A stretch of 64,000 nucleotides of DNA from an uncultured Ruminococcus sp. Lineage in GTDB: Bacteria > Bacillota > Clostridia > Oscillospirales > Ruminococcaceae. The position numbers and the translations under genes were made by a program. The DNA lies in assembly GCA_944388405.1 (NCBI GenBank), contig CALXIQ010000024.1, forward strand, positions 1 through 64,000, written 5' to 3'. Every line of letters starts with the position of its first letter. The first letter of the stretch is position 1. Positions 1-64,000 of the stretch are shown one piece after another. Below the pieces are notes generated by a model, which saw only the letters and a list, made by a program, of their open reading frames with translations, had not been told where the DNA came from and searched no databases.

Positions 1-11
1 CATAAATTAAA

Positions 12-44
12 GAATAGAGAAAGTGTTTTTCGCTTTCTCTATTC
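12..44. terminator. hairpin, probable terminator of an upstream gene
   Basis: A perfect 12-bp inverted repeat (12-23 with 33-44) with a 9-nt T-rich loop lies directly before the tRNA gene. No long T-run follows the right arm, so termination is likely but not certain. It probably ends or separates a gene outside the window. Confidence 0.45.
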
Positions 45-51
45 ATCATAT

Positions 52-127
52 TCCTCAATAGCTCAGTCGGTAGAGCATGCGGCTGTTAACCGCAGGGTCG
101 TTGGTTCGAGTCCAACTTGGGGAGCCA
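52..127 (+). tRNA. tRNA-Asn (anticodon GTT)
   Basis: The sequence folds as a complete 76-nt cloverleaf. The 7-bp acceptor stem pairs 52-58 with 117-123, with one T-G pair. The D-arm contains AGCTCAGTCGGTAGAGC, the anticodon loop reads CTGTTAA so the anticodon is GTT, and the T-arm contains GGTTCGAGTCC. The discriminator G is at 124 and CCA is encoded at 125-127. A hairpin with a T-run follows immediately. Confidence 0.97.
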
Positions 128-130
128 AAA

Positions 131-163
131 GCCTGTAAACATTTGTTTACAGGCATTTTTTGT
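131..163. terminator. rho-independent terminator after tRNA-Asn
   Basis: A perfect 11-bp stem (131-141 with 144-154, GCCTGTAAACA and its complement) is followed by a T-rich tract. It ends the tRNA transcript and may also serve the convergent minus-strand gene at 173-505. Confidence 0.85.
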
Positions 164-172
164 TGCTCCTTA

Positions 173-505
173 TTAATTTGTTTGGTATATTTTTTCTTTG
201 CAATTGGGGCATTTGTTAGAAAATAATGTCCACCAGTACATACGGTGTCCACAATTATCACAACAATTTTTTTGACCTAAAAGAGGGAAAAGTATGAAAG
301 CGTCAAATAATAATACATCTATGTAAAACCAGTAGACAATCGGTTCTTCAGATATAAAGAATAGTACTAACAAATTAATTATACAATAAACAGCTTCAAC
401 TCTCCATACCCAAAAATTTATTTTTTGCAGGCTTTTTCTTTTAAAGGCTTTAAGCGACATAAAAGCTATATAGAGAACGGCTCTGATAATGCGTGAAATA
501 TCCAT
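173..505 (-). CDS. small membrane protein with C-terminal zinc ribbon
   Basis: This 110-residue protein is not recognised as a named family. Two hydrophobic stretches (about residues 38-52 and 58-76) suggest a membrane hairpin. The C-terminal 35 residues carry CDNCGH followed about 15 residues later by CPNC, a typical four-cysteine zinc ribbon. The start at 505 has an AAGGG-type ribosome binding site. The gene converges on the tRNA terminator and lies downstream of a secreted-protein gene on the same strand, so the two may be co-transcribed. A role as a membrane-anchored zinc-ribbon protein is inferred from composition only. Confidence 0.6.
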   Translation of the reverse strand: MDISRIIRAVLYIAFMSLKAFKRKSLQKINFWVWRVEAVYCIINLLVLFFISEEPIVYWFYIDVLLFDAFILFPLLGQKNCCDNCGHRMYWWTLFSNKCPNCKEKIYQTN

Positions 506-536
506 AGTGTTTTTCCCTTATAGATTAGCGAAAGGT

Positions 537-1304
537 TTAAAATATGTATTCAGCATATGTGTATCCTAAATAATTAGTATGTCCGGAATCAGAATAAAAT
601 TCCGTCCATTCTGTTTCATCAATTACGAAATAACTTTTCGGACTATGTCGCCAATTTATTATTTTGTGGTAATATACTCTGTCTGCATTCAGACCGAACA
701 AGTCTTTTGCTATTGATTCTACCGCAGATATTGCAGCTTTTGTTAGCACACCAGAGGAGTAATACTGAGCAATAGCAGAAATTACTGATATAAGCGCTGA
801 AATTGCTAAGTTTTTCAAGTTTGTTTTGCTGCCGTCACGGTATTCTGTTACCCATTCCCATTCAACATCCGTGGTATAAGCTTGCTTTGATAGTGAACGC
901 TTTTCAGAGGCTACATCAATTACACGTTGTTCAACACCGCCTTTTGCATAATCTATTGTTATGTTTGGATTCCCTTTGCTGTCTATAGAAACGTGCTGTG
1001 TTGAATAAATTGAATATGTATTGTTTTCATTTAAAACATAAATTTTGCATTCAACTTCCTTAAAATCACTCGAAGCATTTTCTACTGCCTTATATACGTT
1101 GCCATCTTGCGTATATGTGTAAACTAAATGATTGTCGCCGGGATTTCCTTCAATAAACTGTATGTTTGAGCGTGCTTCAGATAAAGTAGATTCTGTCACT
1201 ATTTCAGACAAATTATCAGCAGCTTTAACAGTGGCAGGGAATAAAGTATTTACAAATAAAGCCATGCTGAGAATAGCTGATAATATTTTAAATTTTGTGT
1301 TCAT
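537..1304 (-). CDS. secreted hypothetical protein
   Basis: The protein has 255 residues. The start at 1304 is preferred over an in-frame upstream ATG because GAAAGGAATG lies just before it and the protein then begins with a classic signal peptide (Lys-rich start, hydrophobic core, cleavage near TVKAA, about residue 28). The mature part has no motif I recognise. A stretch at about 165-190 is hydrophobic and Ala/Ser/Ile rich, which might insert in a membrane or be a buried helix. The last 45 residues are rich in Tyr, Trp and His. It lies next to a small zinc-ribbon membrane protein. Function is unknown; a bacteriocin-like or surface protein is possible but unsupported. Confidence 0.6.
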   Translation of the reverse strand: MNTKFKILSAILSMALFVNTLFPATVKAADNLSEIVTESTLSEARSNIQFIEGNPGDNHLVYTYTQDGNVYKAVENASSDFKEVECKIYVLNENNTYSIYSTQHVSIDSKGNPNITIDYAKGGVEQRVIDVASEKRSLSKQAYTTDVEWEWVTEYRDGSKTNLKNLAISALISVISAIAQYYSSGVLTKAAISAVESIAKDLFGLNADRVYYHKIINWRHSPKSYFVIDETEWTEFYSDSGHTNYLGYTYAEYIF

Positions 1305-1561
1305 AATGAATACATTCCTTTCAATGAAAATTATTAGTGCGCACAATATATTTATACACTAATTTGGCCTTTTTTGCTATCAAGGTAATGTAAATTATGG
1401 AATAAAAATATGTAAACTTATGCTATTTAAACATTATAATATCTTAACATTGCAGTCAAAAATGTGTGTGTGTTGAAATTAATAAACTTATAGCACAGCA
1501 ATTCAGTCAAAGCAAGCGGTATAAGTACGGCTTTAAAATCCAAAATAAAGGATGTGTTACC

Positions 1562-1777
1562 TTGTCAGTTAAATTTTTAATGGGAAATGAGGCTATAGCC
1601 CAGGGTGCGGTCCATGCAGGCGTAAACGTGGTGTCAGGCTATCCTGGAACACCGTCTACCGAAATTTTAGAAACAGTGGCTAAAAATAACGACGGAAGCG
1701 TCTATGTTTAGTGGACGGTAAACGAAAAAGCTGCCCTGGAGGTAGGAGCAGGCGCCGCTTATTCCGGTGCAAGATCA
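1562..1777 (+). pseudogene. iorA: truncated indolepyruvate ferredoxin oxidoreductase alpha subunit (iorA remnant)
   Basis: Reading from a TTG at 1562 (preceded by AAAGGATG), the frame gives the N-terminus of IorA, including [15 protein letters not shown], the thiamine-enzyme motif [10 protein letters not shown], and WTVNEKAALEVGAG. The frame is broken by TAG at 1709-1711, exactly where the family has Glu in VEW. Homology stops after GARS near 1777, just before the convergent rhaD stop at 1805. Only about 70 of some 600 residues remain. IorA normally works with IorB in aryl-pyruvate oxidation, and no iorB is present here. The fragment appears to be the scar of a replacement at the edge of the rhamnose locus. 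Confidence 0.85.
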
Positions 1778-1804
1778 GCTGCACCCATATGTATTTTACA
1801 AAGC

Positions 1805-2629
1805 TCATTTTTCATATAAAAACTCCTCCCTGAGAGTAACGTTAAAATCCTTTGCAAGACTGCGGAAATTTTCAGGAGTTATTGTCTGCCGCTTTGTTCC
1901 GCCCATGGACAGCACCTTTACAAGGATTTCAGCGGATTTTTCAATAGTGTGCATAAGTCCGAAGGTGGTGTCAAAATCCCTGCCTGCACAGAAAAGACCG
2001 TGGTGTGCCCAGATTGTGGTATCGTGTTTTTCCATAAGTTCGCTTGTCTTTTGGGCAATTACTTTTCCGCCCGGAACTTCCCATGGCACAACGCCGATTC
2101 CATCTGGGAATACAACAGGACATTCCGTTGCCATTTCCCAGAGCTCTCTGGTAAACACCTTACTGTCAAGAGGCAGCACAAAGGTCAGCGCAATAAGATT
2201 TGCAGGGTGGGCATGGTAAATAACCCGGTAATCCTCGCTTATCTCTTTTTTGACTGCATGATTCATAAGATGAGTGGGAAGCTCGCTGGTGGGACGTCCG
2301 CCGCCGGTAAGCCCCCATAGAATCTTGTATCTGCTTCCACTGTCGTCGATTTGAATAATTCCGATTGAATCCTCAGGACGGTCAAGTACGTTTTTGAAAA
2401 ACTTGCCGCTTCCGGTAACGATAAAATATTCTCCGGCAAGCTGTGGCACAGACGCACCTATATCCTCAGCTTTACCCGAAAAGTCAAGGCAGGCTGTTAT
2501 TTCCTCAACTTCGTCCGGCTTCATTCGGTAGGAAAGATTTCCGCCGTTACGCTCGTGCCAGCCCATATTCCAGCCGTCATTTGCCATTCTTATAAAATCC
2601 TTTACCGCTTGTAACTGTAATATTTCCAT
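1805..2629 (-). CDS. rhaD: rhamnulose-1-phosphate aldolase
   Basis: This class II aldolase splits L-rhamnulose 1-phosphate into dihydroxyacetone phosphate and L-lactaldehyde, the last step of cytoplasmic rhamnose catabolism. With the ATG at 2629 (8 nt after GGAG; an ATG 9 nt upstream touches the site) it has 274 residues, the length of E. coli RhaD. Metal and catalytic residues are visible: Glu116 in TSELPTH, the HAH pair at 139/141, and His209/210 in WAHHGLF. It is the last gene of rhaB-rhaA-rhaD on the minus strand, 15 bp after rhaA. Lactaldehyde-processing enzymes are not in the cluster. Confidence 0.95.
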   Translation of the reverse strand: MEILQLQAVKDFIRMANDGWNMGWHERNGGNLSYRMKPDEVEEITACLDFSGKAEDIGASVPQLAGEYFIVTGSGKFFKNVLDRPEDSIGIIQIDDSGSRYKILWGLTGGGRPTSELPTHLMNHAVKKEISEDYRVIYHAHPANLIALTFVLPLDSKVFTRELWEMATECPVVFPDGIGVVPWEVPGGKVIAQKTSELMEKHDTTIWAHHGLFCAGRDFDTTFGLMHTIEKSAEILVKVLSMGGTKRQTITPENFRSLAKDFNVTLREEFLYEK

Positions 2630-2644
2630 TTGTATCATCTCCGT

Positions 2645-3901
2645 TTATATGCGTTTTGAAAGTGTGTTTTCTTCGTATTTTTGTACTTCTTTGAACCAAT
2701 CCATGCCGCTTGGGACATTTTCCGTTTCGCAGTAGTAGTTCCATATATCCCCCAGCGGGAGCATTTTCAGCTCCTCCTGCGCTGCCATGAGTTCGGTCAT
2801 ATTTCCGCTTTCCTGTAGTTTTTTCAGATAATTGTGTGGCGTCAGCAAAGCGTTTAACAGCGCTTTTTGAATGTTTCTCAAACCTGTTGCCCAGGCACTT
2901 ATTCGGTTTATTCCCGCATCGAAATAGTCTGATGCGATATACACCCGGTCAAGCGCATTATTGGCAACAATCTCATTGCAGATTGCCCGTGTTTCATCGT
3001 CAAAAAGCACAACATGGTCGCTGTCCCAGCGAACAGGTCTTGTGATATGAAGCGCCATTTTATCAAAAAACAGCAGTATGGAGGAGATTTTATCGGACAC
3101 CTGCTCTGTTGGGTGGTAGTGTCCGTTGTCCATCAAAGGCATAATGCCGTTTTTTGCGGCATAGCTTATGCAAAATTCGGAATTACCTACGGTGTAGGAT
3201 TCCAGCCCGATTCCGAAAACCTTCGATTCAAGCGCCGGCAGTACTTTTTCTTTGTCGTAAGCTTCAGAGAGTATTTCATCAAGGCTTTCCTTATAGCGTG
3301 CTCTCGGTGCAAACCGGTCAGCAGGAATGTCCTTAAAACCGTCGGGAATCCAGATGTTCATCACGCAAGGCTCGCCCGTCTGGTTTGCAAAGTATTCCGC
3401 AATTTTAAGACAGCATTTTCCGTGAGAAATCCAGTAACGCCGCACGTTTTCGTCAGGACTTGAAAGCGTAAGTCCGTTTTTAACCATAGGATGAGAAAAG
3501 AATGTAGGATTAAAATCCAGCCCGAGATTACGCTTCCTTGCAAATTTCACCCACTTTTCAAAATGTCTCGGTTGAAGCTTATCACGACTGATGGTTTCTC
3601 CCGGCTCACCGATAGCATAGCTTGCGTGAAGATTAAGCTTGTGTCTGCCTGGAATCAGGCTTAACGCTTTGTCTATATCGTCCATAAGCTCCTGGGGAGT
3701 GCGCGCCTTGCCGGGGTAGTTTCCGGTGGTCTGTATTCCGCCGCTCAGCTGCTGGCGGCTGTCAAAGCCTGTTACATCGTCCCCCTGCCAGCAATGCATT
3801 GAAACCGGCACTTTTTTCAACACCTCAATGGCTTTGTCGGTATCGACGCCGAAATCTTCATACAGCTTTTTAGCCGCAACGTATCTTTCTTTGATTGTCA
3901 T
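2645..3901 (-). CDS. rhaA: L-rhamnose isomerase
   Basis: The enzyme interconverts L-rhamnose and L-rhamnulose, the first step of the pathway. It is a metal-dependent TIM-barrel enzyme. Its 418 residues match the usual 419. Family signatures include the N-terminal MHCWQGDDVTGF, LNLHASYAI and LDFNPTFFSHP. The start at 3901 is chosen because AGAAAGGA lies about 9 nt before it; an in-frame ATG at 3910 is too close to that site. The start overlaps the 3' end of rhaB by about 30 bp, so translation of the two is probably coupled. Confidence 0.95.
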   Translation of the reverse strand: MTIKERYVAAKKLYEDFGVDTDKAIEVLKKVPVSMHCWQGDDVTGFDSRQQLSGGIQTTGNYPGKARTPQELMDDIDKALSLIPGRHKLNLHASYAIGEPGETISRDKLQPRHFEKWVKFARKRNLGLDFNPTFFSHPMVKNGLTLSSPDENVRRYWISHGKCCLKIAEYFANQTGEPCVMNIWIPDGFKDIPADRFAPRARYKESLDEILSEAYDKEKVLPALESKVFGIGLESYTVGNSEFCISYAAKNGIMPLMDNGHYHPTEQVSDKISSILLFFDKMALHITRPVRWDSDHVVLFDDETRAICNEIVANNALDRVYIASDYFDAGINRISAWATGLRNIQKALLNALLTPHNYLKKLQESGNMTELMAAQEELKMLPLGDIWNYYCETENVPSGMDWFKEVQKYEENTLSKRI

Positions 3902-5306
3902 ATGAATCATTATCCTTTCTGTAGTATTTTATTTCAAAAGAGTTTTTTACCCATTCTCTTGCCGTCTGTAAATCGGGAAGCTCGCCTGCGCTTATCATCT
4001 GACACATAAGATTTCCGATAGCAGTCGCTTCCACCGGTCCGGCGCAGACAGTTTTGCCCGATGCCTGAGCGGTAAGTCTGTTGAGGTAGTCAGCATTTGC
4101 TCCGCCGCCGATAATATGAATTTTGTCAAAGCGTTTCCCGGTAACGGCTTCAATTTCTGCGGCGGTATTTTTGTAGCATTTTGCAAGGCTCTGATACATG
4201 ACACGTGCCGATTCCGACACAGTTTTGGGAACCTGCATACCTTTTTCCCGGCAATAGCCGTTAACTGATTTAATCATGCTTTTTGGAGCGAGGAAACGCT
4301 TGTCGTTGCAGTCAATTACAGAATCTATGTCTGCACTCTCCGCCATTTTGCAAAGTTCCGAAAAGGAAAAGCGGTGGTTAAGTTCCTTTTTCAGATTCTG
4401 AATCAGCCACAAGCCCATTATGTTTTTTAAAAATCGGTATCGGTAATCATACCCTCCTTCGCTGGTGAAATTAAGTCTGCGGCTTTTGTCGGAGCAGTCA
4501 GCCATACTGCGCTCTGTTCCCATAAGCGACCAGGTCCCCGAGCTGATAAACAAGGTCGGTTGGTTATCGGGAATTGCCATTACGGCAGAAGCAGTATCAT
4601 GTGAAGCCGCTAAGACTACATTTGTGCTGTAGCCTATTTCACAGGATATTCGGGGAGAGGTCCTGTCAAGAAGTGTCCCCGGAGGCTTGATTGGTTGAAA
4701 CAATCTGCAAGGCAGCCCCATGGCTTTGATAATATCAAAACTCCAGTTTTTTGTGATAGGATCTATTAGTTGGGTGGTAGTGGCATTGGTATATTCCTGA
4801 GCTTTTTTTCCTGTCAGCAGAAAGTTGAAATAATCGGGAATCATAAGCATACTTTCTGCACGTTCTATTTGCATGGGGTCGCTCTTTTTTATAGCTGCAA
4901 GCTGATAAATTGTATTGAACAGCTGTTTTTGAATCCCCGTTAAAGCATACAGCTTTGTTTCGTCAATGACCTCCGAAATGATTTTATCGGCGTTGTTTGT
5001 TCTGCTGTCCCTGTAGCTTACAGCGTTTCCGATAAGGGAATTATTCTTGTCAAGCAAAACAAAATCCACGCCCCAGGTGTCTATTGAAACGCTTTCGGGA
5101 ACTGTGCCCATTTCGCCGCAAAGCTTCATTCCACGCTTTATTTCGGAAAAAAGTCTGTCTATATCCCAGCACAGAGCGCCGTCCTTAACTGTCAGAGCGT
5201 TTTCAAAGCGGTAAATTTCTTTTGTGCATATTCTGCCGTTTTGTGCAAAACCGAGAATGTGCCGTCCGCTTGAAGCGCCAATGTCAATAGCAAGATAGTA
5301 TTTCAT
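3870..5306 (-). CDS. rhaB: rhamnulokinase
   Basis: This FGGY-family kinase phosphorylates L-rhamnulose to L-rhamnulose 1-phosphate with ATP. Its 478 residues compare with 489 in E. coli. The N-terminal phosphate-binding loop DIGASSGR is at about residues 8-15, the substrate loop has VDTWGVDF-like sequence (IDTWGVDFVLL), and the C-terminal adenosine motif IIGGGANADYLNRL is at about 410. It has a good ribosome binding site (CGGAGG). It is the first gene of rhaBAD, and its 5' leader is copy 1 of the triplicated structured element, with a putative regulator box further upstream. Confidence 0.95.
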   Translation of the reverse strand: MKYYLAIDIGASSGRHILGFAQNGRICTKEIYRFENALTVKDGALCWDIDRLFSEIKRGMKLCGEMGTVPESVSIDTWGVDFVLLDKNNSLIGNAVSYRDSRTNNADKIISEVIDETKLYALTGIQKQLFNTIYQLAAIKKSDPMQIERAESMLMIPDYFNFLLTGKKAQEYTNATTTQLIDPITKNWSFDIIKAMGLPCRLFQPIKPPGTLLDRTSPRISCEIGYSTNVVLAASHDTASAVMAIPDNQPTLFISSGTWSLMGTERSMADCSDKSRRLNFTSEGGYDYRYRFLKNIMGLWLIQNLKKELNHRFSFSELCKMAESADIDSVIDCNDKRFLAPKSMIKSVNGYCREKGMQVPKTVSESARVMYQSLAKCYKNTAAEIEAVTGKRFDKIHIIGGGANADYLNRLTAQASGKTVCAGPVEATAIGNLMCQMISAGELPDLQTAREWVKNSFEIKYYRKDNDSYDNQRKIRCG

Positions 5307-5347
5307 TTTATATCCTCCGTTTGATTTGTTGATATAATTATATCAAT

Positions 5348-5465
5348 AGAAGAGCCGTCAGGCGATTCCTCAGAACGATAAAATGTTCTTGAAACAGGTT
5401 TGCAAAGCAAACAGGAGCTGAAAGCTCCGTAGGGTGTGATAGCACCTTGTTTCAAGGTTATTATA
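5348..5465 (-). promoter_or_regulatory. structured leader element, copy 1, before rhaB
   Basis: Read on the minus strand the element starts at an extended -10 (TGGTATAAT, TATAAT at 5465-5460), then AACCTT. An outer stem (CTTGAAACA with TGTTTCAAG) encloses three small hairpins: a GGTG/CACC hairpin, GGAGCT-TTC-AGCTCC, and GTTTGC-TTT-GCAAAC. Two more follow, AGAAC/GTTCT and GCC-TGAC-GGC. The U-tract after the last is weak here (CTCTTCTATTG). An 18-bp palindrome, TTGATATAATTATATCAA, overlaps the end. The rhaB ATG is about 40 nt downstream. Two related copies are at 15792-15912 and 58820-58940. Confidence 0.75.
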
Positions 5466-5481
5466 CCATTCGGCAAGCAAC

Positions 5482-5517
5482 AAAAAAAGGACTCACTTTG
5501 ACTGAAAAGGAGTCCTT
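5482..5517 (-). terminator. probable terminator after the araC remnant
   Basis: On the minus strand AAGGACTC pairs with GAGTCCTT across a 15-nt loop and runs into seven T. It would end transcripts from the araC/GH78/GH5 side before the rhaB promoter. Its left arm overlaps the putative operator at 5501-5525, so the site may have two roles. Confidence 0.7.
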
Positions 5518-5525
5518 ATTTGCAC
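5501..5525 (-). promoter_or_regulatory. putative activator site for rhaBAD
   Basis: This 25-bp block matches 11009-11033 before the GH5 gene at 23 of 25 positions, in the same orientation. On the minus strand it begins GTGCAAATAAGGAC and ends TTTTCAGT. In both places exactly 35 bp separate the box from TATAAT. That geometry fits an AraC-class activator bound just upstream of a weak -35. It is inferred from two sites only. Confidence 0.6.
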
Positions 5526-5543
5526 TTGGTATTCTGTTTTGAT

Positions 5544-6512
5544 TCAGCGGATTTTGGTGTGAAAATCCCGGTATTTCTTAGGTGACATATTAAAGCGTGA
5601 GTTAAAAAGCCTGTGAAAATAGCTGATGTTTTCGTATCCTACTCTGAGACACACTTCCACCACGGTGAGGTTGGTGGATTTGAGCAGGAACGCCGCATGA
5701 TTCATTCTTTTTATCTGCATAAGCTCGGTAAACGTTTTGCCTGTCTGCTTTTTTATAAGCCTGCTCAGCCAGCTTAAATCGTAATGCATAAGTCCTGCCA
5801 GGTCTGACAGTTCTCCGTCACGGTAATGCTCCTCAACATATTTTAGCACGGACATAATAACCATCTGCTCGCTCATCTCTTCGCCGTAAACCGCCTTGTC
5901 GGTATGGTTCATAAGCTGTAAGAAAAGCAGTCCCATTGTGTACTGATTTATGCTTCGTTTGTTGTTCTGCTCGTTTACCAGCGTCCAGATGAGATTTTCA
6001 ATAAGATTCTGTACGGGAAGCACGTCCCTTACCTTAAAATGCAGATACTCCACTCCAGACTTTGAATTTTTAAGTCCGCTGACAAGGAATTCACGCAGCT
6101 GGTTTTACTCACCGTCGATCATCTTCAGGGTAGTATCAAAAAATTCCGGCAGAATTATAAAATTTACCGCTATATCATTCTCTCCAGCAGGCAGTATTTC
6201 CTGAACGGTGTTCTTGTTAAGAAAAAGCAGGTCACCTTTCTCGGCTTTTACAACCGTGTCGTTGAGATAGTGGGTAGTGCTTCCCGAACACATATAAACT
6301 ACTTCTATATAGTTGTGAGTGTGGGGAGGAAAATGCACAAATCTGGTGTGGGGACGTATTGTTATAAGCTTTCCGTCATTAAGCAGCCGTCTGGAGTCTA
6401 TCTCCATAGATTCAGGAGGCATATATATCCCTCTGTTGAGACCCTCGCCTTTAAGCAGCTGTTTTTCTTCTTAGGTTATTACGCTCAGACGTTCCAGCAG
6501 CTGTTGATTCAT
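5544..6512 (-). pseudogene. AraC-family rhamnose regulator, two nonsense codons
   Basis: The full frame runs from ATG 6512 (after GGAAAGAGG), 22 bp after the GH78 stop, to 5544. It would encode about 322 residues. A cupin-like sugar-binding half (HTHNYIEVVYM, GDLLFLNKN) is followed by a C-terminal pair of AraC helix-turn-helix motifs (LTVVEVCLRVGYENISYFHRLF, without its first residues, near the end). TAA stops interrupt it at 6471-6473 (codon 14) and 6105-6107 (codon 136). There is no frameshift. Both fall next to Glu codons, where Glu is plausible in relatives. Residues after the second stop could still be made from an internal start as a DNA-binding half, but I see no clear ribosome binding site. 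Confidence 0.85.
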
Positions 6513-6533
6513 TTGTAACGCCTCTTTCCTCAG

Positions 6534-9500
6534 TTATATTTCAAATTCAAATTGATAACTTCCGCTGCCCAGCATCTTTTCAATACCCGGCAGAATTAAT
6601 TGAGCCCCGGCGTTTTCGGGAATGGTGCAGCTAAACCGAACTTTGCCGCCCGACATTTCATAGGCTGTTTCAATTGTGCCAAAGCTTGTTTCAAATCCGC
6701 CGCCTGCACTTTTGAAGCCTGTAAAGATGGGCTTTATAGTAATATGCTCGCCGTCAAGCTTAATTCCCAGCACGTATTCGTAAAACCAGTTGAGCACGCA
6801 GCCGAAGGAGTAGTGATTAAAGCTGTTCATGGAGCATAATCCGCCGAAGCCTTTTTCATGGGTGAAGCTGTCCCATCGCTCCCATATTGTGGTTGCGCCC
6901 TGGGTTACGGGATAAAGCCAGCCGGGGCATTTGGTGGAAGTCATAAGCTTGTATGCAGTTTCATTGTAACCGCCGCTGCTGAGCATAGGAAGAATGGGAC
7001 CTGTACCGAAAAATCCGGTAGTCAGCGTGTAATCCGCCTCACGCACCTTTCGGTCAAGATGGGCAAATGCAGCCTTCTTTACATTGTTGTCAAACATATC
7101 AAAACTCAGTCCGATTGAATAGCTGCCCTGAGTGTCGCAGCAGGTCATGCCGCTTTTAGGGTCTACAAATTTTTTGTTCCAGAACGCCTTGGTTTTATTG
7201 AAGATTTCTAAGTAGTATTTTTCATCGGAAATTCTTCCCGTCAATGCGGCAAACTTGCTCATAAGAGCGGCGATTTTTCCGTAAAAAGCGTTCCATACAA
7301 GAGAGTTGTCGGCCTTTTCGGGAGCAAGCCAGTCGTCGATGGGACAGGTGTAATCAAGAGAGGGAAGCCCTTTATTCTCAAGATATGTCATGTATTTTTG
7401 CATACAACTATAATATTTTTCAACAGCCTCGGTTTCACCGTAAAATCGGTTAAGCTCCTCAAGGATTATAAACATTGCGCAGCCGTAGGTAATTCCTCCG
7501 AATCCGCCTCCTACCGGCGCTACATCTGGGAAATTGCCATCCTCGTCCTGACAGTCGGCAATACATTCAAGATATTTCAGATAGAAATTTCTCGCCCTTG
7601 ACTGATAAAGCGCCGTACGGCAGAAAACGTGAGCGTCGCCCGTCCAGCCCATGCGTTCGTTGCGTTGAGGGCAGTCGGTGGGAATGCTGATAAAATTGCA
7701 CAGCTGGCTGTATTTTACGTTTTCAAAGAAACGGTTGCAAAGCCCATTGTCGGTGTGAAGCTTTCCGCTTACGACAACGCTTGAAAGCAGAATGCTCTGA
7801 ACGTCCTGCAGCGGCAAAGGCTCATCTACTCCCGAAATTTCTATATACCTGTAGCCGTGAAAAGTGAATCTGGGACAGAAAACCTCGCCGTTTTCACAAC
7901 CCGATAAGATGTATGTGTCAACGCAGGCGGCGTCCCTGAGATTAGCCTGAAGCAGTCTGCCTGCAAGCTGACCGTATTCCGGCAGGGGAGGGTAGAGCAT
8001 TTCGCCGTAGCGAACAGTGATTTTATCTCCTCTTTTTCCTTTGAATCTTATCTTTGGAACTCCTGCGATTTCCTGTCCCAGGTCGTAGATATATATCCCC
8101 TCGGCAGGACTTGAAACCGACTTTGCCGTAAAAATCTCAACAGGTCTGACTGCTGTAAAATAATTTCCGCTCAACTGCGGCTCACGGTAATTAACAGGTG
8201 GATAGGTCCGGAAAAAGCCGGGCAGTGAATCAAATGAAGGGATTTTCGGAGGAGTGATTTCTACAGGCTTTTTCATTTCGTTAACGTTAAAGCCGGGCTT
8301 TGAAAAATCCTTGTAGATAAAATCCTTGCGAGCGTCGTAATATTCGCCGTAGTAAAGCCCGGAGAATTTAAAAGGACCTTCTCCGTAATAGTCCCAATCG
8401 CCGCAGTTTGTCACATAAATATCCTGCGAGCCGTCTGCGTAATCTATTATTATCTGTGCCAGAAGGCTTTCCTTATCTCCCCAGAAATTAAAACAGCCCA
8501 GCACAAAGGTCTGCGCGCCGTTCCACCAGCCGGAGGAAAGGGTAAAGCCTATTCCGTTTTCGCCACTGTTCAGCAGGGAGGTTATATCATAGGTCTGATA
8601 ATACAAATGCCTGTCAAAATGGCTTGAACCAGGAGCAAAATAGGCGTCAGTTACAGGGCTGCCGTTTATTCGGCAGTCGTAAATGCCCCGTGATGTGGCG
8701 TAAAGTCGGGCTTTTTTCACCGGCTTTTTCACGCTGAAATTTCTCCGCAGCATGGGAAGCGCATGACAGTCGGGTTTAAAGAGACTGAATTTACGACTTT
8801 CGCCGCCTTGCAGCTCAAACCCGTTGAGGCTGTCTTTTTCATAAAATTGATTGGACGGCTCACGTAGATAGCTAAGTCTGATTCCGTCAAAATGCGCCCG
8901 GCTGTCTGCCCCCACTCCGTAGCCTATGCTGCACATGTGAGGAAAGGTAACGACGTCGTTTCCCCCAAGTGGGTTTACCTGCCTGAAATCAACCTCCGCG
9001 CCGTCAAAAATAAGGCGGATATTGTTGCCCGTTACGTCAAGTTTTATGTTGTGGGGCAGATTTTTGTTCTGCTCTGTAACAAGTCCGCCCAGAGATACAG
9101 TACCAAAAGGTATATCGGCTCTGTCGTCGGGATGATAGCCCACCCTGTATATATTGACCCGGGCAGGAAAAACCGATATGTCCAGCTCGTAGTAGATGTA
9201 ATTTTCCCCTTGGATAAGGTACTCGTTTTTCTCCCGGTCAAGCAGGCGTGGGTCGTTTGCACCCAGCACAAGTCCAGCCTTTGTGCCGCTGCGGATTGTT
9301 ATGCATGATGTCATTGAGAAGATGCCGATATAGTCTGAGGCGAGATAATATTCAGGCGCTCCTATCCATTTCGCTCCGTTCCACGCCGAATAGCCGCCGT
9401 CCATAAGTCCTGTTTCAAAGGTGGTTTTTGCAATGCATTTATCTCCGTTTTCGGTATCTGCAATCACGCAGACAAAATATTTGGTGCGTGGCTGAAGAGG

Positions 9501-9737
9501 CTTTCCCTCATACCTGATATTTCGGGAAGCAGATGATTTGATTTCTCCGCTGTCCCACATATCAAAGCAGTGTTCAGCCGTTCCCACCAGAATACGGAAG
9601 GATTTCTGTTTTAGATTATTTTCATCTGAGGAAAATCTCCAGCTAAACAGCGGATTTACAATGTCAATTCCCAAAGGCGAGTTTTCATCGTTTATAAGTA
9701 TCTCGCTGATAACTGAACTGTTGACTATACAGCTCAT
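6534..9737 (-). CDS. alpha-L-rhamnosidase, glycoside hydrolase family 78
   Basis: The enzyme releases terminal alpha-L-rhamnose from glycosides and oligosaccharides, feeding rhaBAD. It has 1067 residues from ATG 9737, which follows AAGGGAGTG and lies 4 bp after the GH5 stop. The family core shows DCPQRNERMGWTGD (candidate acid Glu at about 693) and TTIWERWDS (candidate base Glu at about 954). The N-terminus (SEILINDENSPLGI, NPLFSW) is the usual beta-sandwich start. There is no signal peptide, so it probably acts in the cytoplasm on imported oligosaccharides. It is co-transcribed with the upstream GH5 gene and the downstream araC remnant. Confidence 0.93.
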   Translation of the reverse strand: MSCIVNSSVISEILINDENSPLGIDIVNPLFSWRFSSDENNLKQKSFRILVGTAEHCFDMWDSGEIKSSASRNIRYEGKPLQPRTKYFVCVIADTENGDKCIAKTTFETGLMDGGYSAWNGAKWIGAPEYYLASDYIGIFSMTSCITIRSGTKAGLVLGANDPRLLDREKNEYLIQGENYIYYELDISVFPARVNIYRVGYHPDDRADIPFGTVSLGGLVTEQNKNLPHNIKLDVTGNNIRLIFDGAEVDFRQVNPLGGNDVVTFPHMCSIGYGVGADSRAHFDGIRLSYLREPSNQFYEKDSLNGFELQGGESRKFSLFKPDCHALPMLRRNFSVKKPVKKARLYATSRGIYDCRINGSPVTDAYFAPGSSHFDRHLYYQTYDITSLLNSGENGIGFTLSSGWWNGAQTFVLGCFNFWGDKESLLAQIIIDYADGSQDIYVTNCGDWDYYGEGPFKFSGLYYGEYYDARKDFIYKDFSKPGFNVNEMKKPVEITPPKIPSFDSLPGFFRTYPPVNYREPQLSGNYFTAVRPVEIFTAKSVSSPAEGIYIYDLGQEIAGVPKIRFKGKRGDKITVRYGEMLYPPLPEYGQLAGRLLQANLRDAACVDTYILSGCENGEVFCPRFTFHGYRYIEISGVDEPLPLQDVQSILLSSVVVSGKLHTDNGLCNRFFENVKYSQLCNFISIPTDCPQRNERMGWTGDAHVFCRTALYQSRARNFYLKYLECIADCQDEDGNFPDVAPVGGGFGGITYGCAMFIILEELNRFYGETEAVEKYYSCMQKYMTYLENKGLPSLDYTCPIDDWLAPEKADNSLVWNAFYGKIAALMSKFAALTGRISDEKYYLEIFNKTKAFWNKKFVDPKSGMTCCDTQGSYSIGLSFDMFDNNVKKAAFAHLDRKVREADYTLTTGFFGTGPILPMLSSGGYNETAYKLMTSTKCPGWLYPVTQGATTIWERWDSFTHEKGFGGLCSMNSFNHYSFGCVLNWFYEYVLGIKLDGEHITIKPIFTGFKSAGGGFETSFGTIETAYEMSGGKVRFSCTIPENAGAQLILPGIEKMLGSGSYQFEFEI

Positions 9738-9741
9738 AAAA

Positions 9742-10935
9742 TCACTCCCTTGCCGCCTGTACCATTGCTTCGCAGATTTCCGGAGCGGAAATGCTGAAAT
9801 CACCCCGGTCGATAAGCTTCATTGACATAATATTTCCATCGTCCCACCAGAAGGCGGTAATGCCGTATTCCTTTGCTTTGCTAACAAAATATGCCGCATA
9901 TTCTGCTCTTGCCTGGTCATTTCCTCCGTTTTGCGCTCCAAACTCTCCAACAATAACCGGCGTTCCCTGAGCTTTGATTATCTTTTCGTCAAGGCGTGCA
10001 AAAATAGTGTCAAGAACATTCTGGTCCTCTTCTGTCCACTCGCTGCGCTTACCGGTGCAGAAGTCGCTTGGGTCATAAATGTGGACTTCGGAAATCAGAT
10101 GATTTTTCACTGTGTCTTTCGGAACGACAAATCCGGAGACCTGAGAATCTGCTGAAGATGCGCCGTAGGTGTTGCAGATAATATTACGATATGAATTGTT
10201 GCCGCCGGTAGCTCTTACGGTATCCACAAAAAGTTGATTAAGGTCGTTTACTACGGCGTAATTTTCCGCTGTAGACCCGTTCCAGTTTGAATCTACATCA
10301 AGGATTTCGTTAAAGCCTTCAAACAGCAGGTGTTCGTCGTAATCCGCAAAATATTCGGCAATCTGAGTCCAGAGGTCTGCAAATCTTGCGCTGATTTCAT
10401 CATAGTTTGCAGGGTCAGCCCTGAGCCATGCCTCTTCACCGCCGCCGCTGTCGTGGTGTACGTTTATAATGCAGTACATATCTTCCAAGATAACGTAGTC
10501 CACAACCTCCTTGACTCTTTCCAGCCACTTCTCATTAATCTTGTTGTTTTCGTCAGTGTTTTGCAGCCAGGTTACAGGAATACGAACCGCATTGAAGCCC
10601 TGAGCTTTAATGGCTTGTATAAGCAACGGACTTGTAACTTTATTGCCCCAGGAGGTTTCATAATCCTCAGGTTCGCCGTCAACAATACCTTCCGTATAGC
10701 CGTCGAGGGAATTACCCACATTCCAACCCAGCACCATGTTTTTTACCGAGCTTTCAGCGTCCTCAAATTCCTCTGCGGAAAAAGTTCCGATGTGGGGGTT
10801 GGCTTGGGTTGTGTTTTCACTTAAGTTGTCTGAAGCATTGCTTTCACTTGCCTGACTGTTTTCAGTACTTTGACAGGAAGCCATAGTTACTATTCCCGTA
10901 CAGCAAATCAGCAAAGCCAATACTTTTTTAATCAT
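9742..10935 (-). CDS. GH5-family glycoside hydrolase, lipoprotein
   Basis: A lipoprotein signal (lipobox TMASC, Cys at about 21) is followed by a Ser/Asn-rich linker to about residue 50 and one GH5 catalytic domain. Features are GWNVGNSLDG, FNAVRIPVTW, INVHHD, the acid/base Glu in FEGFNEI (about 210), HIYDP, and the nucleophile Glu in VIVGEFG (about 331). The family cleaves beta-1,4-glucans and related glycans. Substrate cannot be fixed from sequence, but linkage with a rhamnosidase suggests a rhamnose-bearing glycan. There is no carbohydrate-binding or dockerin domain. It is the first gene of the operon, with TATAAT at 10973-10968 and the shared operator upstream. Confidence 0.92.
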   Translation of the reverse strand: MIKKVLALLICCTGIVTMASCQSTENSQASESNASDNLSENTTQANPHIGTFSAEEFEDAESSVKNMVLGWNVGNSLDGYTEGIVDGEPEDYETSWGNKVTSPLLIQAIKAQGFNAVRIPVTWLQNTDENNKINEKWLERVKEVVDYVILEDMYCIINVHHDSGGGEEAWLRADPANYDEISARFADLWTQIAEYFADYDEHLLFEGFNEILDVDSNWNGSTAENYAVVNDLNQLFVDTVRATGGNNSYRNIICNTYGASSADSQVSGFVVPKDTVKNHLISEVHIYDPSDFCTGKRSEWTEEDQNVLDTIFARLDEKIIKAQGTPVIVGEFGAQNGGNDQARAEYAAYFVSKAKEYGITAFWWDDGNIMSMKLIDRGDFSISAPEICEAMVQAARE

Positions 10936-10967
10936 AATGCAGTCCTCCTATGCACTTGTTTTTCTAT

Positions 10968-11033
10968 ATTATATCACAGGACAACTTGCGGAAAAATATC
11001 TTGCTTTTACTGAAAAAGTGTCCTTATTTGCAC
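10968..11033 (-). promoter_or_regulatory. GH5-GH78 promoter with putative activator site
   Basis: On the minus strand TATAAT lies at 10973-10968 and its -35 (TTTTTC, 10996-10991) is poor. The 25-bp box at 11009-11033 matches 5501-5525 at 23 of 25 bases and sits 35 bp from the -10, exactly as before rhaB. A poor -35 with a conserved upstream box points to activator-dependent transcription. Confidence 0.6.
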
Positions 11034-11229
11034 ATATATTATGATACATTATTTTAATGCAATCGTCAACAATTATAGAGAGAAATCTTTGCTATGCAGA
11101 AAAAAACAGCAGGTAAGAGTGTTCAATCTGCATAGCTGAATACATTTTGCGGTATATTTAACACGATGTCCGAATATATTGTCTTAGCAAGATAAAACAA
11201 ACTAAGATTTTTAGGAGGACGCATTTATT

Positions 11230-12783
11230 ATGGGAACTATGGAGTTTAAAGTTAATCGGGAGACCTTTACGGTCGGCCGAACCGTGCTTGATACGACGGT
11301 GGAGCAGGCTGTGGAGAGGGATTTTGTTCTTCCTGATTACTACCCTGATATTTTCAGGATTTTAAAATGCCGTGTGATACCTAAAATTATGTCGCATAGC
11401 ATTAATGGTGAGAAAATGACATTTGAGATGTCGGTACTGATAAGAGTTATGTATCAGAGCGAGGGAAGCTGCAAGGTAAATTGTCTGGAGCAGAAGCTTA
11501 ATTATTCCAAGTCGGCTGACTTAAGCGGCGAGTGTAAAAACCCAATGATTACCGTTACTCCTCATGTGGATTACATAAACTGCCGTGTGGTAAATCAGAG
11601 AAGACTTGACGTAAGGGGAGCGGTTTCGGCAAGGGTTAAGGTAGTCTGCGAAAAAACGCAAGCGGTAGTATCCGACGCCTTTGGGGCAAACATCCAGCTG
11701 AAAAAGTCCCTTGTCACATATCCCTCAAAGCGTCTGACCGCATCAAAGCGTGTAACCGTAATCGAGGAGCTGGAGCTGGGCGCTTCAAAACCTGCGGTAG
11801 GTGCGGTACTCCGTTCCGACTGTACCGTATTCCCTCAGGAGCAGAAAATTATAGCAGGAAAGCTTATAACTAAAGGCGACGCTGAAATTTCAATGTTGTA
11901 CACCTGCACCGATTCTTCCGGGGAAGATTCGGTGGAATCAATGAAATTTACAATACCCTTCAGCCAGATTATAGATATAGACGGCATTGACGAAAGCTTT
12001 GACGCCTTTGTTGACATTACTCCGTCGAGCTGTGATATAATTCCGAAATCGGAAAACTCATCATCTCTTGAATGTGAGCTTGTGATGCTGGTAAACTGCA
12101 CAGCAGTAAAATTTGAAACCTGTGAGATTGTTACCGACGCATATTCCACCTGTTACGAATGTGAAATGGAATACAGTGATTGCAGCATCGAAAGCGTGCC
12201 TGTCAGAATAGACGAAACACATACGTCGGATACCAGAATAAGCTATGATGACGATGAAATATCTTGCATTTACGACTGCTGGTGCGATATAAACAATATT
12301 TCCTCCAGATATGATGAAACAAGCGGAAAATATATTGTTTCGGGCAACGTTATTTTCTGCCTTATAGGAAAAAATGAAAGCAATTCGCCCGTATATCTTG
12401 AAGCAGAGTCTCCCTTTGAGCATGAGCTTGCCGCAGAGTATTCGTCTGAATGTGCAGTAGAGCCTAAAGTGTGCGTTAAGAGCTGCTCCTATCATCTTAC
12501 CGACAGTCATACCGCCGAGCTGAAAGCCGAACTTAAAATTGGCGGCTATGCCTGTGAGCAGTCGGCAAAGAACATGCTGTGCGAGCTGAAAGTTTGTACA
12601 GATAAGCCCAAGGAAAAACAAAAGGGCTATGCGCTTAAGCTTTGTTATTGCAGCGAAAATGAGGATATCTGGGAAATAGCCAAGAAATACTCCACCTCAA
12701 TCAATGCAATAATGGAGGAAAATGAGCTGTCGGGCGATAAACTCAGCGACTGCGGAATGTTGCTTATACCTTTAATGAATTGA
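11230..12783 (+). CDS. sipL: SipL-like spore morphogenesis protein (DUF3794 repeats and LysM)
   Basis: The 517-residue protein has DUF3794-type segments through residues 1-460 and a C-terminal LysM-like domain at about 465-515 (EDIWEIAKKYSTSINAIMEEN, in part). This is the architecture of SipL, which in C. difficile binds SpoIVA and helps place the coat on the forespore. The partner gene spoIVA follows 17 bp downstream, which supports the call. The start at 11230 has AGGAGGA. It is rich in cysteine (over 20), unusual for a cytoplasmic protein. The upstream 290 bp hold the divergent GH5 promoter and no other gene. I could not fix a mother-cell sigma-E promoter with confidence. Confidence 0.85.
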   Translation: MGTMEFKVNRETFTVGRTVLDTTVEQAVERDFVLPDYYPDIFRILKCRVIPKIMSHSINGEKMTFEMSVLIRVMYQSEGSCKVNCLEQKLNYSKSADLSGECKNPMITVTPHVDYINCRVVNQRRLDVRGAVSARVKVVCEKTQAVVSDAFGANIQLKKSLVTYPSKRLTASKRVTVIEELELGASKPAVGAVLRSDCTVFPQEQKIIAGKLITKGDAEISMLYTCTDSSGEDSVESMKFTIPFSQIIDIDGIDESFDAFVDITPSSCDIIPKSENSSSLECELVMLVNCTAVKFETCEIVTDAYSTCYECEMEYSDCSIESVPVRIDETHTSDTRISYDDDEISCIYDCWCDINNISSRYDETSGKYIVSGNVIFCLIGKNESNSPVYLEAESPFEHELAAEYSSECAVEPKVCVKSCSYHLTDSHTAELKAELKIGGYACEQSAKNMLCELKVCTDKPKEKQKGYALKLCYCSENEDIWEIAKKYSTSINAIMEENELSGDKLSDCGMLLIPLMN

Positions 12784-12800
12784 ATCCGGAGGAAAGAAAT

Positions 12801-14276
12801 ATGACGAACGATATTTACACAGACATTGCGACCCGAACCGACGGAGATATCTATATCGGCGTCGTGGGACCTGTCAGAACGGGAAAGTCCACCTTTATCA
12901 AACAATTTATGGAGAATTTCGTTATTCCCAACATTGAAAGCGATTATCGCAGGGAAAGGGCAATCGATGAGCTCCCTCAGTCGTCGGGGGGGAAAACCAT
13001 CATGACTACCGAGCCTAAATTCATACCTGAAGAAGCGGTGGAAATTTCCCTTGACGGCGGAACGAAATTCAACGTCCGAATGATTGATTGCGTGGGATAT
13101 ATTATCCCCAGCGCCATAGGCTATTTTGAGAATGAAATGCCCAGAATGGTGGTTACGCCGTGGTTTGACACGGAAGTACCCTTTAATATGGCGGCAGAGG
13201 TGGGAACAAGAAAGGTAATAACAGAGCACAGCACCATCGGGCTTGTTGTTACAACCGACGGCACTATAACCGACCTTCCCCGTGATGAGTATGAGGAATG
13301 TGAAGAAAGGGTAATAGCCGAGCTTCAGAGTATCAATAAGCCCTTTGTAGTGCTTATGAACAGCGTTTATCCCGATTCTCTTGAAGTACAGCAGCTTTGC
13401 AAGGAGCTGTCGGAAAAGTACAAAGCGACAGTTATGCCAATAAACTGCCTTGACCTTTCTGAGGAGGATATAAAAAATATCCTTACTCAGGTGCTGTACG
13501 CATTCCCAATTAAAGAGATAAACATTGAAATGCCTTCGTGGATAAACAGCCTTGACAAGGGTCACTGGCTTAAAGAAGCGGTGTTCTCCCACATAAGAAG
13601 CGCCGCTGCTCAGCTTACCAATTTAAGACAAATCAACGACTGCGCCGAGGAAATCGCCCTGTGCGAGTATGTTACCGAAAGCAGAGTGAAAAGCATTGAT
13701 TTAGGCAGCGGAAGCGCAGTTATCTCGGTGGGAATACATCAGGATCTGTTCTTTAAGATAATCGGCGAGGCTACAGGTCTTACTATTGAAAATGAAAGCG
13801 ACCTTATGCCGCAGATTCTTGAGCTGGTGAGAATAAAAAATAAGTTCTCAAAGTTTGCTCAGGCGCTTGAGCAGGTGGAAGAAACAGGCTACGGAATCGT
13901 TATGCCATCTATGGATGAGCTTTCGCTGGAGGAACCGGAGGTAATAAAGCAGGGCGGCAAATACGGTATCAGACTGAAAGCAACCGCGCCTTCAATTCAC
14001 ATGATGAAAGCGTATATCAATACGGAGGTAGCGCCCATTGTGGGTTCTGAGAAACAGTCGGAAGAGCTTGTGCTTTATATGCTCAACGACTTTGAGGAAT
14101 CACCTCAGAAAATCTGGGAAAGCAACATTTTCGGAAAGTCCCTTCACGAGCTTGTAAACGAGGGGCTTCACGCAAAGCTTGCAAAGCTGCCTTTTGATGC
14201 AAGAATGCGTCTTAAAGAAACTATCGAGCGAATGATAAACGAGGGCTGCTCCGGGCTTATATGCTTTATACTGTAA
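12801..14276 (+). CDS. spoIVA: stage IV sporulation protein A, coat-basement ATPase
   Basis: SpoIVA is a TRAFAC-type ATPase that polymerises on the outer forespore membrane as the coat base. The length of 491 residues matches the family (about 492). The N-terminal half carries the Walker A GPVRTGKST (about 23-31), a long conserved segment IDELPQSSGGKTIMTTEPKF (20 residues) and DCVGYIIPSA. The C-terminus ends with the short hydrophobic tail GLICFIL that anchors the protein. ATG 12801 follows GGAGGAAAG; an in-frame ATG at 12780 overlaps the sipL stop and has no site. A bidirectional terminator follows. Confidence 0.96.
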   Translation: MTNDIYTDIATRTDGDIYIGVVGPVRTGKSTFIKQFMENFVIPNIESDYRRERAIDELPQSSGGKTIMTTEPKFIPEEAVEISLDGGTKFNVRMIDCVGYIIPSAIGYFENEMPRMVVTPWFDTEVPFNMAAEVGTRKVITEHSTIGLVVTTDGTITDLPRDEYEECEERVIAELQSINKPFVVLMNSVYPDSLEVQQLCKELSEKYKATVMPINCLDLSEEDIKNILTQVLYAFPIKEINIEMPSWINSLDKGHWLKEAVFSHIRSAAAQLTNLRQINDCAEEIALCEYVTESRVKSIDLGSGSAVISVGIHQDLFFKIIGEATGLTIENESDLMPQILELVRIKNKFSKFAQALEQVEETGYGIVMPSMDELSLEEPEVIKQGGKYGIRLKATAPSIHMMKAYINTEVAPIVGSEKQSEELVLYMLNDFEESPQKIWESNIFGKSLHELVNEGLHAKLAKLPFDARMRLKETIERMINEGCSGLICFIL

Positions 14277-14288
14277 CAAGCTGTAACA

Positions 14289-14327
14289 AAAAACGCAGGT
14301 GTTCTTAAAAAAGAATTCCTGCGTTTT
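14289..14327. terminator. bidirectional terminator
   Basis: AAAACGCAGG pairs with CCTGCGTTTT around a 19-nt loop between the convergent spoIVA and PII-like genes. A/T runs flank both sides, so it can serve both strands. Confidence 0.85.
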
Positions 14328-14365
14328 AACGTGTATTTATGTAATAATAATCGTCAAGGGCAAAA

Positions 14366-14704
14366 TCAATTAAGACCCAAGGCAAAGGTTATGGGAACGC
14401 CGAAAAGCACGCCTGCGTTAGGCTGAGAAAGATCGCCCGTAACCTTGATGATTGCGTTTTTGGCGTCCTCAAGCTGCTCGTCTTTTACGGCAACGAAAAT
14501 GGTTTTTCCCTTCATTGCAGGGTCTTCGCCTTTGAGAATCTCTCTCAGCAGACCTATTGTAGGAAGATTGTCCATTCCCGAAATAGACTTTGCCATTCCA
14601 ACACTGTCGATGGCAGTGCCTCCTCTTACGCCTACCTTGGCAAGCTCCCTCATAATGTCGTCTACAAGCTCGGTTCTTTTGATGATTAAAAATAACAGCT
14701 GCAT
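14366..14704 (-). CDS. PII-like nucleotide-binding regulatory protein
   Basis: This 112-residue protein looks like the small ferredoxin-fold PII/CutA class: LFLIIKRTELVDDIMREL at the N-terminus, a long loop region (about 30-50), then KTIFVAVKDEQLEDAKNAII. The classic GlnB T-loop tyrosine context is absent, and GVPI replaces the usual C-terminal motif, so it is a divergent PII-like protein rather than GlnB. No ammonium transporter is adjacent. ATG 14704 has GAAAGGAG. What it senses and regulates is unknown. Confidence 0.65.
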   Translation of the reverse strand: MQLLFLIIKRTELVDDIMRELAKVGVRGGTAIDSVGMAKSISGMDNLPTIGLLREILKGEDPAMKGKTIFVAVKDEQLEDAKNAIIKVTGDLSQPNAGVLFGVPITFALGLN

Positions 14705-14776
14705 AGTTTTCTCCTTTCATTTATACTTATTTTTAAAGTCTATATGACTTTGATTTGTAAATTTGAAAATGCAGGT

Positions 14777-15748
14777 TTATTTGCACGGCTTAAAGGCTGC
14801 CGCAACCCAGTCTTCCTTTTCTCTGATTTCTATAATCTCAAACCCCTTGGACTGGATAACGTTGAGAACCTCGTCTTTTCTCAGATTGATTATTCCTGAA
14901 ACTATCAGGGTACCGTCCGGCTTTAAAAACCGTGAAAAAATTCCGCTCATTCCGATAAGCACGTCGGCAACGATATTTGCGCATACCACATCATAATCAC
15001 AGCCGATGTCATTTACAAGCGCATCATCGTCGATAACATTTCCGCAGCGAGCAGTGTACTTTTCCCGGGGAATGTGATTTTTCTCTGCGTTTTCTACGGC
15101 AATCTTCACCGAATTTGCATCAATATCAACAGCAAACGCCGAATCCGCACCCAGCAGTTTTGCCGCAATGGAAAGTATTCCGCTGCCGCAGCCCAGATCA
15201 AGCAACTTGCAGTTATCGGGAAGATATTTTTCAATAAGCTCAAGACAAAGCTGAGTTGTGTTGTGCTGTCCTGTTCCGAAGCTTGAAGCCGGGTCTATTT
15301 CAAGCACTTTGCGTTTTTCATCGGGATTAACCGTTTCCCAAGAAGGTTTGATAAGCAGCTTTTCGCCGACGCATAGCGGCTTGAAATACTGCTTCCAGTT
15401 GTTAGCCCAGTCCTCTTCACGAACATTTTTCAGCTCATATTCCAGCCTGCCGAACTGATCGTCTGCATCACGGCTTTTGAGAGCGGAAAGCTCCGACTTA
15501 ATCGCTTCAAGATTTTCAAGCCCCTGAGCGTTTTCCGGCAGATAGACGGTTACGGTGGTTTCACAGTTTTTAAGTCCCATAAGGTCGTCGTCAATGTAAT
15601 CCCAGTTTACCGACTTATCCTCAAGAAATGCGTTGAAATCCTCCGAATCCTTGATTACAAAGCCGTTTATGCCGTATCCCAGCAGCGAACCTGTAAGAGG
15701 TTCAACTCCCTGTGAAGATGTGAAAATATCAACTTCTATCCAGTTCAT
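14777..15748 (-). CDS. prmA: ribosomal protein L11 methyltransferase
   Basis: PrmA trimethylates ribosomal protein L11 with S-adenosylmethionine. The protein has 323 residues. An N-terminal L11-recognition domain (about 1-110) precedes a Rossmann methyltransferase domain with the substrate loop DPASSFGTGQH, SAM motif LLDLGCGSGILSIAA, the acidic strand end FAVDID, and CANIVADVL. It lies downstream of copy 2 of the structured leader and a consensus promoter, and has AAAGGATA as ribosome binding site. Confidence 0.95.
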   Translation of the reverse strand: MNWIEVDIFTSSQGVEPLTGSLLGYGINGFVIKDSEDFNAFLEDKSVNWDYIDDDLMGLKNCETTVTVYLPENAQGLENLEAIKSELSALKSRDADDQFGRLEYELKNVREEDWANNWKQYFKPLCVGEKLLIKPSWETVNPDEKRKVLEIDPASSFGTGQHNTTQLCLELIEKYLPDNCKLLDLGCGSGILSIAAKLLGADSAFAVDIDANSVKIAVENAEKNHIPREKYTARCGNVIDDDALVNDIGCDYDVVCANIVADVLIGMSGIFSRFLKPDGTLIVSGIINLRKDEVLNVIQSKGFEIIEIREKEDWVAAAFKPCK

Positions 15749-15791
15749 GTTAAAAAATATCCTTTCAAAAATAATACGCTTATATTATATC

Positions 15792-15912
15792 ATAAAAAGA
15801 GCCGCAAGGCGATTCCTTAAAACGATAAAATATTCTTAAAACAATTTGCGAAACAAATTCGGAACCGAAGGTTCCGTTAAGTGCGACAGCACTTTGTTTT
15901 AAGGTTATTATA
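15792..15912 (-). promoter_or_regulatory. structured leader element, copy 2, before prmA
   Basis: On the minus strand it starts at TGTTATAATAACCTT (TATAAT 15912-15907). The outer stem is CTTAAAACA with TGTTTTAAG. Inside are AAGTGC-TGTC-GCACTT, GGAACC-TTC-GGTTCC and AATTTG/CAAATT. Then comes AAGAATATTTTATCG and a terminal GCC-TTGC-GGC hairpin with TCTTTTT, like a terminator. A second TATAAT follows, and the prmA ATG is about 45 nt on. Differences from copy 1 in the second inner hairpin are compensatory on both arms. Confidence 0.75.
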
Positions 15913-15935
15913 ACACATTTACAGCCGATTGTCAA
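15907..15935 (-). promoter_or_regulatory. consensus promoter of the prmA leader
   Basis: TTGACA (15935-15930), a 17-bp spacer and TATAAT (15912-15907) on the minus strand form a perfect housekeeping promoter with an extended -10 TG. It starts transcription at the 5' edge of leader copy 2, which argues that this element is normally an RNA. Confidence 0.85.
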
Positions 15936-16038
15936 ATAAATGTAAAATAAATCTTGTTCACTGAAAATGATGTTGCAACTGGCAATTCCGCTGCAAGAAA
16001 TTCATTAAAAAATTGTGATAAACTTTTGAAAAAATCTA

Positions 16039-16067
16039 TTGAAAAAAGACGAAGTGTGTGTTATAAT
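16039..16067 (+). promoter_or_regulatory. promoter of nfeD-SPFH operon
   Basis: TTGAAA (16039-16044), a 17-bp spacer and TATAAT (16062-16067) lie about 50 bp before the nfeD start. Confidence 0.8.
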
Positions 16068-16119
16068 ACATCTGTACATGTAAGCTGTGTATAGAACGAT
16101 AAACAGAGGGGGATAATAT

Positions 16120-16551
16120 ATGGATACAATGATGATTGTCGGCTGGGCGATAGCATTTGTCTTTTTCATTGTTGTGGAAATCGCAACCGCTAATGCGTTG
16201 GTTTCAATCTGGTTTGCTTTCGGGGCATTGATTTCAATGTTTTTTGCCATAGCTGATTTTGATTTTGTTGTACAGCTGACGGTTTTTGTGGTTGCGTCTT
16301 TAATACTGCTTATTGCCACCCGACCGTTGGTTAGAAAAATGCAGGGTGAAAAGTATCATACCAACTTTGAGCTTGATATCGGCAAAACCGCCGTTGTTAC
16401 CGAAAGGATAGACAACGAGCTGGGAGAGGGAAGAGTTAAGCTTGACGGTACTAACTGGGCTGCCCGTTCGTCGGACGGTTCTGTTATCGAGCAGGGGTCT
16501 GTCGTTACCGTACAAGAGGTTGACGGAGCAAAACTGATAGTGGCAAAATAA
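16120..16551 (+). CDS. NfeD-like membrane protein
   Basis: The 143-residue protein has two or three N-terminal membrane segments (about 5-70) and a C-terminal OB-fold domain (about 85-142: GKTAVVTERIDNELGEGRVKL in part, and EQGSVVTVQEVDG). This is the short NfeD form that partners with SPFH/stomatin proteins in membrane microdomains. The SPFH gene follows 27 bp downstream, in agreement. No N-terminal ClpP-type protease domain is present, as in other short forms. Confidence 0.9.
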   Translation: MDTMMIVGWAIAFVFFIVVEIATANALVSIWFAFGALISMFFAIADFDFVVQLTVFVVASLILLIATRPLVRKMQGEKYHTNFELDIGKTAVVTERIDNELGEGRVKLDGTNWAARSSDGSVIEQGSVVTVQEVDGAKLIVAK

Positions 16552-16578
16552 TTTAAACAAATCAGGGAGGTTGTATTT

Positions 16579-17514
16579 ATGGAAGGTTTGATAATCGGGT
16601 TAATTGTTGTAATCGTGCTTTTGATTGTAGTAATCAGCAACATTAAAGTTGTGCCACAGGCGTATGTTTATGTAGTTGAAAGATTCGGTGCGTTTCATGC
16701 CGCATGGGGAACGGGACTTCACGTTACAGTGCCCTTTATCGATAGGGTGGCAAAGAAGGTTTCAATCAAGGAACAGGTTGTGGATTTCAAGCCTCAGTCG
16801 GTAATTACAAAGGATAACGTAACTATGCAGATTGACACGGTAGTATTTTTTCAGATTACCAATGCAATGCAGTTTACTTACGGAGTTGAAAGACCTATTT
16901 CCGCAATAGAGAACCTTACGGCTACGACGCTGCGTAATATTGTAGGCGATATGGATCTTGAAGCTACCCTTACTTCCCGTGATTTTATCAACACCAACAT
17001 CACAAAAATCCTTGACGAAGCTACCGACAGATGGGGCATCAAGGTGCAGAGGGTTGAGCTTAAAAATATTCTGCCTCCAGCTGAAATCCGCGACGCAATG
17101 GAAAAACAGATGAAGGCCGACCGTGAAAGAAGAGAAAAGGTTATTCAGGCGGAAGCCGAAAAGAAATCACAGATTCTGGTGGCTGAGGGTGAAAGAGAGT
17201 CTAAGATTCTCCGTGCTCAGGCTGAAAAAGAAGCCAAGATTCTTGAAGCGGACGCCGTTAAGCAGCAGAAAATACTTGAAGCCCAGGGCGAGGCTCAGGC
17301 TATCGAGATGGTTCAGCAGGCTATCGCAGACAGTCTTGTTAAACTGAATCAGGCTAACCCCAACGAGCAGGTTATTCAGCTCAAGAGCCTTGAAGCGTTT
17401 GCAAAGGCTGCGGACGGAAAGGCCACAAAGATTATTATCCCCAGCGAGATACAGGGACTTGCGGGTCTTGCTACGGGAATAAAAGAAGTTATAACCGATA
17501 TGTCAAAACAGTAA
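16579..17514 (+). CDS. SPFH/band 7 protein (QmcA/stomatin-like)
   Basis: The 311-residue protein has one N-terminal membrane anchor (about 4-24), an SPFH/PHB domain (about 25-180; VPQAYVYVVERFGAF, DVQ-type core), and a long Glu/Lys/Ala coiled coil (about 185-245; repeated AEAEKKSQILVAEGE-like units). These proteins form membrane scaffolds and can modulate proteases. Pairing with NfeD upstream is the usual arrangement. The ribosome binding site is AGGGAGG. A terminator follows. Confidence 0.92.
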   Translation: MEGLIIGLIVVIVLLIVVISNIKVVPQAYVYVVERFGAFHAAWGTGLHVTVPFIDRVAKKVSIKEQVVDFKPQSVITKDNVTMQIDTVVFFQITNAMQFTYGVERPISAIENLTATTLRNIVGDMDLEATLTSRDFINTNITKILDEATDRWGIKVQRVELKNILPPAEIRDAMEKQMKADRERREKVIQAEAEKKSQILVAEGERESKILRAQAEKEAKILEADAVKQQKILEAQGEAQAIEMVQQAIADSLVKLNQANPNEQVIQLKSLEAFAKAADGKATKIIIPSEIQGLAGLATGIKEVITDMSKQ

Positions 17515-17524
17515 AAATATCCAC

Positions 17525-17565
17525 ACTGCCTTCCGATAAAGCTTTCGGCAGGCAGTTCTTTTTAT
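17525..17565 (+). terminator. rho-independent terminator
   Basis: ACTGCC pairs with GGCAGT, with an inner CGA/TCG pairing, followed by TTCTTTTTA. It ends the nfeD-SPFH operon. Confidence 0.8.
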
Positions 17566-17635
17566 TTAACCGACAGGTTTGTAGCAATAATTGACCGAGA
17601 TAAATTTCATTCCATAAATTGCTTATAAAGCTGCT

Positions 17636-17665
17636 GCATACTGCAACTTTGGTCTGGTAATAATT
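17636..17665 (+). promoter_or_regulatory. candidate sigma-F promoter of sigG
   Basis: GCATA (17636-17640), 15 bp, then GGTAATAATT (17656-17665) matches the sigma-F pattern (GYWTA and GGNRANAHTR) except for the last base, 28 bp before the sigG ATG. In Bacillus the sigG gene is transcribed by sigma-F, so position and pattern agree. Confidence 0.55.
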
Positions 17666-17692
17666 ATATTATCAAACTGTTCAGGAGTTAAT

Positions 17693-18463
17693 ATGCAGTA
17701 CAATAAGGTTGAAATAAGCGGAGTAAATACCTCCGAGCTTACCGTTTTAAAAGAATCCGAAAAGCTGGAGCTTTTAAAGAAAGTCAGCAAAGGTGACAAA
17801 GCCGCAAGAGAAGAGCTTATAAAGGGCAATTTAAGACTTGTTCTCAGCGTTTTGCAAAGGTTTGTCAACAGGGGAGAATCTGCCGACGATCTGTTTCAGG
17901 TGGGGGTAGTTGGACTTATAAAGGCGATAGATAATTTTGATATCAATCTGGACGTAAGGTTCAGCACCTATGCCGTGCCTATGATTTTAGGGGAACTGAG
18001 AAGATTTATGAGGGATTATCAGCCTCTGAGAGTAAGCAGGTCTCTCAGGGATATGGCGTATAAAGCGATGCAGGCAAAGGAACGGCTTATAAACAAAAAT
18101 CAGAAAGAGCCCACCATTGACGAAATCGCCAAGGAAATAGGTGCAAAGAGAAGCGAGGTGGTTACGGCGCTCGAATCTGTAAGCGAACCTATAAGCCTCT
18201 ATGAGCCGGTATATTCCGACTCCGGAGATACGCTTTTTGTGCTTGACCAGGTAGGCGATAATAACGACGCTTCACAATGGCTTGAGGAGCTTTCCTTAAA
18301 AGAAGCTATCAATTCTCTTCAGCCGAGGGAAAAAAATATTCTTTTTCTGAGGTTCTTTCAGGGCAAAACTCAGGTGGAAGTGGCAAAAAGCATTGGTATT
18401 TCTCAGGCCCAGGTTTCACGACTGGAAAAAGGAGCATTAAACAGAATAAAATCTCAGTTGTAA
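17693..18463 (+). CDS. sigG: forespore sigma factor G
   Basis: The 256-residue sigma-70 family protein has the N-terminal NKVEISGVNTSEL signature of SigG, region 2 (ADDLFQVGVVGLIKAIDNFD, 20 residues), region 3, and region 4 with TQVEVAKSIGISQAQVSRLEK at the end. SigG directs late gene expression in the engulfed forespore. The neighbours (Spo0A-like, ylmC) fit a sporulation cluster. A sigma-F-like promoter precedes it. Confidence 0.95.
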   Translation: MQYNKVEISGVNTSELTVLKESEKLELLKKVSKGDKAAREELIKGNLRLVLSVLQRFVNRGESADDLFQVGVVGLIKAIDNFDINLDVRFSTYAVPMILGELRRFMRDYQPLRVSRSLRDMAYKAMQAKERLINKNQKEPTIDEIAKEIGAKRSEVVTALESVSEPISLYEPVYSDSGDTLFVLDQVGDNNDASQWLEELSLKEAINSLQPREKNILFLRFFQGKTQVEVAKSIGISQAQVSRLEKGALNRIKSQL

Positions 18464-18634
18464 AGCGACCTATTTCGACATATGTAAATAATAATTAAAA
18501 TATTTGTAGTTAAATTCTATATGTGTATCATATATAAAATGAAATAATTGCGTGCTCTTGCATTTGCGTATAAAGTTTGTTATACTATGATTACTAAATG
18601 TTTAACAATCTGCATTAAGGAGGGGCACTGTGTA

Positions 18635-19438
18635 ATGAATAATAAAATCAGGCTTCTTATTGCAGTTGATGATGAAACTCTACGCAGCCGATGTATTTCG
18701 GCATTTTCATTGCCGAATATTAATCTTATCAAATGCGGCGCAGACAACGTTCTGATAGAAGTGACGGTAATGAAATATAAGCCTCACGCCGTTATTATCA
18801 GTAGCGACAATCTCGAAAAACGCATAGCGCGGTCGTTGGTAAAGGACCTTAGTGCAATGAATCAGTCGCCCATAATCATAAATTTATACACATATGAAAA
18901 TTACGGGCTTATTGAAGACCTTGAGAATCTTGGCGTAAGCCGAAGCTATTCAGCGCCTTTTGATTTGGAACAAATTGCAGCTGATGTCTGCAATCTTTGC
19001 AGTCTGATACCGGTTGACGTCAAAGAGGGCTTCGGAGAAATAAGACGCAGGATTTATGATGTTATGTGTATTTTCAATTTCAACAACTCTATGCAGGGCT
19101 ACAACTATATCAGAGAAGCGATTTTTATTGTGGTTACACAAATGAACGGAAAGTTCAATTTCTCTAAGGACATATATCCGAAAATCGCCGAAAAGTATGA
19201 AATATCCGCCGCATCGGTAGAACGTGCGATAAGAGTTTCAATAAGCAATTCATGGAAACGCACCAACGAAAATATAAGGAGGATGTTTTTCAATCGAAAC
19301 AGTCTGAAAAACTATAATAAACCCACCAACAGCGAATTCATTCTTACAATTTCCGATTACATAAAAAGCGAGTTTTCCGATTTTCTTGATGAAGTAAAGA
19401 AGGAAAAAGAATTATTGACTTCGGATAACAGCCGATAA
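18635..19438 (+). CDS. Spo0A-like regulator with degenerate receiver domain
   Basis: The 267-residue protein (ATG 18635 after AAGGAGG) has a receiver-like domain (1-120) and a C-terminal Spo0A DNA-binding domain (about 135-245: QGYNYIREAIFIV, KDIYPKIAEKYEISAASVER, AIRVSISNSW). The receiver keeps the acidic pair Asp12-Asp13, but the strand that should end in the phosphorylated Asp reads AVIIS with Ser56 in that place and an Asp two residues later. The invariant Lys of KPFD is Ala107 (APFD). It probably cannot be switched by normal phosphotransfer. It sits directly after sigG. A true Spo0A would have to be elsewhere; this looks like a divergent paralogue. Confidence 0.8.
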   Translation: MNNKIRLLIAVDDETLRSRCISAFSLPNINLIKCGADNVLIEVTVMKYKPHAVIISSDNLEKRIARSLVKDLSAMNQSPIIINLYTYENYGLIEDLENLGVSRSYSAPFDLEQIAADVCNLCSLIPVDVKEGFGEIRRRIYDVMCIFNFNNSMQGYNYIREAIFIVVTQMNGKFNFSKDIYPKIAEKYEISAASVERAIRVSISNSWKRTNENIRRMFFNRNSLKNYNKPTNSEFILTISDYIKSEFSDFLDEVKKEKELLTSDNSR

Positions 19439-19490
19439 GGTTATCAGACAAGCCGCATTCTGCATATTTTTTATGCAGGGGGTGGCTTTT

Positions 19491-19781
19491 ATGATTTGCA
19501 GCTTTTCAAGTCTGAGAAACAAAGAGGTGGTTAATCTTAAAACCGGTTTGAAGATAGGATACGTTGACGATATTGAAATCGACACATTGAGCGGAAGCGT
19601 GGTTTCGCTTGTGGTTTACGGAAAGATGAGAGCCTTCGGAATTATGGGAAGGGATGAGGATATAATCATTAAATGCAAGGACATCGAGCTTATCGGCGAG
19701 GATACCATTCTGGTGAGATTCGATAATGATGCAGTGTGCACAAAATCGAGAGTTTTAAGTGTTGAAAATTTGTTGAAATAG
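19491..19781 (+). CDS. YlmC/YmxH family sporulation protein (PRC-barrel)
   Basis: The 96-residue protein has the PRC-barrel pattern of YlmC/YmxH: SLRNKEVVNLKTGLKIGYVD, then IELIGEDTILVRF. The family is typical of spore formers, and its gene often sits near sigG, as here. The ATG at 19491 after GGGGGTGG is preferred over 19473. Biochemical function is not established in the family. Confidence 0.85.
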   Translation: MICSFSSLRNKEVVNLKTGLKIGYVDDIEIDTLSGSVVSLVVYGKMRAFGIMGRDEDIIIKCKDIELIGEDTILVRFDNDAVCTKSRVLSVENLLK

Positions 19782-19795
19782 TTACCGCAATTTTG

Positions 19796-19953
19796 TTGCA
19801 ATTTTTTCAGTCATATGGTATAATATTAAAGCAATTCGCACGTCTTAGCTTTTGCTGTGGTTCCTGATTGTTCAGGTGAAGGCAAGTCAAGCGGGACGGA
19901 GGATACAAAATCCGTTTAAACGGAAATAAAAAACCAAACAGGAGGTTACTACA
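19796..19953 (+). promoter_or_regulatory. rpsB-tsf promoter and leader
   Basis: TTGCAA (19796-19801), 17 bp and TATAAT (19819-19824), with an extended TGG, give a strong promoter. About 120 nt of leader follow. A perfect TCCGTTTAAACGGA hairpin lies just before the AGGAGG site and could take part in feedback control by S2. No conserved leader motif is claimed. Confidence 0.7.
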
Positions 19954-20703
19954 ATGGGAGTAGTATCAATGAAGCAGCTTCTTGAGGCCGGAGTACATTT
20001 CGGTCATCAGACAAGAAGATGGAACCCGAAAATGGCACCGTACATTTTCACAGAGAGAAACGGAATTTACATTATTGACCTTCAGAAGACGGTCAAGAAG
20101 CTTGAAGAAGCTTATATGTTCATCCGTGACATTTCCGCAGAGGGCAAGGAAGTACTTTTCGTAGGTACAAAGAAGCAGGCAAGCGAGTCTGTTAAGGAAG
20201 AAGCTCTCAGAGCCAATGCGCACTATGTAAACGCAAGATGGCTGGGCGGTATGATGACAAACTTCAAGACTATCCAGAGAAGAATCAAGAGACTTGAGCA
20301 GCTTCATGCTATGGAGGCTGATGGAACTTTCAACCTGCTGCCTAAGAAAGAGGTTGTAAAGCTCAATCTTGAGATTGAAAAGCTTGAAAAGTTTATGGGC
20401 GGTATCAAGAACATGAAGACTCTTCCGGGAGCTTTGTTTGTTGTTGACCCCCGTAAGGAAAAGATTGCGGTTTCCGAAGCTAAGAAGCTTGGTATACCCG
20501 TAGTTGCAATTGTTGACACAAACTGCGACCCTGATGATGTTGACTATGTTATCCCCGGCAACGACGACGCTATCAGAGCCGTTAAGCTGATTGCCGGCTG
20601 CATGGCTAACGCTATCATCGAAGGCAGACAGGGAGAGGATGCAGCAGCTGACGAGGCTGAAACTGAAACTGAGGCTGAGACCGAGGAAGCAGCAGCTGAA
20701 TAA
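19954..20703 (+). CDS. rpsB: 30S ribosomal protein S2
   Basis: The 249-residue protein carries [15 protein letters not shown] near the N-terminus and the [11 protein letters not shown] and FVVDPRKE signatures of S2. A Glu/Ala/Thr-rich tail (last 20 residues) is a lineage feature. It is followed 74 bp later by tsf, the standard rpsB-tsf pair. Confidence 0.98.
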
Positions 20704-20777
20704 TTTTGAAAGTTCAGGCAGGCACAAAATGTCTGCCTTGATTTCGGTATAAACAAAATTTGTTTGGAGGAATTAAA

Positions 20778-21692
20778 ATGGGAAAAGTATCCGTTGCAGA
20801 AATTAAGGATCTTATGAAAGCAACCGGCGTAGGTATGATGGACTGCAAGAAGGCTCTTGAAGAAGCTGAGGGCGACACAGATAAAGCGGTTCTCATTCTC
20901 CGTGAAAAGGGACTTGCAACTCAGGCTAAGAAGAGCGGAAGAGTTGCCGCAGAAGGTATTGTAACTTCCGTTGTAGAGGGCAACGTAGGCGCAGTTGTAG
21001 AGGTTAATATCGAAACCGACTTCGCCGCTAACAACGACGAGTTCAAGGCTTTTGTTGCCGCAGTTGCCAAGACTGTTATCGAAAAGAATCCTGCCGACCT
21101 TGACGCACTCAAGGCTTGCACTATCAGCGGTGGAGATAAGACCGTTGAGGAAGCGCTTCAGGATCTGTTTATAAAGATCAGAGAGAACATGGTTATCCGT
21201 CGTTTCAGAAGATTAGAGGGCGTTCTTGTGCCTTACGTTCACGGCGGCGGAAGCATCGGTGTAATGGTTAAGCTTGAAACAGACCTTCCTGCTGACAAGG
21301 TTTATGAAGTTGGTAAGGACTGTGCACTTCAGGTTGCAGCTATGAACCCTGCATATCTTGACAAAGAGGCTGTTCCCGAGTCTGCTCTTGAGGAAGAGAA
21401 GAAGATTATGCTGGCTCAGATGGCTGACGATCCTAAGATGGCTAACAAGCCTGAGCAGGTTAAGGTAAAGATCGTTGAAGGCAAGATTGGAAAGTATTAT
21501 TCCGAGAACTGTCTGCTTGAACAGGCTTTCGTTAAGGACGACAAGGTTTCGGTAGGCAAGCATGTTGAAGCGGTTGCAAAAGAGCTTGGCGGTTCGATAA
21601 AGGTTGTTGACTATGTACGTTTCGAGCGCGGCGAAGGCATCGAAAAGAAGGAAGAGAACTTTGCTGACGAAGTAGCTTCGATGATAAAGTAA
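20778..21692 (+). CDS. tsf: elongation factor Ts
   Basis: EF-Ts is the nucleotide exchange factor for EF-Tu. The 304-residue protein has the N-terminal UBA-like domain with TGVGMMDCKKALEEA and the core motif VEVNIETDFAANND. ATG 20778 follows TTTGGAGG; an in-frame upstream ATG at 20760 lies ahead of that site. A strong terminator follows at 21722. Confidence 0.98.
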   Translation: MGKVSVAEIKDLMKATGVGMMDCKKALEEAEGDTDKAVLILREKGLATQAKKSGRVAAEGIVTSVVEGNVGAVVEVNIETDFAANNDEFKAFVAAVAKTVIEKNPADLDALKACTISGGDKTVEEALQDLFIKIRENMVIRRFRRLEGVLVPYVHGGGSIGVMVKLETDLPADKVYEVGKDCALQVAAMNPAYLDKEAVPESALEEEKKIMLAQMADDPKMANKPEQVKVKIVEGKIGKYYSENCLLEQAFVKDDKVSVGKHVEAVAKELGGSIKVVDYVRFERGEGIEKKEENFADEVASMIK

Positions 21693-21721
21693 AAGTATAA
21701 TATCTTTGATAAAATATTCCG

Positions 21722-21755
21722 ACGAGGACAGCTTTTATAGCTGTCCTCGTTTTTG
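21722..21755 (+). terminator. rho-independent terminator after tsf
   Basis: ACGAGGACAGC (21722-21732) pairs with GCTGTCCTCGT (21740-21750), followed by TTTTT. Confidence 0.92.
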
Positions 21756-21803
21756 CCCGGCGAATGTCGGGCTTTTTTGTTGTTGTATATCGGAGAGCGG
21801 AGA

Positions 21804-21832
21804 TTGATTTGAAGTCAAAGATATGATATAAT
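21804..21832 (+). promoter_or_regulatory. promoter of the bceRS-like pair
   Basis: TTGATT (21804-21809), 17 bp, TATAAT (21827-21832), about 70 bp before the response regulator start. Confidence 0.65.
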
Positions 21833-21900
21833 CATAAAAGACAGTTGTATTAAGTGTTGAAAAAAGAGTGTTTAACCGCTTAAAGAGGAGATAAGCTTAA

Positions 21901-22572
21901 ATGTATAAAATTCTGATTGTGGAAGATGACAGCGGTCTGGCTGCCGCTATGAAAAAGCATATCAGCTCGTGGAATTATGACGTCCGCTGTGTGCATAATT
22001 TTGAAAATATCATTCCCGAATTTACCGAGTACGACCCTCATCTGGTGCTGCTTGATATTATGCTGCCCTTTTTTAACGGCTATCATTGGTGTACTCAGCT
22101 GCGTAAAATCTCAAACGTGCCGGTGGTGTTTATTTCCTCAGCCTCTGATAACATGAACATTGTAATGGCAATGAACATGGGCGGCGACGATTTTATACCT
22201 AAGCCTGTTGAGCCAAACGTAATGATTGCCAAAATTCAGGCTATCCTCCGCCGCACCTACGATATGGCAGGTAAGATTCCAATGCTGGAGCACAGAGGAG
22301 CGGTGCTCAATTTAAACGATACCACCCTGCTTTATAACGACCAGAGAATAGAACTTACAAAAAACGAGTTCCGCATTCTCCAGACCCTCCTTGAAAACAA
22401 GGGCAAGATTGTAAGCCGCGATACCCTTATGACAAAGCTGTGGCAGATGGACTGCTACGTTGAGGAAAACACCCTGACCGTTAATGTGGCTCGCCTGCGC
22501 AAAAAGCTTGACAGTGCAGGACTTACCGATTTCATTAAAACAAAGGTGGGAAGCGGCTATATCGTGGAGTAG
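21901..22572 (+). CDS. BceR-like response regulator
   Basis: The 223-residue OmpR-family regulator has a receiver with the DD pair (VEDDSGL), phosphoacceptor in LLDIMLP and PKPVEP, then a winged-helix DNA-binding domain (about 130-223; ELTKNEFRIL, VNVARLRKKL, VGSGYIVE). It is co-transcribed with the short kinase 9 bp downstream and adjacent to a BceAB-type transporter. In this family regulator, kinase and transporter sense peptide antibiotics together. The probable target is the repeat region at 23591-23618. Confidence 0.9.
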   Translation: MYKILIVEDDSGLAAAMKKHISSWNYDVRCVHNFENIIPEFTEYDPHLVLLDIMLPFFNGYHWCTQLRKISNVPVVFISSASDNMNIVMAMNMGGDDFIPKPVEPNVMIAKIQAILRRTYDMAGKIPMLEHRGAVLNLNDTTLLYNDQRIELTKNEFRILQTLLENKGKIVSRDTLMTKLWQMDCYVEENTLTVNVARLRKKLDSAGLTDFIKTKVGSGYIVE

Positions 22573-22581
22573 GAGGCAGCT

Positions 22582-23580
22582 ATGAAAAAAGGTAAGCTGA
22601 TTTTAAAATACATCTATCAATATCGTTATACTGCGGCGTGTTTTTTGCTGTTCGCCCTGATTTTTGCCGCAGTGTTTTTGCTTTATGACCTGGAAGCGGA
22701 AGCCGTTTTATATGCATCGCTGTTGTGTATTCTGGCGGCAGCGGTAATAATCGCCGTCCGCTTTGTGAACTTTTGCAGACGCAGCAGGGAGAGGGAGTAT
22801 ATCCTTAAAAATCTGCTGATTATGACCGAAGCTCTGCCAACACCCGAAACCCCTGCCGAAGCCGACTATACAGAGATGGTGAACCGCCTGCGGGATGAAA
22901 ACGCCGGGATAATTACAAAATACCGCAAGGAGCGTACCGAAAGCATCGACTATTATACTGCATGGGTTCATCAGATAAAAACCCCAATTTCGGTAATGCA
23001 GATGATACTTCAAAGCGAGGACAGCGACGAGCACCGTGAACTGTCAGCGGAGCTGTTTCGTATCGAGCAGTATGTTGAAATGGTGCTTTGCTATTTCAGA
23101 CTGGACAGCGAATCCTCCGACTTTGTGTTCAAGAAGTATGACCTGAATGAGATTATCAGAAATGCCATCAGAAAATTTGCACCCCAGTTTGTCAGAAAAC
23201 GCATAAATCTGAAATACGAGCCTACCGACGTCACGGTGCTCACCGATGAAAAATGGCTGTCCTTCATAATTGAACAGCTGCTTTCAAATGCTGTAAAATA
23301 TACCGAAAGAGGTGAGATAACAATCTCAGTTTCCGATGATAAAATCCTGAGCATTACCGATACAGGCATAGGAATCGCCCCGGAGGATATTCCCCGCATA
23401 TTTGAAAAGGGCTTCACCGGCTACAACGGCCGAGCCGACAAAAAGTCCACCGGGCTTGGACTGTATCTTTCCAAAAAGGCGGCTGATAAGCTTTCACACA
23501 AAATAAGCGTGGAATCCACGGTGGGGGAGGGCAGTACCTTTTATCTCGACCTCAGCTCAAAACCGCTGGAAATTGAATGA
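22582..23580 (+). CDS. BceS-like intramembrane-sensing histidine kinase
   Basis: The 332-residue kinase has two membrane segments (about 15-35 and 40-60) with almost no extracellular loop, the mark of intramembrane-sensing kinases. The phosphorylated His is in YYTAWVHQIKTPISVMQM (18 residues). The ATPase part has EQLLSNAVKYT, DTGIGI and GLGLYL. Such kinases do not sense drugs alone but through the BceB permease encoded downstream. GTAGGAGGCAGC provides the ribosome binding site. Confidence 0.9.
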   Translation: MKKGKLILKYIYQYRYTAACFLLFALIFAAVFLLYDLEAEAVLYASLLCILAAAVIIAVRFVNFCRRSREREYILKNLLIMTEALPTPETPAEADYTEMVNRLRDENAGIITKYRKERTESIDYYTAWVHQIKTPISVMQMILQSEDSDEHRELSAELFRIEQYVEMVLCYFRLDSESSDFVFKKYDLNEIIRNAIRKFAPQFVRKRINLKYEPTDVTVLTDEKWLSFIIEQLLSNAVKYTERGEITISVSDDKILSITDTGIGIAPEDIPRIFEKGFTGYNGRADKKSTGLGLYLSKKAADKLSHKISVESTVGEGSTFYLDLSSKPLEIE

Positions 23581-23590
23581 TCTTGCAAAA

Positions 23591-23645
23591 ATGTCACATT
23601 AAAAGCCGAAATGTCACACAAACCGATGTCGGACATTCGGCTTTT
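23591..23645 (+). promoter_or_regulatory. direct-repeat operator and stem-loop before bceAB
   Basis: ATGTCACA occurs at 23591-23598 and 23611-23618, 20 bp apart (two helical turns), as expected for an OmpR-type dimer. The second repeat lies in one arm of a stem (23601-23615 with 23632-23645) with a short T-run that may end the kinase transcript. A -10-like TATACT follows at about 23650. Confidence 0.6.
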
Positions 23646-23701
23646 GTGCTATACTGAGATACAGAAAGACCGAAGTACGGTCAGAACAGGAGGTTTTCAA
23701 A

Positions 23702-24469
23702 ATGGCAATTTTAGAGGTGCAGAACCTTGAAAAAATCTATACTACAAGATTCGGAGGAAATCAGGTTAAAGCTCTTTCAAACGTGTCCTTTACCGTGGAG
23801 CACGGCGAGTATGTTGCAATTATGGGCGAATCGGGCTCGGGTAAAACTACCCTGCTTAACATTCTTGCCGCCCTTGACAAGCCCACCAAGGGCGATGTCA
23901 TTCTTGAGGGCAGACCGCTTTCACAAATAAGCGACAAGGAAATTTCAGCTTTCCGGCGTGACAATCTGGGCTTTGTGTTTCAGGATTTCAACCTGCTTGA
24001 TACCTTTACCATAGAGGATAACATCTATCTTCCGCTGGTACTGGCAGGAATGCAGTACAAGGATATGAGGAGAAGGCTTGAGCCGCTGGCGGGAATACTG
24101 GGCATAAAGGATATTCTTTCAAAATACCCCTACGAGGTTTCGGGCGGTCAGAAGCAAAGAGCCGCGGCGGCAAGAGCCCTTATCACAAGTCCTAAAATTC
24201 TCCTTGCCGACGAACCCACCGGAGCCCTTGATTCCAAATCCTCAGACGAGCTGCTGGCGCTGTTTTCCGCCATTAACTACAACGGTCAGACCATATTGAT
24301 GGTAACACATTCCACCAAAGCGGCAAGTCATGCGGAAAGAGTGCTGTTTATAAAGGACGGCGAGGTGTTCCATCAGATTTACAGAGGCGGCAGTACCAAT
24401 CAGCAGATGTATCAGAAAATTTCCGATACTCTCACATTGCTTGCAACGGGCGGTGACAAAAATGAGTAG
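23702..24469 (+). CDS. BceA-like ABC transporter ATP-binding protein
   Basis: The 255-residue ATPase has Walker A GESGSGKTT, signature VSGGQKQR, Walker B ILLADEPTGALD and the His switch VTHSTKAA. It belongs to the MacB/BceA-type group that powers mechanotransmission or removal of peptide antibiotics from their lipid targets. Its 3' end overlaps the permease start (ATGAGTAG). The ribosome binding site is AGGAGG. Confidence 0.92.
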   Translation: MAILEVQNLEKIYTTRFGGNQVKALSNVSFTVEHGEYVAIMGESGSGKTTLLNILAALDKPTKGDVILEGRPLSQISDKEISAFRRDNLGFVFQDFNLLDTFTIEDNIYLPLVLAGMQYKDMRRRLEPLAGILGIKDILSKYPYEVSGGQKQRAAAARALITSPKILLADEPTGALDSKSSDELLALFSAINYNGQTILMVTHSTKAASHAERVLFIKDGEVFHQIYRGGSTNQQMYQKISDTLTLLATGGDKNE

Positions 24470-26465
24470 TCTGTTCCCTAAGCTTGCCGTTCAGGGCATA
24501 CGCAAAAACGGCAGAATTTATCTGCCTTACATTCTCACCTGTGTGGGAATGGTAATGATGTACTATATCGTTTCCTACCTCACCTATTCCGACGCTGTTT
24601 ACAATATGCACGGCGGCAGGGAGATTCAGAAAATTCTGTCCTGGGGCACGGGGGTAATAGCAGTGTTTGCGGTTATATTCCTGTTTTACACCAACTCCTT
24701 TATCATCCGCCGCAGGAAGAAGGAATTTGGTCTGTATAACATCTTAGGCATGGGCAAGAAAAACATCGCCGTAATACTTATCTGGGAAACCCTTATCACG
24801 TTTGTGATTTCCGTTGTAGCAGGTCTTGGACTGGGCATAGCCTTTTCAAAGCTTTCCGAGCTTGTAACGGCGCAGATTTTGCAGGATAGCGCAGTTTTCG
24901 GCTTTTCGGTGGAGCTTGCTTCCATAAAAAACACTCTGCTGATTTTTGCCGCAGCCTTTGCCCTTATTCTCCTTAACTCTCTCAGGCAGATTCATCTTTC
25001 AAAGCCTATCGAGCTGTTAAGAAGCGAAAACGCCGGAGAAAAGCCTCCTAAGGCAAATATACTCTTGGCAGTTGTGGGAGTAGTCCTCCTTGCCGCCGCA
25101 TACTATATATCCTGCACCATCGAGGACCCAATGTCGGCATTGTCGCTGTTTTTTGTAGCGGTAATAATGGTAATTGTGGCGACCTATATGCTGTTTACGG
25201 CAGGCTCGGTTGCACTGTGCAAGCTTTTAAAGAAAAACAAAAACTACTATTACAAAACCCGTCACTTTGTTTCTGTGTCCTCTATGGCTTATCGAATGAA
25301 GCGAAACGGCGCAAGCCTTGCCTCAATATGCATACTTTCCACAATGGTGCTGGTTATGATATCCTCAACCCTCTGCCTGTATGTGGGCAGGGAAGATATG
25401 ATGCACAGACGCTACCCCAGAGACATTATAGTGGAAACCTACTCCATCGACGAGGAATTTACACAGCCTGTCCATGACGCCGCCCTCAGCGTGCTTGATG
25501 ACTACAGCCTTGAACCTCAGGATATGCTGCATTATCAGTATCTTCCCATAGCAGGCCTCATTGACGGCAGCGTTGTAAGCTTTGACAGCGACGAAGCATC
25601 GCTGGACTTTAGTAATCTCAGACAGCTGTTTTTCCTGACTATAGATGAGTACAACAGACTGATGGAGAAAAACGAGACAATAACGGATGATGAAATCATT
25701 ATATATACCCCCAAATCAGAGTATGATTACAACGAGCTTACCATAGACGGTCTGAAAACAATGACGATAAAAAAACAGGTAGATGAATTTATCTCAAACG
25801 GTGAAGAAACCGCTACCGCTTTCGCTTCCATATTTGTTTTTGTGGCAGACGCTGATAAGCTCAACGAAATCTACAGCTTCCAGCAGCAGATTTACGGAGA
25901 AAACGCATCGCTTATGGAGGATTACTACGGTTTTAACCTTGATTGCGACGACCAAACGGAAATTGCGGTATTGGGTGATATAGAAAATAGGCTTTCCTCC
26001 CTGAGAAATGAAAACGAAGCCTTTCCCGAAGTTACAACCGAAAGTCTGGCGGATAACAAGCAGAGCTTCTATTCCTTGTTCGGAGGACTGTTCTTCTTGG
26101 GAATACTACTTAGCGTTGTGTTCATCTTTGCGGCGGTGCTGATTATGTACTACAAGCAGATAACCGAAGGCTACGAGGACGCAGGACGGTTTGAGATAAT
26201 GCAGAAGGTAGGCATGACAAAGAGTGACATACGCCGCAGCGTAAATTCGCAGATTCTGACGGTGTTTTTCGCGCCGCTGCTAATGGCAGGAATGCACACC
26301 GGCTTTGCCTTCCCCATTATAGCAAGCCTGTTAACGGCTTTCGGACTTTTCGATGTCCCACTGCTGATAGCCGTTACGGCAGGAGTGTTTGTAGTGTTTG
26401 CGCTTTGCTATGCGCTGGTTTACAAAATCACCTCAAGAAGCTACTACCGTATAGTCAGCAATTAG
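24462..26465 (+). CDS. BceB-like ABC transporter permease
   Basis: The 667-residue permease starts at ATG 24462, overlapping the bceA stop by 8 bp. It shows about ten membrane segments, an N-terminal FtsX domain (about 50-170), and a large extracellular domain (about 310-530) before the last segments with a second FtsX-like unit (ending YRIVSN). This is the BceB/VraG layout in which the big loop binds lipid II-type targets of bacitracin-like and lantibiotic peptides. The exact peptide cannot be read from sequence. A bidirectional terminator follows. Confidence 0.9.
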   Translation: MSSLFPKLAVQGIRKNGRIYLPYILTCVGMVMMYYIVSYLTYSDAVYNMHGGREIQKILSWGTGVIAVFAVIFLFYTNSFIIRRRKKEFGLYNILGMGKKNIAVILIWETLITFVISVVAGLGLGIAFSKLSELVTAQILQDSAVFGFSVELASIKNTLLIFAAAFALILLNSLRQIHLSKPIELLRSENAGEKPPKANILLAVVGVVLLAAAYYISCTIEDPMSALSLFFVAVIMVIVATYMLFTAGSVALCKLLKKNKNYYYKTRHFVSVSSMAYRMKRNGASLASICILSTMVLVMISSTLCLYVGREDMMHRRYPRDIIVETYSIDEEFTQPVHDAALSVLDDYSLEPQDMLHYQYLPIAGLIDGSVVSFDSDEASLDFSNLRQLFFLTIDEYNRLMEKNETITDDEIIIYTPKSEYDYNELTIDGLKTMTIKKQVDEFISNGEETATAFASIFVFVADADKLNEIYSFQQQIYGENASLMEDYYGFNLDCDDQTEIAVLGDIENRLSSLRNENEAFPEVTTESLADNKQSFYSLFGGLFFLGILLSVVFIFAAVLIMYYKQITEGYEDAGRFEIMQKVGMTKSDIRRSVNSQILTVFFAPLLMAGMHTGFAFPIIASLLTAFGLFDVPLLIAVTAGVFVVFALCYALVYKITSRSYYRIVSN

Positions 26466-26495
26466 TTGAGCGATAAATACATGTTATAAAAAATC

Positions 26496-26528
26496 GGGCA
26501 GTACCTCACATTAATTGTGGTACTGCCC
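26496..26528. terminator. bidirectional terminator
   Basis: GGGCAGTACC pairs with GGTACTGCCC between the convergent bceB-like and merR genes; A- and T-rich flanks fit termination on both strands. Confidence 0.85.
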
Positions 26529-26549
26529 TTTGTCTTATGTTATGCATTA

Positions 26550-26978
26550 TTAAAACTTACCGGTTACAACCTTTTCAGCCCATTCCTTGCGGTCGCTTTC
26601 GCATAGTTCGGTAGAACCTGTTTCAAGAGCCTGCTTGTAAAATTCGCACTTGTAATTGATGGCGTTAAGCATTTTCTGAAGCTGAGCCATCTGGTCCTCC
26701 AGCACCTTTTTCTGATTTTTCACCAACTCATACCTCTGGGGAATGGTTTCTGCACCCTCTACGCACCAGTCAACATACTGCCTTATGTCTTTAAGAGGCA
26801 TACCCGTAGCCTTAAGGCATTCAATGGTGCTTAGCAGAATAATATCCCGGTCGCTGAAAACACGCCTGCCGTTTTCGGTTCGCTGCACAAAAAGCAGCAG
26901 ACCCTCTTTGTCGTAATATCTCAGGGTGTGTATTGAAAGATTCATTTTTTCGGCAATTTCTCCGATAGCGTATGTCAT
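26550..26978 (-). CDS. MerR-family regulator (AdhR-like)
   Basis: The 142-residue protein has the MerR winged helix (YAIGEIAEKMNLSIHTLRYY, 20 residues, DKEGLL, RTENGRRVFSDRD) and a coiled-coil dimer helix (about 85-120). The start at 26978 follows GGAGGTACT; upstream in-frame starts have no site. It is divergent from an Fe-alcohol dehydrogenase and flavodoxin, and a typical 19-bp-spaced MerR promoter lies between. AdhR/YraB-like members respond to aldehydes through a cysteine; one Cys near residue 55 and others near the C-terminus are candidates. Confidence 0.88.
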   Translation of the reverse strand: MTYAIGEIAEKMNLSIHTLRYYDKEGLLLFVQRTENGRRVFSDRDIILLSTIECLKATGMPLKDIRQYVDWCVEGAETIPQRYELVKNQKKVLEDQMAQLQKMLNAINYKCEFYKQALETGSTELCESDRKEWAEKVVTGKF

Positions 26979-27026
26979 AACAGTACCTCCGAGTATTAAT
27001 ATTTTGTAAACTTTCACAAGAAAAAC

Positions 27027-27057
27027 TTGACCTCGAGTAAGCTTTAGGATTTATGCT
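27027..27057 (+). promoter_or_regulatory. MerR-type promoter with 19-bp spacer
   Basis: TTGACC (27027-27032) and TATGCT (27052-27057) are separated by 19 bp holding the imperfect dyad CCTCGAGTAAGCTTTAGG. Over-long spacers with a central dyad are the hallmark of MerR-activated promoters, and this one closely resembles the AdhR class. Confidence 0.75.
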
Positions 27058-27099
27058 TATTGTATCAGATAAAATAATGATTGTCAAGGAGGCTATTTT

Positions 27100-28257
27100 A
27101 TGAACAACTTTACTTTTTCATACCCCACGAAGGTGTACTTCGGCAAAAATGCGGCAGCGGACTACCTGCCGACCGAGCTTGCAAAATACGGTGATACTGT
27201 AATGCTGGCCTTCGGCGGCGGCTCAATCAAGTCTAACGGAATTTATGACGAGATAACTGCTATTCTCAAAAACGCCGGTAAAACCGTGATAGAATTTTCT
27301 GGGATAATGTCAAACCCCACCTACGCAAAGGTTCAGCAAGGCGCAGGGCTTGTCAGGGAAAAAGGTGTAGACTTTATTCTCGCCGTGGGTGGCGGTTCGG
27401 TAATAGACTGCTGTAAGATTATTTCGGCACAGGCAAAGCTTGATTGTGATATTTGGGATATGGAGCTTAACCAAAGAAAGATACCAACCGAATTTATCCC
27501 TATGGGAGCTATTGTAACCGTCTCGGGAACAGGCTCTGAAATGAACTCGGGAGCGGTAATAACCAATGAGGAAAAGAAAATAAAATGCGGACTTGTGGGC
27601 GCATCTGCAAGCTTTGCAATTCTCGACCCGGAGTATACAATGACTGTACCAATGAAGCAGGTGATTTCAGGTGCTTTCGATACCTTAAGCCATGCCATGG
27701 AAACCTACTTCGGAAAGCCGGACAGCAATAATCTGTCCGACGACATCAACGAGGCTGTAATGAGAAGCGTTATTGTAAATATTCGTATTCTGCTGAAAGA
27801 GCCGCAGGATTATAACGCAAGGAGCGAGCTGATGTGGGCGTCTGCAATGGCGGAGAACGGTATTTTGAAGATCGGCAAAATCACCGACTTTCAGGCGCAC
27901 CAGATAGAGCATCAGCTTGGGGCATATACCGACTGCAACCACGGTCAGGGTCTGGCGGTAATTCATCCTGTTTTGTATCGCCATATTTATAAAAGCGGAG
28001 CGGCAAGGTTTGCACGCTTTGCCAGAAACGTATGGGGAATTTCCGATAAAAACACAGAGGAGGAAACAGCTTTGGCAGGTATCAACGCTCTTGCCGATTT
28101 TATCAAAGAGATTGGTATGCCTACAACTTTCGCTGAAATGGGAATAGGCGAAAACGTTGATTTGAAAGCGGTGGCACAATCCACAAATATCACCGCCGGA
28201 TGCTGCAAAAAACTTACCGCAGAAGAAATTCTCGAAATCCTCAACGAATGTAAATAG
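27100..28257 (+). CDS. iron-containing alcohol dehydrogenase (YqhD/BDH-like)
   Basis: The 385-residue group III alcohol dehydrogenase reduces aldehydes with NAD(P)H. Visible are AFGGGSIKSNG, the cofactor motif VGGGSVIDCCK, SGTGSEMN, and metal-binding residues around DTLSHAMETYFG and CNHGQGLAVIHP. MerR control and a co-transcribed flavodoxin suggest aldehyde or electrophile detoxification rather than bulk fermentation, by analogy with YqhD. The ribosome binding site is AAGGAGG. Confidence 0.92.
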   Translation: MNNFTFSYPTKVYFGKNAAADYLPTELAKYGDTVMLAFGGGSIKSNGIYDEITAILKNAGKTVIEFSGIMSNPTYAKVQQGAGLVREKGVDFILAVGGGSVIDCCKIISAQAKLDCDIWDMELNQRKIPTEFIPMGAIVTVSGTGSEMNSGAVITNEEKKIKCGLVGASASFAILDPEYTMTVPMKQVISGAFDTLSHAMETYFGKPDSNNLSDDINEAVMRSVIVNIRILLKEPQDYNARSELMWASAMAENGILKIGKITDFQAHQIEHQLGAYTDCNHGQGLAVIHPVLYRHIYKSGAARFARFARNVWGISDKNTEEETALAGINALADFIKEIGMPTTFAEMGIGENVDLKAVAQSTNITAGCCKKLTAEEILEILNECK

Positions 28258-28267
28258 GAGGCATACT

Positions 28268-29011
28268 ATGAAAAAACGTTTTATTGTAACAGCATTTATT
28301 CTATCCCTTTTAACTCTCTCAGCTTGCGGTGACAGCTCCGACGACAGCAGCGTTAATACAAACTCCACTTCCGATGGCGAAAGAGTGCAGGCTTCCGACT
28401 CGAGGGATGAAGCTGCTGACAGTGTGTCACAAGAATCTCTTGCGGAAGACATCCAAGCCGACGGCGAAACAGGCAGCAACATTCTTGTAGCTTACTTTTC
28501 AATGCCCGAGGACGGCACCGACGCCGACGCAGGCGCAAGCCGTGTGTTTACAGAGGACGGCGAAATTCAGGGTAACGTAGAGTATTTTGCCCGAATTATA
28601 GCAGAGCAGACGGGAGCCGACCTGTTTCGGATTGAAACGGTGCAGCAGTATCCCGGCGACCACGACGGAATAATCAATCAAGCGGCGGAGGAACGTGACA
28701 GCGGCGCACGTCCCGAGCTTGCTACCCACATTGAAAATCTTGATGATTACGATACAATCTTTATCGGTTATCCCATCTGGTGGTACGATATGCCTATGGC
28801 AATGAATACCTTCTTTGAGGAGTATGATTTCAGCGGTAAGACAATCGTTCCCTTCAGCTCTCACGGCGGCAGCGGATTTTCGGGAACTACCGAAGATATT
28901 GCCGCTTATGAGCCGGACGCCAATCTGCTTGACGGCTTCACGGTCAGCAGGGAAGATGTTCCCGATTCGGCAGATAATCTGATTTCATGGGTCGAGGGAC
29001 TTGATATTTAA
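28268..29011 (+). CDS. lipoprotein flavodoxin
   Basis: A lipoprotein signal (lipobox LSAC, Cys at about 20) and an acidic Ser-rich linker (21-70) precede a flavodoxin-like domain (about 73-247). The start ILVAYFS, GYPIWWYDMPMAM and PFSSHGGSGF are typical of the long flavodoxin-type quinone/FMN proteins. A flavodoxin outside the membrane is unusual since most are cytoplasmic. It follows the alcohol dehydrogenase by 10 bp and shares its MerR-type promoter. Confidence 0.87.
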   Translation: MKKRFIVTAFILSLLTLSACGDSSDDSSVNTNSTSDGERVQASDSRDEAADSVSQESLAEDIQADGETGSNILVAYFSMPEDGTDADAGASRVFTEDGEIQGNVEYFARIIAEQTGADLFRIETVQQYPGDHDGIINQAAEERDSGARPELATHIENLDDYDTIFIGYPIWWYDMPMAMNTFFEEYDFSGKTIVPFSSHGGSGFSGTTEDIAAYEPDANLLDGFTVSREDVPDSADNLISWVEGLDI

Positions 29012-29184
29012 GCTGAAAAGCAGAAAAAGATCAATGCCGCTTTTGGATTTATCAGTTGATTAAATGTCTGCAAATACAGAGTTAAAGATTCCTGCCGTGC
29101 GTTACAGTGCGGCGGTGAATTTTTATATATAGGTGACGTTTAATTATGCCTGAAAAGCATATTTTCACTGTTTGAAAAAGGTAT

Positions 29185-29213
29185 TGGACATATTGCGTCG
29201 GATTTGATATAAT
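29185..29213 (+). promoter_or_regulatory. promoter before the C39-like gene
   Basis: TGGACA (29185-29190), 17 bp, TATAAT (29208-29213), about 70 bp before the start at 29283. The rest of the 270-bp gap shows no gene. Confidence 0.65.
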
Positions 29214-29282
29214 AAAATCAGTAAAACTATAGAGAGAATATCAGGAGTTTTGACAAAACCAAAGTAAATCGAAAGGAGCAAC

Positions 29283-30407
29283 ATGAAAAGAAAAATCTTT
29301 ATTGCCGCAGTTTGCGCAGTGTTGTTATGCGGCTGTCAGAATTCAACGGAAAGCACATATGCGGAAAACGAAACGTCCTCAGCAACAAGCGAAAATTCTG
29401 TAGCGGAAAGCTTGTCAGATCAATCGGATAGCAGCGAAGTCCAGGATACAAGTTCGGCTGCACAGCAGGCAAGTCTGCCCGAACCCGAATTTGAAGTGTT
29501 GTCTCCAGACACAGTCAACATTACGGCTCAGCTGGAAGATACGGATACTGTAAACATCTATGTGTGTGAAATAACCCCGGGCAGTAACGGCGTAGTTACT
29601 CAGACTCTTGCATACAGCGTCACTGCAGGCGAGCTTGAAGCCTCCGATGATGGCTATACGGTGGAGTTTGACGCAGATAATGTCATCTCTCAATCGGAAT
29701 ATACTGTAGACAGCTCAGATATGAATACCGACTATTACGCTGCCGGTATAAAGCTGGGGCTAATGAGAGACGGCGAAGGGATAATTTCCGAATGTATACC
29801 CACGGAGATTAGGATTGCCACAGGCACGGTAGACCAGTACGATGCGGCGCTGAGAGGTGATACCGCCTGCGGAGCGGCAAGCGGAACGCTGCTTTTACAA
29901 AGCGTTGTGCCTGTGTGGGGTGACGAGCTTACGCAGCGAATGAGCGACATCAGAGATTACTCGGCAGTGTCCTTTGAGTACAGCGTAGGCGCCAATATGA
30001 ACTATTATATGTCGGGGCAGCAAATTGTTAATTCAGTCAATAAATATCTTGAGGATTCGGGTATAGAAGGCATTGAACTAACAAACTTCCGAACTGAAAG
30101 CCCCACCGAACAAACGCTTATAGAGCTTATATCTACCGGCCGTCCTGCCGTTGTGGAGGTATGCTATGCGAGAGGAAATATCCTTGCTGAATATGCAGGT
30201 TATTCCCACTGGATAGCTATAAACGGCTTCAGACTTACCGACGATGGGTATGAATTCAGATGGGAAAACACCATAGGCTGTGAACAGAACTGGGTGACAT
30301 CCGAACTCCTTGAAAATGCCAACAGCAGGGTGTTTTACAGCGAGGGTTTCCAGTCGGACAGATTTATCGTGGCATTGAAAGATGCGGTGGCAGATAACCT
30401 GATTTAA
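29283..30407 (+). CDS. C39-like cysteine peptidase domain lipoprotein
   Basis: The 374-residue protein has a lipobox (LLCGC), a long Ser/Glu/Ala linker (20-70), an Ig-like region (about 70-180) and a papain-like C39_2 domain (about 185-370). The catalytic Cys lies in DTACGAASGTLLLQ, the His in YSHWIAING, and the third residue likely in FRWENT. Such proteins are predicted surface cysteine peptidases; substrates are unknown. It has its own promoter. Confidence 0.8.
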   Translation: MKRKIFIAAVCAVLLCGCQNSTESTYAENETSSATSENSVAESLSDQSDSSEVQDTSSAAQQASLPEPEFEVLSPDTVNITAQLEDTDTVNIYVCEITPGSNGVVTQTLAYSVTAGELEASDDGYTVEFDADNVISQSEYTVDSSDMNTDYYAAGIKLGLMRDGEGIISECIPTEIRIATGTVDQYDAALRGDTACGAASGTLLLQSVVPVWGDELTQRMSDIRDYSAVSFEYSVGANMNYYMSGQQIVNSVNKYLEDSGIEGIELTNFRTESPTEQTLIELISTGRPAVVEVCYARGNILAEYAGYSHWIAINGFRLTDDGYEFRWENTIGCEQNWVTSELLENANSRVFYSEGFQSDRFIVALKDAVADNLI

Positions 30408-30573
30408 ACGGCTTATCCGACGGTTACCGCTTTAATGAATCTTACCGCAGAAGCAGCAATCGCCACGAAAGTTGCAAAAAGGCTTACGATGCGGTATAAT
30501 AAATAAACCAGACCTTCACCCCGCACTTCCTTAAGCTTTAACTGTCGAAAAATAAACTATGTGAGAGGATTTT

Positions 30574-31260
30574 ATGAGCGCAAGAACTGTAACGAAAATG
30601 ATTATCGACCTGCTGATGACTGTGGCAATGCCGCTGCTTATGGCATATATGCTTATCGGCGAGGATATTCACGAATGGATAGGCACGGGAGTTTTTCTGT
30701 TGTTTATTATACATCATATATTAAACTACAAGTGGATACCGACGCTTGTAAAAGGAGTATATACTCCGGCAAGGGTTGTGAATACGGCGGTGAATATATT
30801 GATATTGCTGTGTATGCTTGGGCTTATGTACAGCGGAATAACAATGTCCCGTTTTGTGTTTGATTTTCTTCCCATACGGGGCGGAGCAGGTTTGGCAAGA
30901 CAGCTTCATATGCTGTGCTCCTACTGGGGCTTTGCGCTGATGTCGCTGCATCTTGGAACGCATTGGAGCTTTATTCTTGGCGGTTTCAGAAAGATGACCA
31001 AGGCAGGTAAGTCAACGCTTCGCAGCGTTATCCTTAAAATCGTCTGCGCAGGAGTATCCTGTTACGGAATTTATGCGTTTTTCAAGCGTGACCTTTTGGA
31101 ATATATGCTTTTAAGGGTGCGGTTTGTGTTTTTCGATTTCAGCGAATCGGTGTTGATTTTCCTGCTTGACTATGCCGCCGTAATGACGCTTTTTGCGGCT
31201 GTTGGCCATTATTTTATGAAGCTGATGCGTAAATCTACCTCCGCTAAAAAGAACGGGTGA
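30574..31260 (+). CDS. DUF4405-like multi-helix membrane protein
   Basis: The 228-residue protein has about six membrane segments with His residues inside or near them (GEDIHEW, FIIHHILN, RQLHMLCSYWGF, SLHLGTHW). This recalls the cytochrome b/DUF4405 class that may bind heme. Its stop overlaps the reading of the downstream apbE, indicating an operon. With ApbE and NusG_II proteins it suggests electron transfer across the membrane to flavin-bearing partners outside. No heme binding is proven by sequence. Confidence 0.75.
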   Translation: MSARTVTKMIIDLLMTVAMPLLMAYMLIGEDIHEWIGTGVFLLFIIHHILNYKWIPTLVKGVYTPARVVNTAVNILILLCMLGLMYSGITMSRFVFDFLPIRGGAGLARQLHMLCSYWGFALMSLHLGTHWSFILGGFRKMTKAGKSTLRSVILKIVCAGVSCYGIYAFFKRDLLEYMLLRVRFVFFDFSESVLIFLLDYAAVMTLFAAVGHYFMKLMRKSTSAKKNG

Positions 31261-31265
31261 AGGAT

Positions 31266-32327
31266 ATGAAAACCATGGGTAGATTTTTTGTCTCACAGGC
31301 TGTGCTTTTATGTCTTGCAGCACTGCTGACCTCCTGCGGACAATCTGAGGACAATCAGACTGTCGATACGGTTTCGGAAGAGGAAAATTCAACATCAATG
31401 TTTGCAATGAACACCTACGTTACCGTAACGGCTTACGGCAACGACACGGAAGCTGCGCTTTCCTCCGCCGAGGAGAAAATAAGAAGCCTTGAAAGCCTGT
31501 GGTCGGTAACCGATGAAAACAGCGAGATTTATGCAGTAAATCACAGCGGCGGAAATCCTGTTGAGGTCAGTGACGAAACGGCACAGCTACTTGATTTTTC
31601 GCTGCAAATGAATGAGCGAACAAACGGCGCATTTGATATTTCTCTCTATCCCGTGCTTACCGCCTGGGGCTTTACCACCGAGGAATACCGTGTCCCCGAC
31701 GATGATGAAATTACTCAGCTGCTTGAGCGAACCGGCGTGGAGAAAATTTCTCTTGACGGTCAAACGGTGCATGTGCCCGATGATATGCAGATAGATTTAG
31801 GCGCAATAGGCAAGGGCTACGCAGGAGATCTGGTTGCAGAGGATCTCAAACAAAACGGAGTGAAATCCGCCCTGATAGATTTAGGTGGAAACATCCAGAC
31901 GGTGGGAACAAAGCCGGGCGGCGAAAGTTGGAGCATCGGAATACGCAATCCCTTTGGGGAAGGCAATTTCGGCGTGCTGGAAATCGGCGAGTGCGCAGTT
32001 GTAACCTCCGGGGGATACGAGCGTTACTTCGTTGAGGACGGCAACACCTACTGGCATATTCTCGACCCCGAAACGGGCAAACCTGCTCAAAGCGGTATTA
32101 TAAGCGTTTTGGTGATAGGAGCTGAGGGCAGACTGTGCGATGCGTTGTCAACCTCCTTGTTTGTAATGGGACTTGACAGAGCGGCTAATCTCTGGCGAAA
32201 CAGCGATGACTTTGAAATGATAATTGTAACCTCTGACGGCGGAATTTACATTACCGAGGGCATAGAAGACGACTTTACCCTCAGCAAGAATTTCTCTCAA
32301 CCGGAAGTGAGCGTGATTCGCAGATGA
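31266..32327 (+). CDS. apbE: FAD:protein FMN transferase (lipoprotein)
   Basis: ApbE attaches FMN covalently to Thr of extracytosolic flavoproteins. The protein has about 353 residues with a lipobox (LTSC). Conserved parts are MNTYVTVTAYG, DISLYPVLTAWGF, IDLGAIGKGYAGD, LIDLGGNIQTVG, and TSGGYERYF. The start is uncertain: GTG 31257 overlaps the previous stop, while ATG 31266 and ATG 31275 are alternatives; 31266 is chosen. The target flavoprotein with an FMN_bind domain is not in this window. Confidence 0.92.
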   Translation: MKTMGRFFVSQAVLLCLAALLTSCGQSEDNQTVDTVSEEENSTSMFAMNTYVTVTAYGNDTEAALSSAEEKIRSLESLWSVTDENSEIYAVNHSGGNPVEVSDETAQLLDFSLQMNERTNGAFDISLYPVLTAWGFTTEEYRVPDDDEITQLLERTGVEKISLDGQTVHVPDDMQIDLGAIGKGYAGDLVAEDLKQNGVKSALIDLGGNIQTVGTKPGGESWSIGIRNPFGEGNFGVLEIGECAVVTSGGYERYFVEDGNTYWHILDPETGKPAQSGIISVLVIGAEGRLCDALSTSLFVMGLDRAANLWRNSDDFEMIIVTSDGGIYITEGIEDDFTLSKNFSQPEVSVIRR

Positions 32328-32683
32328 AAAATGCAAAGTTGTGGATTATCGTCGCCGCTGTAATTTTTATAGCTGCAATTGTCTGGTGCGTGATTATTAT
32401 TACAAAGCCGCCGGGAGAGATTGTAACAATTTCTCAGGACGGCGAAACGCTTTACACCTTAGATTTAAGCGAAGAAAGCGACCGCACCATAACGGTTGAG
32501 TACGAGGGCAGGGAAAATGTAATTGAAATAAAGGACGGCAGAATACATATGCTTGAAGCCGACTGTCCCGACCACACCTGCATAAACACGGGATGGCTTG
32601 AGGATTTACCTATCGTTTGTCTGCCTAACAAGCTGGTGATTGAATTTGCCGACGAAAGCGGTGCGGATGCGGTAGCGAGGTGA
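32324..32683 (+). CDS. NusG domain II-like membrane-anchored protein
   Basis: The 119-residue protein has one N-terminal membrane helix and a small beta domain ending in the motif EADCPDHTCINTGW, the signature of the extracytosolic NusG_II family. These occur next to ApbE and Gx-type proteins in Clostridia. It overlaps apbE by 4 bp. Confidence 0.85.
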   Translation: MKNAKLWIIVAAVIFIAAIVWCVIIITKPPGEIVTISQDGETLYTLDLSEESDRTITVEYEGRENVIEIKDGRIHMLEADCPDHTCINTGWLEDLPIVCLPNKLVIEFADESGADAVAR

Positions 32684-32687
32684 GAAA

Positions 32688-33185
32688 ATGAAAGCAAAAA
32701 GGCTGGCGCTGCTTGGACTGCTTACAACCATCGCACTGATTATATTTGTAGTGGAGCTGCGGATTCCCAATATTGCGCCTGTTCCCGGCATGAAGCTGGG
32801 GCTTGCCAACATTGTGACGGTGTATGCCGTTTACCACTGCACGGCGAAGGAAACCGCCCTTATACTTTTCACAAGAATAATTCTGGGCTCGCTTTTCGGC
32901 GGGAATATGTTAGCACTGCTTTACAGTCTGGGCGGCGGAATAATGTGCCTGCTGGGAATGCTGCTGCTAAGAAAAGTGATTGATGAAAAGCACATTTGGG
33001 TATGCAGCGTCCTTGGAGCGGTGCTTCACAACATCGGACAGATTATCGTTGCGGCAGCTGTTATGCAAACGGCGGCGGTAATAACGTATCTTCCGTTTCT
33101 TTTGGTGTCGGGCTGTGTTGCGGGACTTTTAACGGGACTGTGCGCTCAGCTGCTGACGTCAAGAATTAATCTGAATGACTTTTGA
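32688..33185 (+). CDS. Gx transporter family membrane protein (Hpre_diP_synt_I)
   Basis: The 165-residue protein has five to six membrane segments and the family start RIPNIAPVPGMKLGLANIVT (20 residues). Once named heptaprenyl diphosphate synthase component I, the family is now regarded as an ECF-like substrate-binding or uncharacterised membrane component. It is the last gene of the DUF4405-apbE-NusG_II-Gx operon. Confidence 0.85.
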   Translation: MKAKRLALLGLLTTIALIIFVVELRIPNIAPVPGMKLGLANIVTVYAVYHCTAKETALILFTRIILGSLFGGNMLALLYSLGGGIMCLLGMLLLRKVIDEKHIWVCSVLGAVLHNIGQIIVAAAVMQTAAVITYLPFLLVSGCVAGLLTGLCAQLLTSRINLNDF

Positions 33186-33196
33186 TACGAATATAA

Positions 33197-33241
33197 AAAG
33201 GTCGGATAAATCAAGGCTTTAACCTTGAATATCCGACCTTT
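33197..33241. terminator. bidirectional terminator
   Basis: A long two-part stem (GGTCGGATA with TATCCGACC and TCAAGG with CCTTGA) lies between convergent genes with A and T runs at its ends. Confidence 0.88.
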
Positions 33242-33271
33242 CTTGTCTGATAAGTTATATATCGCCTTACG

Positions 33272-34732
33272 CTAATCCTCAGCGACGGAAATTTGCTCCT
33301 CCGAAGCGACGCCTTTTGGCTTTTTGAAGTATTGCCTGGTTTCCCTTACGATTACAGGACTTAATGCAAACAACGCCGTAATATTTGGAATTGCCATAAG
33401 TCCGTTGAAGATGTCCGCAATTGTCCATACGGAGCTTACGGTCATGTAAGGTCCGATAAATACGGCAAGAATGTACAGCACTCTGTAAACCTTAACGGCG
33501 CCTATTTTTCCGCCCGAAAGATATTCAAGGCAGCGTTCGCCGTAATAATTCCAGCCTAAAATTGTGGTGAAGGCAAAGAACACAAGGCACACCATCAGTA
33601 AAAACGCAGGTACCGACGACGGCAGAAAGTAAAAGCCCTCCTTAAAAGCATGAGTTGTAACCTCAACGCCTTCGTACGGCTGACCGGTAGCAGGGTTGAT
33701 AGCTTCGTAGCTTCCCATCATGATAATTGAAATTCCGGTCATTGTGCATACTATAATCGTGTCGATAAAGGTTCCGCACATTGAAACAAGTCCCTGACGC
33801 ACAGGGTCATTGCTCTTTGCGGCGGCTGCAGCGATAGGAGCTGAGCCAAGTCCCGATTCGTTTGAAAAGATGCCTCGTGCAACACCCTTTTGCATTGCTA
33901 CGAATATCATAGGCAGCGAACCGCCTGCCGCAGCCTTAAAGCTGAAAGCCTCCGAGAAAATCAGTGAAATTGCCGACGGCAGTCTTTCTATGTTAACTAT
34001 AACCAACACAAGACAGGTAACAATATATAATACCGCCATAAAGGGAACAATGATCTGTGAAAATCCCGAAATACGCTTTATTCCGCCGATGATAACCAGA
34101 GCGGCGCAAAGGGTTATCAGTAATCCGGAAACAATTACGGAAATTGTGTACTCAGAACCGAAAATGCTTACGGTATGCTCTCTTGCCGGGTCAAAGAAAT
34201 TCTGCACCGCCGAAGATATGCCGTTGACCTGTGAAAACGTACCTATTCCGAAAAGTCCTACGCATGCGCCGAAAAAGGCAAAAATCTTTGCAAGCCACTT
34301 CCACTTTATACCCATTCCGTTTTCAATGTAATAGAAGGGACCTCCGCACACGTGACCGTTTTCATCAATTTTTCTGTATTTGATAGCGAGAAATCCTTCG
34401 GAGAACTTGGTCGCCATTCCGAGAAATGCGGCAAGCCACATCCAGAACAATGCCCCCGGACCTCCCGAAAGTATACCTACCGCCGTTGCAACGCCTACTA
34501 TGTTTCCTGTGCCTATGGTAGCAGAGAGAGCAGTGCACAGCGCGCCGAAGCTTGAAATTTCACCTTCGCCGCCTTCTTCGTTCTTAAACATGAATTTTAA
34601 CGCTTTGGGAAGATGAATAAGCTGAAGCAGTCTTAATCTGAACGTAAGGTAAACGCCTGCCGCCATAATAAGCACAATAAGCGGAACTCCCCACACGATG
34701 TTATTTATATTTTCCAGTAAACTTTGAAACAT
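33272..34732 (-). CDS. alanine/glycine:cation symporter (AGCS)
   Basis: The 486-residue protein has about ten to eleven membrane segments and AGCS signatures: ALSATIGTGNIVGVATA, GPGALFWMW, GPFYYIENG and FSNESGLGSAPIAAAAA. These carriers use a sodium or proton gradient to import alanine or glycine. It is a single gene with a clear ribosome binding site (AAAGGAAAA) and converges on the Gx operon. Confidence 0.94.
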   Translation of the reverse strand: MFQSLLENINNIVWGVPLIVLIMAAGVYLTFRLRLLQLIHLPKALKFMFKNEEGGEGEISSFGALCTALSATIGTGNIVGVATAVGILSGGPGALFWMWLAAFLGMATKFSEGFLAIKYRKIDENGHVCGGPFYYIENGMGIKWKWLAKIFAFFGACVGLFGIGTFSQVNGISSAVQNFFDPAREHTVSIFGSEYTISVIVSGLLITLCAALVIIGGIKRISGFSQIIVPFMAVLYIVTCLVLVIVNIERLPSAISLIFSEAFSFKAAAGGSLPMIFVAMQKGVARGIFSNESGLGSAPIAAAAAKSNDPVRQGLVSMCGTFIDTIIVCTMTGISIIMMGSYEAINPATGQPYEGVEVTTHAFKEGFYFLPSSVPAFLLMVCLVFFAFTTILGWNYYGERCLEYLSGGKIGAVKVYRVLYILAVFIGPYMTVSSVWTIADIFNGLMAIPNITALFALSPVIVRETRQYFKKPKGVASEEQISVAED

Positions 34733-34806
34733 TAATTCTTTTTTCCTTTCTGTAGCCTATAAGTGCATAGGCAAAAATATCTGATGCTTCAATACACCGG
34801 CAAGCA

Positions 34807-35805
34807 TTAATCTCCCGTAGATTCCCGGAGAATTATTTTGTGTTCAACATAGTAATACTTGTTATCCTTGTTTGAGGAGGAGAAATTGTCGATTAGCTTT
34901 TGTATAACAAGCTTGCCCATTCTTACGCAGGGCTGTTCCACCGTTGAAACAGTGGGATACATCATTTCGCACATAGTTATATTGTCAAATCCCATTATAG
35001 AAATATCTGAACCGACTTTAAGTCCAAGCTCACTGGCTTTTTTGATAGCCTTCATGGCTAAAATATCCGAAACCGCAAAAATAGCGGTAGGCTTGTCCTC
35101 AAGCGAAGCAAAATATTCCATAGCCGCTTCGCCCTGTATGGGATCGTCGTAAGATGCACTGTATATATAATCCAAATTAACGGGTATGTTGTGATCTTCA
35201 AGCGCCTTAAGGTATCCCGCTTTGCGCTGAATTGATGAAACCGCCGTCTTTTCGGCTTCTATAAGTCCGATTTTTCTGTGACCCTTTTTAATGAGCGTGC
35301 AAACGGCGTCGTATGCCGCCAGCTCATCGTTTACAGTAACCGTTAACACATTTGCGCCTTCAACGCCCTCGCAGCAAAGTGCAATATCGTAATTTTCCGC
35401 AAGGCTGTTAAGCTTATCGGCGTCGTATGTTGTACCGAGAAGCACAGCTCCGTCAACAGTACGGTTAAACAACATGTTCATCTGCCTGTCCTCAATCTGA
35501 GTGTTCTGCGATGTGGTAGTTGAAATAATGTCATATCCGACCTTGTTTGCATAAAGCTGCATACCGGCTACAATTTTCATATAAAGCGAGTGGTCGGAAG
35601 TGGGCATTGTGACAAGTATAACGTTTGTAGCGCGTTTTCTCAGGTTTCTGCCGAGGAAATTCGGAGAATATCCAAGTCTTTCAATAGTTTCCCTTACCAG
35701 CTTAGCCGAGCTTTCGGAAACGTTTGAGCTCCCGTTAAGAACTCTTGAAACCGTAGCGACCGAAACGCCCGCCTCACGGGCAACATCTTTTATCGTTACG
35801 CTCAT
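34807..35805 (-). CDS. LacI-family transcriptional regulator
   Basis: The 332-residue protein begins with the LacI helix-turn-helix TIKDVAREAGVSVATVSRVL (20 residues) and continues as a periplasmic-binding-protein-like domain. ATG 35805 gives the usual length; the in-frame ATG at 35880 adds a non-homologous extension. No sugar gene is adjacent except the AGCS symporter downstream on the same strand, so the effector is unknown. Confidence 0.93.
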   Translation of the reverse strand: MSVTIKDVAREAGVSVATVSRVLNGSSNVSESSAKLVRETIERLGYSPNFLGRNLRKRATNVILVTMPTSDHSLYMKIVAGMQLYANKVGYDIISTTTSQNTQIEDRQMNMLFNRTVDGAVLLGTTYDADKLNSLAENYDIALCCEGVEGANVLTVTVNDELAAYDAVCTLIKKGHRKIGLIEAEKTAVSSIQRKAGYLKALEDHNIPVNLDYIYSASYDDPIQGEAAMEYFASLEDKPTAIFAVSDILAMKAIKKASELGLKVGSDISIMGFDNITMCEMMYPTVSTVEQPCVRMGKLVIQKLIDNFSSSNKDNKYYYVEHKIILRESTGD

Positions 35806-35928
35806 AGTTTTACCAATCCTTTCATTGTTTCTGACAAAGTTATTAATGGAATGTGTGCAGGCTGCATTTTTTACCGTCATATGTCTGTCTTGCAGCCGTC
35901 AAATTTAAAAATGTAATCATTCTCATCC

Positions 35929-35957
35929 ATTATACTACATTTAAATTCTTTATCCAA
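35929..35957 (-). promoter_or_regulatory. lacI-family gene promoter
   Basis: On the minus strand TTGGAT (35957-35952), 17 bp and TATAAT (35934-35929) give a promoter about 120 nt before the start. The rest of the 494-bp gap to 36300 is AT-rich. It holds no gene I can support and probably the promoter for the spoIIQ-like gene. Confidence 0.65.
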
Positions 35958-36299
35958 TATGCATTACTCACAAAATTAATTTTACATTTTAGTGTGTTTT
36001 GCTGTATAGTCTGACATTATTTATGGCCAAGCTCAACATAACCAGACAACAATATTATTTTTATCCATTAATGTATGATTGAGCAATTACGTTTATTTTA
36101 CAAAGAAATATTTTCCTTGTGCATAACAAAGCATTTAATGTCAACAATAATGGCAAAGGGATAATGCTTCCGATGGCATTATGTACCGTGGTTGGGGGCA
36201 GCGCTCCGAGCCGTAACAATCGGAGGACTTAACACAGGGAATACAGGCGAGGTTGTCGGGTATTGCCTCAACAAGCTTAATGATGAAAGGAATGTCGCT

Positions 36300-36986
36300 A
36301 TGAAAAAATTCAAAAATACCAGGTTGCACAAAATGATGGGCGGAAAAGGAATGTACATTACTTTAGGAGCCTGTCTGCTTGCAGTGGGCGGAGCAGGCGT
36401 TGCGGCTTACAACAGAGCGGTGACGCAAATCAACGATAGTCTTGACTTTTCATTGCCTGACGCATCCTCAGTGGTGCAGGAGCAGCAGGCGGACATGAAG
36501 CAGGAGGACGTTGAAATGGAGGACAGCAGCTCTGTAAGCGAGCAGATGGAAGAACTGTTATCAACCCAGCCCAACGTAATGCCGGTAAACGGAGAAATTA
36601 TCAATCCCTTCAGCAACGGCGAGCTGGTAAAATCCCAGACTCTTAACGTGTGGAAAACCCACGACGGCGTTGACATTGCCGCCGATGTCGGCACACAGGT
36701 GAAATCAATGAACAGGGGAGAGGTTACCGAAGTCCGTGAGGATGCCCTGTGGGGATATACAGTTACCATCGACCACGGCGACGGCATCGTCGGATATTAT
36801 TATAATCTTTCCTCGGCTGTAACGGTAGAGGAGGGTGACTCTGTGGAATCGGGACAGATTATCGGAGCGGTGGGCGATACGGCTCAGATAGAAGCCGCCG
36901 AGCCTTCACATCTCCACTTTGGACTGAAAAGAAACGGCGAGTGGATAGACCCTATAAATTATATAAATCCTAACAGCTCCAAGTAA
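36300..36986 (+). CDS. SpoIIQ-like M23 (LytM) membrane protein
   Basis: The 228-residue protein has an N-terminal membrane helix (about 15-37) and a linker rich in Glu/Gln/Asp. A C-terminal M23 peptidase-fold domain (about 95-225) shows THDGVDIA and SHLHFG, the usual zinc-binding pairs; GYYYN stands where many enzymes have a His-containing loop. Size and layout match SpoIIQ, which in spore formers links forespore and mother cell (SpoIIQ-SpoIIIAH). Start 36300 has GAAAGGAATG. The call as SpoIIQ rather than another M23 protein rests on size, anchor and organism. Confidence 0.7.
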   Translation: MKKFKNTRLHKMMGGKGMYITLGACLLAVGGAGVAAYNRAVTQINDSLDFSLPDASSVVQEQQADMKQEDVEMEDSSSVSEQMEELLSTQPNVMPVNGEIINPFSNGELVKSQTLNVWKTHDGVDIAADVGTQVKSMNRGEVTEVREDALWGYTVTIDHGDGIVGYYYNLSSAVTVEEGDSVESGQIIGAVGDTAQIEAAEPSHLHFGLKRNGEWIDPINYINPNSSK

Positions 36987-37181
36987 TTGACTTTATGCGG
37001 ATATAAAATAATATTACCGTCTTTCGGTTTACATTGAGTTCATAATTATATGATATTCTATGTAATGAAAACGCTTTGGCTTTATTTGTCGTCACTGCGT
37101 TATTGCACGGCAATTCGGGAAAACGCCGCTTTACTGCTTCGTTTCCCAACTGCCGAAGCTTTACCGAAAGGCGGAATTTTT

Positions 37182-37859
37182 ATGTTCAGTATAATGGTGG
37201 TGGAGGACGATAACAACACCCGCAGGCTTACTGCCGACGTGCTTGAGGAAAACGGCTATAAGGCCATAACTGCCAGAAACGGTGTGGAAGCCCTTGAAAT
37301 AATGGATGAAAAGCATATAGACCTGATTATTATGGACATTATGATGCCTGAGATGGACGGTTACGAGCTTACCGCTCAGCTGAGAAAGGCTGAGTGTAAC
37401 ATTCCAATACTTATGGTAACGGCAAAAGAAGCCCTCAGCGATAAAAAGAAAGGCTTCATAACAGGGGCAGATGACTACATGGTAAAGCCGGTGGATGAGG
37501 AGGAAATGCTGCTTAGAATAGCGGCGTTGCTCAGACGTTCAATGATAGCCAATGACCATAAGATTACCGCAGGCGAAACTGTGTTTGATTACGATACCCT
37601 CACCGTTACAAGCAACGGCAAAAAGACAGAGCTTCCACTGAAGGAGTTTTTGCTTATATACAAGCTGCTTTCCTATCCCAACAAGATTTTTACCCGCCGT
37701 CAGCTTATGGACGAAATCTGGGATATGGCTTCTGAAACCGACGAGCGAACGGTAGATGTACATATCAACCGCCTGAGGGAGCGTTTTAAGGATAACAAGG
37801 ATTTTGATATAATTACCGTAAGAGGTCTGGGATACAAGGCGGTGAAAAACGGTGAATAA
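37182..37859 (+). CDS. OmpR-family response regulator
   Basis: The 225-residue protein has a receiver (VEDDNNT, IIMDIMMPEMDG, MVKPVDE) and a winged-helix output domain (ELPLKEFLLI, VDVHINRLRERF, GLGYKAVK). ATG 37182 follows AAAGGCGG; upstream ATGs encode no homologous sequence. The kinase starts 8 bp before its stop. Confidence 0.92.
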   Translation: MFSIMVVEDDNNTRRLTADVLEENGYKAITARNGVEALEIMDEKHIDLIIMDIMMPEMDGYELTAQLRKAECNIPILMVTAKEALSDKKKGFITGADDYMVKPVDEEEMLLRIAALLRRSMIANDHKITAGETVFDYDTLTVTSNGKKTELPLKEFLLIYKLLSYPNKIFTRRQLMDEIWDMASETDERTVDVHINRLRERFKDNKDFDIITVRGLGYKAVKNGE

Positions 37860-38931
37860 ACGCAGGTTTCATATCGATAGGTTGCTTTTTAAAAAGCACA
37901 GATCCCTTAACGTCTGCGCAGTTATTCTGGTGTTTTCAATAATGATGTTAGCGGGTATGCTTACCTTTATAACCATTGTGCTTTTGAGGTATTTCGGACA
38001 TCTGCCAAACAAATTTGAAGCTCCCTTGATGCTGATGATAGTGTCGCTGTGCGTCAGCGTAATTATAGGAACAATACTTTCCGCAATGGCTACCCGTTCA
38101 TTTTTGAAGCCTATAAACGATATGCAGAAGGCTATGAAAAAGGTTGAGAGCGGCGATTTTTCTGTCAGGGTTTCAAGAGAAGAAACCTTTGGTGAAATCG
38201 ACGAGCTTGTTAAAAGCTTCAACCGTATGGTTGAGGAGCTTAACGGTATAGAGATGTTCAGGGAGGACTTTATAAACAGTTTTTCCCATGAATTTAAAAC
38301 ACCCATAGTTTCAATTCAGGGCTTTGCCAGACAGCTTAAAAAAGAGAATCTGTCAAATGAGAAAAAACGAGAATATATAGATATTATCATTTCCGAATCG
38401 GAACGACTGACTAAGCTTTCTTCAAACATTCTTTTGCTTAACAAATTTGAAAATCAGCAGTATATAACCGATACCTCGGATTTTTATCTTGATGAGCAGA
38501 TTAGAAATTGCATTCTACTGTTGGAAAAGCAGTGGACAAAAAAGAACATAGACTTTGACATAGAACTTGAGCCTATACTTTTTCACAGTAATCAGGAAAT
38601 GCTGTCCCAAGTGTGGTTGAACATACTGAGTAATTCCATAAAATTCAGTCCCGACAACACTACCATTACGGTTAAATCCCAGCTAAAGGGCAAAAGGATA
38701 CGCATTGATATCTGTGACCGTGGCGAGGGCATGGACGAAAACACGCTGAGCCATATTTTCGAGCGGTTTTATCAGGGTGACAGCGCTCATTCAAGGGAGG
38801 GAAACGGCCTTGGTCTGCCGCTGGTAAAACGTATCGTGGAGCTGTGCGGAGGACGGATAAGGGTAGAGTCCCAAAAGGGCAGAGGCACGGTTTTCTCGGT
38901 TTTTTTAGGAGAAAACTCCGAGGAAAAATAG
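37852..38931 (+). CDS. sensor histidine kinase with HAMP domain
   Basis: The 359-residue kinase starts at GTG, overlapping the regulator gene. It has two membrane segments (about 20-45 and 60-85) with a short loop, a HAMP linker (about 85-135), the His box FSHEFKTPIVSIQGF, and the ATPase boxes SNSIKFSPD, DRGEGMD and GLGLPLVK. No transporter is adjacent; the signal is unknown. Confidence 0.92.
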   Translation: MNKRRFHIDRLLFKKHRSLNVCAVILVFSIMMLAGMLTFITIVLLRYFGHLPNKFEAPLMLMIVSLCVSVIIGTILSAMATRSFLKPINDMQKAMKKVESGDFSVRVSREETFGEIDELVKSFNRMVEELNGIEMFREDFINSFSHEFKTPIVSIQGFARQLKKENLSNEKKREYIDIIISESERLTKLSSNILLLNKFENQQYITDTSDFYLDEQIRNCILLLEKQWTKKNIDFDIELEPILFHSNQEMLSQVWLNILSNSIKFSPDNTTITVKSQLKGKRIRIDICDRGEGMDENTLSHIFERFYQGDSAHSREGNGLGLPLVKRIVELCGGRIRVESQKGRGTVFSVFLGENSEEK

Positions 38932-38946
38932 CTTGAATACAAATGA

Positions 38947-38988
38947 AAATCCGGCCGTAAACGCAGCCTGCGCTTCACGGTCGGATTT
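38947..38988. terminator. bidirectional terminator
   Basis: AAATCCGGCCGT pairs with ACGGTCGGATTT (one G-T) between the convergent kinase and nadA. Confidence 0.8.
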
Positions 38989-39005
38989 ATTGCTGATACA
39001 AAATT

Positions 39006-39929
39006 TTATTCGCCAAGCCTGAGCATTTCGTCAATGCATACCCGGGCAGTGGCTATCTCCTGCTCAGTCATCTGAATTTCAAATGCCTGTCCGTTGTCAA
39101 TGCCTTTGCAGGAATTGTAAACATCCATAAGGGTGGTAAGCTTCATGTCGGGGCAAATAATTTTCTTTGAAAGTATGTAAAACTTTTTGTTTGGACATTC
39201 GTACTGAAGCTCTTCAGCTATGCTTATTTCTGTGCCGATAATAAATTCCTCGGCGTCGGAATTTTTGGCGTAATCTATTATCCCCGAGGTTGAGCCTATA
39301 TAATCAGCCTGTTCTGAGACACCGGGAACACATTCGGGATGAACCAGCACCAGAGCGTTGGGGTGAAGCTTTTTAACCTGCCTTACCTCCTCAGGGTCTA
39401 CCGAGGCATGAACGGGACAGCCCCCCTGCAAAAGCTTTATGTCCTTTTCGGGAACCATCTTCTGAACATACGCCCCAAGATTGCAGTCGGGAATAAACAG
39501 AATCTTTTTAGCGTCCATTGCTTTTACAATTTTCACCGCCGATGAGGAGGTAACGCAAACATCGCAGACAGCTTTTAACTTTGCGGTTGTGTTTATGTAA
39601 GCTACTACTTTTCTATCCGGCTCCTGCTTTTTCAAAGCTTCAATGTCATCCGGCTTCATCTGTTCCGCCATGGGACAGCCCGCCTGTGGGTTTGCTAAGA
39701 ACACACGCTTGTCGGGAGAAAGCATTTTAGCCGTTTCCGCCATAAAATGCACTCCGCAGAACAGAATATTTCTGTTGTCAACCTTTGAAGCGTCAACACT
39801 CAGTTTGTAGGAATCTCCCGTAAAATCGGCAATTTCCGTTATTTCACGAGCCTGATAGCTGTGAGCGAGAATACAAATGTCCTTTTCCTTTTTAAGTTTT
39901 AAAATTTCCTGCTGAATATCCTTTATCAT
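39006..39929 (-). CDS. nadA: quinolinate synthase
   Basis: NadA condenses iminoaspartate with dihydroxyacetone phosphate to quinolinate for NAD synthesis, using a 4Fe-4S cluster. The 307-residue protein has ILAHSYQAREITEIADFTGD (20 residues), NPQAGCPMAEQ, VCVTSSSA, HPECVPG and the C-terminal ICPDMKLTTL cysteine. nadB and nadC are not adjacent, so this is a lone copy in the window. Confidence 0.94.
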   Translation of the reverse strand: MIKDIQQEILKLKKEKDICILAHSYQAREITEIADFTGDSYKLSVDASKVDNRNILFCGVHFMAETAKMLSPDKRVFLANPQAGCPMAEQMKPDDIEALKKQEPDRKVVAYINTTAKLKAVCDVCVTSSSAVKIVKAMDAKKILFIPDCNLGAYVQKMVPEKDIKLLQGGCPVHASVDPEEVRQVKKLHPNALVLVHPECVPGVSEQADYIGSTSGIIDYAKNSDAEEFIIGTEISIAEELQYECPNKKFYILSKKIICPDMKLTTLMDVYNSCKGIDNGQAFEIQMTEQEIATARVCIDEMLRLGE

Positions 39930-39971
39930 AACATATCACCCGGTATTAAATTTTCGACAAATATATTTATA

Positions 39972-40000
39972 ATTATACGTCATGTAAACTGCGTTGTCAA
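39972..40000 (-). promoter_or_regulatory. nadA promoter
   Basis: On the minus strand TTGACA (40000-39995), 17 bp, TATAAT (39977-39972): a perfect consensus. A divergent promoter begins 36 bp away. Confidence 0.85.
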
Positions 40001-40035
40001 CCGCTTGTATGTCAAAATCGTATGGTGCAGATTAA

Positions 40036-40064
40036 TTGACTTTGTGCAAGAGGTCTGCTATAAT
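40036..40064 (+). promoter_or_regulatory. promoter of the nuclease-like gene
   Basis: TTGACT (40036-40041), 17 bp, TATAAT (40059-40064). Transcription would start near 40071. This rules out an in-frame start at 40036 and supports the TTG at 40093. Confidence 0.8.
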
Positions 40065-40092
40065 TATTTATCATGTGGCGGAGGCGTCTTTT

Positions 40093-40827
40093 TTGAACAG
40101 TGTGGAATTTGAAGCGGCAAGAAATAAAATAATATGCAGTGCCAGACAGAAAAACGGTATAGGGACTCTGGGTGAAAAGACCCTTCACGCCGTGCTGAAA
40201 AACTATTACGAGCCCCATACCGAGAACCACGAAATCAAAGTGGGCGGATTTGTAGCCGATATTGTAGGGGAAAACGGCATAATAGAGATTCAGACGAGAA
40301 ATTTTTCAAAGCTGACTAAAAAGCTGGAGCGGTTTCTTGAGTTTTGCAGCGTTACGGTAGTCTATCCCATAGCAACGGTGAAGTATCTGTCTTGGCTTGA
40401 CCCGATTTCGGGCGAAATTACAGACAGACGAAAATCTCCCAGAAAGGGCAGCATATACGATATAATACCTGAACTTTACAGCATAAAATACACCCTTGAC
40501 AATCCCCGCATGAACCTTTGCCTTTGTATGCTTGAGGTGGAGGAAATTAAATACCTTAACAGACGCACCAAAAGCCGAAAGAAAGGCACGTCTAAATGCG
40601 ATCGTATTCCCCTTAAGCTGATGGACGAAATTTACATCCGAAGTCCCTATGATTACAACATCTTTTTGCCCAAAACGCTGCCTGAGGAGTTTACCTCCCT
40701 TGACCTGGCGGCTCACGCCGGGATAATCCGCCCTCTTGCCCAGACTACCCTTAATATACTTTCTTATCTTGAGGTTGTGGAACGCTGCGGCAAATACGGC
40801 AACAACATAATCTACCGCAGGAAATAG
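40093..40827 (+). CDS. unrecognised protein with PD-(D/E)XK-like motif
   Basis: The 244-residue protein starts at TTG 40093, eight nt after GGAGG and downstream of its promoter. The N-terminal half has GTLGEKTLHAVLKNYY, then HEIKVGGFVADIVGENGI and IEIQTRNF. The Asp...Glu-X-Gln pattern with a preceding Glu recalls the D...EXK/Q core of restriction-like nucleases. The middle is basic (RRTKSRKKGTSK). The C-terminal part (about 200-240) could be a winged helix. Members of this group appear conserved in Clostridia, but I do not know a named function. Confidence 0.65.
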   Translation: MNSVEFEAARNKIICSARQKNGIGTLGEKTLHAVLKNYYEPHTENHEIKVGGFVADIVGENGIIEIQTRNFSKLTKKLERFLEFCSVTVVYPIATVKYLSWLDPISGEITDRRKSPRKGSIYDIIPELYSIKYTLDNPRMNLCLCMLEVEEIKYLNRRTKSRKKGTSKCDRIPLKLMDEIYIRSPYDYNIFLPKTLPEEFTSLDLAAHAGIIRPLAQTTLNILSYLEVVERCGKYGNNIIYRRK

Positions 40828-40855
40828 CTGCTTTTCAAAATTTACATTTGTGCGC

Positions 40856-40885
40856 TTTACAAGGGTACTTTAATTGAGTTATAAT
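40856..40885 (+). promoter_or_regulatory. promoter of dacF-like gene
   Basis: TTTACA (40856-40861), 18 bp, TATAAT (40880-40885), 39 bp before the ATG. Confidence 0.65.
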
Positions 40886-40924
40886 ATATTATTATGAATT
40901 TATTCCGAAAGGGTTTTGATATAA

Positions 40925-42328
40925 ATGAAGTTTGCAAGAAAAATGTGTATTGCGCTTGTGCTGGCGTTGACGGCAAGCGTTTTGTCTTCAATAACAGCGT
41001 CGGCTATTACTTTTACGCCCACTTCGGGGGTTGATGAGGAGGGTAACCCAATACCCCTTGAGCTTTATTCCGAATCGGTGTATATGATGAATCTTGACAC
41101 CGGCGACGTTATCGTTGATATAAACGGCGACGAGGAGCGTGCGCCGGCTTCCCTTACAAAAATAATGACGGCGGCAGTGCTGCTGGACGAGTTTGACGGC
41201 GACGCGGAGCGAATGAAAGCGGAGTACGTTTCCGCAGGCAGCGAAGCCTTTGACGAGCTTTACGGTACGGGAGCTTCCACCGCCGATATACGACCATATG
41301 AAGAAGTGAATTATTACGACCTGCTGGCGGCGTTGATGATTCCATCCTCCTGCGAGGCGGCGAATATAATCGCAATAAATATTGCAGGCTCAATCAGTGA
41401 ATTTTGTGACATGATGAACGAAAAAGCTCAGCAGCTGGGACTTGAAAACTCCCATTTTTCCAATGCCCATGGACTTTTTGTGTCGCAAAACTATTCAAGC
41501 TGTCATGATATGGCGGTGCTTTGCAAATATCTCCTTGACAAGTACGAGGTCTTTGAGGAAATTGTAGCAATGCCTACCTATCAGATGGAAGCTACCGATT
41601 ATCATGCGGAAGGCTCGCTGCTTATAAATACAAACTATATGCTTTCGTCATCTTCCTATTACTACTATTCTGCTGTCAAGGGAATAAAGACGGGCTCTCT
41701 TGACGCTGCCGGACGTTGCCTTGCTTCCTATGCAAGCTATGACGGGTACAATTATCTTATTGTCACCATGGGAGCTCCCATGGACAAGCTGGAAGAGGAT
41801 GTTGAAAGAGGTGAGGAGGACCCCGATTCCTTTTACGCCAACGATGTGATTTACTACAATATGCTTGACCACGCCGCCCTGTACGACTGGGCTTTCTATT
41901 CTCTGACTGCCACGGATTTTATCAATCCCAGCAGCGAGGTTACCGAGGCTGTCGTTGAATTCGGCGAAAATGCCGATTATGTAAATCTTAAGCCTGCCGA
42001 AGGATACACTCAGCTGTGGCCCGACAGCATTTCGGTGGACCAGGTTGAGCGGCAGATAACCGTCAGGGACAATATCGTTGCTCCCATTGAACCCGGCGAC
42101 GTTCTGGGTGAAATGACGCTTATATACAACGATGAGGAAATTGCCACCATCGACCTTGTGGCAACCTCAAGGGTTGAGAGGGCAAACCTTGCCGCTAAGC
42201 TTGAGATTGCCAAGGCGTTTCCCGGGTCTACGGAATTTAAATACGCAATATATGCCGTTATAATGCTGTTTGTGGTGTATACGGTAGGTTATTTCATTTA
42301 TATGCAGTTTAAGTATATGAAAAAATGA
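40925..42328 (+). CDS. D-alanyl-D-alanine carboxypeptidase (S11, DacF-like)
   Basis: This penicillin-binding enzyme trims terminal D-Ala from peptidoglycan. It has 467 residues: a signal peptide (about 1-28), the SxxK box APASLTKIMTA, a KTG box GIKTGSLDAAG, and a C-terminal membrane anchor after a beta domain (about 445-462). In the place of the SxN motif it reads PSSCEAAN, so the usual Asn appears to be Cys. That change might alter activity. In spore formers DacF/DacB relatives act on cortex or wall. Confidence 0.9.
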   Translation: MKFARKMCIALVLALTASVLSSITASAITFTPTSGVDEEGNPIPLELYSESVYMMNLDTGDVIVDINGDEERAPASLTKIMTAAVLLDEFDGDAERMKAEYVSAGSEAFDELYGTGASTADIRPYEEVNYYDLLAALMIPSSCEAANIIAINIAGSISEFCDMMNEKAQQLGLENSHFSNAHGLFVSQNYSSCHDMAVLCKYLLDKYEVFEEIVAMPTYQMEATDYHAEGSLLINTNYMLSSSSYYYYSAVKGIKTGSLDAAGRCLASYASYDGYNYLIVTMGAPMDKLEEDVERGEEDPDSFYANDVIYYNMLDHAALYDWAFYSLTATDFINPSSEVTEAVVEFGENADYVNLKPAEGYTQLWPDSISVDQVERQITVRDNIVAPIEPGDVLGEMTLIYNDEEIATIDLVATSRVERANLAAKLEIAKAFPGSTEFKYAIYAVIMLFVVYTVGYFIYMQFKYMKK

Positions 42329-42389
42329 TACCTCTTTGAAAAGTTTGATTTTATGTTACCGATTCGTAGCTGCGCCTTTTAAGATGGAA

Positions 42390-42424
42390 AAAACTGCGTC
42401 CCTTGATTTAAGGAGCGCAGTTTT
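42390..42424. terminator. bidirectional terminator
   Basis: AAAACTGCG pairs with CGCAGTTTT with an inner CCTT/AAGG, between the convergent dacF-like and mgtE genes. Confidence 0.85.
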
Positions 42425-42446
42425 ATATTCGATGAAAAGCATGTCT

Positions 42447-43826
42447 TTATATCTGGATTCCGAAAATAACCATTGCAATGTTGAAGAAAACCAGTGTGGT
42501 GCAGGTATCTACAATTGTGGAAATCAGCGGAGCCGCCATAAGAGCAGGGTCAAGTTTCAGCTTTTTGGCAGCCATAGGAAGCATACAGCCTATAAGCTTG
42601 GACATTATAACGGTTGAAATTATCGCCAGACTTACCGTTACCGCCAGTTTCAGCGGGTCAACGCCTGCGTCGGTGTTAAAATAGGTGTATGTGATGTATA
42701 TCCTCACTCCGTTTACCACCGCCAGTATAATGCTTACAATAATCGCTATCCGAAATTCCTTGAACATTACCTTGAAAAAGTCCTTAAGACGGATTTCTCC
42801 CAAAGACATTCCTCTGATTACCATGGTGGAGGTCTGAGAGCCGCAGTTACCACCCGTTCCCGTAAGCATGGGAATGAAGGACACCAATATCGGAACGGCA
42901 GCGAACGCTGCTTCGTACCTTGTTATAATAGCTCCCGTGATAGTTGCGGAAAGCATCAGTATAAGCAGCCACATTATTCTGTTTTTAGCGTGAATTATTA
43001 CCGGAGTTTTAAAATACGAGTCGTCGCTGGGGGACATAGCCGCCATACGAGAGAAGTCCTCGGTGTTTTCCTCCTGGATAACGTCCATAGCGTCGTCGAA
43101 GGTTACGATACCCACTATTCTGAACTCCTGGTCCACAACGGGAAGGGCAAGAAAGTCGTATTTCGCAAACTGAGCTGCCACAAGCTCCTTATCCTCAAGG
43201 GTGTCAACGGTAATAACGTTGGTTTCCATTATGTCCTCGATAAGGTCGTCATCATCTGAGGTCAGAATGTCCAGCACCGAAAGTACGCCGATAAGACGGC
43301 GGTTTTCAGTAACATACAAAGTGTATACCGTTTCCTTTACCATACCAATCTGACGAATCTTCTTAAGCGCCTCTTTTACCGTCATATCCTTTTTCAGATA
43401 AATGTACTCGGTGGTCATTATAGACCCGGCGCTGTCTTTGGGATATTGCAGAATCTGATTAATCTGTTTTCTCGTTTCGCTGTCGGTGTTTTTCAGAATA
43501 CGGGAAACAACGTTTGCAGGCATTTCCTCGATAAGGTCTACGGTATCGTCAATAAAAAGGTCGTCAATAACCTCCGCCAGCTCCTTATCGGTAAAGGAAT
43601 CGATAAGCATGCGCTGCATATCGCTGTCCATATAGGAAAAAACATCCGCTGCCACATCTTTAGGCAGCAGTCTGAACAGCAGCGGCAGATCTATTTTATC
43701 AATGTCTTCGTCGTCGTGAAAATGCTGAAAAATATCGGCGATATCCGCTTCGTTCATGTTAAGGAATATTTCCTTAAGCACCTTGAAATTTCGCTTTTCA
43801 AGCAGTCTGATAATTGCGTCGTACAT
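42447..43826 (-). CDS. mgtE: magnesium transporter MgtE
   Basis: The 459-residue protein has an N-terminal MgtE helical domain (about 1-125), a pair of CBS domains (about 130-250; DSAGSIMTTEY starts the first), and a C-terminal five-helix membrane channel (about 280-455) with GTGGNCGSQTSTMVIRG, the Mg-selectivity region. The cytosolic domains gate the channel by Mg binding. ATG 43826 follows GGGGG; an in-frame ATG at 43874 lies within the terminator-like hairpin. The 5' leader is long and structured. Confidence 0.95.
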   Translation of the reverse strand: MYDAIIRLLEKRNFKVLKEIFLNMNEADIADIFQHFHDDEDIDKIDLPLLFRLLPKDVAADVFSYMDSDMQRMLIDSFTDKELAEVIDDLFIDDTVDLIEEMPANVVSRILKNTDSETRKQINQILQYPKDSAGSIMTTEYIYLKKDMTVKEALKKIRQIGMVKETVYTLYVTENRRLIGVLSVLDILTSDDDDLIEDIMETNVITVDTLEDKELVAAQFAKYDFLALPVVDQEFRIVGIVTFDDAMDVIQEENTEDFSRMAAMSPSDDSYFKTPVIIHAKNRIMWLLILMLSATITGAIITRYEAAFAAVPILVSFIPMLTGTGGNCGSQTSTMVIRGMSLGEIRLKDFFKVMFKEFRIAIIVSIILAVVNGVRIYITYTYFNTDAGVDPLKLAVTVSLAIISTVIMSKLIGCMLPMAAKKLKLDPALMAAPLISTIVDTCTTLVFFNIAMVIFGIQI

Positions 43827-43849
43827 TTTTATAACCCCCTTTTTGCGCC

Positions 43850-43902
43850 AAAAAAAGAACGCAAAATCACGCATGCGTCAACTGTACAAAATGTCGTACA
43901 GT
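43850..43902 (-). terminator. hairpins and T-run in the mgtE leader
   Basis: On the minus strand a perfect ACTGTAC/GTACAGT hairpin (43902-43881) is followed by a short ACGCA/TGCGT hairpin and TTCTTTTTTT (ending 43850), directly before the mgtE site. The arrangement fits a conditional terminator in a leader. Confidence 0.5.
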
Positions 43903-43962
43903 TATAATGCGCAGAATTTCAACGTCCAGACACAGATTACCCATTTTTTATAAAGCTTAAAG

Positions 43963-44034
43963 TTAAATAACAATACAAGCGGGCAAACGCCGCCGTATTC
44001 GGGGGGCAATCTTGTTCTGACAGGCATCGTCCAC
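43963..44034 (-). CDS. possible mgtE leader peptide
   Basis: A 23-codon frame starts at GTG 44034, 11 nt after AAGGAG, and stops at TAA 43963, about 60 nt before the hairpins. The peptide begins with two Asp after the start and contains PRIRRRLP. Acidic or Pro-rich starts are known in E. coli leaders such as MgtL to destabilise ribosomes at low Mg. The similarity is suggestive only. Confidence 0.35.
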   Translation of the reverse strand: MDDACQNKIAPRIRRRLPACIVI

Positions 44035-44083
44035 TTGAATTTCATCTCCTTGACCATTAAATAAGCGTAAAACCGCACTAATA

Positions 44084-44112
44084 ATTTTACAGCTTTCAGG
44101 CGGTTTTGTCAA
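44084..44112 (-). promoter_or_regulatory. mgtE promoter
   Basis: On the minus strand TTGACA (44112-44107), 17 bp, TAAAAT (44089-44084). The transcript would carry a leader of about 250 nt before mgtE. Confidence 0.75.
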
Positions 44113-44249
44113 GAGAATAAAAGTAAAGTTTCTGAGCAATTCCAATTTCATTTTTGTAAAATTATACAAAGAAACTGCGTTTTTAAATACATCGGCGGAG
44201 ATTTTTAAATATTTTTTGCTTTATTTTTGCGAGGTATGGGATAACGGTG

Positions 44250-44278
44250 TTGCAAAACCGATAAAAATAGGTTATAAT
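44250..44278 (+). promoter_or_regulatory. promoter of yhbY-nadD-yqeK-rsfS
   Basis: TTGCAA (44250-44255), 17 bp, TATAAT (44273-44278), 40 bp before yhbY. Confidence 0.75.
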
Positions 44279-44318
44279 ACAAAATGTATGTTTAATTTTT
44301 ATGAGAGGAATTGAAAAT

Positions 44319-44615
44319 ATGATTACACCTAAGCAGCGAGCGGAGCTTAAAGGGCTGGCTAATTCTCTTGAACCGGTTTTTCAGATAGGAAAGGGCGGAG
44401 TGAACGAAGCCCAGATTTTGCAGATAGACGATTACCTGCGTGTGCACGAGCTTATGAAAATAAAGGTGCTTGACAATTCAATGTATTCTGCAAACGAAGC
44501 GGCAGCGGAAATAGCAGAAAGAATCGGAGCGGAAGTAGTTCAGGTTATCGGTTCAAAGGCTGTGATTTATAAGCGCAACGAGAAAAATCCTGTTATAAAG
44601 CTGAGAAACAAATAA
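44319..44615 (+). CDS. yhbY: CRM-domain RNA-binding protein YhbY
   Basis: The 98-residue single CRM domain protein binds ribosomal RNA during large-subunit assembly. It has the family's LTPKQR-like start (ITPKQRAELKGLA), the loop IGKGGV and the end VIGSKAVIYK. ATG 44319 follows AGAGGA with proper spacing. It is in an operon with nadD, yqeK and rsfS, the standard Firmicutes order. Confidence 0.94.
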   Translation: MITPKQRAELKGLANSLEPVFQIGKGGVNEAQILQIDDYLRVHELMKIKVLDNSMYSANEAAAEIAERIGAEVVQVIGSKAVIYKRNEKNPVIKLRNK

Positions 44616-45211
44616 TGAACATAGGAATATTCGGAGGAACCTTCAACCCTGTTCATAACGGTCATGTGCGGCTTTTGCAAGGCGTGATGAACGAGGTGAA
44701 GTTTGAAAAGGTGATAGTGCTGCCTTCCAGAATACCGCCCCATAAGCAGGTAAGTCAGCTTGCAAGCGGCGAGGACAGGCTTAATATGTGCAGGCTTGCT
44801 TTTGAAGATACAAAGGGCGTTGAGATTTCCGACTGGGAGCTGAGGCAGTCGGGAAAAAGCTATTCCGTAGTTACGCTGCGGCATTTTCACAAGCTCTATC
44901 CTGAATCTAAGCTTTTCTTTATTATGGGCAGCGATATGTTGCTTTCATTCCATCGGTGGTATTGCTATGAGGAAATTCTGTCGCTGGCGTCGCTTATCTG
45001 CATTTCACGCAGCGGCAGCGATACTACGGAAAAGCTGAGAAAATACGCATCGGGGTTAAAAGCAAAGGGCGGAGAGGTAATCATTATTGAACAGCAGCCT
45101 TTTGAGGTGTCGTCGACGCAGATAAGGGAAATGATCAGAAAAAACAACGATTGTACTTGCTATTTGAATAAAAATGTTGTAAAATATATTTTGGATAAAA
45201 ATTTGTATTAA
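44615..45211 (+). CDS. nadD: nicotinate-nucleotide adenylyltransferase
   Basis: NadD adenylates nicotinate mononucleotide in NAD synthesis. The 198-residue protein has the GGTFNPVHNGH nucleotide motif at the N-terminus, MGSDMLLSFHRW, and the C-terminal SSTQIREMI. Its ATG overlaps the yhbY stop by one base. Confidence 0.96.
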   Translation: MNIGIFGGTFNPVHNGHVRLLQGVMNEVKFEKVIVLPSRIPPHKQVSQLASGEDRLNMCRLAFEDTKGVEISDWELRQSGKSYSVVTLRHFHKLYPESKLFFIMGSDMLLSFHRWYCYEEILSLASLICISRSGSDTTEKLRKYASGLKAKGGEVIIIEQQPFEVSSTQIREMIRKNNDCTCYLNKNVVKYILDKNLY

Positions 45212-45225
45212 CAGAGGTTTTTTAT

Positions 45226-45807
45226 TTGGCTGATAAGAAGTTGATCGGGCAGTATAAAAATTATTTAAAGGAGAACCTGTCAAAAAAGAGATATATCCAT
45301 TCGGTAAACGTTGCAAACGCAGCGGCAAGGCTTGCGGAAAGGTACGGCGCTAATAAGGAAAAGGCTTATCTTGCTGGGCTTTTGCACGATGTGTGCAAGG
45401 AAATGCCATTGCAGAAGCAGCTGGAGCTTGTAATGATGTCTCCCCTTGACGTTTGTGAGATTGAAACAAAAACCACTGCGCTGTTTCACGCTATAGCGGG
45501 AGCGGAGTTTATACAGATAAAGTTTCAGATAAAGGATTTTGAAATTATTCACGCAATAAGATATCACACGGTGGGGTGCAAGGATATGCCGTTGCTTTCG
45601 CAGATTGTTTACCTCGCCGACCTTATTTCCGACGACAGGGATTACAAGGACGTTAAGAAAATGCGCAGATATGCCGAGCAGAGCCTTGAAAAGGCGATGT
45701 TTGAGGCGCTGAAATTTTCAATTGCCGATTCGGCTGAAAAGGGAAACACAATTCCGGTTTCAACGCTGGAATGTTATAACGATTTTGCAGAGCTTAAAAA
45801 TAAATGA
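45226..45807 (+). CDS. yqeK: HD-domain phosphohydrolase YqeK
   Basis: The 193-residue HD-domain protein is of the YqeK class (symmetrical Ap4A hydrolysis in Gram-positives). It has HSVNVA, the HD pair in GLLHDVCKEM, and YLADLISDDR. The start is TTG 45226. It lies between nadD and rsfS as usual. Confidence 0.93.
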   Translation: MADKKLIGQYKNYLKENLSKKRYIHSVNVANAAARLAERYGANKEKAYLAGLLHDVCKEMPLQKQLELVMMSPLDVCEIETKTTALFHAIAGAEFIQIKFQIKDFEIIHAIRYHTVGCKDMPLLSQIVYLADLISDDRDYKDVKKMRRYAEQSLEKAMFEALKFSIADSAEKGNTIPVSTLECYNDFAELKNK

Positions 45808-45820
45808 ACGGGAGGCTTTT

Positions 45821-46192
45821 ATGTCAAAAATTTCGCAGGAGAAATCACTTGAAACAATCATCAGAGCGCTTGATTCCAAAAGAGCTGAGGATATTCAGCT
45901 TATCGGCATCAGGGATCTTACCATCGTTGCGGATTACTTTGTAATTGCAAACGGTACGTCAAACACCCAGACAAAGGCGCTTGCCGACGCCGTTGAGTTT
46001 GAAATGAAGCAAAAAGGCGCGGAGCCCATACGGGTTGAAGGCTATCAGGGTGCGACCTGGATTATTCTCGATTACGGAGATATCGTCGTCCACGTTTTCT
46101 ACAAGGAGACCAGAAGCTATTATAAGCTTGAAAGGCTATGGTCAGACGGTGAGCAGGTTGATATTAAAAAGTATCTTGCCCTCGGGGATTAG
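45821..46192 (+). CDS. rsfS: ribosome silencing factor
   Basis: RsfS binds L14 and blocks subunit joining in starvation. The 123-residue protein has DLTIVADYFVIANGTSNTQT (20 residues), WIILDYGDIVVHVF and YKLERLW. ATG 45821 follows GGGAGG. Confidence 0.95.
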   Translation: MSKISQEKSLETIIRALDSKRAEDIQLIGIRDLTIVADYFVIANGTSNTQTKALADAVEFEMKQKGAEPIRVEGYQGATWIILDYGDIVVHVFYKETRSYYKLERLWSDGEQVDIKKYLALGD

Positions 46193-46258
46193 TGCCACAG
46201 GGTTTTATAACCGACCCACTTACAGACGGAATTTAATTTTACAAAAGGAATGATATAG

Positions 46259-48661
46259 ATGAAGTACGATTTTAGCGCTATTGAAAGCAAATGGCAGAAT
46301 TACTGGGAGGAAAACGAAACCTTTAAGGCTTCCGAGGACCATGCTAAGAAGAAATTCTATGCGCTGGTGGAATTTCCGTACCCTTCAGGTCACGGTATGC
46401 ATGTAGGTCATATAAAGGCTTATTCGGGACTTGAGGTGGTAAGCCGTAAAAGAAGACTTGAGGGCTATAACGTTTTGTTCCCCATAGGCTTTGACGCCTA
46501 CGGTTTGCCTACAGAAAATACCGCCATAAAGACCGGCGTTCATCCAAGGCAGGTTACCGATGAAAATATAGCTAAGTTTACAAACCAGCTTAAAAGGGTA
46601 GGATTTTCCTTCGACTGGTCGAGGGTTGTGGACACCACCGACGAAAAGTACTATAAATGGACTCAGTGGATATTCCTTAAAATGTTTGAAAACGGACTGG
46701 TGTTCAGGGATAAAACTTTGGTAAACTACTGCCCCAGCTGTAAGGTTGTGCTTTCAAATGAGGATTCCCAGGGCGGAAAGTGCGATATATGCCACAGCGA
46801 AATAGTTCAGAAAACCAAGGAAGTCTGGTACTTAAGAATAACCCAGTATGCCGACAAGCTGCTTGAGGGACTTGAGGAGGTTGATTATCTCCCAAATATA
46901 AAGCTTCAGCAGCAAAACTGGATAGGTAAATCCACCGGCGCATTTGTTGACTTTACGGTTAAGGAAAACGGTGAAAAGCTGCGTATATACACCACACGTC
47001 CCGATACACTTTACGGCGTTACTTTTATGGTTATCGCTCCCGAGCATCCAATCATTGAAAAATATAGGGCGGATATAAAAAATATTGACGAGCTTGACGC
47101 CTATAAGGCGGAGTGCGCCAAAAAGAGCGAGTTTGAAAGAACTCAGCTTGTAAAAGATAAAACGGGCGTCAGAATAGACGGACTTACAGGAATAAATCCC
47201 ATAACAGGCAAGGAGATTCCCATTTATATATCCGACTATGTAATGATGGGCTACGGAACCGGCGCAATTATGGCGGTACCGGCTCACGATACCAGGGACT
47301 ATGAATTTGCAAAGAAATTCGGAATAGACATTATCGAGGTCATAAAAGGCGGAGACATTTCCAAGGAAGCTTATACCGGCGATGGCGAAATGGTCAACTC
47401 CGGCGAGCTTAACGGAATTACCAACAAGAAAGACGCAATTGAAAAAATGCTTGAAATTCTTGAAAGGCTGGGCTGTGGAGAAAAGGGCGTTCAGTATAAA
47501 ATGAAAGACTGGGCGTTTAACCGTCAGAGATACTGGGGCGAGCCTATTCCCATTGTTCACTGTCCCGACTGCGGAATGGTGGCAGTGCCCTATGACGAGC
47601 TTCCGCTAAAGCTTCCACCGGTAGAGCATTTCGAGCCGGGCACAGACGGCGAAAGCCCTCTTGCAAAGATCGATTCCTTTGTAAACTGCAAATGTCCCAA
47701 GTGCGGTAAGGACGCAAAGAGAGAAACCGACACAATGCCTCAGTGGGCAGGTTCCTCATGGTATTTTCTCCGTTACTGCGACCCTCACAACGACAACGAG
47801 TTCGCTTCACAGGAAGCGCTTAAATACTGGATGCCTGTAGATTGGTACAACGGCGGAATGGAGCACGTTACAAGGCATATGATATACTCACGCTTCTGGC
47901 ATAAATTCCTTTACGATTTAGGACTTGTTCCCACATCTGAGCCTTATGCCAAGAGAACCGCTCAGGGTCTGATACTTGGTCCTGACGGCGAAAAGATGAG
48001 CAAGTCAAGAGGAAACGTAGTAGACCCCAACGACGTTGTAGACGCTTACGGCGCAGATGTGCTGAGAGTTTACGTGCTGTTTATGGGAGACTATGAGAAG
48101 GCTGCTCCATGGAGCGAAAACAGCGTAAAGGGATGCAAGAGATTCCTTGACAGGCTGTGGGATTTGCAGGATATTCTCGTTGACGGCGAAGAATACAGCG
48201 ACAAGCTGAGAACCCTTATGCACAAAACCATCAAAAAGGTTTCGGAGGATATTGAGTCCCTTAAATTCAACACGGCAATTGCCGCGATGATGACCCTTAT
48301 GAACGAAATTTATGCGGTGGGCTCTATAAATAAAGCGGAGCTTCGTGATTTGCTGATAATGCTCAATCCTTTTGCGCCCCACATTACATCTGAGATGTAT
48401 CAGCAGCACTTTGGCGGATATATCCATGAGCAGAGATGGGTGACTTACGACGAAGCGTTGTGCGTTGATTCTACTGTTGAAATAGTTGCTCAGGTAAATG
48501 GCAAGGTAAAGTGCAAGCTGAACGTTCCTGTTGACATCAGTCAGGATGATGTTGTTGAACTTGCCAAACAAGATGCTAAGGTAGCCGAGGCAATTCAAGG
48601 CAAGAACATTGTCAAAGAGATATACGTAAAAGGCAGGCTTGTGAATATTGTGGCGAAATAA
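46259..48661 (+). CDS. leuS: leucyl-tRNA synthetase
   Basis: The 800-residue class I synthetase has the HIGH-type motif PYPSGHGMHVGH near residue 45, a Zn-type cysteine region, a CP1 editing domain (about 220-400), WAGSSWYFLRYCDP, and the KMSKS motif at about 580. Only 66 bp separate it from rsfS, so no T-box leader is present. Confidence 0.98.
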   Translation: MKYDFSAIESKWQNYWEENETFKASEDHAKKKFYALVEFPYPSGHGMHVGHIKAYSGLEVVSRKRRLEGYNVLFPIGFDAYGLPTENTAIKTGVHPRQVTDENIAKFTNQLKRVGFSFDWSRVVDTTDEKYYKWTQWIFLKMFENGLVFRDKTLVNYCPSCKVVLSNEDSQGGKCDICHSEIVQKTKEVWYLRITQYADKLLEGLEEVDYLPNIKLQQQNWIGKSTGAFVDFTVKENGEKLRIYTTRPDTLYGVTFMVIAPEHPIIEKYRADIKNIDELDAYKAECAKKSEFERTQLVKDKTGVRIDGLTGINPITGKEIPIYISDYVMMGYGTGAIMAVPAHDTRDYEFAKKFGIDIIEVIKGGDISKEAYTGDGEMVNSGELNGITNKKDAIEKMLEILERLGCGEKGVQYKMKDWAFNRQRYWGEPIPIVHCPDCGMVAVPYDELPLKLPPVEHFEPGTDGESPLAKIDSFVNCKCPKCGKDAKRETDTMPQWAGSSWYFLRYCDPHNDNEFASQEALKYWMPVDWYNGGMEHVTRHMIYSRFWHKFLYDLGLVPTSEPYAKRTAQGLILGPDGEKMSKSRGNVVDPNDVVDAYGADVLRVYVLFMGDYEKAAPWSENSVKGCKRFLDRLWDLQDILVDGEEYSDKLRTLMHKTIKKVSEDIESLKFNTAIAAMMTLMNEIYAVGSINKAELRDLLIMLNPFAPHITSEMYQQHFGGYIHEQRWVTYDEALCVDSTVEIVAQVNGKVKCKLNVPVDISQDDVVELAKQDAKVAEAIQGKNIVKEIYVKGRLVNIVAK

Positions 48662-48732
48662 TATTGCTTGTACACAATTAACAAACAAGTTTATATTTGC
48701 AGAAAAATTTTAAGGAAAATTTGAAAAAGCTA

Positions 48733-48761
48733 TTGACTTTTTGAATTTGATATTGTATAAT
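48733..48761 (+). promoter_or_regulatory. rpsU promoter
   Basis: TTGACT (48733-48738), 17 bp, TATAAT (48756-48761), giving a leader of about 170 nt before rpsU. Confidence 0.85.
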
Positions 48762-48767
48762 TAAGCT

Positions 48768-48941
48768 TGTAGTTATATCGGTTTAAATACAGCGAAGCTT
48801 AAAGACAGAGAAGCCGAGTGGCTGAGTGGGAACGTTGGTGCGTTTCAAGGTTTGCGTTGGCAGACCCCTTCACTATTCACCGATAGCCGTGCTGTTCCGA
48901 TATATTGCCTCTGTCAACGGTGGCAAAGGGAGGGAATAATT
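48768..48941 (+). promoter_or_regulatory. long rpsU leader, possibly structured
   Basis: The 170-nt leader contains AGCCGAGTGGCTGAGTGGGA, which resembles the D-arm region of class II tRNAs, but no cloverleaf can be completed. GC-rich segments at 48850-48935 may fold. A leader of this length before a ribosomal gene suggests control, perhaps by S21. I recognise no known motif. Confidence 0.4.
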
Positions 48942-49115
48942 TTGGCAGAAATTCGTGTTGGAAAAAACGAAACTTTGGATACCGCTCTTAAGAGATTTAA
49001 GAGATCATGCGCCAGAGACGGCGTTATTGCTGAGGTTCGTAAAAGAGAACACTACGAAAAGCCTTCGGTAAGGCGTAAGAAGAAATCCGAAGCTGCTCGT
49101 AAGCGCAAATACTAA
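48942..49115 (+). CDS. rpsU: 30S ribosomal protein S21
   Basis: The 57-residue basic protein has the S21 start [20 protein letters not shown] (20 residues) and Lys/Arg-rich tail. It starts at TTG 48942 after GGGAGGGAAT. A terminator follows. Confidence 0.97.
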
Positions 49116-49129
49116 TATGGTAATTAAAG

Positions 49130-49154
49130 GCGGGCATTTTTATGTCCGCTTTTT
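49130..49154 (+). terminator. rho-independent terminator after rpsU
   Basis: GCGGGCAT pairs with ATGTCCGC (one G-T) across TTTT, followed by TTTTT. Confidence 0.85.
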
Positions 49155-49180
49155 ATTTGTTAAAATCTGAGGTGAGAAAA

Positions 49181-49642
49181 ATGAAATTGGCGGAAGCTCT
49201 GAATTTGAGAGCAGATTTGCAAAGACGTATTCAGCAATTGAAAAATCGCTTGATAAACAACGCAAAGGTTCAGGAGGGGGATCAGCCTGCCGAAAGCCCT
49301 GAAGAACTGCTTGTGGAGCTGGAAGAGTGTTGCAAGGAGCTTGAAAGTATAATGGTTAGAATTAACCTGACAAATGCATCAGCCAGAAATAAGGATGGCA
49401 AAAGCATAACCGAGCTTATTGCGGCTAAGGATTGTCTTGTGCTTAAACTGGCAGTCGTAAGAGATTTTCTGGAGAATGCAAGCAAGAAAGTCGACAGATA
49501 CGCTCATAAGGAAATAAGAGTCCTTAGCTCGGTAAATGTGCGTGAAATGCAGAAACAGGCAGATGCAATGGCAAAGGAACTTCGCCAAATAGATACGGAG
49601 CTTCAGCAGATTAACTGGAATACGGATTTGGCAGAAGGTTAG
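49181..49642 (+). CDS. DIP1984-family protein
   Basis: The 153-residue, highly helical protein matches the DIP1984/septicolysin-like family: MKLAEALNLRADLQRRIQQL (20 residues), RINLTN, and the conserved SITELIAAKDCL-like segment. ATG 49181 follows GAGGTGAG. Its biochemical function is not established. I recall relatives near RNA-repair genes, without being able to verify it here; a tRNA-like element directly downstream makes that worth noting. Confidence 0.8.
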   Translation: MKLAEALNLRADLQRRIQQLKNRLINNAKVQEGDQPAESPEELLVELEECCKELESIMVRINLTNASARNKDGKSITELIAAKDCLVLKLAVVRDFLENASKKVDRYAHKEIRVLSSVNVREMQKQADAMAKELRQIDTELQQINWNTDLAEG

Positions 49643-49652
49643 CACATTTTTC

Positions 49653-49762
49653 GGAGTAGCATAAACAGAGCGAGCGCCTCCCCGTCGGCTGGGAAATTAG
49701 CCGTCATTAGGAAGCATGAAGAGACATGCGGGGTTCGATTCCCCATCTTACAATTACTCTCA
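49653..49762 (+). ncRNA. tRNA-like RNA element
   Basis: Downstream of the DIP1984 gene, three arms occur in tRNA order. CGGCT-AGCCG has an 8-nt loop with GGG, like a D-arm. GCATG-CATGC has a 6-nt loop. GGGG-TTCGATT-CCCC is a canonical T-loop. Flanks GTAGCAT (49656-49662) and ATCTTAC (49745-49751) pair 6 of 7. Alternatively GGAGTA pairs with TACTCT as a closing stem. No standard tRNA anticodon arm or CCA is seen. Bacterial Y RNAs (YrlA) also carry a tRNA-like module with this T-arm. It may instead be a decayed tRNA. Confidence 0.45.
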
Positions 49763-49857
49763 TGATTGTAAAAGACGCATTTAAACATTTTATTTTTAAA
49801 ACCATGGCGTTGACTGTAGTGCGAGGGCGGGTTATGCGGGATTTTTAAGGAGTTTTT

Positions 49858-50352
49858 ATGTTTTTTAAACCTACATATGTATTTGATAAAGTTGGGAATA
49901 TCACACCCGAGTTTCTGAAAAGCAAGAAGATATACGGTCTGCTGCTTGATCTGGACAATACGCTGACTACTCACAACAATCCAGTTCCTCCTCAGTCAAG
50001 TCTTGACTGGCTTGATAGCATGAAAGCGGCTGGGATCAAGCTGATGATAGTTTCAAACAACCATGCGCCCAGGGTAACGCCCTTTGCAGAGCAGCTGGGG
50101 CTTGACTTTGTGCCGGAGGGCAAAAAGCCGCTGACCTTTGGTTATACCAAGGCTATTGAAAGACTGGGGCTTGACAAGAAAAACGTTGCGGCGGTGGGAG
50201 ATCAGATTTTTACCGACGTTTTAGGCTCAAATTTAAAGGGGATACGTTCGATTTTTGTTTTTCCTATAGAGCCGGAAACAAGTCTGCCCTTTAAGTTCAA
50301 AAGATTCTGCGAGAAACCGTTTCTGCCGAAAAATCTCGGCGGCAAGGGATAA
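49858..50352 (+). CDS. YqeG-family HAD phosphatase
   Basis: The 164-residue HAD IIIA hydrolase has the DxD motif in LLLDLDNTL, SNN (VSNNHAP), and GDQIFTDVLGSN. The YqeG family is conserved in Firmicutes, and relatives act as phosphatidylglycerophosphate phosphatases. ATG 49858 follows AAGGAG. It starts a run with nfo, aroQ and pepP. Confidence 0.92.
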   Translation: MFFKPTYVFDKVGNITPEFLKSKKIYGLLLDLDNTLTTHNNPVPPQSSLDWLDSMKAAGIKLMIVSNNHAPRVTPFAEQLGLDFVPEGKKPLTFGYTKAIERLGLDKKNVAAVGDQIFTDVLGSNLKGIRSIFVFPIEPETSLPFKFKRFCEKPFLPKNLGGKG

Positions 50353-50427
50353 ATCCGGTTTAAACCGCTGTGCAGACGCATCAAAGCTGTCTGCAACCGA
50401 TAAAATACAGAAAGGAATTAAAACATT

Positions 50428-51285
50428 ATGCCGGCAAAATTCGGACCTGCGGGAAACAGTGAAAGCTTTTCCGCAAAATATAAATCAACGATACAAGCTC
50501 CCGGATATCTTGAAGCTATGGGGCTTGACCACTATGAGTATCAGTGCGGCAGGGGAGTGAAGGTTTCCGACAAGGTGGCGTCATCACTTAAAGCCAAGGC
50601 GAAGGAGCATGGTATTACCCTTTCTCTCCATGCACCATATTTTATCTCCCTTTCAAGCCTTGAGCCGGAAAAGCGTGACAACAGCATAAATTATATTCTC
50701 CAGTCCTGCGATGCCGCAAGCCGAATGGGAGCGGAGAGAATTGTAATTCACAGCGGTTCATGTGCAAAGCTGAGCCGTCAGGAAGCGCTGGAGCTTGCAA
50801 AGGATACAATTTCAAGGGCAAGAAAGCAGGCTGTGGAGCAGGGCTTTGAGCATATTGTTTTCTGTCCCGAAACTATGGGAAAGGTAAACCAGCTTGGCAA
50901 TCTTTCAGAGGTTCTGGAGCTTTGCAGACTTGACGAGTCCTTTATACCCTGTATAGATTTCGGTCACCTCAACGCCAGGGAGTTTGGCTGGATAAAGGGC
51001 AAGGCGGAGTATGAAAAGCTGCTTGATGAGGTGGAAGATAAAATCGGCTCAGACCGGCTTAAAATTTTCCACAGCCACTTTTCAAAGATTATGTTCACCG
51101 ACCCGGGTGGAGAGAAAAAACATCTGACCTTTGAGGACAATCAGGGCTTCGGTCCCGATTATGAGCCGCTTATGGAGATTGTGGCCAAGAAAAATCTGGC
51201 CCCTACCTTTGTGTGCGAAAGCGCAGGAACTCAGGATATTGACGCCCTTACAATGAAAAAATACTACCTGTCTGTGAGAGAGTGA
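50428..51285 (+). CDS. nfo: deoxyribonuclease IV (endonuclease IV)
   Basis: The 285-residue TIM-barrel AP endonuclease repairs abasic sites with three zinc ions. Zinc ligands are visible in SLHAPYFI, VIHSGS, FCPETMGK, CIDFGHLNAR, FHSHFSKI and FVCESAG. It lies between yqeG and aroQ. Confidence 0.93.
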   Translation: MPAKFGPAGNSESFSAKYKSTIQAPGYLEAMGLDHYEYQCGRGVKVSDKVASSLKAKAKEHGITLSLHAPYFISLSSLEPEKRDNSINYILQSCDAASRMGAERIVIHSGSCAKLSRQEALELAKDTISRARKQAVEQGFEHIVFCPETMGKVNQLGNLSEVLELCRLDESFIPCIDFGHLNAREFGWIKGKAEYEKLLDEVEDKIGSDRLKIFHSHFSKIMFTDPGGEKKHLTFEDNQGFGPDYEPLMEIVAKKNLAPTFVCESAGTQDIDALTMKKYYLSVRE

Positions 51286-51332
51286 CCATGACTCATCAAA
51301 CCCTTTCAGACTGATTGACGGAGGAATTATTT

Positions 51333-51770
51333 ATGAGAAAAATACTTTGTATCCACGGTCCTAACCTTAACCTGCTGGGCGAGCGTGAGCCGGGAGTTTA
51401 CGGGGGGGACAGCTACGATTCCATCAACAACGAAATAATCGCCCGTGGACTGAAATATGAAATGCACTGCGAGATTTTTCAGTCAAATCACGAGGGGGAG
51501 ATAATTGATACCCTCCACCTTGCACGTAAGAACTTCGACGGAGTAATAATAAACGCCGGAGCTTACACCCATTACAGCTATGCTATAAGAGATGCCATCT
51601 CTGCAATCAAAATCCCGGTAATTGAGGTTCATATGAGCAACATTCATGCAAGGGAAGAGTTTCGCCATCATTCGGTAATCGCACCCGTATGCAAGGGTCA
51701 GATAGCAGGCTTCGGAAAGGCTTCCTATCTGCTGGCGGTTGACGCTCTCAATGAAATTTTAAAGGACTGA
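51333..51770 (+). CDS. aroQ: type II 3-dehydroquinate dehydratase
   Basis: AroQ dehydrates 3-dehydroquinate in the shikimate pathway. The 145-residue protein has ILCIHGPNLNLLGEREPGVY (20 residues), SNHEGEIID, GAYTHYSYAIRDA, and VHMSNIHAREEFRHHS. ATG 51333 follows CGGAGG; 51315 lacks a site. Confidence 0.96.
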   Translation: MRKILCIHGPNLNLLGEREPGVYGGDSYDSINNEIIARGLKYEMHCEIFQSNHEGEIIDTLHLARKNFDGVIINAGAYTHYSYAIRDAISAIKIPVIEVHMSNIHAREEFRHHSVIAPVCKGQIAGFGKASYLLAVDALNEILKD

Positions 51771-51775
51771 TATAT

Positions 51776-52858
51776 ATGGAAACACAACAGCTTTTTACAC
51801 CTGTAGAACTGCTAAAAAATCAACTGAAAAGCTTTAGCGACTGCGCTATTATAACCGACGACATCAACCGACGCTATTTCACTCAGATGAAATCAAGCGC
51901 AGGCACTCTGGTGGTATTTCCCGAAGAGGCGTATCTTATCATTGATTTCAGGTATATTGAAAAGGCTCGCAAAACGGTAAAGGGCTGCGAAGTTGTTTTG
52001 CAGAATAAGCTTTATGAGCAGATAAACCAACTGATTGATAAGTACAACGCCACAAAGGTTTCGGTGGAAGCGGATAATCTGACAATATCACAGCTTGAAA
52101 AAATCAGCAACGAGATTAAGTGTGAAATTGACAGCAGTCGCAGCCTCAGCGAATGTATAGGTGAAATCCGGGTGCGCAAGCGTGATGAAGAAATCGAAAA
52201 AATCATAGCCGCCCAGCGTATTGCCGAAAAGGGCTTTGAGCATATGCTGAATTTTATCGGTGAAGGCAAAACCGAGCGTGAAATTCAGCTGGAGCTTGAC
52301 TACTTTATGCTTAAAAACGGCGCAGAGGCGCTTTCATTTGACACAATTGCCCTGTCGGGTAAAAATACCTCTCTGCCTCACGGAGTTCCCACCGATAAAC
52401 GGGTAGAGCAGGGCGACTTTGTGTTGCTTGACTACGGCGCAGTAATTGACGGTTGGCACAGCGATATGACAAGAACGGTGTGCGTGGGACAGCCCACAGA
52501 TGAAATGAAGCAGGTCTATGAAACCGTCCTTAACGCCCAGCTGGCAGGACTTTCTGCGGTGAGAGCAGGCATTACGGGCATAGAGCTTGACAAAGCGGCA
52601 AGGGATATTATCGACTCGGCAGGCTACGGCGAGTATTTCGGCCATTCCCTTGGTCATGGAGTTGGCATGGAAATACATGAAGCCCCCACGGCTTCACCCT
52701 CCTGCGATAACCTGCTGGAGGAAAATATGATTGTAACTATTGAGCCGGGCATCTACATTCCCGAAAAATTTGGAGTAAGAATAGAGGATTTTGTAATAGT
52801 CAAGGAAAACGGTTGCGAAAACATGACAAAAGCGCCGAAAAACCTGATAATTCTTTAG
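51776..52858 (+). CDS. Xaa-Pro aminopeptidase (M24)
   Basis: The 360-residue creatinase-fold peptidase has an N-terminal domain (about 1-135) and a pita-bread domain with metal ligands in LLDYGAVIDGWHSDMTRT, GHSLGHGVGMEIHE, TIEPGIYIP and VRIEDF. It removes residues before proline from peptides. It lies 5 bp after aroQ and before efp, a common Firmicutes order. Confidence 0.94.
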   Translation: METQQLFTPVELLKNQLKSFSDCAIITDDINRRYFTQMKSSAGTLVVFPEEAYLIIDFRYIEKARKTVKGCEVVLQNKLYEQINQLIDKYNATKVSVEADNLTISQLEKISNEIKCEIDSSRSLSECIGEIRVRKRDEEIEKIIAAQRIAEKGFEHMLNFIGEGKTEREIQLELDYFMLKNGAEALSFDTIALSGKNTSLPHGVPTDKRVEQGDFVLLDYGAVIDGWHSDMTRTVCVGQPTDEMKQVYETVLNAQLAGLSAVRAGITGIELDKAARDIIDSAGYGEYFGHSLGHGVGMEIHEAPTASPSCDNLLEENMIVTIEPGIYIPEKFGVRIEDFVIVKENGCENMTKAPKNLIIL

Positions 52859-52962
52859 CTTTTCAGAAGTCAGCTTGTGTCATGACGGTCAGGACGTTGA
52901 CTAAATACTTTTCACGTTCTGTTAAAAATATATTAAACTCATGAAAAAATCGTCAAAAGCAC

Positions 52963-53060
52963 TTGCAAAAAGCGTAGAAATAGGTTAAAATAGATATAAG
53001 GATATGTCTGTGTTAATTTTCCGGGCATATATTGAAGGTCGGTTTCCTGAGTTAAGGAAC
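52963..53060 (+). promoter_or_regulatory. efp promoter and leader hairpin
   Basis: TTGCAA (52963-52968), 17 bp, TAAAAT (52986-52991). In the 100-nt leader GTCGGTT pairs with AACCGAC around 53040-53065, just before the GGAGG site. Confidence 0.6.
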
Positions 53061-53097
53061 CGACATTCCCAGAAAATTTATTGGAGGTATATAAAAT

Positions 53098-53655
53098 ATG
53101 GTAACTGCCGGAGATTTTAGAAATGGTATGACTTTTGAGGAAGACGGCAATGTAATGCAGATTGTTGAGTTTCAGCATGTTAAGCCCGGTAAGGGAGCCG
53201 CTTTCGTAAGGGCCAAGGTAAAGAACGTTATTACCGGCTCTGTTGTTGAAAAGACTTACAATCCTACTGCAAAGTTCCCTACAGCGTTTGTTGAAAGAAA
53301 GGATATGGAGTATTCTTACAACGACGGCGATCTTTATTATTTCATGGATCCCGAGTCCTATGAGCTTGTTCCCGTAAATGCGTCTGAGCTTTCGGACAAC
53401 TTCAAGTTTGTAAAGGAAAACATGGTTTGCAAGATTCTTTCCTATAAGGGCAAGGTTTTCGGAGTTGAGCCTCCGTACTTTGTAGACCTTGAGGTAACCG
53501 AAACCGACCCCGGTTTTGCAGGAAACACCGCAACCAACGCTACAAAGCCTGCAACTGTTGAAACGGGCGCCGAGATAAAGGTTCCTCTTTTCATTAACGT
53601 AGGCGACAAGATCAGAATTGATACACGTACCTGTGAATACATGGAGCGTGCATAA
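53098..53655 (+). CDS. efp: elongation factor P
   Basis: EF-P relieves ribosomes stalled at prolines. The 185-residue protein has the KOW-like N-terminus with [20 protein letters not shown] (20 residues), where the modifiable residue is Lys, and the C-terminal S1-like end [17 protein letters not shown]. Confidence 0.97.
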
Positions 53656-53688
53656 TTAAATTAAACCACTTTAACGGAGGGAATGTTT

Positions 53689-54102
53689 ATGGAGCTTTCA
53701 AATAAGGTTGCATATCTTAAAGGTCTTATCGACGGACTGAAGATTGACGATTCTACAAACGAGGGTAAGATTATTCTTGCCATGGCCGACATTCTTGATG
53801 AAATGGCTTTGACTGTCGAGGACATTTCTGATGAGGTTGACGAGGTTGTTGAGCTTGTTGACATTCTCGACGAGGACCTCGGAAATCTTGAAGAGGATAT
53901 TTACGGCGATTGCTGTGACGACGACGATTGCGATTGTTGCGATGATTTTGAAGATGAACAGGAATACGAGTGTGTTTGCCCCACCTGCGGCGATACGATT
54001 TGCCTTGACGAAGGGCTTATAGCCGAAGGCTCTATCGTTTGTCCCAACTGCGGCGAAACTCTTGAGTTCGATTTTAGCGAAATCGAAGGGGAAGAGGAGT
54101 AA
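53689..54102 (+). CDS. CD1247-N-like acidic zinc-ribbon protein
   Basis: The 137-residue very acidic protein has an N-terminal helical domain (about 1-62, KVAYLKGLIDGL) as in clostridial CD1247-type proteins, a Cys/Asp-rich middle (about 68-88) and a zinc ribbon CPTCGDTICL with CPNCGE. ATG 53689 is preferred, 7 nt after GGAGGG. It is usually found after efp. Function is unknown. Confidence 0.85.
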   Translation: MELSNKVAYLKGLIDGLKIDDSTNEGKIILAMADILDEMALTVEDISDEVDEVVELVDILDEDLGNLEEDIYGDCCDDDDCDCCDDFEDEQEYECVCPTCGDTICLDEGLIAEGSIVCPNCGETLEFDFSEIEGEEE

Positions 54103-54128
54103 TTCTTCTTTTAAAATTCAATATTGAT

Positions 54129-54251
54129 TGTTTCAGGGGTGGTGAAAGTCCACACCGGAGGTAATGGGTGTTTTGCCTTAGTCCTCGACCACGAAAAGTG
54201 CTGATTCGGTGAGATTCCGAAACCGACGGTATAGTCCGGATGGAAGAAACG
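54129..54251 (+). promoter_or_regulatory. FMN riboswitch (RFN element)
   Basis: The aptamer has conserved RFN segments GGGGTGGTGAAAGTCC, CACCGGAGGTAAT, AGTCC.CGAC, GGTGAGATTCCGAAACCGAC and GGTATAGTCCGGATGG. The P1 stem pairs TTGTTTC with GAAACGA. It lies before ribU and is followed by a terminator, so FMN should turn transcription off. Confidence 0.97.
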
Positions 54252-54270
54252 ACAGGCGTTTATGCGTTTA

Positions 54271-54299
54271 AGGCTTCTGAAAATTCAGGAGCCTTTTTT
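54271..54299 (+). terminator. riboswitch-controlled terminator
   Basis: AGGCTTCTG pairs with CAGGAGCCT followed by TTTTTT, twenty nt after the FMN aptamer and before ribU. Confidence 0.9.
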
Positions 54300-54372
54300 G
54301 CAGCCGATAGATACATCGGTCTGATACATAAAACTGCTGTTTCTCCCTAATTTAATTTAGGAGGAATATATT

Positions 54373-55053
54373 ATGAATAATACGATGGCCAAAAAACATA
54401 TGGACACAAAAAAGCTTACGGTGCTGGCAATGTTTGTGGCGCTGGGGTATCTGTGCCTTTTTGTGTTCAGATTTAAAGTCCAGTTTCTGTCCTTTGAAAT
54501 AAAGGATGTGTTTATAACCATCGCAGGTTTCATTTTCGGACCTGCTACGGCGGTAGGCGTTGCGCTGGCGGAAACTCTGCTTGAAATGTTCACCCTGTCC
54601 GATACGGGAATATACGGGGCAATTATGAACTTTGCGGGAAGTGCATCATTTGCGGCAACGGCTTCGCTGATATACAAGTACAGGAAAAATCTTTACGGAG
54701 CATTTTTGGGCCTGCTTTGCGCCATTGCCGTAATGACGGGAATAATGATAGTAATGAACATAATCATCACGCCTTTTTACATGAACGCTCCCAGATCGGT
54801 GGTGTATACGCTGATTCCCACCCTGCTGCTGCCTTTTAACCTTATAAAGGGATTTTTCAACGCCGCGCTGATATGTGTTATTTACAAGCCGCTGTCAGAA
54901 GCGCTTAAGGGCATAGGAATGCTGCCCAAAACCGATTCCTTTAAGTTTGACAAAAAATCGGCAGTGATAACGGTTGTATCTGTTCTGATAGTTATTGCTG
55001 CGGCTGTTGCGCTGATTGTGTTTATGCACGGCAGCGTTGAGTGGGGAAGATAG
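54373..55053 (+). CDS. ribU: riboflavin ECF transporter S component
   Basis: RibU is the membrane S component that binds riboflavin and works with a shared energizing module. The 226-residue protein has about six membrane segments and family sequence such as EIKDVFITIAGFIFGP and NLIKGFFNAA. The FMN riboswitch upstream confirms the substrate. The ECF ATPases and EcfT are not in the window. The protein may supply flavin to the ApbE operon. Confidence 0.95.
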   Translation: MNNTMAKKHMDTKKLTVLAMFVALGYLCLFVFRFKVQFLSFEIKDVFITIAGFIFGPATAVGVALAETLLEMFTLSDTGIYGAIMNFAGSASFAATASLIYKYRKNLYGAFLGLLCAIAVMTGIMIVMNIIITPFYMNAPRSVVYTLIPTLLLPFNLIKGFFNAALICVIYKPLSEALKGIGMLPKTDSFKFDKKSAVITVVSVLIVIAAAVALIVFMHGSVEWGR

Positions 55054-55137
55054 TTTAAATGTATTCATCTTAAAAATCGTCGTATCTTATGAGAAAATTG
55101 TCGCAAGCAGTTTCCGAAATATAACCTTGTCGCAGAT

Positions 55138-55337
55138 GTCCCCCGCCTCTAAGGCGGCGGGTTCCATTCAGACTTTCAGTGGGGGTTTTAATCCCCCACT
55201 GAAAGTCTGAGGAGCAAAGCTCCTCAGCGACGGTTGCAATCGTCGCAACGTGATTAAGCAAGCTTATCACGTTTTGCTCCGATTTAAAATTAGCTGAAAT
55301 GTTCTTCGTCTGAACAGGACGGAGGACATTTTTTATT
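55138..55337 (+). ncRNA. cluster of hairpins ending in a terminator
   Basis: Five stems follow each other: CCCGCC/GGCGG-type at 55141-55162; a perfect 17-bp stem at 55169-55185 with 55193-55209; TGAGGAGC/GCTCCTCA (55208-55226); GCGACG/CGTCGC (55227-55246); and AACGTGAT/ATCACGTT (55247-55274). GGAGCAAA (55211-55218) can instead pair with TTTGCTCC (55273-55280) around the last two, excluding the third. A 12-bp stem (55299-55331) with TTTTTT ends the region. No conserved protein is encoded. It may be a structured RNA or the end of an IS200/IS605-type element. Confidence 0.5.
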
Positions 55338-55441
55338 TGCTCCATAAGATTTTTTTAAGAAAAACCGTCACCGGATTGTAAGAAGTAATGGCTATACTTA
55401 AATCAGAAAAGCAAAAGGGGTAAATAAATTTAAGGAGGCGA

Positions 55442-55474
55442 ATGGTGCGCAGGCTGATAAAGCTTTCGCATTGA
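55442..55474 (+). CDS. possible 10-residue leader peptide MVRRLIKLSH
   Basis: An ATG 4 nt after AAGGAGGCGA opens a 10-codon frame that stops at TGA 55472, six nt before the ABC ATPase ATG. That ATPase has no ribosome binding site of its own, so its translation probably depends on the short frame. Confidence 0.45.
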   Translation: MVRRLIKLSH

Positions 55475-55480
55475 AACAGA

Positions 55481-56146
55481 ATGAGCATTATTACAGCAAA
55501 GGAACTTTGTAAGGTTTACGGTTCGGGAGAAAATTCCGTCAGGGCGCTGGACGGGGTTTCGGTTGACATTGAGGAGGGAGAGTTTGTTTCCATCATCGGA
55601 ACATCGGGCAGCGGTAAGTCCACCCTGCTTAATATGCTGGGAGGGCTTGACAGACCCACCTCGGGAGATGTGCTTTTCTCCGGCAAAAGCATACTTAAAA
55701 TGAACGATGAGGAGCTTACCATTTTCAGACGGAGAAATATCGGGTTTGTATTTCAGAATTACAATCTGGTGCCGGTGCTTAACGTGTATGAAAATATAGT
55801 TCTTCCCATCGAACTGGACGGAGCTGAGATTGACAAAAACTATGTGGACACAATTATACAAACCCTGGGACTTGAAAAGAAGCTACATTCAATGCCTAAC
55901 CAGCTTTCGGGAGGTCAGCAGCAGAGGGTGGCGATTGCACGGGCGTTGTCCTCAAAGCCACAAATAATTCTGGCAGACGAGCCCACAGGAAACCTTGACA
56001 GCAAAACGGGAATGGATGTTATTTCACTGCTTAAAATTACAAGCCGTGAATTTGACCAGACAATAGCAATGATAACCCATAATGAGGAAATTGCCCTGAT
56101 GGCAGACAGAATGATTAGAATAGAAGACGGCAGGGTGGTGGAGTAA
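55481..56146 (+). CDS. ABC transporter ATP-binding protein (MacB/LolD-like)
   Basis: The 221-residue ATPase has GTSGSGKST, LSGGQQQR, IILADEPTGNLD and ITHNEEIA. It pairs with the large permease one base downstream. The group powers transporters for peptide antibiotics or lipoproteins. It has a weak start and lies behind a short leader frame. Confidence 0.92.
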   Translation: MSIITAKELCKVYGSGENSVRALDGVSVDIEEGEFVSIIGTSGSGKSTLLNMLGGLDRPTSGDVLFSGKSILKMNDEELTIFRRRNIGFVFQNYNLVPVLNVYENIVLPIELDGAEIDKNYVDTIIQTLGLEKKLHSMPNQLSGGQQQRVAIARALSSKPQIILADEPTGNLDSKTGMDVISLLKITSREFDQTIAMITHNEEIALMADRMIRIEDGRVVE

Positions 56147-56147
56147 A

Positions 56148-58661
56148 ATGCTTAGAAATAATAACGAAGCCGCCGTTAAAAAAATAAGCCGCCGCTCAAT
56201 GGCGCATAACAGAACTCGGAATATTTTTGCAGTGCTTGCAATTGTGCTTACCACGTTTATGTTCACCTCGGTTTTCAGTATTGGATTCAGCTTAGGCAAA
56301 AACATGAACGTAATGCTTATCAGACAGCAGGGCACAAGGTCGTCGGTATTTCTGGCAAACCCCACCGATACCCAGATTGAGCAGGCAAAGCAGGCAGCTC
56401 ACCTGAATGCCGCAGGGGTGCAGATTCATGCAGGGGATATAAGCGCACAAGAGCAGGACGACCTGTCGGTTACGGTGGATTACTTTGACGAAACGGAGTT
56501 TAACAAAAATTACACCCCTGCAATAAGCGACATAACCGGCAACTACCCGGTAAAGGAAAACGAGATAATGCTTTCTCAGTCAGCTATGGAGGTGCTGGGC
56601 ATAAGCAATCCCCAAAAGGGAATGAGCATCAGCCTTGAATTTACCGACGGCACTCAGCAAGAGTTTGTACTTTCAGGCTGGTTTAAGGATTACGAAAATT
56701 TCGGTAGCGGGTATCAGGCGCTGGTTTCAAAAGTCTACACCCAAAGCCGCAACCTGACGGCGGAGGAAAACGGAACGCTGTCCCTATCGGCAAAATCGGG
56801 CAGCCAGTCGCAGCTGCTTGAGGAACTGGAGGAAGCAGTAACCTTAAATGAGGGTCAGGAATTTGAAGCGACCTTTGACGTTCAGGAAGAGTCAGGTTCA
56901 AACGCCATAGTAATTGCCGTAATGGTGGGCATAATAGGTGTTATTATAATCCTCAGCGGATATTTGCTGATATATAACGTGATGTACATTTCCGTTACCA
57001 AGGATATAAGATTCTACGGAATGTTAAAAACCATAGGAACCTCACCATCCCAAATCAGAAAGATTGTAAAAATGCAGGCGTTCAGACTTTCTGCAATAGG
57101 TATTCCCATAGGAGTTTTGCTGGGCACGGCGGTCTCCTTTGTGGCGGTGCCATACGCTCTTGATATGTTCGCAGGTGGAATCAACGAAGGTGCAATGTCT
57201 ACCGATATAAGCTTTAATCCGCTTATCTATGTGGTTACGATTATATTCGGAATTGTAACGGTGGCGATAAGCTGCCGCAAACCTGCGAAGCTGGCAGGAA
57301 AGGTTTCTCCTGTGGAGGCGCTGAAATACAGCGGCGTGTCGGGCAAGATAAAGAAAAAATCCAGAAGAACCACCGACGGTGGAAAACTGTACAGAATGTC
57401 CTTCAGAAATGTGTTCCGTGAGAAGAAAAGAGCGTTTCTGGTGTTTGCGTCGCTGTTTATGGGCACAATGGCGTTTCTCTCGGTTAATGCATTTACACGA
57501 AGCCTGACCCTTGAAAATTATATCAGCTACTACCTTCCCAATGATTTTACAATATACTGTCACAGCGAGGACGAGGAGGGCATGGAAACTGCGGAAAGGC
57601 TTGCGGAAAGAATTTCGCAGATTGACGGAATCACCATGATGGAAACCAGCCGCTCCACCTCTGCGGATTTGCAGTTTGACAGAGAGCTTTACAAGCCGTT
57701 TATAGAGCAGGACAGTAATGAAGTGGAAGCAAGTGTGTTTGAAACTATGCTTGAACAGTATGAAAACGGCAATGTAAAGTATTCCGCCCCGGTAATCTGC
57801 GTAAGCTCCCGAATGATTGAGGAGTACAATTCCCGTGCTAAAGACAAAATAGACATAGAGAAATTTGAAAACGGCGAAGAAGTGATGATAGGCAAGGTGC
57901 AAAACGACGGCGAAGGAGATGGTATGCTGGGAAAAACCATCACCCTTACCGATTCGCAAACAGGCAACACAGCGGATGTAGAAATAGCCTCGGTAGCGTC
58001 ATATTCTACCGACTTCGGGCTGAATATAGGATATTACTGGTCAAATCTTGCCGCACCCAGCTGTATAATCGTGTCGCAGAACGTAATGGATAAGCTTACC
58101 GATTATGCGGATATTGATAATATTATCATCGATTGCGAGCCGGAAGCTGAAAGCTACGTGGCGTCACAGATAAAAAGCCTTACCGACAACAACCCGGTGG
58201 TAGTCAACACAGAGATAAAGTCTGAGCGAATCAGCGATTTTAAAACCTCTATGACCTCCCTGAACATTCTTACCAGCGGAATATCGGCGGTGCTGATACT
58301 TATAGGCATAATCAATTTTATAAACGTTATGCTTACGGGAGTTTTCACCAGACGAAAAGAACTTGCGGTGCTTGAAAGTGTGGGAATGACCAAACGGCAG
58401 GTAAAGAAAATGCTTATGCTGGAGGGTGTGTATTACGGAGTGATAACCATATTCCTTATCCTGACGGCAGGAAGCGGAATAATGTACCTGGTGGGACGCC
58501 TTGCGGAGCAAACGGCAGACTACGCCACATTTACATTCCCATGGCTGCTCACGGCAGCAATTGCAGCCGTTATAATGGCAGTATGCGTGGCAGTGCCGGT
58601 AATAGTGTACAGAAATATATCAAAAGACAGCATTACCGAAAGGCTGAGAGTTGAGGACTGA
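56148..58661 (+). CDS. ABC transporter permease, two FtsX domains
   Basis: The 837-residue permease has an N-terminal membrane segment (about 22-45), a periplasmic-type core domain (about 60-245), three segments with an FtsX domain (about 250-390), a second anchor (about 428-445), a second outer domain (about 460-690) and a C-terminal FtsX domain (about 700-830). This is the long permease type found with two-component systems in peptide-resistance modules. Substrate is unknown. Confidence 0.9.
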   Translation: MLRNNNEAAVKKISRRSMAHNRTRNIFAVLAIVLTTFMFTSVFSIGFSLGKNMNVMLIRQQGTRSSVFLANPTDTQIEQAKQAAHLNAAGVQIHAGDISAQEQDDLSVTVDYFDETEFNKNYTPAISDITGNYPVKENEIMLSQSAMEVLGISNPQKGMSISLEFTDGTQQEFVLSGWFKDYENFGSGYQALVSKVYTQSRNLTAEENGTLSLSAKSGSQSQLLEELEEAVTLNEGQEFEATFDVQEESGSNAIVIAVMVGIIGVIIILSGYLLIYNVMYISVTKDIRFYGMLKTIGTSPSQIRKIVKMQAFRLSAIGIPIGVLLGTAVSFVAVPYALDMFAGGINEGAMSTDISFNPLIYVVTIIFGIVTVAISCRKPAKLAGKVSPVEALKYSGVSGKIKKKSRRTTDGGKLYRMSFRNVFREKKRAFLVFASLFMGTMAFLSVNAFTRSLTLENYISYYLPNDFTIYCHSEDEEGMETAERLAERISQIDGITMMETSRSTSADLQFDRELYKPFIEQDSNEVEASVFETMLEQYENGNVKYSAPVICVSSRMIEEYNSRAKDKIDIEKFENGEEVMIGKVQNDGEGDGMLGKTITLTDSQTGNTADVEIASVASYSTDFGLNIGYYWSNLAAPSCIIVSQNVMDKLTDYADIDNIIIDCEPEAESYVASQIKSLTDNNPVVVNTEIKSERISDFKTSMTSLNILTSGISAVLILIGIINFINVMLTGVFTRRKELAVLESVGMTKRQVKKMLMLEGVYYGVITIFLILTAGSGIMYLVGRLAEQTADYATFTFPWLLTAAIAAVIMAVCVAVPVIVYRNISKDSITERLRVED

Positions 58662-58819
58662 GAAAGTGCCTGAAATTCAGGTCACCTGAAAGCTGCCCCA
58701 AGCGGATAACCCTTGCTAAACGGATTTGATTAAAAAATCCCACAGACAAAGGTTTGTCCGCTTATTTATTGGGACAGAAAAAGTACTGATTTTTTCTTTA
58801 CTACATTTTGAATGTGTGT

Positions 58820-58940
58820 TATAATAACCTTAAACCGAGGTGCTGACGCACTTGACGGAACCTTCCGTTCCTTATTTGCTGAGCAAATCGTTTTAAGAAC
58901 ATTTTATAATTTAAAGGAACGCCTTGCGGCTCTTTTTATG
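58820..58940 (+). promoter_or_regulatory. structured leader element, copy 3, before a response regulator
   Basis: It starts at TGTTATAATAACCTT (TATAAT 58820-58825, with a weak TTTACT 17 bp before). The outer stem is CTTAAACCG with CGTTTTAAG (one mismatch). Inside are AGGTGC-TGAC-GCACTT, GGAAC/GTTCC and ATTTGC-TGA-GCAAAT. The terminal GCC-TTGC-GGC hairpin has TCTTTTT, then a second TATAAT (58942-58947). The regulator ATG is 41 nt beyond the element. It is in sense orientation, as copies 1 and 2 are to rhaB and prmA. Confidence 0.75.
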
Positions 58941-58981
58941 ATATAATTAATTTATCTTAACCAATCCGGAGGATTCAAGCT

Positions 58982-59656
58982 ATGCGACCTATTCTGATAG
59001 CCGAAGATGATACGGTAATAAACAGCGGCATAAAATACTTCCTTGAAAAGCAGGGATACCGGGCTGATTCGGTGTTTTCCTGCGCCGGAGTAAAAGCCGC
59101 CGCTATCAATGAATACAGCCTTATAGTACTTGACATAAACCTTCCCGACGGCAACGGGCTGGAGCTTTGCGGGGAAATAAGAGAAGTGTCAAATATCCCC
59201 ATAATTTTTCTCACCGCAAACGACACCGACGAGGATATGATAAACGGCTTTAAATGGGGCTGCGATGATTATATTCCAAAGCCATTTTCAACGGAAATCC
59301 TCCTTCAGCGGATAAAAGCCGTGCTGAGAAGAGCAGGCAGCAACGATGAAAGGAATATCTTCACCTACAAAGGTTTAAGCGTGGATTTTGACAGAATGGC
59401 GGTGTCTGTGGAATCAAATCCCGTCAAGCTTTCCGCCACCGAGTACAAGCTGCTGGAGGTGCTGATAAAGAATAAGGGTCATGTGCTGACCAGAAATATG
59501 CTATTTGAAAAGGTGTGGGATATCGACGGCAATTATATAGATGAAAATACCCTCAGCGTTCATATACGCCGGCTGAGAAACAAGCTGGGGGACGACTCAA
59601 AAAATCCCAAGTACATTATAACGGTTTTCGGAATTGGTTATACCTTTGGTGAGTGA
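58982..59656 (+). CDS. OmpR-family response regulator
   Basis: The 224-residue protein has a receiver (AEDDTVI, VLDINLPDGNG, PKPFSTE) and a winged helix (KLSATEYKLLEVL, VHIRRLRNKL, FGIGYTFGE). It is co-transcribed with the kinase one base after its stop and lies downstream of an ABC exporter. It likely senses peptide or envelope stress, by analogy. Its leader is copy 3 of the repeated element. Confidence 0.92.
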   Translation: MRPILIAEDDTVINSGIKYFLEKQGYRADSVFSCAGVKAAAINEYSLIVLDINLPDGNGLELCGEIREVSNIPIIFLTANDTDEDMINGFKWGCDDYIPKPFSTEILLQRIKAVLRRAGSNDERNIFTYKGLSVDFDRMAVSVESNPVKLSATEYKLLEVLIKNKGHVLTRNMLFEKVWDIDGNYIDENTLSVHIRRLRNKLGDDSKNPKYIITVFGIGYTFGE

Positions 59657-59657
59657 C

Positions 59658-60683
59658 ATGAAATTAAGAAGATATAATAACAAAAGAAATGGGGCAATCG
59701 CAGTTGCTGTTACAGCTGTGGCGGCATCGTCCGTCCTCGCTTTTGTTTTGTCCGCAAGTTTAATTGCCGCAGGCTGCACCCTGTTAGGGGGAGCGGTGGC
59801 AATTGCCATAATGCTTTATATTTTAAGGCTCGACGACGCTTTGATTACCGATACTGCCGCTGATTTTTCACGACTTGCAGACTGCCTTACCGAGCTTGAA
59901 GAGCGTGAGATTTTCCCCGATAACGAAGACACAGCTGTTTCAAAGCTGCAAAGTAAAATCATAAAGCTTGTGCGTATTCTTAAAAAGAAAAATAATGATT
60001 CGGTAGCGGAGCAGGAGAAAATCAAGTCGCTTGTGTCGGATATTTCCCATCAGCTTAAAACTCCTCTGGCAAACTTGAAAATGTATACCGACTTTATTTC
60101 GGACCCTGACCTTGACGAGCAAAAACGCAGGGAATATATCAGAATAATCTCCCTTTCGGTGGACAGGCTAAGCTTTTTGTCAGAGAGCATGATAAAAATC
60201 TCACGGCTGGAAAGCGGGCTTATTCACCTGAAATCGGAGGAGTTAAATCTCAGCGAAACGGTGTTGAAAGCCATTAAGGACGTTTACTCAAAAGCCGCCA
60301 AAAACGGCAATGAGATTGTGTTCAAGGAAGAAAATAAGGTGGTAATAAGTCACGACAGAGGCTGGACAGCTGAGGCGGTATTCAATCTTTTGGATAACGC
60401 CGTAAAGTATTCGCCCAAAGGCGGTAGGGTGTATGTAACGGTAAGGAAACTTGGCTTGTTCGCCGAGGTGGAAGTGAAAGACGAGGGAGATAAAATCCCC
60501 GAATGTGAGCAGCCCAAAATTTTCAGCCGCTTTTACAGAGGAAGCAACTCCCGTGAAAAGGAAGGCATCGGAATAGGGCTTTATCTGGCAAGAGAGATAG
60601 CAATAAAGCAGGGAGGGTATCTTAATCTCAAATCAAGCGACAAGGGAAATTCCTTTTCATTATTTCTTTTTCAGGGGGAATGA
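59658..60683 (+). CDS. sensor histidine kinase
   Basis: The 341-residue kinase has two membrane segments (about 15-60) with a very short loop, a His box SDISHQLKTPLANLKM, and ATPase motifs NLLDNAVKYS, DEGDKIP and GIGLYLAREIA. DEGD replaces the usual DxGxG, a mild change. No HAMP domain is seen. It fits an intramembrane-sensing kinase. Confidence 0.9.
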   Translation: MKLRRYNNKRNGAIAVAVTAVAASSVLAFVLSASLIAAGCTLLGGAVAIAIMLYILRLDDALITDTAADFSRLADCLTELEEREIFPDNEDTAVSKLQSKIIKLVRILKKKNNDSVAEQEKIKSLVSDISHQLKTPLANLKMYTDFISDPDLDEQKRREYIRIISLSVDRLSFLSESMIKISRLESGLIHLKSEELNLSETVLKAIKDVYSKAAKNGNEIVFKEENKVVISHDRGWTAEAVFNLLDNAVKYSPKGGRVYVTVRKLGLFAEVEVKDEGDKIPECEQPKIFSRFYRGSNSREKEGIGIGLYLAREIAIKQGGYLNLKSSDKGNSFSLFLFQGE

Positions 60684-60736
60684 CTGCACTCGGGCGAAAT
60701 TTTGTCCGTGATTTGACCCAAGCGATTATATTTCCC

Positions 60737-60765
60737 TTGAAAAGACGATAATTATATGGTATAAT
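60737..60765 (+). promoter_or_regulatory. promoter of the metH pair
   Basis: TTGAAA (60737-60742), 17 bp, TATAAT (60760-60765) with TGG extension. The leader is about 50 nt, too short for a riboswitch, but holds GGAG/CTCC and GCTCC-ACCTT-GGAGC pairings that exclude each other near the start. Confidence 0.75.
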
Positions 60766-60820
60766 TGGCGTATTGATTGTCTTGAAAAGGAGGAAAGCTC
60801 CACCTTGGAGCCCTGTTATA

Positions 60821-61492
60821 ATGAAACTTACAAAGCTTAACCGGTCGGAAGCCATAAGGTATCTGGGATACGGCGGCAGCACGCCGGATGAAAAAACTCT
60901 ATTGATTATAAACGATTGCGAAAAAAAGCTGCTGGAATGCATCTCTCCCGCTTATGTCTACAGGGTGTTTGACATAACAAGCAACGGTGAATCGGTGATT
61001 GTGGAGGGAACCTCCCTGAGCCTTGAGGGTGACGACATTAAAGCTCATCTTGATAAATGTAAAAAATGCGTGCTTATGTGTGCGACTATTTCTGCCGGAG
61101 CGGACAAGCTTATAAGACAGCTTGAAGCGGTGGATATGACAAAAGCGGTAATAACCGACTGTCTTGCAAGCGCCGCCGTGGAGCAGGTGTGCGACATCGC
61201 CGAGGAGGAAATAAAGTCGGGACTTGAAGACTGCTTTTTTACCTGGAGGTTTTCTCCCGGGTACGGAGATTTCCCAATAAACATTCAGAAAGACTTTCTT
61301 GAGGTGCTTAACGCTGCCAAAAGAATAGGCGTTAACACCACCGAAAGCATGATTCTTACGCCGAGAAAATCGGTTACCGCAGTAATGGGAATATCCGATG
61401 CCGAAATCCCCAAGGGACGGCGAGGCTGCGTTACCTGCAAGCTTAAGGGAAACTGCGCATACAGAAGAAAGGGTGAACATTGTGGATTTTAA
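60821..61492 (+). CDS. MetH reactivation-domain protein (stand-alone)
   Basis: The 223-residue protein corresponds to the C-terminal activation domain of B12-dependent methionine synthase, which binds SAM and reactivates oxidised cobalamin. It has SEAIRYLGYGG, LASAAVEQVCDIAEEE, the SAM motif RFSPGYGDFPINIQ, and a Cys-rich end with CVTCKLKGNCAYR. Start 60821 is the first usable ATG after the promoter. It overlaps metH, whose product ends before this domain: a split enzyme. Confidence 0.9.
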   Translation: MKLTKLNRSEAIRYLGYGGSTPDEKTLLIINDCEKKLLECISPAYVYRVFDITSNGESVIVEGTSLSLEGDDIKAHLDKCKKCVLMCATISAGADKLIRQLEAVDMTKAVITDCLASAAVEQVCDIAEEEIKSGLEDCFFTWRFSPGYGDFPINIQKDFLEVLNAAKRIGVNTTESMILTPRKSVTAVMGISDAEIPKGRRGCVTCKLKGNCAYRRKGEHCGF

Positions 61493-63839
61493 AACGCTTT
61501 TGAAAAATGAATTTGTGTTCCTTGATGGGGCAATGGGAACAATGCTTCAGGCAAAGGGACTTAAAATGGGCGTCGCCCCCGAAACGCTTAACATAGAAAA
61601 GCCCGAATGGATAATTGACATCCATAAACAGTACGTTGACGCAGGAGCGGATATTATCTACGCCAACACCTTCGGCGCAAACCGCTATAAGCTGAGCGAG
61701 TGTGGATACGGCGTTGAGGAAACTATAGCGGCGGCAATCAAAAACGCAAGAGCTGCCTGCGAGGACGGAAATACGCTGGTGGCACTGGATATAGGTCCTA
61801 TAGGTCAGCTGCTTGAACCAGCGGGAACTCTCTCCTTTGAAGAAGCGTACGATATTTTCAAACAAGCGGTAGTTGCAGGAAAGGACTGCGACGTTATTGT
61901 CTTTGAAACGATGACGGATTTATATGAGCTTAAAGCGGCGGTTCTGGCGGCAAAGGAAAACAGCAATAAGCCGATTATCTGCACAATGACCTTTGAGGAA
62001 AATATGCGCACCTTTACCGGATGCAGCATTAATTCTATGGCTCTGACTCTGGAAGGGCTGGGCGCTGACGCAATCGGCGTAAACTGTTCTCTTGGACCAA
62101 AGGAGCTGTACCCGATTGTCAAAGAGCTTTGTAGGTGGACAAGTCTGCCGGTAGTAGTAAAGCCAAACGCCGGCCTGCCCGACCCGATTACCAACGAGTA
62201 CAACGTTTTCCCCGATGAGTTTGCACAGCTTATGAAAGTGCTTGCCACTCTGGGAGTTAAGATATTCGGCGGCTGCTGCGGAACATCGCCGGAGTATATA
62301 AAAGCGATGAGAAAAGCACTTTCTGATGTAAAATACACTGACAGAGAGGTAAAGATACCTGCAGCCTGCTGCTGCGCTTCCAACACGGTGGTAATTAATC
62401 AGCCGAGAGTTATCGGCGAGCGAATTAATCCCACAGGCAAAAAGCGGTTTAAAGAAGCCCTGCTGGCAGGAGATATAGACTATATCCTCGGGCAGGGAAT
62501 AGAGCAGATTCATGCCGGAGCGGATATACTTGATGTAAATGTGGGACTTCCAGGAATTGACGAAAAAAACATGATGGTTAAAGCGGTGAAGGCTCTCCAG
62601 AGCGTGGTGGACGTACCTCTTCAGCTTGATTCAACTATCCCCGAGGTGCTTGAAGCCGGGCTTAGAATCTATAACGGTAAGCCTATTGTAAATTCCGTAA
62701 ACGGCGAGGAGAAATCACTGAAATCAGTGCTTCCGCTAGTGAAAAAATACGGAGCTGCAGTGGTGGGACTGTGCCTTGATGAAAATGGAATCCCAAAAAC
62801 TGCGCAGGAGAGGTTTGATATTGCCCGCAGAATAGTTTCGGAAGCAGAAAAGACTGGAATACGCCGTGAGGACGTTTATATAGACTGCCTCACCCTTACC
62901 GCCTCCGCAGAGCAGGCGGGAGTAATGGAAACTCTTAATGCCCTGGAGCGTGTAAAAAAGGAACTGGGGTGCAGGACGGTTCTGGGAGTATCGAACATAA
63001 GCTTCGGACTTCCTGCAAGAGAGATTGTAAATCACAACTTTCTAATGATGGCGCTTACAAAAGGGCTTGATTTGCCTATAATAAATCCCAACGTTGAAAC
63101 GATGATGCAGACGGTAAGAGCCTATAAGCTGCTGGCAAATATCGACTTAAACTCTGCTGAGTTTATATCTCATTACGGCGTTCAGAAAACCGAGGAGAAA
63201 AAGCCGCAGCAGACTGTTTCACTAACCCTTGACTATGCCATTGAAAACGGACTTAAAGCCGAAGGTGCAAAGATAACCGGGCAGCTGCTTGAAAACACCG
63301 ACCCTATGGATATTGTAAACAATCTGCTTATTCCTGCCCTTGACAAGACGGGAGCTGATTTTGAAACGGGTAAGATATTCCTGCCCCAGCTTATCCAGTC
63401 GGCGGGAGTGGCGCAGTCCTGCTTTGAGGTGATAAAAAATCATCTTGCAAAGTCGGGAGAAAAAAGCGAGTCAAAAGGAAAAATAATCGTCGCCACCGTA
63501 AAGGGGGATATACACGACATCGGCAAGAATATTGTAAAGGTGCTCCTTGAAAACTACGGCTACGAGGTTATCGACCTGGGTAAAGACGTTGACTGTCAGC
63601 GTGTGGTGGACTGCGCAATTGAAAACGACGTTCATCTTGTGGGACTTTCGGCGCTTATGACCACCACTCTGGCAAGCATGGAGGAAACCATAAAGTTGCT
63701 TAGAGAAAACAATGTTGACTGCAAGATAATGGTGGGGGGAGCAGTGCTCACTCCCGACTATGCCGAGAAAATCGGAGCGGATTTTTATGCAAAGGACGCA
63801 AAAGAATCCTGCGACATAGCAAAAAAAGTATTAGGATAA
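61482..63839 (+). CDS. metH: methionine synthase, B12-dependent, lacking activation domain
   Basis: The 785-residue protein carries a homocysteine-binding domain (about 1-290; DGAMGTMLQ, GGCCGTSPEYI), a pterin domain (about 320-590; GERINPTGKKRF, NFLMMALTKGLD), and a cobalamin domain (about 620-785; GDIHDIGKNIV with the base-off His). The reactivation domain is encoded separately upstream. GTG 61482 overlaps that gene and follows AAAGGG at 9 nt. No methyltetrahydrofolate reductase gene is seen inside the window. Confidence 0.95.
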   Translation: MDFKTLLKNEFVFLDGAMGTMLQAKGLKMGVAPETLNIEKPEWIIDIHKQYVDAGADIIYANTFGANRYKLSECGYGVEETIAAAIKNARAACEDGNTLVALDIGPIGQLLEPAGTLSFEEAYDIFKQAVVAGKDCDVIVFETMTDLYELKAAVLAAKENSNKPIICTMTFEENMRTFTGCSINSMALTLEGLGADAIGVNCSLGPKELYPIVKELCRWTSLPVVVKPNAGLPDPITNEYNVFPDEFAQLMKVLATLGVKIFGGCCGTSPEYIKAMRKALSDVKYTDREVKIPAACCCASNTVVINQPRVIGERINPTGKKRFKEALLAGDIDYILGQGIEQIHAGADILDVNVGLPGIDEKNMMVKAVKALQSVVDVPLQLDSTIPEVLEAGLRIYNGKPIVNSVNGEEKSLKSVLPLVKKYGAAVVGLCLDENGIPKTAQERFDIARRIVSEAEKTGIRREDVYIDCLTLTASAEQAGVMETLNALERVKKELGCRTVLGVSNISFGLPAREIVNHNFLMMALTKGLDLPIINPNVETMMQTVRAYKLLANIDLNSAEFISHYGVQKTEEKKPQQTVSLTLDYAIENGLKAEGAKITGQLLENTDPMDIVNNLLIPALDKTGADFETGKIFLPQLIQSAGVAQSCFEVIKNHLAKSGEKSESKGKIIVATVKGDIHDIGKNIVKVLLENYGYEVIDLGKDVDCQRVVDCAIENDVHLVGLSALMTTTLASMEETIKLLRENNVDCKIMVGGAVLTPDYAEKIGADFYAKDAKESCDIAKKVLG

Positions 63840-63854
63840 GCTTAAAATTATACG

Positions 63855-63886
63855 CCCTGCGATTAGTTGATAATCGCAGGGTTTTT
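63855..63886 (+). terminator. rho-independent terminator after metH
   Basis: CCCTGCGATTA pairs with TAATCGCAGGG followed by TTTTT. Confidence 0.9.
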
Positions 63887-63970
63887 GTTCTGCCTGAATA
63901 AAATCTGAAAATGCCGCCAACAATTAGATTGCAAAGCATTAAACACAGACGATTATTGGAGGCAATTGTT

Positions 63971-64000
63971 ATGACGGACAAAATAGCATCAAAATTAGGT
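63971..64000 (+). CDS. start of an unidentified gene, cut by the window end
   Basis: ATG 63971 follows TTGGAGGCAATTGTT and opens a frame MTDKIASKLG that runs to the window edge. Ten residues are too few to name it. Confidence 0.55.
   Translation, partial: MTDKIASKLG

Follow-up and report, generated by a model that had tools for sequence, protein, structure and literature searches.

A Spo0A paralogue with a degenerate receiver in a Ruminococcus species whose two-domain Spo0A-type proteins lack the phosphoacceptor aspartate

According to reviews, all endospore formers begin sporulation via Spo0A phosphorylated at a conserved aspartate (PMC11210211), and Spo0A contacts the 0A box, the core of which is TGTCGAA (PMC3485338). 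Receiver-derived domains that lack the catalytic residues and are followed by a DNA-binding domain have been described in WhiI, BldM, GlnR and ChxR (PMC12632262); WhiI, a pseudo-receiver regulator, works together with a partner, BldM, during the development of Streptomyces (PMC12632262, PMC4125116). A truncated Spo0A borne by phages (PMC10294663) is likewise an additional Spo0A_C protein that is not open to phosphorylation. In the literature that we searched, no description of a pseudo-receiver of the Spo0A type was found. Here we analyze a protein, referred to as paralogue A, encoded in a 64,000-nucleotide stretch of DNA from an uncultured Ruminococcus sp. (assembly GCA_944388405.1, contig CALXIQ010000024.1), the whole of which is called the window below. 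Paralogue A has the same domain order as Spo0A, the same Spo0A_C fold and, in part, the same recognition helix, but it lacks the phosphoacceptor, the invariant Lys and the T/S residue, scores below the equivalog cut-off, is not encoded beside spoIVB and evolves fast. It resembles WhiI, BldM, GlnR and ChxR in the state of its receiver-derived domain and differs from them by its output domain, which is Spo0A_C. In contrast to the phage protein, which has no receiver at all, it keeps a receiver-like region under selection (residues 1–121) and occupies a fixed chromosomal locus; a search of viral contigs for the paralogue A protein found none. We give even chances to the proposal that this old Spo0A paralogue is an atypical regulator, expressed from its own σA promoter, whose abundance modulates early Spo0A-controlled transcription.

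Paralogue A (positions 18635–19438, forward strand) is 267 residues long and starts with an ATG codon preceded by a good ribosome-binding site, the Shine–Dalgarno-like sequence AAGGAGGGG (18617–18625, forward strand). The original prediction assigned its C-terminal domain to the Spo0A type, which is borne out by Pfam: PF08769 (Spo0A_C) covers residues 140–243 (19052–19363, forward strand) over the full length of the domain with an E-value of 1.3e-25, and the modeled C domain matches the structure of the Spo0A–DNA complex (1lq1). The receiver-like half, delineated with Pfam and an AlphaFold2 model as residues 1–121 (18635–18997, forward strand), gives no match to the PF00072 (Response_reg) receiver family in Pfam, and the structural matches of its model to receivers, 1qmp among them, are weak. 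With TIGR02875, the NCBIfam Spo0A equivalog, paralogue A reaches 82.1 bits, below the cut-off of 200. Paralogue A belongs to the Spo0A_C superfamily without being a Spo0A orthologue; functionally, it would be of the atypical-response-regulator kind. Note that its last 20 residues or so form a helical extension beyond the C-terminus of Spo0A, a feature common to the close orthologues.

In the window, the gene lies, as the original prediction had it, between sigG (17693–18463, forward strand), from which 171 bp separate it, and ylmC (19473–19781, forward strand), which encodes a PRC-barrel protein and is followed by rpsB and tsf. The downstream side is constant: in the genomes compared, many of which are incomplete metagenome assemblies with mechanically called ORFs, the A orthologues of the genus are found directly upstream of ylmC–rpsB–tsf, often too diverged to be detected by BLAST. 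The upstream side is not: a co-oriented sigG precedes the gene in the window, G009 and G005, and G014 and G002 have another neighbor there. The assembly, 2.15 Mb in size and 99.9% complete, contains four Spo0A_C matches, namely canonical spo0A, paralogue A, a second dead-receiver paralogue (paralogue B) and a 75-residue fragment near a phage-repressor-like gene (L004, 1489–1716). The best match is canonical spo0A, which adjoins spoIVB (L001 on contig 16, 1063–1845). The window gene is thus indeed a paralogue and not the only Spo0A of the genome, and the spoIVB–spo0A gene order is that of the contig 16 gene, not that of paralogue A. Paralogue B (L003 on contig 4, 1459–2235, reverse strand) likewise occupies a fixed locus across the genus, beside a gene for a FAD-dependent protein. 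In C-domain trees, A, B and canonical Spo0A are separate and carry long branches, so that the depth of the duplications is uncertain; the A group is compatible with a single clade (AU test, p 0.27). Both A and B are inherited vertically within the genus. In one genome, G015, A-type paralogues are duplicated on two contigs (L036 and L037), away from ylmC, and one of them has a truncated tandem copy; in another genus of the family (G017), a Spo0A_C paralogue (L064) directly follows rpsB–tsf.

The state of the receiver was read from an alignment to the Spo0A of the same genome, which is gap-free at the acceptor and Lys columns. Ser56 (codon 18800–18802, forward strand) occupies the phosphoacceptor position and Ala107 (codon 18953–18955, forward strand) that of the invariant Lys (APFD for KPFD), both as first read; only one residue of the acidic pair is left (Val/Asp), and Leu/Tyr stands in place of T/S. 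In the AlphaFold2 model, the β/α elements start at residue 41, residues 1–48 have a pLDDT below 50, and strands β3, β4 and β5 are present with their helices; β3 spans residues 52–57, with Ser56 at its end, in the place of the phospho-Asp, albeit with low confidence for the receiver. Alignment and model thus both designate Ser56 rather than Asp58, which had been considered as a possible phosphorylation site. As a displaced acceptor, Asp58 was rejected: it lies past the end of β3, and it is not a conserved substitute since it is replaced by Asn in the closest orthologue, which is 69% identical (Ruminococcus sp. Marseille-P6503). Judged from its residues, with the acceptor, the Lys, the T/S residue and one acidic residue gone, the receiver of paralogue A is predicted to be unable to accept a phosphoryl group. 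It looks like a once normal receiver that decayed lineage by lineage: the acceptor column still holds Asp in the A orthologue of G002, and Asp, T/S and Lys are all still there in that of G004. In some species, the A receiver is too divergent for any receiver match, whereas the receiver of Spo0A itself barely changes.

The recognition helix of paralogue A, as located by the alignment and the model, comprises residues 192–209 (19208–19261, forward strand). Five residues of the Spo0A helix, Glu213, Arg214 and Arg217 together with Arg211 and His218, are those that we take to contact the 0A box. The first three are kept in paralogue A (Glu196, Arg197 and Arg200), while Ser194 and Val201 replace the equivalents of Arg211 and His218. 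The Glu/Arg/Arg set is intact in the close A orthologues and broken in those of G001, G006 and G007, so that 0A-box binding is apparently not a conserved function of A in these genomes; in one B subgroup elsewhere in the genus, Glu-Arg is changed to Asp-His. These broken or altered residues suggest that the DNA targets of the A and B proteins have probably drifted. The idea that paralogue A acts on Spo0A boxes is therefore supported only in part: three recognition residues make it plausible, two altered neighbors and the loss of contacts in some orthologues speak against it.

Between the window species and G009, A and B have dN/dS values of 0.14 and 0.15, respectively, as compared with 0.025 for Spo0A, 0.034 for SigG and 0.007 for RpsB; by this measure, A and B evolve 5–6 times faster than Spo0A, yet under purifying selection. 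Paralogue A is thus selected but fast. Its receiver half and its C domain diverge at similar rates, both under purifying selection, as would be expected if the pseudo-receiver paired with Spo0A and redirected or inhibited it, the paralogue needing no DNA contacts of its own. This main alternative to our proposal has a precedent in WhiI and BldM (PMC4125116), and it would also account for the persistence of the gene at its locus in orthologues that have lost DNA-contact residues. The contrasting fates of the two receivers, one diverged beyond any match in some species and its would-be partner hardly changing, nevertheless lead us to regard it as unlikely.

Upstream of paralogue A lies a σA-type promoter consisting of TTGCAT, a 17-nt spacer and an extended −10 element, TG-n-TATACT (18558–18586, forward strand). 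The promoter of the aligned orthologue reads TTGAAA-N17-TATACT, and the window and most A orthologues combine a TGnTATAAT-like extended −10 with a −35 that resembles TTGaaa, spaced at 16–18 bp. When compared with dinucleotide shuffles, the promoter has a combined p of 2e-8 across the A orthologues, the sequences of which are related to one another; the window copy alone is non-significant (p 0.30). By its elements, the A promoter is predicted to be of the vegetative, σA-like type. Such a promoter, kept in place in the orthologues, runs counter to the post-commitment stage at which the gene had been proposed to act. A forespore regulator made with or after σG and binding Spo0A boxes late would be in keeping with the sigG gene that precedes paralogue A in three genomes; given the gene's own promoter, the 171-bp gap and the different upstream neighbor in two species, we hold this scenario to be highly improbable. 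For the phosphorylation-independent sporulation-stage regulator initially envisaged, the loss of the phosphorylation quintet is borne out and the gene is under purifying selection; the late stage is left unsupported. Very improbable too is a decaying duplicate with little function left and retained by chance, as the very fast divergence and the loss of receiver and DNA contacts in several lineages might suggest, because dN/dS is 0.14, the reading frame is intact in every A orthologue read, and one locus and its promoter have been kept across the genus.

An exact 0A box, TGTCGAA, is located between sigG and paralogue A, 161 bp before the start codon (18474–18480, reverse strand). Only two A orthologues have it too: that of G009, the closest, where the distance is unchanged, and that of G004, where it differs. 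Altogether, exact boxes occur in 6 of the 19 A and B upstream regions, two of these being orthologous, versus about 0.4 expected, given 0.021 boxes per 250 bp across the loci of the genus, which is suggestive of a tie of A and B to the Spo0A regulon. Genome-wide, we found no recognizable sporulation promoters among the 14 exact TTTGTCGAA sites, 10 of which lie inside ORFs. The reversed control pattern occurs 129 times in the same genome; the scarcity of TTTGTCGAA could reflect avoidance of TCGA or selection against stray 0A boxes.

In the reading that we prefer, paralogue A would be a Spo0A paralogue turned atypical response regulator, the receiver of which takes no phosphoryl group. It would be expressed from its own vegetative σA promoter, with Spo0A possibly tuning this expression through the nearby 0A box, and it would act either by its Spo0A-type DNA-binding domain or by dimer contacts with Spo0A, the amount of paralogue A setting its effect on early Spo0A-controlled transcription. 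We infer that its DNA binding is independent of phosphorylation and that its sites overlap those of Spo0A. As regards the direction of the effect, we lean towards a competitor of, or a brake on, Spo0A.

None of the three two-domain Spo0A-type proteins of the genome has the acceptor Asp. In canonical Spo0A, the acceptor is Glu (PDVVIIEAVMPN), and the acidic pair, the T/S residue and the Lys are intact. Glu, known to mimic the phosphorylated residue in part, is what most often replaces it in atypical regulators (PMC12632262). Among the primary Spo0As of the genus, 5 of 16 have Glu and 11 Asp; in the family, 26 of 95 are devoid of Asp (21 Glu, 3 Ser, 1 Asn and 1 His), and, by a tree of poor resolution, the acceptor column would have changed no fewer than 19 times. 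Beyond the family, where only the best-scoring loci were sampled so that the fractions are rough, the acceptor Asp is missing in 10 of 27 cases in other families of the order, in 2 of 28 in other orders of the class (both near relatives of each other) and in 1 of 28 readable cases in other classes of the phylum. Within this sample of the phylum, non-Asp acceptors are far commoner in the family and the order than outside them. A literature search of incomplete coverage gave no report of a non-Asp acceptor in Spo0A.

Three possible explanations of these substitutions were considered. Loss of sporulation is not supported, as SpoIVA is kept in 20 of the family's 21 non-Asp genomes from other genera. 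SpoIIE-like proteins, scoring below the curated cut-off, are present in 4 of the 5 Glu-type members of the genus; Spo0E, found in 1 of 118 genomes, is uninformative as a marker. A sequencing error is unlikely to lie behind the Glu, which is common to five species, including the isolate-named record Marseille-P6503. Nor are the non-Asp proteins likely to be misread paralogues: a detected spoIVB adjoins the gene in all five Glu-type members of the genus and in 9 of the 20 others checked in the family. We tentatively suggest, while considering it somewhat less probable than its contrary, that this lineage, and the order repeatedly, dropped Spo0A Asp phosphorylation as a switch; a primary Spo0A with a phosphomimic-like Glu would then coexist with unphosphorylatable paralogues, and control would be exerted by Spo0A abundance and by the dead-receiver paralogues.

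The species retains core sporulation genes despite its Asp-less Spo0A-type proteins. Control of sporulation in this lineage may therefore fall outside the textbook phosphorelay. If active, the Asp-less Spo0As would reveal how gut spore-formers can rewire the most familiar of all bacterial developmental switches, and automatic annotation that takes every Spo0A as a sign of a phosphorelay would mislead in such organisms.
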